Source of the DNA: Flaviaestuariibacter sp.
GTDB taxonomy: Bacteria > Bacteroidota > Bacteroidia > Chitinophagales > Chitinophagaceae
DNA length: 35,024 bases
NCBI GenBank assembly: GCA_028288515.1
Contig: JAQBNP010000211.1
Coordinates: 1 to 35,024 of the forward strand
Direction of reading: 5' to 3'
The number at the start of each line of letters is the position of its first letter. The stretch's first letter is position 1. Positions 1 through 35,024 of the stretch are shown here, one piece after another. Position numbers and translations under genes: made by a program. The notes under the pieces were generated by a model, which saw nothing but the letters and a program-made list of their open reading frames with translations, was not told the origin of the DNA and did no database searches.

Positions 1-487
1 TTGCCTGGCTGCCATTCACCTGGACATCGGCGCCGGTTCCAACCTGCGTTGTGTTATCGGCTTTTGCACCGAAGACGGCAGAATTTTCATTGGCATTTGC
101 CTTTGCTTCGTCGGATGCATGCGTTGAGGCCTGTGCGTTTACGCGGGCACCGGCTTTCACGTCGGTGGCGGTCTTTGCTTCGTTCTTTACGGCTGTGCCG
201 ACTTCGACGCCTTTCGCTGCGGCTGATGTAGCTGCGCCGGTCGTCGCGCCCTTTACTTGAACGGCTTTCGTTGCGCCGGCTGAGACAGCAGCTTTCGTTG
301 CGCCGGTGGTTGCGCTTGTCGCACGGGTTGCAGCGTTGGCGGCAGCGTTTGTCGTAGAAGCGGCATTCACACTTTTGTTAACGGCGGCATGTGTTGTGTT
401 CGTAACACCGAGGTTTACCTGTGCAAAGGAAGCGGTTGCAGCGAAGGTCGCAACGGCGAGGAGAAGGGATGTTTTTCTTGATTTCAT
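1..487 (-). CDS. Secreted Ala/Thr/Lys-rich low-complexity protein (partial, 3' end outside window)
   Basis: The minus strand is open from an ATG at 487-485 to the window edge, about 162 codons without a stop. The start reads MKSRKTSLLLAVATFAATAS and continues to a likely signal-peptidase site after residue 22 (SFA-Q), so the product should be exported. The mature part is strikingly low in complexity: Ala, Thr, Lys, Val, Asn and Gly dominate, with recurring words such as GATKA, AAAKG and NAAS, and no Cys or Trp in the visible part. I recognise no domain. A long Ala/Thr/Lys-rich exported chain could be a surface or periplasmic linker protein, but that is inference. An inverted repeat at 513-533 lies just upstream of the start. 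The reading frame is well supported. The function is unknown. Confidence 0.7.
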   Translation of the reverse strand, partial: MKSRKTSLLLAVATFAATASFAQVNLGVTNTTHAAVNKSVNAASTTNAAANAATRATSATTGATKAAVSAGATKAVQVKGATTGAATSAAAKGVEVGTAVKNEAKTATDVKAGARVNAQASTHASDEAKANANENSAVFGAKADNTTQVGTGADVQVNGSQA

Positions 488-512
488 GGTTTGTGTTTTT
501 AGGGTTTCGCAA

Positions 513-533
513 GCATAGAAGGGAATTCTATGC
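513..533. promoter_or_regulatory. Perfect inverted repeat upstream of the secreted-protein gene
   Basis: GCATAGAA and TTCTATGC are separated by GGGAA, an 8-bp perfect stem with a 5-nt loop, 25 bp upstream of the minus-strand ATG at 487. It could be a repressor operator or a 5'-UTR hairpin. The sequence does not decide between them. Confidence 0.4.
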
Positions 534-689
534 CAAAGTTTAAAACGTTGAATCACAATTTTTTAGGTTGATTAACGTCCGTCAACTTTCCCTCAGACCA
601 TTGATTGAATACAGGGTTTAAAGAAGAAAGAGAATATTTTAAAAATTGATATGCGTTGGCTGTTTTGTTTAGAAACAATTAACAAAAGA

Positions 690-860
690 GTAGAAACGCA
701 AAACGAAGAACGGCGAAGAAGCGCACAATCATTTTTAGTCTTCTGCTGGCGAGAGGCTGGTTGTTTTGCACCTCGAAAAGGCAAGAAACATGTCACGCAA
801 AGAAGCAAAGAGCGCCGAGCAACTTGCAAAGGATCCCTGGTGCTCCTTTGCGTACTTCAA
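690..860. repeat. CGCAAAG-type intergenic hairpin repeat, copy 1
   Basis: ACGCAAAG at 795-802 pairs with CTTTGCGT at 846-853. The left side also carries repeated CGAAGAA and GAAGCAAAG words from about 690. The same layout (AACGCAAAG ... GAAGCAAAG ... TGCTCCTT ... CTTTGCG) recurs at 12481-12563, where it is again followed by CACTATTCAC-type words. This points to a dispersed non-coding repeat family. Confidence 0.6.
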
Positions 861-944
861 GCGGTTCAAATGTGATCCGCAAGATGCGTGCAGCGCGCAC
901 ACGAATCGACCCCTCAGTACTGACCATTCACTATTCAGCGCTCA

Positions 945-3257
945 CTACCCCACCACCATCAGCTTCGCATAATTCAGCATGATCTTTTTCTCGCCGTTCT
1001 GGTCGAAACGGATCGTGGCGACAGGGTTGTGCGCCGAGCCTTCAAGTGTGACGATCTCGCCGAAACCGAATTTCTGGTGCTCGACTTTCTGTCCGACGGC
1101 AAGAGTGGAAATATCGCTCGGAATGAAGTTGGGAGACGGCGTGTGCGACACCTCTTTTGGCTTCGCGTTGTTCAGCAGCGTCGATACGATCGTTCGTTCT
1201 TTTTGCTCGGGAGCGCCGCGCTGCATCCGCTCGAATGCGCTGCCCATCCCCCAGCGGGAGGATGACGATTGGTTCTTCACTCCGCCACCAGCATAGCTGT
1301 GATCGAGGTAGGCTTCGGGGATCTCCGCAATGAAGCGGCTGGCATCGCTTTGCACAAGCTGCCCAAACCGGTAGCGCGTGTTTGCATAGGTCAGGTAGAG
1401 GCGGCCTTTGGCGCGCGTGATCGCAACGTAAAACAGGCGGCGCTCCTCTTCAAGCTCTTCGCGGGTATTGAGGCTCATGGCGTTCGGGAAGAGGCTTTCC
1501 TCGAGACCGCCCACAAAAACAACGGGGTACTCAAGTCCTTTCGCCGCGTGGATCGTCATCAGCTTCACGGTGTCTGCGTTCGGGTCTTTCTGGTCGCTGT
1601 CGGTCAGCAGCACGATCTGCTGCAGGTAGGCGCCGAGGCTCTTGTCGCCCACTTCACCACTTTCTTCGTTGCCCGGCGTTTCCGTAAATTCCTTGATCGA
1701 ATTGAGGAGCTCCTGGATGTTTTCATAGCGCTGCACGCCCTCGGTGCTCTTGTCATTGAACAGCTCTTTTACAAAGGATGTCTGCTTGCCCACATGGAAC
1801 GCAATGTCATATGCATTCTTCGTTTCGAGCATGCTTCGGAATGAGCGGATCATCATCACAAACTCCTCGATGGCCTGCAGCGTACCCGCCTTGTAGCCGA
1901 ACATGGGCGCGGCTTCCAGCACTTCCCACATTGAAATATTCCTTTCATTCGCATTGGCAATGGCGCGATCGATCGACGTTTTTCCGATGCCGCGTACAGG
2001 GTAGTTGATGATGCGCTTCAGCGCTTCCTCGTCCTTTGGGTTGACGATCAGCCGGAGGTAAGACAGGAAGTCCTTGATCTCCTTGCGCTGGTAGAACGAG
2101 ATGCCGCCGAAGATGGTGTAGGGAATATTCATGCGGCGGAGGCTTTCCTCGAAGGAGCGGCTCTGGGCATTGGTGCGGTAGAGGATCGCGAAATCCTTAT
2201 TCACATAATGGTTGCGCAGCCGCAGCTCCTGGATGGCATCGGCAATATACTTGCCTTCGTCGTTGTCCGTCATGGTGCGCACCAGCTTGATCTTTTCGCC
2301 GGTGGCATTCTCGGTGAACAGCGTTTTCGGGATCTGTCCCTTGTTGTTCTTGATCACCTCGTTGGCGATCGTCAGAATGTTTTGTGTGCTGCGGTAATTC
2401 TGCTCCAGCTTGATCACCTTCACATCGTCGTAGTCCTTTTGAAACTGGAGGATGTTCTCGATGGTCGCGCCACGGAAGGAGTAGATGCTTTGAGCATCAT
2501 CGCCTACCACGCAGACGTTCTCGTGCATGGCGCCGAGCAGCTTGATGATCTCGTATTGTGCGGGGTTTGTGTCCTGGTACTCATCGATCATGATATACTT
2601 GAACTTGTGCTGGTACTTGCTCAGTACTTCCGGGAAGCCGCGCAGCAGCTCGTACATCTTGAAGAGCAGGTCGTCGAAATCCATCGCGCCGTTCTTGAAG
2701 CAGCGCTTCGCGTAAGCGTCGTAGATATGGCCGACCATGGGCCGGTTGGCCCGCATGTCTTCCTGCTGGAGGTGATAGTCGGTGAGGTATTCTTTGGGAC
2801 CGACCAGCGCATTCTTGGCGGACGAAATACGGTTGTAGACGACGTTTGGCTTGTAGTGCTGCACATCGAGATTGAGCTCGCCGGTGACGGCTTTGACAAC
2901 GCTCTTCGCGTCGTCGGTGTCGTAGATCGTGAAGGAGTTGGGGTAGCCGATGCGATGGGCCTCCGCGCGCAGGATGCGGGCAAAGACCGAGTGAAAGGTG
3001 CCGATATAGAGGTTGCGCGCCTCGCGGCTGGCGAGAATATGCTCCACGCGCTCCTTCATTTCGGCAGCTGCCTTATTGGTAAATGTGAGTGCAAGGATAT
3101 TGAAGGAATCCACCCCTTTGGCCATGAGGTGAGCAATGCGTGTCGTGAGAACTTTTGTCTTTCCGCTGCCCGCTCCGGCCACGATCATGAGCGGTCCGTC
3201 CGTCGTGAGAACCGCATCGCGCTGGCGCTCATTCAATCCCTTCAAATAGTCTTGCAT
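945..3257 (-). CDS. uvrD: UvrD/PcrA-type superfamily 1 DNA helicase
   Basis: This is an ATP-dependent 3'-5' DNA helicase of the UvrD/PcrA/Rep family, which removes repair intermediates and displaces proteins from DNA. The 770 residues fit the usual 720-780. The Walker A motif AGAGSGKT lies at residues 27-34. Further on are the Walker B/DEYQDTN box, VVGDDAQSIYSFRGA, QNYRS, TIHAAKGLEYPVVFVGG and the motif VI region LFYVAITRAKGRLYL. The C-terminus has the Tudor-like KVEHQKFGFGEI segment typical of PcrA. The ATG at 3257 is the only sensible start because Walker A follows at normal distance. A TACCTTCG promoter-like motif sits 6 nt upstream. The gene is monocistronic as far as visible. PcrA and UvrD are hard to tell apart from sequence alone. 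Confidence 0.95.
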   Translation of the reverse strand: MQDYLKGLNERQRDAVLTTDGPLMIVAGAGSGKTKVLTTRIAHLMAKGVDSFNILALTFTNKAAAEMKERVEHILASREARNLYIGTFHSVFARILRAEAHRIGYPNSFTIYDTDDAKSVVKAVTGELNLDVQHYKPNVVYNRISSAKNALVGPKEYLTDYHLQQEDMRANRPMVGHIYDAYAKRCFKNGAMDFDDLLFKMYELLRGFPEVLSKYQHKFKYIMIDEYQDTNPAQYEIIKLLGAMHENVCVVGDDAQSIYSFRGATIENILQFQKDYDDVKVIKLEQNYRSTQNILTIANEVIKNNKGQIPKTLFTENATGEKIKLVRTMTDNDEGKYIADAIQELRLRNHYVNKDFAILYRTNAQSRSFEESLRRMNIPYTIFGGISFYQRKEIKDFLSYLRLIVNPKDEEALKRIINYPVRGIGKTSIDRAIANANERNISMWEVLEAAPMFGYKAGTLQAIEEFVMMIRSFRSMLETKNAYDIAFHVGKQTSFVKELFNDKSTEGVQRYENIQELLNSIKEFTETPGNEESGEVGDKSLGAYLQQIVLLTDSDQKDPNADTVKLMTIHAAKGLEYPVVFVGGLEESLFPNAMSLNTREELEEERRLFYVAITRAKGRLYLTYANTRYRFGQLVQSDASRFIAEIPEAYLDHSYAGGGVKNQSSSSRWGMGSAFERMQRGAPEQKERTIVSTLLNNAKPKEVSHTPSPNFIPSDISTLAVGQKVEHQKFGFGEIVTLEGSAHNPVATIRFDQNGEKKIMLNYAKLMVVG

Positions 3258-3263
3258 AGCCGG

Positions 3264-3295
3264 CGAAGGTACGAACCGCGGGGGGTGGCGCCCAA
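3264..3295 (-). promoter_or_regulatory. Putative Bacteroidota-type promoter of uvrD
   Basis: On the minus strand TACCTTCG (3271-3264) resembles the phylum's -7 box TAnnTTTG with one change. A TTG (3295-3293) lies 21 nt further upstream, close to the usual -33 spacing. The box ends 6 nt before the start codon, so the leader would be very short or absent. Confidence 0.45.
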
Positions 3296-3393
3296 GGAAT
3301 GGCGGCGTTAAATTTTGAGAAAAAAGCTGGCATCGTCACCCTCCTTCCGGGCTGGGTCGGCGCGCATCTGAAGACCACCCTGGGGTAGGCCTG

Positions 3394-3744
3394 TCACGCG
3401 TTCCGGCATCGCTCCGCGTGCACTTCCAGCCGGTAGCCATCCGGGTCGCGGAAGCCGATGAACACGCGGTCAAGGTGGGTCGGCGCCGGTGGGGAGAACC
3501 GCACGTGCAGCGATACCAGCCTGTCCATCACCTCATCGAGATCATCCGTATAAAACCGGACGACAAGCTCGCCAGCCGGCAGATGGGTGGACGTGTTGAA
3601 ATCGAGCGGCGTCTCAGGAAAGGAGAAGACGGCCAGCCCTGCTCCGGCAACGGACGCAACGCGGCCGAAGACCGCTTCGTAAAACGCATTGCTTCGCGCC
3701 ACATCCGCGGAGCCAAGCTCGATCTCATGCAGCCTGATGTTCAT
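3394..3744 (-). CDS. VOC-superfamily (glyoxalase/bleomycin-resistance fold) protein
   Basis: This is a small single-domain protein of 116 residues with the vicinal-oxygen-chelate fold. It opens with IRLHEIELGSADVARSNAFY, the typical first strand and helix, continues through FNTSTHLPAGELVVRFYTDDLDEVMD, and closes with the diagnostic FIGFRDPDGYRLEVHAE, where the final Glu is a usual metal ligand of the fold. The substrate cannot be told: relatives include glyoxalases, dioxygenases and antibiotic-binding proteins. It begins only 12 bp after the stop of the M28 peptidase gene on the same strand, so the two are probably co-transcribed. The family assignment is firm and the function open. Confidence 0.85.
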   Translation of the reverse strand: MNIRLHEIELGSADVARSNAFYEAVFGRVASVAGAGLAVFSFPETPLDFNTSTHLPAGELVVRFYTDDLDEVMDRLVSLHVRFSPPAPTHLDRVFIGFRDPDGYRLEVHAERCRNA

Positions 3745-3756
3745 GGTCGTCCTGTT

Positions 3757-5244
3757 TTATCGTTCGAGCTTGAATCCGGGATCCGCCGCGGGCCGCTTCT
3801 CGGCGTTGGCGACTTTCCACCCGGTCCGGTACATCCATTCGGTCATCCGTCTCAGCTTCCGGATATCGATAGCTGCCGCCTCGTCCATCGGCGTGTGGTA
3901 ATCGGGATGGAGAAGCGTCGTATACATCAGCGCTGGAATCCCGGCGCGGGCATAAGGCAGGTGGTCGCTCCGGAAATACCAGCCTTCCACGTGCTCCGGC
4001 TTATCCCAGAGCGTATCCAGCCTGAAGCGCGGCCCTTCGTTATTTGCTTCGAGGGCCATCCGCACGAGGTCGGATGAATTGCGGTGCGGCGCCTGCATGC
4101 CCAGCAGCGCGGCGCTGTCGGCATTGTTGCGACCGATCATGTCTCCGTTCAGGACTGCCACGATCGATTCTTTCCGGACTGTCGGGTGGGCGGAGAACCA
4201 TTTAGAGCCGAGAAGGCCCCGCTCTTCCGCGCCATGCCAGACGAAGAGGGCCGAGCGACGACCGGGTTGCTTGTGGAAGGCGCGTGCCGCTGCCAGCAGC
4301 GCCACGCTCACAGTTCCGTTATCGTCAGCGCCGTTGTAGATCGAATCCGTACCATAGGGCTGGCGAACACCGTCGTGGTCCTGGTGGCTGCTGAAGAGAA
4401 CGTATTCCGACTTGAGCGCCCGATCGGTTCCCTCAACGCGACCTACGATGTTCACGGATGGATAATCGAAGCTTTCGACCTGGATCGTGGCATTCAGCGT
4501 GGCGCCGCTCCGCAGGCTTTCGCCGAGCGCGCCGTGGACCCAGAGGACAGGTGCGCGGGTCGCAACGGTTGCGCCGGGCTCGCCTTCGATATTGTAGGAG
4601 CCGCGGCTCATAGCGGGCACAACCTGGCTCCAGCTCGCTTCGCCGGTTGCGTCGGCAATAAAGATGATGGCAACAGCACCGCGCGCGAGCAGGTCCTGTG
4701 CGTATTTCCGCTGCACAAAGCCGGGGTAGCGACGGGCAGGAAGAGAGATATTCATGTTGATCTGGTCGGCCGAGACCTGTACGGCAACGGCCTTGCCTTT
4801 GAGGTCGAGCGCATCGAGCTCCGTCTTCGTTGCCGTTCCGGCATACACAACAGGTGCTGATATGCTGGCCGGCGCCGTTTGGGCAACGAGTACGTCCGTC
4901 CAGAGTGCAAGCGATCGCCCGCTGATGCCCAGGGTGCTGGCGCGACTGACCCGGTTGCGCTTCATCGTGAAGAACTGGAACCAGGTGCCGTCGTCGCCGG
5001 CTGGCTTGAGGCCGGCCGCTTTCATTTGATCGGCCCACCAGGCCGAAACGCGGAGCTCGTCGAGGGTGCCGGCCTCGCGGCCGCGGAAGTGGTCGTCGGC
5101 CATGGCGAAGAGGTCTTTTTTGAGGTCTGCCTCCGTAATGGCGGAAACAAGCGGCGGCTTTACGGACGGTGTCTTTTTCTGCGCGCTGGAGGCCAGGGAA
5201 AGAAGAAGGATCCCGGCGGTGGCAAGAAGTCTCATGTCGTGCAT
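3757..5244 (-). CDS. Exported M28-family zinc aminopeptidase
   Basis: A secreted dizinc exopeptidase of family M28, expected to release amino acids from peptide N-termini in the periplasm or outside the cell. An N-terminal signal peptide (MRLLATAGILLLSLASSAQ from Met4, or from Met1) is followed by a protease-associated insertion at about residues 110-260. The zinc centre is visible in order: H287/D289 in SSHQDHDG, D307 in GADDNGT, E340-E341 in HGAEERGLLGS, D368 in LNGDMIGR, and the late His in YHTPMDEA. At 495 residues it is a normal length. It sits downstream of recX (43 bp, if the recX frameshift is repaired) and 12 bp before the VOC gene. A second M28 peptidase lies at 24069-25730. Met1 and Met4 are both plausible starts. 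Confidence 0.93.
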   Translation of the reverse strand: MHDMRLLATAGILLLSLASSAQKKTPSVKPPLVSAITEADLKKDLFAMADDHFRGREAGTLDELRVSAWWADQMKAAGLKPAGDDGTWFQFFTMKRNRVSRASTLGISGRSLALWTDVLVAQTAPASISAPVVYAGTATKTELDALDLKGKAVAVQVSADQINMNISLPARRYPGFVQRKYAQDLLARGAVAIIFIADATGEASWSQVVPAMSRGSYNIEGEPGATVATRAPVLWVHGALGESLRSGATLNATIQVESFDYPSVNIVGRVEGTDRALKSEYVLFSSHQDHDGVRQPYGTDSIYNGADDNGTVSVALLAAARAFHKQPGRRSALFVWHGAEERGLLGSKWFSAHPTVRKESIVAVLNGDMIGRNNADSAALLGMQAPHRNSSDLVRMALEANNEGPRFRLDTLWDKPEHVEGWYFRSDHLPYARAGIPALMYTTLLHPDYHTPMDEAAAIDIRKLRRMTEWMYRTGWKVANAEKRPAADPGFKLER

Positions 5245-5771
5245 TTTGAGTGGAAAATATACGGCAGGATCGGTCTGGGCCGGTGGCTCAGGTCTTTTCG
5301 GTGATTGCGGCGAGGACGGCCGAGATCAGGTCGGGCTCGTAGCCTTTTTGCATGAGGTAGTCCTGCGTCTTTTTTTTTGCGGACGAGGTATTGCTCGCTT
5401 TTCAGCAGGGCGTATTTTTTCTCTGCGAGGGAACGGAGCGTTTTCATGTAGGCCTCGTCATCGATCGTTTGCATGGCCTTCTTGATAATGTATTCGCTTA
5501 CCTTTTTTTCCTTGAGGCCGTAGTAGATCTTTTTTCGGCCCCAGTCCTTCATGCGGAAGCGGCCGCCAACAAAAGCTTCTGCGAAGCGGCTCTCGTTGAG
5601 GAAGTCGTCTTCGATGAGTGACGCGAGGATCTCGTCGTGGTCGGAGCGGTAGACGCCGAGGTCCCACATTTTGGAGACCACCTCCGCGTGGCTGCGCTCC
5701 TGGTAGGCGCAGTACTGGCGGAGCTTCTGGACAGCCTGTTCCTTGGTGAGGTATTTTTTTTGAAAAGCCAC
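5232..5771 (-). CDS. recX: RecX regulatory protein with a frameshifted C-terminus
   Basis: RecX binds RecA filaments and limits RecA activity. The N-terminal 130 residues carry the family's three-helix repeats: CAYQERSHAEVVSKMWDLG, then LIEDDFLNESRFAEAFVGGRF, then KDWGRKKIYYGLKEKKVSEY. As given, the frame runs to 5232, giving 179 residues with an unnatural Arg/Pro-rich tail that overlaps the next gene. At residues 132-134 the gene crosses a run of nine A (minus strand, 5378-5370). Removing one A gives a tail reading KKKTQDYLMQKGYEPDLISA and a stop at 5288, about 160 residues, which is the expected RecX ending. So this is either a sequence error, slippage during expression, or a real mutation. 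The family is certain. The true 3' end is probably 5288. Confidence 0.88.
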   Translation of the reverse strand: MAFQKKYLTKEQAVQKLRQYCAYQERSHAEVVSKMWDLGVYRSDHDEILASLIEDDFLNESRFAEAFVGGRFRMKDWGRKKIYYGLKEKKVSEYIIKKAMQTIDDEAYMKTLRSLAEKKYALLKSEQYLVRKKKDAGLPHAKRLRARPDLGRPRRNHRKDLSHRPRPILPYIFHSKCTT

Positions 5772-5905
5772 TGGGACTCTTTATTTAGAATGATGAATGT
5801 CGAACAAGGTATGTCCCATGTCGAAATCAAGCGCATAACTGAAGGCCGACCTCTTCATTCAACTTCAACATTCGATTCGATAGTCGATATTCGATATTCC
5901 GTATT
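5772..5905. repeat. Intergenic GAATGTCGAA/ATTCGATATTCG repeat words
   Basis: Between recX and the protease gene the sequence is built from short AT-rich words such as TTCAACATTCGATTCGATAG and CGATATTCGATATTCC. They pair imperfectly with the GAATGATGAATGTCGAAC stretch upstream. The same word family recurs in at least six other intergenic gaps of this window. Confidence 0.55.
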
Positions 5906-7009
5906 CTACACTTCTTCGAGGAGCTCTCGGCAGCCGAACTGCTTTTCTAAAAGCTGGTCGTAATAATCGGCTTTCTGGAACAGGTCGCGGAACATGTCGA
6001 CGCCTGCTTCGCGTGTCATATCAAGGTCGTACATGATGCAGGACAGCACGATGCTTTGCTTGACGCAGGACAAAACCAGCGAATCCATTTTATAATTTTC
6101 TTCCAGCAGGAACCTGTACAGCGGCCTGATCTGTGCCGTTTCCGCGGGCAGCGTACAGAGGTAGGCGTCACCCGACACGAAGAAGTTCTCGGAATTGTAG
6201 TTGATCTTGATCTTGGCCGACCCTTCTTTCACCGTCCAGTTGTTGTGGCCGTCGCGTGTGAGCTTGACATCCTTGCCGAGGTCCTTCAGGATGTCTTCCA
6301 CCGTCTTTGCCACACCCACGGGCTTTGCTTCCTTCTCCGGCATCTGGGGGAGCTTCACCTCGGTGCCGCAGAAGGGGCAGTACTTGGTGGAGTCGATATT
6401 GGCCGGCGTCACAAGGGTATCGCAGCTGTGGCATCGGGTGGACGGCTCCCCGCGGTGCGGATTGTAAAGAGCGAGCGCTTCGCGGAGATAGCTGACGGGC
6501 AGGGCGAAGCCAAGGTTGTCGCCACCGCGGATGATGAAGGAGTTGACGCCGATGACCTCGCCACTTTTAGCAACCAGGGGGCCGCCGCTGTTGCCGGGGT
6601 TGATGGCGGCATCGATCTGGATATACTTGATGCCGTCGCGGATGCGGTCTGCCTTTGAGATCACGCCCTGCGTGGCGGTGTAGTTGAGGCCGAAGGGGTG
6701 GCCGATGGCAACGACCACGCCGCCATCCTGCACGTCCTCATACTGGCCGAGGCGGATCTCCGGCAGCTGGGCGCCTTCGGGTGGCTGGAGGAAGGCGAGG
6801 TCGTGCTTCCTGTCTGTATACCAGACGCGGGCGAGTCGCCTCTCGAAGAAGCGCCCGGCGATGGTGACCTCGGCATTTTTTCCGACCACGTGCTCGTTGG
6901 TGACAACGAGGTCGAATTCCTTGATGTAGAAGCCCGTGCCGGTGCTGGTCTGCGTCGCGATCTGGATGATGGCGGGCCGGTAGAGCTCGATGATCTGTTG
7001 TGTCTCCAT
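5906..7009 (-). CDS. Cytosolic trypsin-like serine protease with zinc ribbon and YbjN/CesT-like C-terminal domain
   Basis: A three-part protein of 367 residues. Residues 1-185 form an HtrA/trypsin-like protease with the catalytic triad visible as H40 (TNEHVVG), D70 (KHDLAFL) and S141 (NPGNSGGP). Residues 193-214 form a zinc ribbon, CHSC...CPFC. Residues about 233-355 resemble the YbjN/type III chaperone-like fold (ENFFVSGDAYLCTLPAE, then LYRFLLEENYKMDSLVL and ADYYDQLLEKQ). There is no signal peptide and no PDZ domain, unlike DegP/DegQ, so it should act in the cytoplasm. The gene upstream on the same strand carries a segment matching the third domain, which suggests the two products form a complex. 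The protease call is firm. The third domain and the partner are inference from pattern similarity. Confidence 0.85.
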   Translation of the reverse strand: METQQIIELYRPAIIQIATQTSTGTGFYIKEFDLVVTNEHVVGKNAEVTIAGRFFERRLARVWYTDRKHDLAFLQPPEGAQLPEIRLGQYEDVQDGGVVVAIGHPFGLNYTATQGVISKADRIRDGIKYIQIDAAINPGNSGGPLVAKSGEVIGVNSFIIRGGDNLGFALPVSYLREALALYNPHRGEPSTRCHSCDTLVTPANIDSTKYCPFCGTEVKLPQMPEKEAKPVGVAKTVEDILKDLGKDVKLTRDGHNNWTVKEGSAKIKINYNSENFFVSGDAYLCTLPAETAQIRPLYRFLLEENYKMDSLVLSCVKQSIVLSCIMYDLDMTREAGVDMFRDLFQKADYYDQLLEKQFGCRELLEEV

Positions 7010-7064
7010 GAACCACGGTTTTACTCACTCGTTTCCTGTCTTACGATCATAGAATAATAGTCTA

Positions 7065-7141
7065 TGCTCGATGTTCAATGCTCAATGTTCTCTGTTTTTG
7101 TATACCGCTGAATATTGAGCGTTGATCGTTGAGCATTTTTT
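7065..7141. repeat. Long imperfect hairpin made of TCAATGCTCAATG words
   Basis: The arms 7065-7090 and 7110-7135 are 26 nt each, complementary at about 21 positions and separated by 19 nt. A T-run follows on the plus strand (7136-7142). It lies in the 144-bp gap between two minus-strand genes. It may act as a terminator or an mRNA-end stabiliser, and it belongs to the same word family as the repeats at 18.3-18.6 kb. Confidence 0.6.
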
Positions 7142-7153
7142 TCTCCTTCCCAG

Positions 7154-8482
7154 TCAGCTCCTCGTCTCTAAATTCAAAAACTCCACTTCCCCGGTGAAGG
7201 ATTGGTTGAAGCTCATCATGTTGTCGAACTTCAGCTTCTCCGTCCGCATTTTCAGCTCGGGATATTTCGGGTTCCAGTTCGCCTGGATCTCTTCGATCGC
7301 CTTCAGGATCGCTTCCTGGTCGAACGTCTTTTTTTCCTTGTCGTAGTAGGCGTTGCTATAGCCGAGCGCCTGGAAGAAATCGGGGTAGTTGATCATCATG
7401 AACAGCTGGAAGAACTCGGTCACCGGCCGCGGCAGGCTGTACGAGTACTGGCAGTAGGCGATCCCATATTCCGATATCAGGGCGGCGATCTCGTAATGCT
7501 TGTTCTCTTTGTACCACGCGATGTTCTGGTTGGCGTTGTAGATCGCGTCCGCGATCGTTTTGTGTGCCTGCGGCATCACGATGGAGAAGGTGTAGCGCGA
7601 GCGGAAGAGGTGCGGGAAGACCTCTTCTTTCGTCCGTGCCTGCAGCTTCATGAATTCTTCGACCATCTCCTGGTTCTTTTCAGAAACGGGACGGTCGTCC
7701 TTGCGGAAATAAATGTCAACGATGCGCTCGATGTTCAGCAGCAGCTTCCCTTCGGGCAGTACGAGAAAATCGATCCGGTAGGCCAGGGCCAGCAGCATAT
7801 AGGCGATTCCACCGGAGAACTTGTCGGCATCAACCGTTTCAATGAGATCGAGCGTTTCCTTGATCCATTTCTGGAGGAATGCAAATTTCACTTCTTTCTC
7901 CGTGTCGGGGATCTGCGTGATATGGTCCGTGTCTACCGGCAGCAGCGACGTGAAATCCTGCACCAGGAGATCGTCCTGCTTGTCGGCCTTTGTTGCCAGC
8001 TCCTTGAGTCCGTAATAGAGCTTGCTGGGGTTGGCCGTTTCGATGTCGCTGTCGAACATCATGCAAAGCTTGTTTCCATTGATGGCGTAGCGGGTGTAGT
8101 AGAGGCTGAAATTCATTTCGAGAAGGCGCCGCATGACGGGCACGCTGGGCACGGGCATCTCGGCGAGCGCGACCTCCGCATTGAGGGTCTTGTCGTTGTA
8201 GAAGCCCCGGATGATCTTGGAACCCTGGTAGAAGGAGAATGTGCCGCTGTTGCCGGTCTGCACATGCGTCACATTGTCCGCCTCATCATCCGCGAGGTAG
8301 TCAAAAAACGTAGCGATGCTTTGGTAGAAATTCTTTTCCTTGAACTGTGCCTCGGCCTCGTTCCATTTCTCGACTTTGCCGATGGGCTTGTTGTTGTCGG
8401 AATAGCGGCCAAACCGGATGACGGGCTGTCCGCTCTCCACTTCTTTCTTTTTCGACCAGCTGAATAAGGTTTCCAACATCAT
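7154..8482 (-). CDS. Unknown protein with a YbjN/CesT-like segment, likely partner of the downstream protease
   Basis: About 442 residues with no signal peptide or membrane segment. The ATG pair at 8482/8479 is preferred over an upstream codon at 8557 because the extra residues are Gly/Pro-rich and an AAGGA lies just upstream of the pair. The N-terminus is followed by a helical segment (KWNEAEAQFKEKNFYQSIAT). Next comes a region at about residues 75-175 whose second half (VMRRLLEMNFSLYYTRYAIN, then LCMMFDSDIETANPSKLYYG, then KADKQDDLL) lines up with the C-terminal domain of the protease at 5906-7009 in spacing and key residues. The C-terminal half is helical with many aromatic residues and unknown to me. 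Gene order and the shared domain suggest heteromer formation, perhaps a substrate adaptor for the protease. That role is inference. Confidence 0.75.
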   Translation of the reverse strand: MMLETLFSWSKKKEVESGQPVIRFGRYSDNNKPIGKVEKWNEAEAQFKEKNFYQSIATFFDYLADDEADNVTHVQTGNSGTFSFYQGSKIIRGFYNDKTLNAEVALAEMPVPSVPVMRRLLEMNFSLYYTRYAINGNKLCMMFDSDIETANPSKLYYGLKELATKADKQDDLLVQDFTSLLPVDTDHITQIPDTEKEVKFAFLQKWIKETLDLIETVDADKFSGGIAYMLLALAYRIDFLVLPEGKLLLNIERIVDIYFRKDDRPVSEKNQEMVEEFMKLQARTKEEVFPHLFRSRYTFSIVMPQAHKTIADAIYNANQNIAWYKENKHYEIAALISEYGIAYCQYSYSLPRPVTEFFQLFMMINYPDFFQALGYSNAYYDKEKKTFDQEAILKAIEEIQANWNPKYPELKMRTEKLKFDNMMSFNQSFTGEVEFLNLETRS

Positions 8483-8675
8483 TCCAATCCTTCGTTTTAG
8501 CAGCCTGTGCCAGGCCGGGTTCGGTCTGCCCGGTGGGCCGGTCGCCCCGGTTCCCAAGTTCCTTCAAAAAAAGGACCACACGCCGCATCAAAATAAGGTC
8601 TTCTTTTTCAATTCCGGTGTTCAGCTCTTCTGTCGTTGCCCGTGAATTACCCGTCCGGCAAGATCAATTTTTGCT

Positions 8676-8683
8676 TAGTTTCG
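8676..8683 (+). promoter_or_regulatory. Possible -7 box of dnaN
   Basis: TAGTTTCG is one base from the TAnnTTTG motif and lies 92 nt before the dnaN ATG. No clear TTG at the -33 spacing was found, so the call is weak. Confidence 0.3.
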
Positions 8684-8775
8684 CCCCGGCCAGAATCCTT
8701 TCCGGGACCGGCGGACGAGACGCTCTCCAGGCGCCGGGAGGCGCTGCCGCTGCCGCCACAGACAAAACAGACAAC

Positions 8776-9891
8776 ATGAAATTTATTGCTTCTTCTTCTC
8801 AACTACTGAAACAACTGCAACAGATCGCGGGCGTCATCAACGCCAATACCGTGCTGCCGATCCTCGAGGACTTTCTTTTCGAAGTGAACAACGGAAAGCT
8901 CACCGTTGTTGCGACCGACCTTGAGACGGTCATGCGGATCCAGCTCGATGTGGAAGCCCGCGAAAGCGGCCGCGTTTGCATCCCGGCCAAGATCCTCATC
9001 GATTCGCTGAAGAACATTGCCGACCAACCGCTGACCTTTACGATCGACAAGAATTTCGGCATCGAGATCACCTCCGATAACGGCAAGTACAAGGTCATGG
9101 GCGAGAACCCCGACAATTTTCCAAAGGAGCCCGCCGCCGACGACACGACCTCCTTCACCATGCCCTCGTCCGCACTGGTAACAGCCATCAACAAGACCCT
9201 GTTCGCCGTGAGCAACGACGACCTGCGCCCGGCCATGACCGGCGTGTTCTTCGAGCTCAATAAAGAGTTTATCCAGTTTGTCGCTACGGACGCGCACCGG
9301 CTGGTTCGCTACAAGCGCACGGACGTGAGCTGCCCCCAGAACGATTCCTTTATCGTTCCGCGCAAGCCGCTCAACCTCCTCAAATCGGCCCTGCCCGACA
9401 ACGAGGACGAGCTGACCATCAACTACAACAGCAACCATCTCTTCGTTCGCAACGGCACCACGCAGCTCAGCTGCCGCCTGATCGACGCACGGTTCCCGGA
9501 CTATAAAGTGGTGATCCCCACCGACAACCCATATAAGCTGCTTGTCGGCAAATCACAGTTCCAGAGCGCTCTGCGCCGCGTCAGCGTTTTCTCCAACAAG
9601 AGCACCAACCAGGTTGCCCTCAATATCAGTGGCAGCGAGCTCGGACTGGCCGCACAGGACGTGGACTTTTCCTTTGAAGGAAATGAGCGCATGAAATGCC
9701 AGTACGACGGCGAAGACCTGACGATCGCCTTCAACGCCCGCTTCCTCATCGAGATGCTCAACGCCTCCGATGGTGAGGAAGTGCGCATCGAGCTGTCGAC
9801 ACCAACAAAGGCCGGCATCCTCCGCCCGACCGACAAAGAGGAAAATGAAGACCTGCTGATGCTGGTGATGCCGCTGATGCTCAACCAATGA
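8776..9891 (+). CDS. dnaN: DNA polymerase III beta subunit (sliding clamp)
   Basis: The ring-shaped clamp that tethers the replicative polymerase to DNA. The ATG at 8776 opens MKFIASSSQLLKQLQQIAGV, the standard first strand and helix, and gives 371 residues against about 366 in E. coli. Landmarks are NANTVLPILEDFLFEV, the domain-1 TDLETVMRIQL strand, KYKVMGENPDNFP, the central FVATDAHRLVRYKR, and the C-terminal LMLVMPLMLNQ. The frame is open upstream to 8533, but that part is not clamp-like and is not used. A strong terminator follows at 9912, so dnaN is transcribed alone. It lies about 8 kb from the predicted oriC. dnaA is not in the window, and dnaN apart from dnaA is common in this phylum. 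Confidence 0.97.
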   Translation: MKFIASSSQLLKQLQQIAGVINANTVLPILEDFLFEVNNGKLTVVATDLETVMRIQLDVEARESGRVCIPAKILIDSLKNIADQPLTFTIDKNFGIEITSDNGKYKVMGENPDNFPKEPAADDTTSFTMPSSALVTAINKTLFAVSNDDLRPAMTGVFFELNKEFIQFVATDAHRLVRYKRTDVSCPQNDSFIVPRKPLNLLKSALPDNEDELTINYNSNHLFVRNGTTQLSCRLIDARFPDYKVVIPTDNPYKLLVGKSQFQSALRRVSVFSNKSTNQVALNISGSELGLAAQDVDFSFEGNERMKCQYDGEDLTIAFNARFLIEMLNASDGEEVRIELSTPTKAGILRPTDKEENEDLLMLVMPLMLNQ

Positions 9892-9911
9892 TATTTTAAG
9901 AATGATCATCC

Positions 9912-9943
9912 GCCCGCCCCGCTCCCGGGGCGGGCTTTTTTTT
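9912..9943 (+). terminator. Rho-independent terminator of dnaN
   Basis: A perfect 10-bp GC stem (9912-9921 with 9926-9935, GCCCGCCCCG against CGGGGCGGGC) and a 4-nt loop are followed by eight T, 20 bp after the dnaN stop codon. Confidence 0.95.
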
Positions 9944-10054
9944 GGGCTGCTTTGAATAGCCGGCCGATCACCGGCGTATTGATAAACCTTCTGCTCCGGT
10001 TAAGCGCTGCAGGCGAAGCTCTCGCCTCTGTTCATTTCTTCTTACCTTTTGACT

Positions 10055-10462
10055 ATGAATTTCGTTCCCGTCCAGGTCTATATCAATTACATCGACGCAC
10101 ACATTGCCAAGGGGCAGCTCGAGGAAGAAGGGATCGAGTGCTGGCTGAAAGACGAGCACCTCGTTTCAACCACCCCCTTCCTGACCCAGGCCGTTGGAGG
10201 CATCAAGCTGATGGTGGCCGAAGACGATCGTGACCGCACGATCTCGATCCTCCGACAGATCGACGCCGACAAGCGCGCCAACCTTGCCTGCCCGCGTTGC
10301 CAAAGCACCGATGTGGAGTTCGTGACAACGCCGCGCAAAGCATCCAACTGGCTGGGGACGATCTTTGGCGGCCTGTTCGGCGATCTATCGCTGGCCGGCG
10401 ACAAGGTTTATCACTGCTTTTCGTGCGGCCATGAATTCCCGATACCCGACGACCCTCAATAA
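10055..10462 (+). CDS. DUF2007-domain protein with C-terminal zinc ribbon
   Basis: A soluble protein of 135 residues. Residues 1-75 match the DUF2007 'putative signal transducing protein' pattern: a first strand FVPVQVYINYIDAHIAKGQL, then EEEGIECWLKDEH, then VGGIKLMVAEDDRDRTISIL. Residues about 83-130 form a zinc ribbon, CPRC...CFSC, with a glycine-rich middle (LGTIFGGLFG). The ATG at 10055 is taken because the only earlier codon in frame is a TTG two codons upstream. The biochemical role of DUF2007 is not established. It is the first gene of a tight operon with the desaturase-like gene (6-bp gap), a small membrane protein and kdsB. Confidence 0.85.
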   Translation: MNFVPVQVYINYIDAHIAKGQLEEEGIECWLKDEHLVSTTPFLTQAVGGIKLMVAEDDRDRTISILRQIDADKRANLACPRCQSTDVEFVTTPRKASNWLGTIFGGLFGDLSLAGDKVYHCFSCGHEFPIPDDPQ

Positions 10463-10468
10463 ACTGCC

Positions 10469-11305
10469 ATGTGGACGGACATCATCGATCATTTCTCCAA
10501 CCTTGACAAGCGCCCCGGCGAGCGCCTCGGGTTGCTTGTAGGTGGTCTGCTGCTTTTCTGGATCATCGAGGGAGCCATTCCCCTGCTGCAGCCGGCGTAC
10601 AAGAAAAGCAAGCTGCGCCATGCGTCCGTAAACTTCGGCTTCACGCTGATCCATCTTCTTATTCATACGTTTCTTGCCGTCGTGATCGTGCTGCTGTCCG
10701 ACTGGTGCCGGCGCGAAGGCTTCGGCATTGTGTACTGGACCGGCGCCGGCGTCTTGGGCACCATCCTGCTTTCATTCCTCGTGCTGGATTTTTTTGGCGG
10801 CTGGCTCGTTCATATCACCGAGCACAAGCTCGGCGCTCTCTGGCGCTTCCATGTCGTTCACCACGCAGACAATAACGTTGATGTGACGACGGGCCTTCGT
10901 CACCACCCGGTCGAAAGCGTGCTGCGCGGCTTCTTCTTCTTTGCCGGCATCCTGGTGTCCGGTGCGCCGATGTACGCGGTGATGATCTTCCAGACACTGC
11001 TCGTACTGTCCACGGCGTTCACGCATGCCAATATTGCCCTGCCACGCCCTCTGGACCGCGCCCTGAGCTGGGTCCTTGTCTCGCCGAATATGCACAAGGT
11101 CCACCACCACTGGCAGCAGCCGTATACCGACAGTAATTACGGCGCTGTGCTGTCCATCTGGGACCGCCTTCTCGGAACCTACCGCGCGCTGGATCCGACA
11201 CAGATCCGCTACGGCCTCGACCGGTACTATCCCAACGAGCATGACGAGAATTTCATGATGCTGCTGAAGAAACCGTTTCAAAAACAAGAAGGGAAAAGAC
11301 CATGA
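10469..11305 (+). CDS. Sterol desaturase / fatty acid hydroxylase family membrane protein
   Basis: A 278-residue integral membrane di-iron enzyme of the fatty acid hydroxylase superfamily. The histidine clusters that bind the iron pair are visible: HITEH (115-119), HVVHH (128-132), HH (145-146) and HKVHHH (209-214). Hydrophobic segments lie at about residues 20-38, 58-78, 92-114, 155-182 and 180-195. Enzymes of this family add a hydroxyl group or double bond to lipids. The substrate here cannot be read from sequence. It overlaps the next gene by 4 bp (ATGA). Co-transcription with kdsB hints at outer-membrane lipid or lipid A-related chemistry, which is inference. Confidence 0.9.
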   Translation: MWTDIIDHFSNLDKRPGERLGLLVGGLLLFWIIEGAIPLLQPAYKKSKLRHASVNFGFTLIHLLIHTFLAVVIVLLSDWCRREGFGIVYWTGAGVLGTILLSFLVLDFFGGWLVHITEHKLGALWRFHVVHHADNNVDVTTGLRHHPVESVLRGFFFFAGILVSGAPMYAVMIFQTLLVLSTAFTHANIALPRPLDRALSWVLVSPNMHKVHHHWQQPYTDSNYGAVLSIWDRLLGTYRALDPTQIRYGLDRYYPNEHDENFMMLLKKPFQKQEGKRP

Positions 11306-11721
11306 GCTTTTTTGAATGGCTGGGCGAGTCGATGAACCCCGGGCCGCTCGGCACTGTCCATTCGGCGCGTCACAAGCCGGTGTTCCCGCCGGGCATGAAG
11401 CGTGGCCGGGTGCTGTTGCTGGCAGTCGTTGGCTGGACCCTTCTCGTTTACGGGCTGAACACCATTTACCACCTGGAGGAAGATCGGTGGCAGTGGGCTC
11501 TTGGGTTTGCGGTCTACCTGGCGATCGCTGCTTTGATCACACCCGCGCCCGACGCGCGCAACATGGGTTTTGCAGGTGGCCTGATCGACCACCCCTTCCG
11601 TATAACGGATGATTACAACCGCCTGCTTGCTTTCCTGCTCGTGTTCCTCGTGCCCGGCAAAATCATCATCTTTGCGGTGGCCGCCACCGTCAGGCTGGCC
11701 CGCCAGAAACTCTCCCCATGA
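11302..11721 (+). CDS. Small membrane protein of unknown function
   Basis: 139 residues with three or four hydrophobic segments: RVLLLAVVGWTLLVYGL, WALGFAVYLAIAALI, and LLAFLLVFLVPGKIIIFAVA near the C-terminus. No motif is recognised. The start overlaps the desaturase-like stop by 4 bp, and its own stop overlaps kdsB by 4 bp. Expression is therefore probably translationally coupled and the protein may work with its neighbours in envelope lipid synthesis. That link is inferred from position only. Confidence 0.8.
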   Translation: MSFFEWLGESMNPGPLGTVHSARHKPVFPPGMKRGRVLLLAVVGWTLLVYGLNTIYHLEEDRWQWALGFAVYLAIAALITPAPDARNMGFAGGLIDHPFRITDDYNRLLAFLLVFLVPGKIIIFAVAATVRLARQKLSP

Positions 11722-12440
11722 AGAAGATCGCAGTGATCCCGGCCCGCTACGCGGCTACACGTTTTCCCGGAAAATTAATGGAGCTGCTGGGCGACCGCCC
11801 CGTCATCACGCGCACCTACGAGGCTGCCGTCGAAACGGGCCTGTTCGATGCCGTGATCGTGGCCACGGACAGCGACGTGATTGCCGGCGAGATCCGCGCC
11901 CGCGGCGGTACCGTTGCCATGACGCGCAGCGACCATGAAAGCGGCACGGACCGTATTGCAGAAGCGGTTGCCGGCATCGAGGCCGACGTGATCGTGAATG
12001 TGCAGGGAGACACGCCGTTCGTCAATGCCGACGCGCTGCAACGACTGCTCGGCCTCTTCGACGACCCGGCCGTGCAGGTGGCTTCGCTCATGGACCCGAT
12101 CACGGACCCCGCAGAATTGCAGAACCCCAATGTCGTGAAGGTGGTCGTTGACCTCGGGAACAATTCGCTTTTTTTCAGTCGCAGCGTGCTGCCCTACCCC
12201 CGCAATACATCGATCACGATCCCGCACTACCGGCATATCGGGGTGTATGCCTTCCGCAAGGCCGCGCTCCTGCAGTTCACGCAATGGCCGGTGACACCGC
12301 TGGAAGATGCCGAAAAGATCGAGTGCCTGCGCTTCCTCGAGCACGGCGTTCCGCTGCGCATGGCCCTGACCGACCCGATCGGCGTAGACATCAATACACC
12401 GGAAGACCTGGCGAAGGCGCGGGAGACCTGGCGGGAGTGA
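11718..12440 (+). CDS. kdsB: 3-deoxy-manno-octulosonate cytidylyltransferase (CMP-Kdo synthetase)
   Basis: KdsB activates Kdo with CTP to give CMP-Kdo for the lipopolysaccharide inner core. The 240 residues are near the family norm of about 245. The nucleotide-binding start KKIAVIPARYAATRFPGK is diagnostic. It is followed by IVATDSDVI, the SDHESGTDRIAEA segment, VNVQGDTPFV (metal-binding Asp) and the C-terminal HIGVYAFRKAAL, DAEKIECLRFLEHG and GVDINTPEDL. It is the last gene of a four-gene operon and overlaps the preceding membrane protein by 4 bp. It indicates a Gram-negative outer membrane with Kdo-containing LPS. Confidence 0.97.
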   Translation: MKKIAVIPARYAATRFPGKLMELLGDRPVITRTYEAAVETGLFDAVIVATDSDVIAGEIRARGGTVAMTRSDHESGTDRIAEAVAGIEADVIVNVQGDTPFVNADALQRLLGLFDDPAVQVASLMDPITDPAELQNPNVVKVVVDLGNNSLFFSRSVLPYPRNTSITIPHYRHIGVYAFRKAALLQFTQWPVTPLEDAEKIECLRFLEHGVPLRMALTDPIGVDINTPEDLAKARETWRE

Positions 12441-12637
12441 TATACATTGACGATTTACGATTTTAGATTGAAAGCCTTTAAACGCAAAGCGCGCAAAGAA
12501 GCAAAGAAAAAGGCAAAGGGGGCCTCCTTCGTGCTCCTTCGCGTCCTTTGCGGCTTTGTGGTTCAAGCTCGCTCACCACTCACGATTCACTATTGACTAT
12601 TCACTATTCACTATTCACTATTCCCTACATTCGCTTC
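12441..12637. repeat. Composite intergenic repeat before corA (copy 2)
   Basis: Three parts lie in order. GATTTACGATTTTAGAT (12452-12468) has an exact inverted match at 13893-13909. A CGCAAAG-type element (12481-12563) has its left-arm words AACGCAAAGCGCGCAAAG roughly mirrored on the right by CCTTTGCGGCTTTG. A run of CACTATTCACTATTCAC words (about 12580-12625) follows. The second and third parts are arranged as at 690-945. Confidence 0.6.
12626..12633 (+). promoter_or_regulatory. Possible -7 box of corA, 4 nt before the start codon
   Basis: TACATTCG is one base from TAnnTTTG and ends 4 nt before the corA ATG, so transcription from it would give a leaderless mRNA. No TTG was found at the expected -33 spacing. 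Confidence 0.35.
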
Positions 12638-13735
12638 ATGCCTCCTGAACGCTACCTGAGATACCTGCTGCCGCCGTCCCTGTTCCATACCCAGCGGACG
12701 AAAGAGATCCTCAACGTCAACCCGACCATCGAGCAGAAACGCAAGCCGCTGGAATTGGTGACCGTGTCGGTCTATTCATACGATGCGCACGGCGTCACGG
12801 AAGCCACATACGATGACGTCGAGTCCGTCTTTCACTGCAAGGCCGATGCGGCCAACTGCTGGATCAATATCGACGGCATCCGCAAGGAAGATGTGGAGAA
12901 GGTCTCCGCGCATTTCGGCATTCACCCGCTCCTCTCCGAAGACATCCTCAGTCGCCACCAGCGCCCGAAGATGGACGAGGTCGACGGCATCCTCTACTGC
13001 CTTCTCAACATGCTGTACTTCAACGAGGAGCAAGGGTGCGTGGAGGTGGAGCAGGTAAGCATCGTGCTCGGCAAAGGCTTTGTCATCACGTTCCAGGAAG
13101 ATCCCAAACGAGACGTGTTCAACGCCATCCGCGACAAGCTGCGGGTGAGTGGCAGCAAGCTGCGCACGCGCGGTGTCGACTACCTCTGCTACTCGCTCCT
13201 CGACACCATCGTTGACAGCTACTATCTCGTCATGGAAAAGCTGGGGGACCGCATGGAATCCGTCGAGGAGGAAGTGATCCGCAACACCAACACAGTGGCC
13301 ATGGCGCGCATCAATAACCTGCGCAAAGAGCTGATCGTGCTGAAGCGAAATATCGCCCCTGTGCGCGATATCGTCAACAACATCATCCGCAGTGAAAGCG
13401 AGCTCCTCGAAGAGACCACCACGAAATATTTCAAGGACGTCTACGACCACATCATCCAGGCCTACGACCTCAGCGAAAACTACCGCGACGTGATGCTAAG
13501 CATGCAGGACCTCTACCTGAACAATGTAAACCTGCGCATGAATGAAGTAATGAAAGTGATGGCCGTCGTGACCTGCCTCCTCGCACCGGCAACGGTGATC
13601 GGCGGCATCTTCGGCATGAACTTCGAATCCATCCCGCTGCTGCATAATAAATGGGGCTTCCTGGCAGCGGTCGGACTGATGCTGATCATCCCCGTATGGA
13701 TGATCGGGATGTTCCGGAGGAAAGGATGGTTTTAG
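12638..13735 (+). CDS. corA: CorA-family magnesium/cobalt transporter
   Basis: An inner-membrane pentameric divalent cation channel. The ATG at 12638 begins MPPERYLRYLLPPSLFHTQR and gives 365 residues. Earlier codons in frame would translate the repeat at 12580-12625 and are rejected. The cytoplasmic funnel includes the family segment HPLLSEDILSRHQRPKMDEV and the long helix RMESVEEEVIRNTNT...LIVLKRNIAP. Two C-terminal membrane helices flank the signature GMNF at residues 326-329 (FGMNFESIP), and the protein ends with a basic tail (MFRRKGWF). It is monocistronic, flanked by AT-rich repeats on both sides. Confidence 0.95.
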   Translation: MPPERYLRYLLPPSLFHTQRTKEILNVNPTIEQKRKPLELVTVSVYSYDAHGVTEATYDDVESVFHCKADAANCWINIDGIRKEDVEKVSAHFGIHPLLSEDILSRHQRPKMDEVDGILYCLLNMLYFNEEQGCVEVEQVSIVLGKGFVITFQEDPKRDVFNAIRDKLRVSGSKLRTRGVDYLCYSLLDTIVDSYYLVMEKLGDRMESVEEEVIRNTNTVAMARINNLRKELIVLKRNIAPVRDIVNNIIRSESELLEETTTKYFKDVYDHIIQAYDLSENYRDVMLSMQDLYLNNVNLRMNEVMKVMAVVTCLLAPATVIGGIFGMNFESIPLLHNKWGFLAAVGLMLIIPVWMIGMFRRKGWF

Positions 13736-13737
13736 GA

Positions 13738-13912
13738 ATGTCCACTATTGAATATCGAATGTAGAAGGAGCGGGATGTCGAATATTGAATAAGGAAGGAA
13801 CGCTCAATAATCGATGCTCAATTCTCAGCTTTCAATGAAGAAAGGCGAATACAGGGAAGATGGCTGCTCCGCGCAGAAATCGGAAATCGTATATCTAAAA
13901 TCGTAAATCCTC
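13738..13912. repeat. Intergenic repeat words after corA
   Basis: GAATATCGAATGT and TGTCGAATATTGAATA words near 13750-13790, CTCAATAATCGATGCTC near 13802, then ATCTAAAATCGTAAATC at 13893-13909, an exact inverted copy of 12452-12468. No gene is seen here. Confidence 0.55.
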
Positions 13913-14419
13913 TCACCGTCTCTTAAACACCGGCACCGTGCTGCACGGCTCACCGTACATAATGCTCTTCGCAACAGGGAGCAGTGCCCGCGTGATCGCC
14001 GCATAGGCATAGTCGCCGACCGGCACCTCGCCACAACCCTTCACCACCACGCGCTGGTCAATATATTCATCCGTGTTGATCGCCTCGATCTGGCGCACCA
14101 CCAGGTGCTTGCGCATCTCATCGGCCGTACCCAGGAACACATCCGCCGCCACCGGCTGCAGGTAGCTCACCGCCAGCATATAGGCCCATACCGGGATCAC
14201 CGCATCGGCGCTGCACGTGATGGCGACATTCTGGCCTTCATAGCCCGACCAATCAGCCGTCTTCAGGGCTTCCCTGTAATCCTTCTCTTTCAAGATCAGA
14301 CCCATGAACAAATAGTCCTTCAGGTCGAAGGTGACGATCGCCGCCGTGGGAAGGAACCGCTCCAGGTCGAGCGTGATCAACCCGCTGTTCGCTACTTTAT
14401 TCACAAAAAGATCGCTCAT
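13913..14419 (-). CDS. DUF2480-family protein
   Basis: 168 residues, a cytosolic protein found widely in Bacteroidota. It starts MSDLFVNKVANSGLITLDLE and contains the conserved stretches DLKDYLFMGLILKEKDYREAL, VAITCSADAVIPVWAYM, RVVVKGCGEVPVGDYAYAAI and the ending KSIMYGEPCSTVPVFKRR. The conserved Cys residues (CSAD, KGCG, EPCST) suggest metal binding or catalysis, but I know of no assigned function. The ATG at 14419 is chosen because the homology begins there and a canonical TACCTTTG promoter lies 4 nt upstream. A farther codon at 14452 would place the promoter inside the gene. It is transcribed alone. Confidence 0.9.
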   Translation of the reverse strand: MSDLFVNKVANSGLITLDLERFLPTAAIVTFDLKDYLFMGLILKEKDYREALKTADWSGYEGQNVAITCSADAVIPVWAYMLAVSYLQPVAADVFLGTADEMRKHLVVRQIEAINTDEYIDQRVVVKGCGEVPVGDYAYAAITRALLPVAKSIMYGEPCSTVPVFKRR

Positions 14420-14423
14420 GACG

Positions 14424-14452
14424 CAAAGGTACAGCGGTTCCGTGTTGGTCAA
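14424..14452 (-). promoter_or_regulatory. Canonical Bacteroidota promoter of the DUF2480 gene
   Basis: On the minus strand TTG (14452-14450), an 18-nt spacer and TACCTTTG (14431-14424) match the -33 TTG / -7 TAnnTTTG consensus. The box ends 4 nt before the ATG, which predicts a leaderless transcript. Confidence 0.65.
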
Positions 14453-14460
14453 AAGCCAAC

Positions 14461-14491
14461 AAAAAAGCCACGCGGTGCGGCGTGGCTTTTT
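14461..14491 (-). terminator. Rho-independent terminator after the foldase gene
   Basis: An 11-bp stem, AAAAAGCCACG with CGTGGCTTTTT, and an 8-nt loop lie 20 bp beyond the foldase stop codon. It has T-runs on both strands, so it could work in both directions. It also separates the foldase gene from the DUF2480 promoter. Confidence 0.9.
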
Positions 14492-14510
14492 CGATCATCC
14501 AGTTGATGGA

Positions 14511-16679
14511 TCAGTAGAACTTGGCGCGGTTGTCCTTGATGTTGGCATCCGTTTTCAGCGGCTCGATCAGGGAATTGCCCTGGCCCTGCTGCATCTGGCT
14601 CATAAAGTTCTGGCGCGCCTGCTGCTGCAGGAACCGGCGCTGGTCGGCGACGCTGCCACCGGCATCCGGCAGGGCGCTTTGGTTGTCGACACGCAGAACG
14701 AACACACCGGACTGGCCCTCGATCGCTTCCGGAACAACCTTACCCTTGTTGGCGGGGTTGAAGGCGGCGCCGATCACGCGGGACTCAAATCCGAGGCCCT
14801 GGTTATTGCCATTGAAGTGCAGGCTGTCAACCGGTTGAACGGGTTGGCCCACCTTGGCGGCGGCCGCCTCGAGGGTCGTGATCGGTCCCAGGTTTTGCTT
14901 GATGCGCTCCGCTTTCTTCTTGTTGCGCAGGATCGGCTCCACGACTGTTCGGGCAGCAGTGGCGCTTTGAACGCCGGCCTTGTTGATGTCGGTGACAACG
15001 GCCACGATATAGGCTTCGCCGATGCGCTCCGGTGCAATCACATCGCCTTTGTCGGCGCTGTAGATGCTGCGAACAAAGGAGCGCGAGGCGCCGATCCCGG
15101 AAACCTGGTATTCGCTCTCTTTAATGTCCGTGGCCGTCATGGGGCGGATGCCTTTGCTTTGAAGCTTCGCGGCATTGGCGCGGAAGGATTCGATGTCCTT
15201 GCTGTTGGCGGCGAACTGGCTGGCCGCCGTGCTGGCCGCGTTTTCCGTTTCATCGCTTGCCTCGATCGGGCGCGCGAAATAAGCGATCTTATAGGCAGGT
15301 GACGAGCCCTTGTGCGCGAGAACTTCCATGACATGGTAGCCCATTTCCGTTTTTACGACATCGACGGTACCAACCGGGTTGGTGAAGAGGAAGTCGTTAA
15401 ATGGCGCATACATCTGGCCAGTGAATACATTTTCATACACACCGCCCTTTTCCTTGCTGCCCGGGTCTTCGGAGAAGCGGGTCACGAGGGAGTCGAACGA
15501 CTGGCCGGCGCGAACCAGGCCGAGCACGCTGTCGGCGATCTTCTTGGCAGACGCGTCGTCGCGGACAGGCACCATCTGGCCGTTCTGCGGGTTGCGCTGG
15601 TAGGTTGAGATCAGGATATGGCGCACCTTGGCGGTGTCGGGGAGCTGCTTTACGTCGAGAATGCGGGACATGGCGTAGACGGCGTTCTGCGAGCCATCGA
15701 GGTAGGGGCCATAGGTGACGCCGACGGGGGCGCTGAGGATGGCCTCCTTATTTGGCTGGCGCATGGCGCTGCGGGAGATATAGCCATTATAGAAAGGCAT
15801 CACGCTGTTGTTCTGCGCGAGAAAGTTCTCGTAGTTCCTGGCGCTGTCGAATGCCGGCTTGAGCTTCAGGAGGGTTTGCTGAACGGCGGCCGAGTCGGCT
15901 GCGGTTGGTGTCGCGGAAAAAGCGACGTAGCTGATGGAGCGCGTTTCTTCCTTTTGCTCGAAGTCGGAGCGGTGGGCATTCACGTAATCGCTGATCTCGC
16001 TGTCCGTCACCTTCACGGCGCTGTCGGAGATCGTACCGTAGGGAACGGCAACGAAGGCGACCTTGGCAATCAGGTTATTGTCGGCGTTTTGCTTTTCGAT
16101 CATCCATTTCGGGAAATAGAAGGTGTTGGCAAGAAGCGATGTGTACTTCTCGGTGCGGCGCTGGTCGCGGAGGTAGCTTACGTATTGGGCAAGCTGCTCG
16201 CGCTCTTCGGCGGAGCCTTTCTTGATCTGGTTGATCTGCGCCTGGGCGGCGGCGCCATTATATCGGCTTGTGGCCGAATCCGTAAAGCGCTGCTTGAGGT
16301 CGGCAGGAGGGTTGGTGCCGAAGAGGATATCGTTGATCTCCTTATCGCTGACCTGGATGCCGAGCTTCTCGTACTGGTCTTCGAGGAGGGTCTGTGTGAC
16401 CTCCTGGTTCCAGACGGCGGCAATGGCGTCCTGGCGGCCTGCATCGCCCATGTCGTAGCCTTGCTGGCGGCTCTGCTCTTCACGCGCTTTGACCTTCTCG
16501 TCGAATTCGGCTGTCTTGATCTTCTTTCCATTGATGCTGCCGACGACGTTGGAGCCACCGCCGAAGAGATTGCTGCGGCCGGTGAAGGCATCCATTAAGA
16601 TGAAGCCGACGAGGGACACCGCGATCGCGATCACCGCGATCCGTGCGTACTTATCCCTGATACTTTGAATAACTGACAT
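14511..16679 (-). CDS. Membrane-anchored SurA/PpiD-type peptidylprolyl isomerase
   Basis: A periplasmic folding factor for exported and outer-membrane proteins. The ATG at 16679 gives MSVIQSIRDKYARIAVIAIA and 722 residues. A membrane helix at about residues 13-31 anchors the protein. Residues about 45-200 resemble the SurA N-terminal chaperone domain (SINGKKIKTAEFDEKVK). A parvulin rotamase domain spans about 350-455 (VRHILISTYQ, SFDSLVTRFSEDPGSKEKGG, VKTEMGYHVMEVL). A second, degenerate rotamase-like region may follow. The architecture is that of PpiD, though longer than the roughly 620 residues of the E. coli protein. It has a canonical promoter at 16716-16745 inside the oriC interval and a strong terminator. 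It is monocistronic. Confidence 0.92.
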   Translation of the reverse strand: MSVIQSIRDKYARIAVIAIAVSLVGFILMDAFTGRSNLFGGGSNVVGSINGKKIKTAEFDEKVKAREEQSRQQGYDMGDAGRQDAIAAVWNQEVTQTLLEDQYEKLGIQVSDKEINDILFGTNPPADLKQRFTDSATSRYNGAAAQAQINQIKKGSAEEREQLAQYVSYLRDQRRTEKYTSLLANTFYFPKWMIEKQNADNNLIAKVAFVAVPYGTISDSAVKVTDSEISDYVNAHRSDFEQKEETRSISYVAFSATPTAADSAAVQQTLLKLKPAFDSARNYENFLAQNNSVMPFYNGYISRSAMRQPNKEAILSAPVGVTYGPYLDGSQNAVYAMSRILDVKQLPDTAKVRHILISTYQRNPQNGQMVPVRDDASAKKIADSVLGLVRAGQSFDSLVTRFSEDPGSKEKGGVYENVFTGQMYAPFNDFLFTNPVGTVDVVKTEMGYHVMEVLAHKGSSPAYKIAYFARPIEASDETENAASTAASQFAANSKDIESFRANAAKLQSKGIRPMTATDIKESEYQVSGIGASRSFVRSIYSADKGDVIAPERIGEAYIVAVVTDINKAGVQSATAARTVVEPILRNKKKAERIKQNLGPITTLEAAAAKVGQPVQPVDSLHFNGNNQGLGFESRVIGAAFNPANKGKVVPEAIEGQSGVFVLRVDNQSALPDAGGSVADQRRFLQQQARQNFMSQMQQGQGNSLIEPLKTDANIKDNRAKFY

Positions 16680-16715
16680 AGGTGGAGGAGTTTCGGTTTT
16701 TATGTAAACAGTGGG

Positions 16716-16745
16716 CAAATTTAGGGGATTCGATGTTATCAACAA
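16716..16745 (-). promoter_or_regulatory. Promoter of the SurA/PpiD-like foldase gene
   Basis: On the minus strand TTG (16745-16743), a 19-nt spacer and TAAATTTG (16723-16716) match the phylum consensus, ending 36 nt before the ATG. It overlaps a one-mismatch DnaA box at 16736-16744, so DnaA could influence it. Confidence 0.6.
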
Positions 16746-17190
16746 TCGGTGGAAAACAGCCAAAACCCTATATTTTCCAATGGTTTCCGGTGGTCGGAGC
16801 AGCCGGCGCGCACCGGTCCGGCGCGGGGCATTCCGACGACCCCCGGTGTTTGCCCGCCGGGCTGTGGATTTCGTCCGGCGGGTGTGAATAACCGTTGTGG
16901 AACTGTGACATGGAACGTGGCCAGATGGTCAGTAAAATGATTAGGGTTGGATGGTCGGGCCGGGTTGCCGGATAAGTCGATGGTTTTCCGCAGGCTATTC
17001 ACAGGTCGAAAAAATACGATACCTGCCGCGTGTTTTCACAATGGTAAATCCACATCCCTGTGGAAAAAACAGCGCGGTGCCCGGCCCATTGATACCTTTG
17101 CTGTGAATAAGGACCGCGATCCTGTGAATAACTGCACCAAATTTGCATCCTTCAAAAACCGGGGTCGAATTATCCACCAATTCACAGCCC

Positions 17191-17242
17191 TAGTAGTAGT
17201 AGGTTTCTTTTATAAATTAAATAGAATACTAGTAGTTATTAT
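17191..17242 (+). other. DnaA-trio run and AT-rich unwinding element of oriC
   Basis: Four TAG triplets at 17191-17202 follow a DnaA box (17170-17178) and a short GC step (GCCC). The next 40 bp are almost entirely A and T, up to the nadA start codon. This order (box, GC step, trios, AT-rich DNA) is that of the bacterial basal unwinding system. Confidence 0.7.
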
Positions 17243-18256
17243 ATGCAAGGGGAAATGTTGATAGCCGCCGAAAACGAGATCCTGGAGAACGGATTCCTCG
17301 ACCGGCCGATCGATCCGACGCTGGACCTGTTCGCCGAGATCGAGAAGCTCAAGAAAGAAAAGAATGCCGTGATCCTGGCCCACCTGTACCAGGAGCCCGA
17401 TATCCAGGACATCGCCGATTTTATCGGTGACTCCCTCGGCCTGGCGGAAAAGGCCGCCCAGACCAACGCCGATATGATCGTCTTTGCCGGCGTCCACTTC
17501 ATGGCCGAGACCGCCAAGATCCTCAACCCCTCCAAAAAGGTGGTCATCCCCGACTTTAAAGCGGGCTGCTCCCTGAGCGAAAGCTGCCCGCCACCCCTGT
17601 TCCGCAAGTTCCGGGAGCAGCACCCCGACCATATCGTGATCTCCTACATCAACTGCAGCGCCGGCATCAAGGCGCTGACGGACGTGATCTGCACCTCCTC
17701 CAACGCGAAGGCGATCGTGGAGAGCTTCCCGCCCGACCAGAAGATCATCTTTGCGCCCGACCGCAACCTCGGCGGCTGGATTAACCGGGAAACAGGCCGC
17801 AACATGCTGCTCTGGAACGGCGCCTGCATGGTTCACGAGATCTTCTCGCTGGAAAAGATCACCCGCCTGAAGGTGCGTCACCCGAACGCAAAGCTCATTT
17901 CCCACCCCGAGTGCGAGGAGCCGGTCCTGCGCATCTCCGACTTTGTCGGGTCCACGACCCAGCTGCTGGCCTATGTGAAGAATACCCCCAACCAGGAGTT
18001 CATCGTGGCCACGGAGGCAGGGATTCTTCACCAGATGCAAAAGCAGGCCCCCGGGAAGACCCTTATTCCGGCCCCTCCTGACAACCACTGCGCCTGCAAT
18101 GATTGTCCCCACATGAAGCGCAATACCCTCGAGAAGGTGTACCTGTGCATGAAATACGAGCAACCTGAGATCATCATGGACGAAACGCTGCGCCTCCAGG
18201 CCAAAGGATCGCTCGACCGGATGCTGGAGATCAGCCGGCAGGTGGGAATCCTGTAG
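17243..18256 (+). CDS. nadA: Quinolinate synthase A
   Basis: NadA condenses iminoaspartate with dihydroxyacetone phosphate to quinolinate for de novo NAD synthesis, using a [4Fe-4S] cluster. The 337 residues include [24 protein letters not shown], the cluster ligands C109 (KAGCSLSE), C195 (NGACMVHE) and C288 (NDCPHMKRN), and the family landmarks [23 protein letters not shown] and HPECEEPV. Met1 at 17243 lies directly at the AT-rich end of oriC. Met5 is an alternative start. No nadB or nadC is in the window, while nadD is at 32157. Transcription probably starts inside the origin interval, but no clear promoter was found. Confidence 0.96.
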
Positions 18257-18588
18257 AATATCGAATCTTGAATATTGAATGATGAAGTCCGTTGTTCGGC
18301 GTTTTTGAAATATTCGATAATCAATGTTCAGTGGTCAATGCTCGGGGTGGCACTCCGGCGGGTGATAATCGATCATTGAACATTGATTATTGATTGTTCC
18401 CTGGCTGTTTCCCTTCTACATTGGATATTCCTTGTTCGATATTCAATAATCAATTCTCGATGCTCAGGGAGGCGTCCCCGCGGGTGAAAATTGAGAATTG
18501 ATCATCGATCATTGATTGTTCCCTGGCTGTTTCCCTTCTACATTCGATATTCCTTGTTCGATATTCGATATTGCCTACGCGTGCGCCG
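18257..18588. repeat. 122-bp tandem duplication of hairpin-forming intergenic repeats
   Basis: Two adjacent, partly diverged copies with a 122-bp period lie at about 18315-18580. Matched anchors are ATGCTC at 18338 and 18460, and ATTGATTGTTCCCTGGCTG at 18389 and 18511. Each copy can form a hairpin: a perfect 14-bp stem 18317-18330 with 18377-18390 in the first, and a 10-bp stem 18449-18458 with 18493-18502 in the second. The loops are GC-rich. The words TCAATGTTCA, CGATATTC and ATTGATTATTG belong to the window-wide repeat family. Confidence 0.75.
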
Positions 18589-18589
18589 G

Positions 18590-18820
18590 GCGGCAAGGTT
18601 TATTGGTGAAGCGGGTCCATGTAGAAGTGAAGCGGCGATGTTTACGTCGAAAGCGGCGACATGTAGCCGCCGAGCGGCGTGGTTTGTTTCAAAAGAGGCT
18701 CAATGTGAACGACGGGCGGCTCCATCCGGATGCAAAGCCGCCTGACATCGACCGCAAATGTCCCTATGTGGGCGGAGAGCGGCTTCATGGGAGTCCAAAG
18801 CGGCCCGTGCACAAAAAAAG
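18590..18820. repeat. Eleven-unit array of degenerate 21-bp tandem repeats
   Basis: Eleven consecutive units of exactly 21 bp start at 18590, 18611, 18632, 18653, 18674, 18695, 18716, 18737, 18758, 18779 and 18800, with no insertions or deletions. The shared pattern is GCGGC at positions 1-5, ATGT or GTTT at 9-12, a purine often at 13 and AA at 20-21. The middle and positions 14-19 vary freely. The last unit runs into the terminator of the minus-strand gene. The 21-bp period equals two DNA turns and also seven codons, but no translation start or protein pattern supports coding. Confidence 0.85.
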
Positions 18821-18837
18821 GAGCGACGTGGCTCCTT
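18811..18837 (-). terminator. Rho-independent terminator after the duplicated-domain protein
   Basis: The stem AAGGAGC with GCTCCTT (818-824 with 831-837 of 18.8 kb) and a 6-nt loop are followed on the minus strand by a T-run, 7 bp beyond the stop codon at 18844. Confidence 0.85.
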
Positions 18838-18843
18838 CCCTTT

Positions 18844-19593
18844 TCATTTCCCTTGTTTGATCTTCCCAAACCGATGCCTCCCGAACAGCGCCCTGGCTTC
18901 CGGGTGTTTTTTGGGGTCGAGGCTTTGGGCGTAGGCCTTGACACGGTTGCCGGTGTCAACGAGACCGGTTTCGGCTTTGTAGAGGACGTCGTTGCGGTTC
19001 CGGATCTTGGTCATCTTTTCCGACTCGGCCGACGGCACCGCCATGTTGTGGGCGTTCAGGCGCTGCAGGGTGGCCTGGAGGGCGGCGATGGTGAGGTCGG
19101 TCTCTTCCGGCTTGTAGCTGGCTTCCTGCCGGCAGACGTCGATCAGTCGCTCGAAATTGGTGGCCATCATGTCGTAGCTGCGTTGAGACACGGAGCGGCT
19201 GGCGTGGGGTTCGGTCTTGCCGGTGGCGGCGGGCGGTGCCTCGTCGACGGGAGATTTGCGCCAGCCTTTGAGTCGCCGGTGGGCGGCCCTGATTTGCTCC
19301 ATGGCCTGTGGAGAGGCGCCGGAGGCGGAGAAGGCCTTGACCACGCGGGTGGAGAGGGCTTCGGCCAGGCGGAAGTCCTCGCGGCGCAGCTGGGTGGCCT
19401 GGAGGAAGGCGGCGACGCTGCGGTCCGCCACCTGGTGGGCGGTGAGGGCATTGTTGTACAGGAGCTCGAGAGCGGCGATCTTGAGCGCCTCGTTGGAGGG
19501 GCGGTAGCCGGTGGCGAGCTTTCGGCAGTCTTCGATGAGATGCCCGGCCGTGGCAATGTTTTTTGCGTGGCCGGTGTCGGAGGAACGTGGCAT
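18844..19593 (-). CDS. Unknown helical protein with an internal duplication
   Basis: 249 residues, soluble, with no signal peptide, basic overall. I recognise no family. An internal repeat is visible: residues about 17-52 (HLIEDCRKLATGYRPSNEAL, then KIAALELLYNNALTAHQ) align with about 148-186 (RLIDVCRQEASYKPEETDLT, then IAALQATLQRLNAHN). The two halves are joined by a Pro/Ala-rich linker (WRKSPVDEAPPAATGKTEPH) and each is followed by a helix with a long polar face. The halves probably form similar helical bundles. The gene is isolated, with its own terminator at 18811-18837. Codon choice looks like the surrounding GC-rich genes, so it is probably real. Confidence 0.75.
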   Translation of the reverse strand: MPRSSDTGHAKNIATAGHLIEDCRKLATGYRPSNEALKIAALELLYNNALTAHQVADRSVAAFLQATQLRREDFRLAEALSTRVVKAFSASGASPQAMEQIRAAHRRLKGWRKSPVDEAPPAATGKTEPHASRSVSQRSYDMMATNFERLIDVCRQEASYKPEETDLTIAALQATLQRLNAHNMAVPSAESEKMTKIRNRNDVLYKAETGLVDTGNRVKAYAQSLDPKKHPEARALFGRHRFGKIKQGK

Positions 19594-19985
19594 GGGCTTG
19601 AGGTTTTAGAGGTGAAGAAATTGGAGAACGTCTAAAGGTCGCCGACTTTTTCCGGCCAAACAATACGTATTAATACGGGGGTGGAGGAACGAGTTTTTGA
19701 ACCACGAAGGCAGGAGGGAGAGCGAAGGAGGAGGAAAGTCAAAAGTCAAAAGTCAAAAGTCAGAAGGCTGGACTCACAACTCACCCCTCACAACTCACCC
19801 CTCATCCCTCACCAAACGACCCCTTTCACGATTCACTATTCACTATTGAAGATTCACGAGTAGGAATTGCAGATATGTAGTGTCAGCATTTACTAAGTTC
19901 GTGTGCTGCCGTTGGTGGCGCCGAACGAAAGACCGCTCGATTGCGCCTTTCAGCCCCCGCCATTTTATAAATCAGAAACGCTCCT
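19594..19985. other. Gene-free stretch with simple repeat words
   Basis: A palindromic ATACGTATTAATACG-like stretch lies near 19662-19677 upstream of the minus-strand gene. AAAGTCAAAAGTCAAAAGTC occurs near 19736-19760, CTCACAACTCACCCCTCAC words at about 19772-19815, and CACGATTCACTATTCAC at about 19830-19846. From about 19865 base composition turns AT-richer. No gene is supported. Confidence 0.5.
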
Positions 19986-20522
19986 ATGGTCTCCATTCTA
20001 GATCGACAGCGTGTGCCATTGGTAATGATGGCTCTTTTCGTACTCCTGTTCGGTTGTCTGTCTGCGGGAACGCATGGTTCTATAAACGCGTACCAGTATC
20101 CAGTGACGAAGTATCGATTGGCCGAAGTGGTGGACAGCATCATTGACCATAGTCCTTCGATTCGTCGTGATTCGATGAGAAATTACATGATTGACATGAC
20201 CAATGGAAAAAACGACACCATTGAGAACAGGTACTACAATGACGATACGACCTACCAAACAATTTACGTGAAGACAGCCAAAGGGTATGACAGCTACATC
20301 TTCCGGTTCGGAGGTGGAAGGGAGGAGGGGGATACCTCAGGATCTTCCAACATTTCTGTTGCGTATGCATACGATGAGCAGGGGCATGGCGGCAGTGAGG
20401 GCAACGGCGCCTTTTCCTGGTATAACGGTCGTTTGAAGCGGCGGGTATTGGACGTGTTTGAATCCGAATTAGTATCGAAGGTGGATCGTGCTTTGGGGGT
20501 GAAGGGTGAAGTGGTGAGATGA
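19986..20522 (+). CDS. Unknown exported or membrane-anchored small protein
   Basis: 178 residues. A basic N-terminus and hydrophobic stretch (RVPLVMMALFVLLFGCLSAG) form a signal peptide, with LFGC as a possible lipobox although the surrounding residues are not ideal. The rest is polar with a Gly/Ser-rich middle (FRFGGGREEGDTSGSSN) and no known domain. It is the first of four AT-richer plus-strand genes that look like an accessory cluster. The start ATG at 19986 is preceded by an upstream region without a clear ribosome site. Function unknown. Confidence 0.65.
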   Translation: MVSILDRQRVPLVMMALFVLLFGCLSAGTHGSINAYQYPVTKYRLAEVVDSIIDHSPSIRRDSMRNYMIDMTNGKNDTIENRYYNDDTTYQTIYVKTAKGYDSYIFRFGGGREEGDTSGSSNISVAYAYDEQGHGGSEGNGAFSWYNGRLKRRVLDVFESELVSKVDRALGVKGEVVR

Positions 20523-20695
20523 GGTGTGACAGATGGGCTGCTATGTTGCCCTCGTCTTATTTTTGTATAATCAAATCTCACTTCAAGGTTTCGTCCATCG
20601 CATTGATGCCGTCGTTAAAAGCAGTCCTGTACACTCATGATGGTGAAAGCTAAAAGAAGTTTTTTTATTGCTTCTTCCTCGCACTCACCCTGTTC

Positions 20696-21163
20696 ATGGT
20701 GTTGCTGTTTATTTCTGTTTTTAGTCAACAGCTGATAGGAATTCAAATCATTAAGATCTCGATCCACAATGATCGGGACTTCAGGATACATGCACTCTTG
20801 GGTGCACTTTGTTTATTAGTCTTTGGCCCGCCTGCGTGGCATAACTCGAAGCAGGTCGCTGTTGACCCGGTTAACAGGCTTGTCACGATACGAATTCCAT
20901 TTGCGCGGTTGCAGACCTTTCGCCTCGAAGAACTGGATGGAATGTTCAGGTCTTCCATCCGGAGGGGGAAGGGGAATGCGGCCTATGAAGTGATCTACCT
21001 GATGAAGCAAGGGAAAGTTATTGCCTATATCGATGAATTGTTCTGTTCCAACATAAGTGCGGTTCGACTGTCCTTAAAGTACATGCACAACTTAGGCTTT
21101 CAAAAGATGACACTCGGGAAGCGACTCAATGTTATTCTTGGGCTGCCAATCAAAGTTTCCTGA
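20696..21163 (+). CDS. Unknown membrane protein, probably with its start lost to a T-tract frameshift
   Basis: From ATG 20696 the frame gives 155 residues with two hydrophobic segments (MVLLFISVFSQQLIGIQI; ALLGALCLLVFGPPAW) and a C-terminal soluble domain (VAVDPVNRLVTIRIPFARLQ, then VIYLMKQGKVIAYIDELF). Upstream, ATGs at 20637/20640 start in another frame, MMVKAKRSFF. Adding one T to the T7 run at 20660-20666 joins the frames and yields a complete first membrane helix (FFYCFFLALTLFMVLLF). The soluble domain resembles that of the gene at 22068, so the two are likely paralogs with a PH-like fold. It ends 5 bp before the next gene. Function unknown. Confidence 0.65.
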   Translation: MVLLFISVFSQQLIGIQIIKISIHNDRDFRIHALLGALCLLVFGPPAWHNSKQVAVDPVNRLVTIRIPFARLQTFRLEELDGMFRSSIRRGKGNAAYEVIYLMKQGKVIAYIDELFCSNISAVRLSLKYMHNLGFQKMTLGKRLNVILGLPIKVS

Positions 21164-21168
21164 AGCCC

Positions 21169-21879
21169 ATGACCAAAAACGTAGACGATACAATCAGGTT
21201 TGCCAATCAGTATTTGAGCTACCTGGTCACGGAATTCAACTTTGAGCCGGTTGCGCTGTACTATGTTTCTTACGAGGCTCATTTCGGGTACCGAAAAGGC
21301 CCGATCGAAATTCATTTCTCCTGCGATGCTGATGGACGCTCGCTCCCCTCGATGGCCGTGCGATTTGATCCGGACCCATCAAGTGCCGGCGACGGCAGCA
21401 AGCGCGCCTCGTACTACCCCGGCGCGGTGGAGTGTTCCATTGCGTTGAGAAAAATGTTCCTTGAACGAAGCGAGAGACTCCGGCCGAAAGAGAGGCGTTT
21501 GGTTGAATGTTCCAACCGGACGAAAAGCGTCAGTAATGATTGTTTCAGGGAGCTTGACGAAGATTACGAAGAAGCGGGCCGGGGTGAAGTGGAAGCGCTC
21601 GTTCGGTATGATGCAGACTTCTTACCAAGGCACGCCGAGATCCTGCAGGGAGACTTTTCTTCGTTTCCGGCAGTGGAGACTTCGAGGGCAGCCACACAGA
21701 CAAAAATTCTACTGCCCCAACGCGACGGAAGCATGAACGTTGTTGATGTGGGCGACGTGACAGGAAGTTCATCTGGCACGCGAACGAGCACTTTCATCGT
21801 TATGGTCACGGTTCTTCTTTTGCTTGTCTTGCTGTTCCTGGTCAAATTACTTTTCTCGATGAGGCTGATGGCATCCTGA
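21169..21879 (+). CDS. Unknown protein with a C-terminal membrane anchor
   Basis: 236 residues. There is no signal peptide. The N-terminal 200 residues are soluble and charged (FANQYLSYLVTEFNFEPVAL, then SYEAHFGYRKGPIEIHFSCD), and the C-terminus has one long hydrophobic helix (FIVMVTVLLLLVLLFLVKLL) followed by a short tail. The topology would place the bulk of the protein in the cytoplasm. No domain is recognised. It starts 5 bp after the preceding membrane-protein gene, so the two are likely co-transcribed. Confidence 0.7.
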   Translation: MTKNVDDTIRFANQYLSYLVTEFNFEPVALYYVSYEAHFGYRKGPIEIHFSCDADGRSLPSMAVRFDPDPSSAGDGSKRASYYPGAVECSIALRKMFLERSERLRPKERRLVECSNRTKSVSNDCFRELDEDYEEAGRGEVEALVRYDADFLPRHAEILQGDFSSFPAVETSRAATQTKILLPQRDGSMNVVDVGDVTGSSSGTRTSTFIVMVTVLLLLVLLFLVKLLFSMRLMAS

Positions 21880-22067
21880 TATCTGTAGTCGAAAGACTTC
21901 AGGATATGCGCTTCCGGTTTGTCAGTCCTGTGATAATGGATAGAAGTAAAATGCTGTTAGGAATTAAGACAAATGCTTCAATCAAAGCGACGTAAGGCGA
22001 TGATGTAAATGTTGGATCGAGAGAGTGAAATGTCAGATATTTAATGTTTCGATAACCCTCCTTATTG

Positions 22068-22556
22068 ATGAAGTCGCGATTCAAGAGACACCTTTTCTTA
22101 AGTTTTTTCATGATCCTCTTTTTGTGGGTCTCAGCAATCGGCGCCCTTTTATTTCCGGGACCAAACGATTTCCTCCGCGGGCTATTTTGCTTGTTCATCA
22201 TTGCTCTTGTTGTGACGTTCTTTATGATCGGCGAGATGCGGTGGCGGATGGTTTCTCTGGAAATGGAGAGGGGCGAACTAGTTGTTTCTACATTCTATGG
22301 CCTGGGGCCTAAATATATCTTCAGGTATTCCGAGTTTGAGGGGTTTCATTGCGGGAAAGGATTTTCAAGGAGGGGAGATTACGAGTATTTGTATCTTGTT
22401 CGGAACGGGCAACCAGACTACGCGCTGTCGCAGTTGTATCATCGAAATTATGCTGAATTGAAAGCAAGCATAATGCAGGAAATTCCATTTCTGGGGTTCA
22501 AGAGTCTTGGAGTATTGGCGCGCTTCAGACGGATGTTCGGGCGGCGCAGCCTCTGA
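22068..22556 (+). CDS. Unknown two-helix membrane protein with PH-like C-terminal domain
   Basis: 162 residues from the ATG at 22068. An earlier TTG at 22065 is rejected. Two membrane helices (FLSFFMILFLWVSAIGALLF; LFCLFIIALVVTFFMIGEM) precede a soluble domain with a strand-rich pattern (VSLEMERGELVVSTFYGLGP, then YIFRYSEFEGFHCGKGF, then EYLYLVRNGQPDYALS). Order, spacing and the YLxLxxxGxxxxY segment parallel the protein at 20696-21163, pointing to duplication within this cluster. It is AT-richer than the flanking genes. Function unknown. Confidence 0.7.
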   Translation: MKSRFKRHLFLSFFMILFLWVSAIGALLFPGPNDFLRGLFCLFIIALVVTFFMIGEMRWRMVSLEMERGELVVSTFYGLGPKYIFRYSEFEGFHCGKGFSRRGDYEYLYLVRNGQPDYALSQLYHRNYAELKASIMQEIPFLGFKSLGVLARFRRMFGRRSL

Positions 22557-22672
22557 AAACAGGTGCACGAACCTGATCTTTGCAATGCTCCGAACGCAAT
22601 GCGTGTTTGATAAGACAGTTTCATTCACGTCACCTGTAACAAACCCGCCCCTGCCCCGTCTTACAGCCAATC

Positions 22673-23494
22673 ATGAAACCGATCCTCACTGCAGTCCTCG
22701 CGCTGCTTTCTCTAACCGCCGCGGCACAGTCACCGCGCACACAGGTCATGACGCTTGGCGTCTTCCACTTCAATTTTCCCAACCTCGACGCAAGACAGAT
22801 CTCCAAATCAGACCAGGTGGACGTGCTGGACTCCGCCCACCAAAAAGAGATCGAGTCCATCGTCACACGCATCCAGCGATTCCGCCCCACGATCATCGTC
22901 ATCGAGCGACAGCCGTCGCGCCAGCGCAGAACGGATTCAACCTTCCAACTTTATCTCCAGGGACGATACGAGCTCAGGCGCAACGAAGAAGAGCAGCTCG
23001 GCTTCCGGCTGGCGAAACGCCTGGGCCTGTCAACCCTTTCCTGTGTGGACGAATGGGGCTCCTTCACCCCGCGCCTCGACAGCATTGTCTATGGCACGGA
23101 CAGCATCGAGGCAAAGAAATTCGAATCGGCTTTTGAAAACGATCCGGATTCAGCAAAGCACGTCAACCCGAAAGCCATCTATAAAACAAAGGGGATCCTG
23201 GCGGAGCTCAGGCAGGCCAATGATGAAGCGGCGATCCGGAAGAGCCTCGGCAACTACCTCATCGGTCCGTTCAAATACGAATCGACGGAGCACGATTTTA
23301 CAGGAGTCGATTTCGAGACGGGCCGCTGGTTCAACCGCAACCTGAAGATCTTTCGCAATATCCAGCGCATCAAGGCCGGTCCGGAAGACCGTATCCTCGT
23401 CATCTTCGGAGCGGGCCACATGAACCTCCTCAACTTTTTCTTCGACTGCTCACCGGAATACACACGCGTAAAAACAAACGACTACCTGAAGTAG
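22673..23494 (+). CDS. Exported DUF5694-family protein (TraB/GumN-like fold suspected)
   Basis: 273 residues with a signal peptide cleaved after about residue 18 (LLSLTAAA-Q). The mature part begins TQVMTLGVFHFNFPNLD, the signature start of DUF5694, then RFRPTIIVIERQPSRQRR and, near the C-terminus, ILVIFGAGHMNLLNFFF. The early GVFHF and late GAGHM histidines are the pattern shared with the TraB/GumN/ChaN-like superfamily, where they lie in the presumed active site. No biochemical role is known for DUF5694 as far as I recall. It is monocistronic. An inverted repeat (CTGCGCA/TGCGCAG, 23501-23522) follows the stop. Confidence 0.82.
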   Translation: MKPILTAVLALLSLTAAAQSPRTQVMTLGVFHFNFPNLDARQISKSDQVDVLDSAHQKEIESIVTRIQRFRPTIIVIERQPSRQRRTDSTFQLYLQGRYELRRNEEEQLGFRLAKRLGLSTLSCVDEWGSFTPRLDSIVYGTDSIEAKKFESAFENDPDSAKHVNPKAIYKTKGILAELRQANDEAAIRKSLGNYLIGPFKYESTEHDFTGVDFETGRWFNRNLKIFRNIQRIKAGPEDRILVIFGAGHMNLLNFFFDCSPEYTRVKTNDYLK

Positions 23495-23611
23495 GAAAGC
23501 CTGCGCACTGTTCAATGCGCAGCATAGTCACAACGACGAGATCCCATCCGGAACTCCCGAACATCGAACATTGAACATCAACAATTGAATATTTCTAAAA
23601 AGACTCCAACC
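23495..23611. repeat. Hairpin and repeat words between convergent genes
   Basis: A perfect 7-bp stem CTGCGCA/TGCGCAG with an 8-nt loop (23501-23522), then words ACATCGAACATTGAACATC and AACAATTGAATATT. It may serve as a shared 3' end for the convergent genes. No T-run follows the stem. Confidence 0.45.
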
Positions 23612-24046
23612 CTAAAACACAAGGTGCTCCTTGTGCCTGATCTTCTCATTCGTCAGCTCCGACACAAGCTGCACGCCCCTGATGTCTTTCAGCGACCGTG
23701 TCAGCTCGCCGATCCGCTGGTCATCCACCATGTCGCCCTTCAGCAGCCACAGGAAATCGAGGTGCTTGAACTCCGGCAGGAGGTACTCGCCGTCAAACTG
23801 GTTGTTATAGAGGTAGTGCGTGAGGCAGCTGTGCTTCTCGGGGAACTCGTACACCGCGAAGAAATAATTGCGGCCCTTCTTCGTGAGCTGGATCTCGATC
23901 TCGTTGTTGATCCGGAAATCCACGCCCAGCAGGTTGTTGAGCTGCCAGCAGAACAGGTAGTCCTTCATCGGCGCCATGATGCCGAGGAGACGGGTCTCCT
24001 CGAAAAAGCCTTCGGTGAGGGCGGCAGGATCGAGCATCAGCTTCAT
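23612..24046 (-). CDS. IPExxxVDY-family protein
   Basis: 144 residues, a small cytosolic protein family that appears limited to Bacteroidota. It begins MKLMLDPAALTEGFFEETRL and carries the family's APMKDYLFCWQLNNLLGVDF, KGRNYFFAVYEF, CLTHYLYNNQFDGEYLLPEF and DFLWLLKGD segments. The ATG at 24046 is chosen because the family pattern starts there. A codon at 24079 would overlap the upstream peptidase. It lies 22 bp after the M28-PDZ gene on the same strand and is probably co-transcribed with it. Function is not established. Confidence 0.88.
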   Translation of the reverse strand: MKLMLDPAALTEGFFEETRLLGIMAPMKDYLFCWQLNNLLGVDFRINNEIEIQLTKKGRNYFFAVYEFPEKHSCLTHYLYNNQFDGEYLLPEFKHLDFLWLLKGDMVDDQRIGELTRSLKDIRGVQLVSELTNEKIRHKEHLVF

Positions 24047-24068
24047 GACAGTTGTGGTTTTGGAGGTT

Positions 24069-25730
24069 CTAGAATTCAACGGACACCGTCGCCATCTTAT
24101 TGTTCCTCGTGTAAGTTACCATCGTCCGGTCGCCCTTTTTGAACTTTCCGAGCGCCTGCATATAGCTTTCGACGGAGCTCACTTTCTGATCGCCGAGGGC
24201 CGTGATCACATCCCCCGTCTGCAGCCCCGCTTTTTGTGCCGGCCGGCCATCGCTGATGCCGTCGACACGCACGCCGTTGCCGTCAAATGTATAGTCGGGC
24301 ATGATCCCCAGCGTGACGCTGAACCGGGCCGAGGTTCCCACCTGCGCATCGCGCGTCTTCGTAAACGCGGGTCTTTGCTTCGACTTCACCACCGTTTCCA
24401 CGAGGCTGTAGATATGCCGCACCACCTGGAGCTCACCCATATAATTAATACGGTTGGCATCGTCCGTGGGCCGGTGGTAATCGGCGTGGAGACCGGTGAA
24501 ATAAAAGAGCACGGGAATGCCCTTGTTGTAGAACGATGTATGGTCGGAGGGTCCCGTGCCGCTGCTGTCGAACCGGAAGCGGAGGTCGCCGGAAACCAGC
24601 TTCTTCTTTCCTGTCAGTCCATACAGCTGGCCCCAGGTCGGTGTGGTACCATAGCCCCCAACCGTCATCGTGTGCGAGCTGTCGTTGAGGCGGCCCACCA
24701 TATCCATATTGACCATGAACGAGACCGAGCCCAGGTCGACCGTCGGGTGCTCCACGAAATATTTCGAGCCGAACAGTCCCAGCTCCTCTCCCGAGAAGGC
24801 GATGAACAGGTAGTTGGATGTCGTCAGCTTCGAGGCTTTGAGGAGACGGGCGATCTCGATCAGGGCAGCCGTGCCGCTCGCATTGTCATCAGCGCCATTG
24901 TGGATCGCCGGCTCCCCCGTTCGCTGCATCGAGTTGTTGTCCTCGCCGCGCCCGAGGTGATCGAAATGCGCACCCAGGACGATCGTTGTCGCGGCACCAT
25001 TGTCCAGGTAGCCAACGACGTTGGTGCCTTTGCGCGACTTCGCGCCGATATCGGTTTTCAGCCTGATGTCAAGCGTGGCGCTCTCATCGCCGAGGTATTT
25101 CTTTGCGCTCTGCTTGGAGAGGTAAACAACGGGGATCGAAACAAGGTCCGTTTTCTCCTTTCCTGTAAAAGAAAGCCCGTCGGGTGTTGCGGAGGTGTTG
25201 TACAAGAACACGGCCGTCGCTCCTTTTGAGGCCATCTTCTTCACCTTTTCTTTCAAGGCCTCGGCAATGTCGAAATGCGGGTTGGCTGCATTGGCCTCCA
25301 GCATCTCGGCGAGGTCGAGGAACCAGGGCGTGCCCGACTCCTGCAGGGACAGGGATGCGAGCGCGGTGATGGAGCTGTTGGCGCTGAACGGAAGGGGAAA
25401 GAAATCCGATCCGACAGCAAGCGGCCGGTCGTCGATGGACAGCTGCGTGCCCGCATTCACCTGGCGTCCTTCGGGGATCTCGAACCGCTGGTAAAAGCCC
25501 TCAGTGCCTTTCGGCTGGAGACCAGCAGCGAGGAACTGGCCACTGATATAAAGGGCCGCCTGGCGTTCCCCTTCGGTACCCGTCCGGCGTCCTTCCAGCT
25601 TGTCATCGGCGAGAAAATTAATGTGCGTCTGCAGGCCGGCAAGCAGCGCCTTGTCCTCTTTCTTGATCTTCTGCGCCTGCGACAGGGTGGCGGCCAGGAT
25701 GAGCGGGAGCATGAGTACGGGTCGAACCAC
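24069..25730 (-). CDS. Exported M28 aminopeptidase with C-terminal PDZ domain
   Basis: 553 residues from a GTG start at 25730, which supplies the positively charged signal-peptide start MVRPVLMLPLILAATLSQAQ. An ATG at 25712 is a shorter alternative lacking the Arg. A protease-associated insertion spans about 90-225. The dizinc site is complete: H255/D257 (GAHFDHLG), D281 (GADDNASG), E315-E316 (SGEELGLFGS), D343 (NMDMVGR) and the late His (YHRPTDDANR). A PDZ domain at about 470-545 (GVRVDGISDGRPAQKAGLQT, then GDVITALGDQKV) probably presents substrate C-termini. It is the second M28 peptidase in the window, but the first (3757-5244) lacks a PDZ domain. A TACTTTTG promoter-like box lies 28 nt upstream. 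Confidence 0.94.
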   Translation of the reverse strand: MVRPVLMLPLILAATLSQAQKIKKEDKALLAGLQTHINFLADDKLEGRRTGTEGERQAALYISGQFLAAGLQPKGTEGFYQRFEIPEGRQVNAGTQLSIDDRPLAVGSDFFPLPFSANSSITALASLSLQESGTPWFLDLAEMLEANAANPHFDIAEALKEKVKKMASKGATAVFLYNTSATPDGLSFTGKEKTDLVSIPVVYLSKQSAKKYLGDESATLDIRLKTDIGAKSRKGTNVVGYLDNGAATTIVLGAHFDHLGRGEDNNSMQRTGEPAIHNGADDNASGTAALIEIARLLKASKLTTSNYLFIAFSGEELGLFGSKYFVEHPTVDLGSVSFMVNMDMVGRLNDSSHTMTVGGYGTTPTWGQLYGLTGKKKLVSGDLRFRFDSSGTGPSDHTSFYNKGIPVLFYFTGLHADYHRPTDDANRINYMGELQVVRHIYSLVETVVKSKQRPAFTKTRDAQVGTSARFSVTLGIMPDYTFDGNGVRVDGISDGRPAQKAGLQTGDVITALGDQKVSSVESYMQALGKFKKGDRTMVTYTRNNKMATVSVEF

Positions 25731-25758
25731 AGCCGGAAATTTGAGGGTGAATGGAGAA

Positions 25759-25766
25759 CAAAAGTA
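25759..25766 (-). promoter_or_regulatory. Possible -7 box of the M28-PDZ gene
   Basis: TACTTTTG on the minus strand fits TAnnTTTG exactly and ends 28 nt before the GTG start. No TTG was found at -33. Confidence 0.4.
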
Positions 25767-25856
25767 TTTCTTTCGATCCCTCCTGAAGACGGGAATTCGA
25801 TTTTTTTGATTGACGCTTTTTCCTTAACCTTTTTGTAAAACTCCCGATATCGTAAG

Positions 25857-25884
25857 AGCCCCGGAACAGCAGGGGCTACCTTTG
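25857..25884 (+). promoter_or_regulatory. feoB promoter box overlapped by an inverted repeat
   Basis: TACCTTTG at 25877-25884 fits the -7 consensus and ends 11 nt before the feoB GTG. AGCCCC (25857-25862) and GGGGCT (25872-25877) form an inverted repeat whose right arm touches the box, a position suited to a repressor operator. It is GC-rich and does not resemble a Fur box. Confidence 0.45.
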
Positions 25885-25895
25885 CGGCCCACCGA

Positions 25896-28127
25896 GTGAC
25901 GCAGAAAACAGTTCATATCGCCCTTGTCGGCAACCCCAACAGCGGGAAGAGCTCGCTCTTCAACTGCCTCACAGGGCTGAACCAGAAAGTGGGCAATTTC
26001 CCCGGCGTCACAATGGAAAAGAAAAGCGGGACCACAACGCTGTCCGACGGCGCCACCGCCACCATCATCGACCTTCCCGGCACCTATAGCCTGTACCCGA
26101 AGCGCCTCGACGAATGGGTCAGCTACCGTGTGCTGATCGGGCAGGACCGTGAGATCAGGGCCGATGTCTATGTGGTTGTCGTGGATGCAAGCAACCTCAA
26201 GCGCAACCTTCTTTTCTGTACCCAGATCATTGACCTGAAGAAGCCCGTCGTGCTGGCGCTCACCATGACGGATCTCGCCAAGAAAAAAGGCATCGGTATC
26301 AACCTGCCGGAGCTGGAGCGCGAGCTCGGCGTTCCCGTGGTGGCCGTCAACCCGCGCAAGCAGAAAGGCATCCGCGAGCTGAAGAAGGCCATCGAGCAAA
26401 CCGCGTCCAACCTGTACAAGGTGCCGGCGCGCGACTTCATCGATCACAAGGCCCTGGCGGGCGCTCCGATCGCCGACCTCCAGTCGCTCTTTCCCGAGGT
26501 CAGCGACTACGGTGCGATCCATTACCTGATCAACCACGAGGAATTCGAGCTGACACCAGTGCAGCAGGAATCGATCGAGTCCATCGAGCGCGCGCACGCA
26601 TTCAATCATACGAAGACACAGGCCACCGAGATCCTGCAACGCTATACGCGCATCAAGCATGTGATGCAGGTGGCCGTGTCGGAGCCGGATCCGCTGCAGA
26701 AGACACTCTTCACCGACAAACTCGATAACCTCCTGCTGCACCGGCGCTGGGGCTACCTCATTTTGCTGGCCGTGCTGTTCCTTCTTTTTCAATCCGTATT
26801 CTTCCTGGCGCAGTACCCGATGAACTGGATCGAAACCCTGTTCTCCGGCGTGAGCGGCTGGCTGTCGAATTCGCTGGCCGATACCTGGTGGAGCGACCTG
26901 CTCGTGAACGGCTTCATTGCCGGCCTCGGGGGCATCCTCGTCTTCGTGCCGCAGATCATGATCCTGTTCGGCCTCATCACACTGCTGGAGGACACGGGCT
27001 ATATGGCGCGCATTTCTTTTCTTACGGACCGCCTCATGCGAAGCGTCGGCCTGAATGGCAAGAGCGTGATGCCCCTCATCAGCGGCTTTGCCTGTGCTGT
27101 GCCTGCCATCATGAGCGCGCGCGCCATCGAGAACAGGAAGGAGCGATTGCTCACCATCCTCGTCACACCCCTGATCAGCTGCTCCGCGCGGCTGCCCGTG
27201 TACGTCATCCTCATCGGTCTTGTCATTCCCAACACATACCTGCTCGGCTTCATCTCGATACAAGGCCTCGTGATGATGGGGCTTTACCTGCTGGGCCTGT
27301 TGATGGCCCTGCTTGTTTCCTACGTGGCCAAGTGGTTCATCAATATCAAGGAGAAAAGCTTTTTCATCCTCGAGCTGCCAACCTACCGGGCGCCGCGGTG
27401 GAACAATGTCTTGCAGACCATGATCAGCAAGGCGCGCATCTTCGTTACGGATGCCGGCAAGGTGATCATGGTGATCAGCCTGCTGCTGTGGGGCCTGAGC
27501 TCGTTCGGTCCACCGCGCCGCATGGCCGCCGTGGAGCGGGCACACAAGGCCGGACTGCAATCGAATGAAGCGATGATGGGTAGAGAGGCTGCCCTGTACA
27601 AGGCTTCCAGCGCACTCGTGCTGACGAATGCGCAGCGTGATTCGCTCGAGCGGACGCATATCGCCGATGCGGCCAGAAGCAAAGCCGCGACCGATAGCAT
27701 TGAAAGCGCCTACCATGCCGGCAGGCTTGAATCTTCATTTGCCGGCATTGCGGGGCACGCCATTGAGCCGGCCATCAGGCCACTCGGTTATGACTGGCGC
27801 ATCGGAATTTCTCTGATCACTTCCTTCGCCGCGCGCGAGGTGTTCGTCGGCACGATGGCCACCCTCTACAGTGTTGGAGACGATGACGAAGGACTGCGCC
27901 TGCGCGATAAGCTGCGCGCCGCAAAAAAGGAAGATGGTACGCCTCTCTTCACGCTTGCCACGGGGCTGTCCCTGATGATCTTCTATGTATTCGCCATGCA
28001 GTGCATGAGCACGCTGGCCGTAACGCGCCGCGAAACCAAATCGTGGCGCTGGCCTCTGATCCAGTTCCTCTACATGACGGGCATCGCCTACCTGATGAGC
28101 CTGCTGGTGTACCAGCTTCTTGCCTGA
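25896..28127 (+). CDS. feoB: Ferrous iron transporter FeoB
   Basis: An inner-membrane Fe(II) transporter of 743 residues with a cytosolic G domain. The start is a GTG (25896), which puts the G1 motif GNPNSGKS at residues 12-19. G2 Thr39 lies in FPGVTMEKKSG and G3 DLPG at 59-62. The G4 position reads TMTD (123-126), where FeoB usually has NxxD, and G5 reads NPRKQKG, both unusual. Two Gate domains follow with the FeoB signatures TLLEDTGYMARISFLTDRLM, SGFACAVPAIMSARAI and TPLISCSARLPVY. A charged insertion of about 70 residues (around 545-620) precedes the last helices, which end in FVGTMATLYSVG and LLVYQLLA. feoA is not adjacent but lies at 32745. A lipoprotein gene follows after 36 bp. Confidence 0.96.
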   Translation: MTQKTVHIALVGNPNSGKSSLFNCLTGLNQKVGNFPGVTMEKKSGTTTLSDGATATIIDLPGTYSLYPKRLDEWVSYRVLIGQDREIRADVYVVVVDASNLKRNLLFCTQIIDLKKPVVLALTMTDLAKKKGIGINLPELERELGVPVVAVNPRKQKGIRELKKAIEQTASNLYKVPARDFIDHKALAGAPIADLQSLFPEVSDYGAIHYLINHEEFELTPVQQESIESIERAHAFNHTKTQATEILQRYTRIKHVMQVAVSEPDPLQKTLFTDKLDNLLLHRRWGYLILLAVLFLLFQSVFFLAQYPMNWIETLFSGVSGWLSNSLADTWWSDLLVNGFIAGLGGILVFVPQIMILFGLITLLEDTGYMARISFLTDRLMRSVGLNGKSVMPLISGFACAVPAIMSARAIENRKERLLTILVTPLISCSARLPVYVILIGLVIPNTYLLGFISIQGLVMMGLYLLGLLMALLVSYVAKWFINIKEKSFFILELPTYRAPRWNNVLQTMISKARIFVTDAGKVIMVISLLLWGLSSFGPPRRMAAVERAHKAGLQSNEAMMGREAALYKASSALVLTNAQRDSLERTHIADAARSKAATDSIESAYHAGRLESSFAGIAGHAIEPAIRPLGYDWRIGISLITSFAAREVFVGTMATLYSVGDDDEGLRLRDKLRAAKKEDGTPLFTLATGLSLMIFYVFAMQCMSTLAVTRRETKSWRWPLIQFLYMTGIAYLMSLLVYQLLA

Positions 28128-28163
28128 TGCATCGTTTGGCAAGTTCTTTTTGTCAGGTGTTGT

Positions 28164-28550
28164 ATGAAACGAATCCTCTTTTTACTTGTCGTCGGACTCG
28201 CCGCCTGCGACCCGCCCGTGATCGATGATTCCGGCTACGGGACGCTTGGTTTCTCGCACGTACAAACCACGCGAACGACAACGACATCTGCCGGTATCCA
28301 GTCATCGGTGCAGGTAAGCGGTTCGAACCTGTGCTATTCCTTCACGAATTTCCAGGTGCTGCAACTGACCGACCGGTCGTTCAATGTGTTTGCAAAAGGG
28401 CAGGTGCCCACGAGCCAGTCGATCTGCGCGCAGGCCATTTACACGAAGGACACCACACTGCTGATCCCGGTCACGCAGCCCGGTTCCTATATTGTCAATT
28501 TCATGAACCCACTCGGGTTGTTCCGGTCAGATACGATCCAGGTGAATTAG
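28164..28550 (+). CDS. Small lipoprotein of unknown function
   Basis: 128 residues with a clear lipoprotein signal, MKRILFLLVVGLAACDPP, where LAAC is the lipobox with Cys15. Asp after the Cys might retain it in the inner membrane by the E. coli rule, but Bacteroidota sorting differs. The mature part is Ser/Thr-rich and strand-like (VQTTRTTTTSAGIQSSVQVS, then DTTLLIPVTQPGSYIVNFM), resembling a small beta-sandwich. It follows feoB by 36 bp on the same strand and may be co-transcribed. Its stop overlaps the stop of the convergent hydrolase gene by 4 bp. Confidence 0.78.
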   Translation: MKRILFLLVVGLAACDPPVIDDSGYGTLGFSHVQTTRTTTTSAGIQSSVQVSGSNLCYSFTNFQVLQLTDRSFNVFAKGQVPTSQSICAQAIYTKDTTLLIPVTQPGSYIVNFMNPLGLFRSDTIQVN

Positions 28551-29452
28551 TCGAACCGCGGCGTTTCAGGATCCGGCGACCAGTTGTCCTTCGGCTCAAA
28601 GTGGTGCCAGAGAAGGGCTGACAGCTTTCGGGTAAGTTCCCATGCTTCGTTGTTGTTGACCCATGTGGTGTCCACATTGTTCTTCGTCATAATGCAGAAA
28701 ACATAATGGCTGTGCGGGCCATGGACGAGCACGACCTCGTTGCGTGTTTGGTTGACGGCACCGGACTTGGAAAAGATGGCTGCATACGGCGGGATCTGCG
28801 AGAGGGCGGTCATGTCATAAAAGCTTCGGTTGAGAAGGCGAAGCATTTTGTCGCTGGCGGCTTTGCTGATGATCGTGCCCGCATCGATGCGCTCGAGCAG
28901 GGTGGCCATTTCGCGTGGTGACGACTGTCCCCAACCGTAAAGAGTCCTGTTTGGTTCGCGGCCCGTTGTGCGTGAATTGACGCGCGTTACAACAAAGCCG
29001 AGGCTGTCCATGATCTGGTTGATCCTGTCGCCCTTTCCCGCAAGGCTTTGCAGCCAGAGGCTTGCCGTATTGTCGCTCATCGTCAGCATGAGCATCATCA
29101 CTTTTCCGAGCTCGATCTTTTCCGTGTCTTTGAAAGAGCCGAGGATATCGACACCCGCATAAAGAAGGCTGTCGCGGTAGCGAAGCTCCTGGTGGTAGGA
29201 TAGCTCACCGCGGTTGATGCGGTCCATGACGCAGATCATGATCGGAACCTTGACCATACTTGCGGTGGGGAAGATCGTATCGGCATGATAAGAGGCGATG
29301 CGCCCATTCTCCAGGTTGCGTACATAGACGCCAACGTCGCCATGGAAGGACGTCACGATCTCCTCGAGCTGGCGTTGCAGCCGCTTGTCGGTTTTTTGGG
29401 CACCGGCAGATAAGGTAACGATGAGTGCGATGCACAGAAGGAACGGTTTCAT
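28547..29452 (-). CDS. Class A beta-lactamase-fold serine hydrolase
   Basis: 301 residues, exported (MKPFLLCIALIVTLSAGA-Q). The penicillin-recognising motifs are visible: S65-x-x-K68 (TASMVK), S126-D127-N128 (MSDNTAS), an omega-loop-like REPNRT with E166, and K229-S230-G231 (FSKSGAVN) in place of the usual KTG. It may be a true class A beta-lactamase or a related D,D-peptidase or esterase. Spacing fits class A, but KSG and the weak omega loop leave this open. The ATG at 29452 overlaps the TGA of the M20 gene by one base (TGATG), so the two are translationally coupled. A TTG one codon earlier is rejected. Confidence 0.88.
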   Translation of the reverse strand: MKPFLLCIALIVTLSAGAQKTDKRLQRQLEEIVTSFHGDVGVYVRNLENGRIASYHADTIFPTASMVKVPIMICVMDRINRGELSYHQELRYRDSLLYAGVDILGSFKDTEKIELGKVMMLMLTMSDNTASLWLQSLAGKGDRINQIMDSLGFVVTRVNSRTTGREPNRTLYGWGQSSPREMATLLERIDAGTIISKAASDKMLRLLNRSFYDMTALSQIPPYAAIFSKSGAVNQTRNEVVLVHGPHSHYVFCIMTKNNVDTTWVNNNEAWELTRKLSALLWHHFEPKDNWSPDPETPRFD

Positions 29453-30771
29453 CAAAAAGTCTTTTGCTTGCCGCCTGTGGCAGTTGCTTGTTTCATATAA
29501 TCAGTGACCAGGTAAACGAAGGCCTTGATGCCTGTCTTCATGCCGCTTTCATCGATTGTGAAATCAGGTGTGTGGTGTGGCCCCGTTGTTTTGGGATCGG
29601 TGCCGGGTGTCATACCGCCAACATAAAAGAAAAGGGCGGGAACACTGGCAGCGAAGAAAGAATAGTCTTCTGCTCCCGTCTGCGCATCCATGAGCAAGGT
29701 ATTGTTGGCCGTTGCTTTATTGAGCGATGGGAGCATCGCCTGCATAAGGTCGGGGTTGTTATAGGTAACAAGGGTCTTCGATGCGATCTCGACATCGGCC
29801 GTGGCGCCGGAAGCTTCCGCGATGTTTTTTGCGGTTCGCTCGATGCGGCGCCAGACGTCGTGCTGCATGGCCGTATCGAGCGTTCGGATGGTGCCGGCAA
29901 TTGTTGCTTCCTCGGGGATGATGTTTTCACGGACGCCGCCTTTGAAGATGGTGGTGGAAATCACAACGGCATTCTTTGTGAGCTCAGTCTGCCGGCTGAC
30001 GATCGTTTGAAGTCCTTCGATGATCTGTGCACCGATCACAACCGGGTCGATGCCCATCCATGGCTGCGCGCCATGCGACTGCTTGCCGTGGATCTTGATG
30101 GAGAACCAGTCGGAGGCGGCCATCATGCCACCGGGCCGGTACTTGATCTGGCCGGCGGGGGTCTGTGCGTTGATGTGGAGGCCGAACATCACGTCGACCT
30201 TTGGATTGTCGAGGGCGCCTTCTTTGATCATGAGGGCCGCGCCTCCTTCTTCACCGGCGGGGGGACCTTCCTCTGCCGGCTGGAAGATGAATTTGACGGT
30301 GCCGGCGAGCTCGGCCTTCATGCCTGCCAGGACGGTGGCTGTGCTGAGGAGCATAGCCACATGCGTATCGTGGCCGCATGCGTGCATCACGCCGACCTCC
30401 TGGCCGTTGTATTGTGCTTTTACTTTGGAAGCGAAGGGAAGGGGAACACGCTCGGTGACCGGTAGGGCGTCGATGTCCGCGCGCAGGCCGATGACCGGCC
30501 CGGGCTTTCCGCCTTTGAGAATGGCAATGACGCCCGTGTGGGCAACGTTCTCGCGAACCTCCAGGCCTAGGCTGCGGAGGTGGGCGGCGATGATCTTTGC
30601 CGTCCGAAACTCACGGTTACCGAGTTCGGGGTTCTGGTGAAGGTCGCGCCTCCAGGCGATGCACTGCGGCTCAACCCTGGCGACTGCCGCATCGATGGAG
30701 GCTGGTGTAATGCGCTGGGCGTTGACCGTAGCTGTGAGAAGGATCGGAGCGAGGAAGAGGAGTAGTCTCAT
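29452..30771 (-). CDS. Exported M20-family amidohydrolase (N-acyl amino acid / hippurate hydrolase type)
   Basis: 439 residues. The ATG at 30771 begins a good signal peptide, MRLLLFLAPILLTATVNAQ. Codons farther upstream would add about 80 residues of non-protein-like sequence. Family landmarks are RRDLHQNPELGNREFRT, GLRADIDALPV, the metal-binding VMHACGHDTHVAML (C132, H134), FQPAEEGPPAGEEGG with the catalytic Glu pair, the dimerisation-domain IKIHGKQSHGAQPWMGIDP, and the late metal ligand His in PHHTPDF. Cys in HACGHD is typical of the M20D group, which cleaves N-acyl or amide bonds of amino acids and short peptides. Translationally coupled to the beta-lactamase-fold gene downstream, the pair may act on envelope or extracellular amides. 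Confidence 0.93.
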   Translation of the reverse strand: MRLLLFLAPILLTATVNAQRITPASIDAAVARVEPQCIAWRRDLHQNPELGNREFRTAKIIAAHLRSLGLEVRENVAHTGVIAILKGGKPGPVIGLRADIDALPVTERVPLPFASKVKAQYNGQEVGVMHACGHDTHVAMLLSTATVLAGMKAELAGTVKFIFQPAEEGPPAGEEGGAALMIKEGALDNPKVDVMFGLHINAQTPAGQIKYRPGGMMAASDWFSIKIHGKQSHGAQPWMGIDPVVIGAQIIEGLQTIVSRQTELTKNAVVISTTIFKGGVRENIIPEEATIAGTIRTLDTAMQHDVWRRIERTAKNIAEASGATADVEIASKTLVTYNNPDLMQAMLPSLNKATANNTLLMDAQTGAEDYSFFAASVPALFFYVGGMTPGTDPKTTGPHHTPDFTIDESGMKTGIKAFVYLVTDYMKQATATGGKQKTF

Positions 30772-30930
30772 GAAGTGTGATTGACGAAACTTAAATATAG
30801 GATATCGCGTGCGTTCGGAAGGAGGACGTTGGAAACCAGCGGTTCCACATGTCGCAATGAATGACGGCGCGCGTTCGGCGTTGCATTGGTCTGGCTCCTT
30901 GTCGCTCGTTTTTTCTACATTTAAGGCTTG

Positions 30931-32169
30931 ATGATGCTGCGTCACATACCGTTTCTCAAGGCCGTGTTCCTGCACAGCGTAACGGCCGTCGGCGGCCCGC
31001 AGGCGCACCTGGCGATGATGCTGAAAACGTTTGTCCAGCAGACGCCTTATGTGACGGAGGCTGAGCTGATGGAGTACAATGGGTTTTGCAACCTGCTGCC
31101 GGGGGCCTCATCCACGCAAACGCTCACGCTGATCGGGTACAAGCGGGGAGGTGTTCCGCTGGCTGTCGTGACGCTGTTGATCTGGATCACGCCCGCGTGT
31201 TTGCTCATGGGATCCCTGTCGTTCCTGCTCCGCTATATGGATGCGAAGACATTGCATACCAATGTGTTCAAGTATATCCCCGCCATGGCGGTAGGTTTTC
31301 TGGCCTATGCGTCTGTAGCGGTCTTTAGGATCTCGATCAGGAACCCAATCACATGGCTGATAATGATAATATGTGCTGGGGCAACGTATTTCTATTTCCA
31401 TCTCCCTGGAATCTTTCCGGCTCTGATTGTGCTGAGTGGGATCGCGACCAACCTCAGCCAGAAGCGGATCCCGCAGAAGGAAGTGAAGCCGCGCAAGATC
31501 AAGTGGTGGAATATCTGGCTGTTTGCGTTCCTGTTCCTGGCGGCTGGTGTGCTGAGCGAGGTGGCTCGAAAGAACAACTGGCCGAATCGAACGCCCATCA
31601 ACCTTTTTGAGAACACGTACCGGATGGGAAGCCTGGTCTTCGGCGGCGGGCATGTATTGATGCCGCTGATGTACGAGCAGTTCTCGGTTCGTCCGGACCA
31701 GGTGAAAGTGCGTGACCCGAATGTCGTGCAGATCGACAAGGAGGAGATGATGACGGGTATCGGGATGGTGCGGGCGATGCCCGGGCCCGTGTTTGCGATC
31801 GGATCGTTTACCGGGGGAATGGCGTTGGAGAAATACGGTCCGGCCATGCAGGTCATTGGCTGCATTATCGGGTCGATCGCGATCTTTTTGCCGAGCGCCC
31901 TGCTGGTTCTTTTCTTTTACCCGATCTGGTACAACCTCAAAAAATACGCAGTGATCTACCGTTCTCTCGAGGGGATCAACGCGGCTGTTGTCGGGATTAT
32001 GATTGCCGCGACACTCTTCATCTCCAGGGATATCTCCTTGTTCGATGGGCGAATGAACAGCATCGTGAACCTGGCTGTGATCCTGATGACGTTTGTGATT
32101 CTTCAATTCACGCGCATTGCCTCACCGTTCCTGGTGTTGGGCGCGCTACTTCTTGGTTATTTACTCTGA
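30931..32169 (+). CDS. chrA: Chromate transporter (two-domain ChrA)
   Basis: About 412 residues with some ten hydrophobic helices and two CHR domains, as in long-chain ChrA proteins, which export chromate across the inner membrane. The first domain has [16 protein letters not shown], and [20 protein letters not shown] with the PGxxxTQ signature. The second has [19 protein letters not shown] and [19 protein letters not shown]. Tandem ATGs at 30931 and 30934 follow an AAGG. The gene is divergent from the M20 gene, and its last 13 bp overlap the 3' end of nadD on the opposite strand. Substrates other than chromate are possible for this family. Confidence 0.92.
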
Positions 32170-32741
32170 GGCTTCCGAAAGAACCGGTTCGATCGGATCT
32201 CTTCTTCAACGTTCGGCGGAACGAGGAACCGGATGGACTTCCCGTCTTTGACGAGGTCGCGGATATGTGTTGCCGAAATCTCGAGGAGAGGCGCCTGCAT
32301 GATGCGGATGAGTGCGCCGTAATCGTCAGTGATGTCGAAGCCGGGACGGCGGTAAACAAGGAGCGGGTAGTTTTTTAGGATCACCTCGGCGTTCTTCCAT
32401 TGCGGCAGGTTTTGGAAAGAGTCGCTTCCCATGATGATCGAGAACTTGTGGGCCGGGTATTTCTCCTGCAGGTAAGCCAGGGTGTGGACAGTATACGAGG
32501 GCTTGGGCAGGGAGAATTCAACATCGACCGCTTTCATATCGTCAACGCCTTCGATAGCTGTTTGCACAAGGTGCAGGCGATCGTATTCATTGAGCAGGGT
32601 GGAGGAGGGCTTGAAAGGGTTTTGGGGCGAGACGACAAACCAGACTTTTTCGAGGTCGGTCTCGTTCAGGATGTGGTTGGCAATAATGAGATGCCCGACG
32701 TGAATAGGATTAAAGGATCCGAAATAAAGTCCGACCTGCAT
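32157..32741 (-). CDS. nadD: Nicotinate-nucleotide adenylyltransferase
   Basis: NadD joins nicotinate mononucleotide and ATP to give deamido-NAD, the penultimate step of NAD synthesis. The 194 residues carry the nucleotidyltransferase motif [10 protein letters not shown] (8-17), the SPQNPFKPS segment, [15 protein letters not shown] and the C-terminal [13 protein letters not shown] (ISxTxIR box). It begins 3 bp after the feoA stop, so feoA and nadD are one transcript. The 3' end overlaps convergent chrA by 13 bp. With nadA it gives two NAD-pathway genes within 15 kb of the predicted origin. Confidence 0.97.
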
Positions 32742-32744
32742 AGC

Positions 32745-32966
32745 CTAGATGGTTTCCACGATAATCTCGCCCGCTTCGCTTTTCCGGAGGCTCAACGAGT
32801 AGCCGGCTACTTTGATGGAGATTGGGTCACCAAGGGGAGCGACCTGCTCGACCACTACCTCTTCGCCAGGAATACAACCCATTTCCATCAGTTTAAGCTC
32901 GAGATCAGTGCTTTGGAAAGAGAGGATTCTGCCGCGCCCGCCTTGTTTCAATTCTGAAAGCCTCAT
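32745..32966 (-). CDS. feoA: FeoA ferrous iron transport accessory protein
   Basis: 73 residues, a small SH3-like cytosolic protein that supports FeoB. It reads MRLSELKQGGRGRILSFQ, continues through LELKLMEMGCIPGEEVVVEQ, then LGDPISIKVAGYSLSLRKSE and ends AGEIIVETI, the complete FeoA pattern including the MGCIPG turn. It is co-transcribed with nadD and lies 4.6 kb from feoB, whereas feoA and feoB are usually adjacent. A TAGCTTTG box lies 16 nt upstream. Confidence 0.94.
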   Translation of the reverse strand: MRLSELKQGGRGRILSFQSTDLELKLMEMGCIPGEEVVVEQVAPLGDPISIKVAGYSLSLRKSEAGEIIVETI

Positions 32967-32982
32967 GTTTGGGAATAAAGTT

Positions 32983-32990
32983 CAAAGCTA
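32983..32990 (-). promoter_or_regulatory. Possible -7 box of feoA-nadD
   Basis: TAGCTTTG on the minus strand fits TAnnTTTG exactly, 16 nt before the feoA ATG. The nearest upstream TTG is about 25 nt away, longer than the usual spacing. Confidence 0.45.
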
Positions 32991-33027
32991 TTGCAATCAT
33001 GCCGTTTCGATTTCCCAATTTTGAGCC

Positions 33028-33474
33028 ATGGCCAGTATTGACCCTTCGCGCGTGAGCTTTCATTACCTCGACGTCTCGTTCCAATTCCCGCAACGGACGA
33101 AGCTGAAGTTCTTCCTGCTTGAGCGGGTACTCAAGGAGAAGCGATCCGTAGACTCCCTTTCTTATATTTTCTGCACCGACGCCTACCTCCTGGAGATGAA
33201 CCGCCAGTTCCTCGACCACGATACGCTTACTGATATTATCACCTTCCCTTTTTCCGCTAACGGGGAACCGCTTCATTCGGACATCTATATCAGTGTGGAG
33301 CGTGTACGGGAGAACGCGAAAACGTTTGAGACCAGCTTCCGAAGAGAATTGCACCGCGTCATCTTTCACGGCCTGCTGCACCTGTTCGGCTATAAGGATA
33401 AGACGAAGCCCGACGCGGCCCGAATGCGCGAAATGGAAGAGTTGTTGTTGGACCAATACTTTCGTTCCACGTGA
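33028..33474 (+). CDS. ybeY: Endoribonuclease YbeY / rRNA maturation factor
   Basis: 148 residues. YbeY is a zinc-dependent RNase involved in 16S rRNA 3'-end maturation and ribosome quality control. The sequence shows LEMNRQFLDHDTLTDIITFP (the NxxxLxHDxxTDVLTFP-type box) and the zinc site HGLLHLFGYKD with H114 and H118. The third ligand position is D/K rather than the His of proteobacterial YbeY, which I recall as usual for Bacteroidota. The last codons (CGT TCC ACG TGA) form the left half of a parS-like palindrome. It is followed by mnmG on the same strand after 61 bp. Confidence 0.94.
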   Translation: MASIDPSRVSFHYLDVSFQFPQRTKLKFFLLERVLKEKRSVDSLSYIFCTDAYLLEMNRQFLDHDTLTDIITFPFSANGEPLHSDIYISVERVRENAKTFETSFRRELHRVIFHGLLHLFGYKDKTKPDAARMREMEELLLDQYFRST

Positions 33475-33478
33475 AACT
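33463..33478. other. parS-like palindrome 1 (ParB binding site)
   Basis: CGTTCCACGTGAAACT matches the widespread parS consensus TGTTTCACGTGAAACA at 13 of 16 positions, including the whole CACGTGAAAC core. It spans the ybeY stop codon. Confidence 0.65.
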
Positions 33479-33498
33479 TTGGCTCCTTTCATTTAACA

Positions 33499-33514
33499 TG
33501 TTCCCCGTGGAACA
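33499..33514. other. parS-like palindrome 2 (ParB binding site)
   Basis: TGTTCCCCGTGGAACA is a 16-bp palindrome with one mismatched pair, of the TGTTCCACGTGGAACA type. Its centre lies 36 bp from that of the first site, in the ybeY-mnmG gap. Confidence 0.55.
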
Positions 33515-33520
33515 TTGGTT

Positions 33521-33528
33521 TAATTTCG
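33521..33528 (+). promoter_or_regulatory. Possible -7 box of mnmG
   Basis: TAATTTCG is one base from TAnnTTTG and ends 7 nt before the mnmG ATG. No -33 TTG at the usual spacing was found. Confidence 0.3.
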
Positions 33529-33535
33529 CTTCCTT

Positions 33536-35024
33536 ATGTTTCCAGAATATGATGTGATCGTAGTTGGGGCCGGACACGCCGGTTGCGAAGCTGCAGCTGC
33601 AGCCGCAAACATGGGCTCTTCCGTGCTGCTCATCACAATGAACATGCAAACGATTGCCCAGATGAGCTGTAACCCGGCTATGGGTGGCATTGCGAAAGGG
33701 CAGATCGTGCGGGAAGTCGATGCTTTAGGCGGTTACTCCGGTATTGTTTCCGATGCCTCCATGATCCAGTTCCGCATGCTCAACCGCTCGAAAGGCCCAG
33801 CTATGTGGAGCCCTCGCTCGCAAAATGACCGGATGATGTTCGCCCAGAAGTGGCGTGACATGCTCGAAGCCACTCCAAACGTCGATTTCTACCAGGATAT
33901 GGTCAAGGAACTCATTGTTGATAACGGCAGCGCAAAGGGTGTTGTCACGGGCCTCGGTCATAAAATCCGCTCAAAGACCGTGGTCCTTACAAACGGCACC
34001 TTCTTGAATGGTGTCATCCATATTGGTGAAAAGCGCCTAGGCGGCGGCCGTGTCGCGGAACGTGCGGCAGAAGGCATCACCGAGCAGCTCGTTTCGCTCG
34101 GATTCGAAAGCGACCGCCTGAAGACCGGGACCCCGCCGCGTGTAGACGGTCGCTCGCTCGACTACTCTAAAATGGAGGAGCAACATGGGGACGACGAGAT
34201 CACGGGCTTTTCTTTCCTGCCAACAGAAAAACCGAAGCAGCAACGTAGCTGCTGGATCACTTATACAAGCCAGGAGGTTCACGATACGCTGAAAACCGGC
34301 TTCGACCGGAGCCCGATGTACACCGGGCGGATCGAAGGAACTGGTCCGCGGTACTGCCCCAGCATCGAGGACAAGATCAGTCGTTTTGCAGAACGCGACC
34401 GTCACCAGCTCTTCGTTGAGCCCGAAGGATGGAATACTGTCGAGGTATACGTAAATGGTTTTTCGACCTCACTGCCTGAAGAGGTTCAGTACGATGCTCT
34501 GCGTCGGGTTCCCGGCTTCGAAAACGTGCGCTTCTTTCGCCCGGGCTATGCGATCGAATACGATTATTTCCCACCAACTCAGCTGAATTACTCCCTCGAA
34601 ACCAAAGGGCTTCAGAACCTGTTCTTTGCCGGACAGATCAACGGCACCACTGGCTATGAAGAGGCGGCCTGCCAGGGATTAATGGCTGGAATCAACGCCC
34701 ACCTTCGTGTGAAAGACGAAGCACCGCTGGTCCTGAAAAGGAGCGAGGCCTATATCGGCGTGCTCATCGATGATCTTATTTCCAAAGGCACACAGGAGCC
34801 GTACCGGATGTTTACGTCACGGGCAGAATTCCGGACACTGCTTCGACAGGACAATGCCGACCTGCGCCTGACCGAGCTCAGCTATCGTCTTGGCCTTGCG
34901 TCGGAAGAGCGCATGCAAAACCTGCTGCGCAAGCGGTCTGAAGTTGACGCGATCAAAGCCTATATGGCGCAAACGGCACTTGAGCCGAATGAAGCGAATC
35001 CTTATTTCGAATCAGCCGGCAGCG
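33536..35024 (+). CDS. mnmG: tRNA uridine 5-carboxymethylaminomethyl modification enzyme MnmG (partial, 3' end outside window)
   Basis: MnmG (GidA) is an FAD-dependent enzyme that with MnmE modifies U34 of tRNAs. From ATG 33536 the frame is open to the window edge, 496 codons of the usual 620-630. The N-terminus MFPEYDVIVVGAGHAGCEAA carries the FAD-binding GxGxxG at 11-16. Family signatures follow: MSCNPAMGGIAKGQIVREVD, MLNRSKGPAMWSPRSQND, LTNGTFLNGVIHIGEKR, LKTGTPPRVDGRS, and YDYFPPTQLNYSLETKGLQN with FFAGQINGTTGYEEAACQGL, plus YRMFTSRAEFRTLLRQDNAD. In many bacteria mnmG lies near the replication origin, as here. Two parS-like sites precede it. Confidence 0.98.
   Translation, partial: MFPEYDVIVVGAGHAGCEAAAAAANMGSSVLLITMNMQTIAQMSCNPAMGGIAKGQIVREVDALGGYSGIVSDASMIQFRMLNRSKGPAMWSPRSQNDRMMFAQKWRDMLEATPNVDFYQDMVKELIVDNGSAKGVVTGLGHKIRSKTVVLTNGTFLNGVIHIGEKRLGGGRVAERAAEGITEQLVSLGFESDRLKTGTPPRVDGRSLDYSKMEEQHGDDEITGFSFLPTEKPKQQRSCWITYTSQEVHDTLKTGFDRSPMYTGRIEGTGPRYCPSIEDKISRFAERDRHQLFVEPEGWNTVEVYVNGFSTSLPEEVQYDALRRVPGFENVRFFRPGYAIEYDYFPPTQLNYSLETKGLQNLFFAGQINGTTGYEEAACQGLMAGINAHLRVKDEAPLVLKRSEAYIGVLIDDLISKGTQEPYRMFTSRAEFRTLLRQDNADLRLTELSYRLGLASEERMQNLLRKRSEVDAIKAYMAQTALEPNEANPYFESAGS

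Follow-up and report, generated by a model that had tools for sequence, protein, structure and literature searches.

The basal unwinding system (BUS) of B. subtilis is the closest described counterpart of the element reported here. According to the portion of PMC8287927 available to us, the BUS rule calls for a DnaA box that departs from TTATCCACA at no more than two positions and for three or more NAN trios, separated by a spacer of at most 16 bp in which ~4 bp are GC-rich; a second box, with up to four mismatches, is optional. In the same portion, the spacer from the better box to the trios peaks at 10–13 bp, the better box is more often the upstream one, and potential BUS sequences are counted in 1755 of 2070 predicted origins (PMC8287927). 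The presence of a BUS is therefore by itself not new. Base capture by DnaA on the trios is a mechanism described in the accessible part of PMC10721633. A second type of reference is the E. coli-type oriC, located between gidA (mnmG) and mioC, and DoriC and Ori-Finder 2022 use the same kinds of evidence as we do, namely skew, boxes, trios and indicator genes (PMC10225481, excerpted text). Entries from Chitinophagaceae may already be present in the DoriC tables or in the supplement of PMC8287927. No description of a nadA-linked origin was found among the matches listed for literature on Bacteroidota origins and DnaA-trios (titles and abstract starts).

We analyzed a 35,024-nucleotide stretch of DNA from Flaviaestuariibacter sp., hereafter the window, which is the entire contig C232 of a 3.28-Mb, 303-contig, 84%-complete assembly. 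A sequence-only reading had placed a predicted oriC with DnaA boxes, DnaA-trios and an unwinding tract at 16680..17242, and this prediction has since been strengthened by GC skew in three of five sampled relatives, by parS-like sites and conservation in relatives, and by the decoupling of the element from nadA. We consider it highly likely that the interval is the chromosomal replication origin (oriC) and carries a BUS; the location and anatomy of this predicted oriC are backed by sequence and comparison, and it is very probably a member of an already known kind with a textbook BUS. As in the B. subtilis BUS, insofar as the consulted part of PMC8287927 describes it, there is a co-oriented box pair, a 4-bp GC-rich spacer, a better box 12 bp off the first trio, and 5′-TAG-3′ (3′-GAT-5′) trios followed by AT-rich DNA. 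Unlike the B. subtilis BUS, the window element lies away from dnaA, between ppiD and nadA, and same-genus relatives commonly have TAA-TAG-TAA-TAG rather than pure TAG. Its two boxes also overlap by 1 bp, a feature absent from the rule text in the portion of PMC8287927 seen. The wider neighborhood includes mnmG, as around the E. coli-type oriC, but here mnmG is 16 kb off with a parS-like site before it, and the immediate neighbors are ppiD and nadA. If the prediction is correct, it places oriC in a family whose origin does not adjoin dnaA. It would also supply a motif by which oriC can be recognized in metagenome assemblies, fragmented ones included, and would extend the evolutionary support for a box–spacer–trio arrangement with an example from Bacteroidota.

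DnaA boxes and putative unwinding element of the interval

The predicted oriC occupies the region between a ppiD/SurA-like gene on the minus strand (14511-16679; PF13623, PF13616) and nadA on the plus strand (17243-18256; PF02445), as delimited by the sequence and by aligning 16 loci of the genus, the own among them; the nadA start codon at 17243 is conserved in this alignment (L045 was omitted for its short upstream DNA). The interval had been called gene-free and 563 bp long; the length is correct, and it holds short mechanical ORFs and no recognized genes. The neighbors named in the same reading were also recovered, with dnaN to the left (8533-9891) and, to the right, mnmG from 33536, 16 kb from the interval, and parS-like sites at 33463 and 33499. 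As it had stated, dnaA is not in the window, and we located it on another contig of the same assembly, C109. A beta-lactamase-family protein (PF13354) is encoded at 28547-29455, within the origin neighborhood.

Seven DnaA boxes at no more than one mismatch had been listed for the interval, and all seven are present. Three are perfect TTATTCACA boxes on the minus strand, at 16883..16891 (matching a tGtg.AtAA block in the alignment consensus), 17102..17110 (just past a conserved TA-CTTTG, with only the TGtG half well conserved) and 17123..17131 (a tGtG.ATAA consensus block), the last two being 21 bp apart. The four one-mismatch boxes are TTATCAACA at 16736..16744 on the plus strand, which has no conserved block in the same-genus alignment; CTATTCACA at 16995..17003 on the plus strand, with an ATTCACA block in the consensus; TTTTCCACA at 17059..17067 on the minus strand, which faces AATCCACA at ~17047, both halves being in the consensus; and TTATCCACC at 17170..17178 on the plus strand. 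The earlier list omitted a second trio-adjacent box at 17178-17186. Across the 16 aligned upstream regions, own included, most of the other boxes are conserved in the same order and orientation. The box cluster is well above chance in the window: when the interval was dinucleotide-shuffled 5000 times, three perfect boxes never appeared together, and the seven boxes at no more than one mismatch compare with a shuffle mean of 0.52 and a maximum of 4 (1000 shuffles). The own assembly, from which ~16% of the genome is absent, holds 55 TTATNCACA in 3.28 Mb, and only on C232 do three fall within 600 bp. Sites with two boxes occur elsewhere at C145:7442/7463 and C176:5913/6278. A denser perfect-box cluster at another locus, which the sequence-only reading had named as evidence that would speak against it, was thus not found in the own assembly.

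The ordered series of box, GC step, (TAG)4 and AT tract that had been reported at one end of the interval is complete at 17170-17242. It begins with the one-mismatch box TTATCCACC (17170..17178), 12 bp before the first trio, and continues with the second box CAATTCACA (17178..17186, plus strand), 4 bp before the first trio, which is AATYCACA-like in relatives and has two mismatches to TTATNCACA and three to TTATCCACA; the two boxes share one base (17178). A GC-rich spacer GCCC (17187..17190, plus strand), recognized from the sequence and the same-genus alignment, is followed by four DnaA-trios 5′-TAGTAGTAGTAG-3′, that is (TAG)4 (17191..17202, plus strand), for which same-genus relatives commonly have TAATAGTAATAG, and then by a putative AT-rich unwinding tract (17203..17242; 6 G/C in 40 by hand count) that doubles as the nadA leader. 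Set against the BUS rule, the window thus has boxes with one and three mismatches to TTATCCACA and a 4-bp spacer; TTATCCACC lies within the two-mismatch limit and, at 12 bp from the trios, within the 16-bp limit, and the four consecutive TAG units exceed the minimum of three NAN trios. The boxes are in tandem and co-oriented, the upstream one at 17170 being nearer the consensus than that at 17178, which is the most frequent arrangement though not a required one. A box followed within 16 bp by at least four TA[AG] trios was obtained in 0 of 5000 shuffles, and by at least three trios in 4 of 5000; in the 35-kb window, 17170 is the sole site with a box and at least three trios.

By analogy with the B. 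subtilis BUS, DnaA would bind the box cluster at 16736-17131, and the co-oriented pair at 17170-17186 would hand DnaA to the (TAG)4 trios of the plus strand. The DnaA filament would then extend along these trios, capturing their bases, and open the AT tract at 17203-17242, where the helicase would be loaded. As this tract is also the nadA leader, we would guess that transcription of nadA may influence the opening or respond to it.

Conservation, GC skew and parS sites in relatives

We searched for the element with the pattern TTCACANCCNTAATAGTARTRG at no more than three mismatches, using the reversed pattern as a control; the pattern was written after relatives had been viewed. In the own assembly it matched once and the reversed control did not match. 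The genome set comprised 58 genomes including the own, 45 of which have a NadA match. All 17 nadA-bearing genomes of the genus (counting the own) have the element within ~130 bp upstream of that gene, as do 14 of the 16 other nadA-bearing family genomes, the exceptions being G018 and G027. Outside the family, at the order level, none of the 12 genomes with a NadA match has the pattern beside nadA. One same-genus genome, G009, is missing both a NadA match and a good element. Speaking against the oriC reading, the element is missing from the vicinity of nadA in G027, and a search of the rest of that genome gave no convincing copy.

A 34-nt profile, trained on the 17 same-genus loci after relatives had been viewed, split 80 named loci into 28 that scored 24.0-53.5 in the DNA preceding nadA and 52 that scored no more than 1.9 there (one of the scanned loci, L102, offered just 71 bp of upstream sequence). 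The control, the rest of all 80 loci, scored at most 11.9. An opposite-facing ppiD homolog begins no more than 2.5 kb upstream in 22 of the 28 profile-positive loci. Family members carrying the element include Terrimonas ferruginea (L068) and Chitinophaga sp. E66 (L107). L068 and G020 look like one genome with the same element, so that the named-locus and genome sets partly overlap. In a phylum-wide scan at no more than two mismatches, 15 of 198 genomes had a match. Matches with at most one mismatch were confined to the family (5 of the 8 family genomes scanned); of the remaining three, G030 has a match at three mismatches, and G073 and G169 have none at two or fewer. Genomes of other families contributed 10 matches, all at two mismatches, whereas the control pattern matched 13 times overall, so that the exact signature is a family-level one.

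Since 303 contigs make up the own assembly, skew was examined on relatives. Within the window itself the skew alternates repeatedly between positive and negative and shows no clear transition at 17 kb, which speaks against the oriC reading. We sampled 20 stretches of 20 kb (~400 kb) from each of five relatives, two of the stretches flanking the nadA start; G003, G015 and G034 are each assembled as a single contig, G012 and G030 are each represented by a near-complete main contig, and for G034 a further 360 kb was read to obtain 400 contiguous kb. A candidate origin with its terminus opposite was fitted to whole-sequence and third-position GC skew. The element has the maximum score for both measures in G015, G034 and G030. 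Across the nadA start (20 kb each side) the skew changes from -0.034 to +0.008 in G034 and from -0.018 to +0.007 in G030, and the cumulative G-C minimum of the 400 contiguous kb in G034 is 10.1 kb from the element. In G012 the element is near the best GC fit, which is at 0.32-0.50 Mb versus 0.605 Mb for the element, and 10.7% and 11.1% of positions fit equally well or better. G003, whose skew is too weak to decide, has its best GC fit at 2.82-3.04 Mb and its best third-position fit at 4.02-4.06 Mb, with the element at 3.71 Mb and 20.5% and 20.9% of positions fitting equally well or better. The G012 and G003 fits weigh against the oriC reading, as does gene-strand bias, which is in accord with the element only in G015 among the five chromosomes. 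Local skew, 9 kb on each side of nadA, was set aside as evidence; the right side exceeds the left in 14 of 15 motif loci and 13 of 15 Sphingobacteriaceae-type loci, but it does so in 10 of 15 other loci too and thus discriminates poorly (based on the 45 of 80 loci with sufficient flanking sequence).

Parallel to the skew, parS-like sites were called with a consensus that we take to be that of parS. In each of the five chromosomes, sites at one mismatch or fewer immediately precede mnmG, at distances of 3.9-17.3 kb from the element, and none was found elsewhere in the ~400 kb sampled from each. In the window, the one-mismatch site at 33499..33514, ahead of mnmG, is the only site at that threshold in the own assembly, and the second one, at 33463, has two mismatches. 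A parS-like site close to the predicted origin is thus present in five of five relatives (sampled sequence) and in the own window at 33499. That the origin lies away from dnaA, as had been proposed, agrees with the distance of 0.41-1.94 Mb between dnaA and the element in G003, G012, G015, G034 and G030.

Counted over the 700 bp that precede nadA, the number of perfect boxes varies among these relatives (3 in G003, 1 in G012, 2 in G015, 7 in G034 and 0 in G030), as does that of boxes with at most one mismatch (9, 7, 9, 15 and 7, respectively). The 600 bp beside the element in G034 hold 7 of the 25 TTATNCACA sites of the 400 contiguous kb, the densest cluster there, and in G003 and G015 the densest perfect-box cluster within ±20 kb coincides with the element. 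In G030 and G012 it is elsewhere, which counts against the oriC reading, and our confidence in that reading is slightly lower because these two relatives have no dense perfect-box cluster.

Alternative explanations

DnaA box clusters can titrate DnaA, and the interval could be a datA-like titration cluster or another non-origin DnaA site near the true origin. The own contig C145 offers a candidate for such a site, with another perfect pair 21 bp apart: its stretch 7350-7475 (L032) carries two perfect TTATCCACA and TTTTCCACA between mraZ (PF02381) and queA (PF02547), and is possibly a DnaA-regulated or titration site. The C145 pair, however, has no trio element, the window element combines a box with four trios that no shuffle reproduced, its pattern matched once in the own assembly at up to three mismatches, and the best-fit origin is at the element in three chromosomes. 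We therefore regard titration as a quite improbable account of the interval. The rival box clusters (C145 over the whole contig, and stretches of C176 and C295) were searched and set aside, having no box-plus-trio element, and none was found on the dnaA contig C109 either. Paired perfect boxes in six named genomes gave 5 matches in 3 of the 6; both matches in the L107 genome are more than 1 Mb from nadA, if its C1 is CP079103.1.

The conserved element might also serve the expression of nadA, as its promoter or regulatory leader, possibly under control by DnaA. Its position is in keeping with this, 33-159 bp upstream of the nadA match in the 28 of 80 named loci and the 17 same-genus loci. So is a conserved TACCTTTG at 17092-17099, ahead of box 17102 in the same-genus alignment, which presumably resembles the Bacteroidota -7 promoter box; transcription from this candidate promoter would run across the BUS into nadA. 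Two genomes separate the element from the gene. G033 (96% complete) keeps the element as TTATCCCCAAATTCACATACATAATAGTAATAA although no NadA match was found; it is flanked there by a ppiD-like gene (PF13623, PF13616) on one side and, on the other, by a gene coding for a PA domain and a secretion tail, and no perfect box was found in the gap that holds it, which counts against the oriC reading. In G018 the element is ~383 kb from nadA on the same contig, flanked by ABC-transporter and alpha/beta-hydrolase genes, with none beside nadA; this copy is weaker, with a two-mismatch box and three trios, which likewise counts against the oriC reading. These results show that the element does not always travel with nadA and does not need it, and on the strength of G018 and G033 we reject a nadA leader as its sole role. 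A leader would also leave the coincidence with skew and parS unexplained, and we consider this explanation very improbable, although the interval may double as a nadA leader as well. Judged from sequence, the predicted origin is a conserved locus that persists when its neighbors change.

A chance meeting of a random box cluster with a TAG microsatellite, to which the further single TTATTCACA sites at 2197 and 14397 of the window lend some color, has a negligible probability given the shuffle tests and the conservation across genera.

Lineage variants of the element

The trio track is commonly TAA-TAG-TAA-TAG in Chitinophagaceae. Among L091-L140, 18 loci of Sphingobacteriaceae type were examined, and in 17 of them a different form, related to the element, precedes nadA, consisting of a diverged box and a TAATAA-N-[TC]AATAAG-like track. 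These loci were picked by title and by eye, and the pattern was written after viewing them. The track reads like TAATAA-g-TAATAAG or TAATAA-a-CAATAAG, with what seem to be two trios, an extra base and more trio-like units, and lies ~80-200 bp upstream of nadA; control matches numbered 8 in 683,748 strand-bases, ~0.005 per 400 bp. In 15 of the 18 loci, mnmG is 4.7-6.8 kb upstream. A second order may thus share the nadA-linked origin, with trios offset by one base; that it was kept across two orders while the trio track was rebuilt by lineage is a tentative idea, and we lean against it.

A second, facing box was sought in 55 elements. None was seen in the window's own element. A second box with trio-like repeats facing the first BUS was detected by script in L060 and L069 and by eye in L070, L089 and the G018 locus L216. 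In L060 a perfect box is followed by CTCA and TAATAATAATAA, facing back over the AT tract, and the L069 counterpart is weaker. Reverse-strand profile scores of 19.5 (L069) and 13.0 (L089) in the same 500 bp correspond to these mirrored boxes. Facing boxes that the script flagged in L039 and L044-L048 were taken as chance, being two-mismatch boxes at or inside the nadA start. The mirrored boxes look as if the bubble could open from both sides. If functional, the variants would be natural tests of the rigidity of the DnaA register and of the loading of two helicases, and would likewise allow the effects of trio spacing, and of opening from one side or from both, to be compared.

Two nadA copies were observed in G016 (L041 and L164), on separate contigs and each with its own BUS; the duplicate may reflect a strain mixture or a duplicated origin region.
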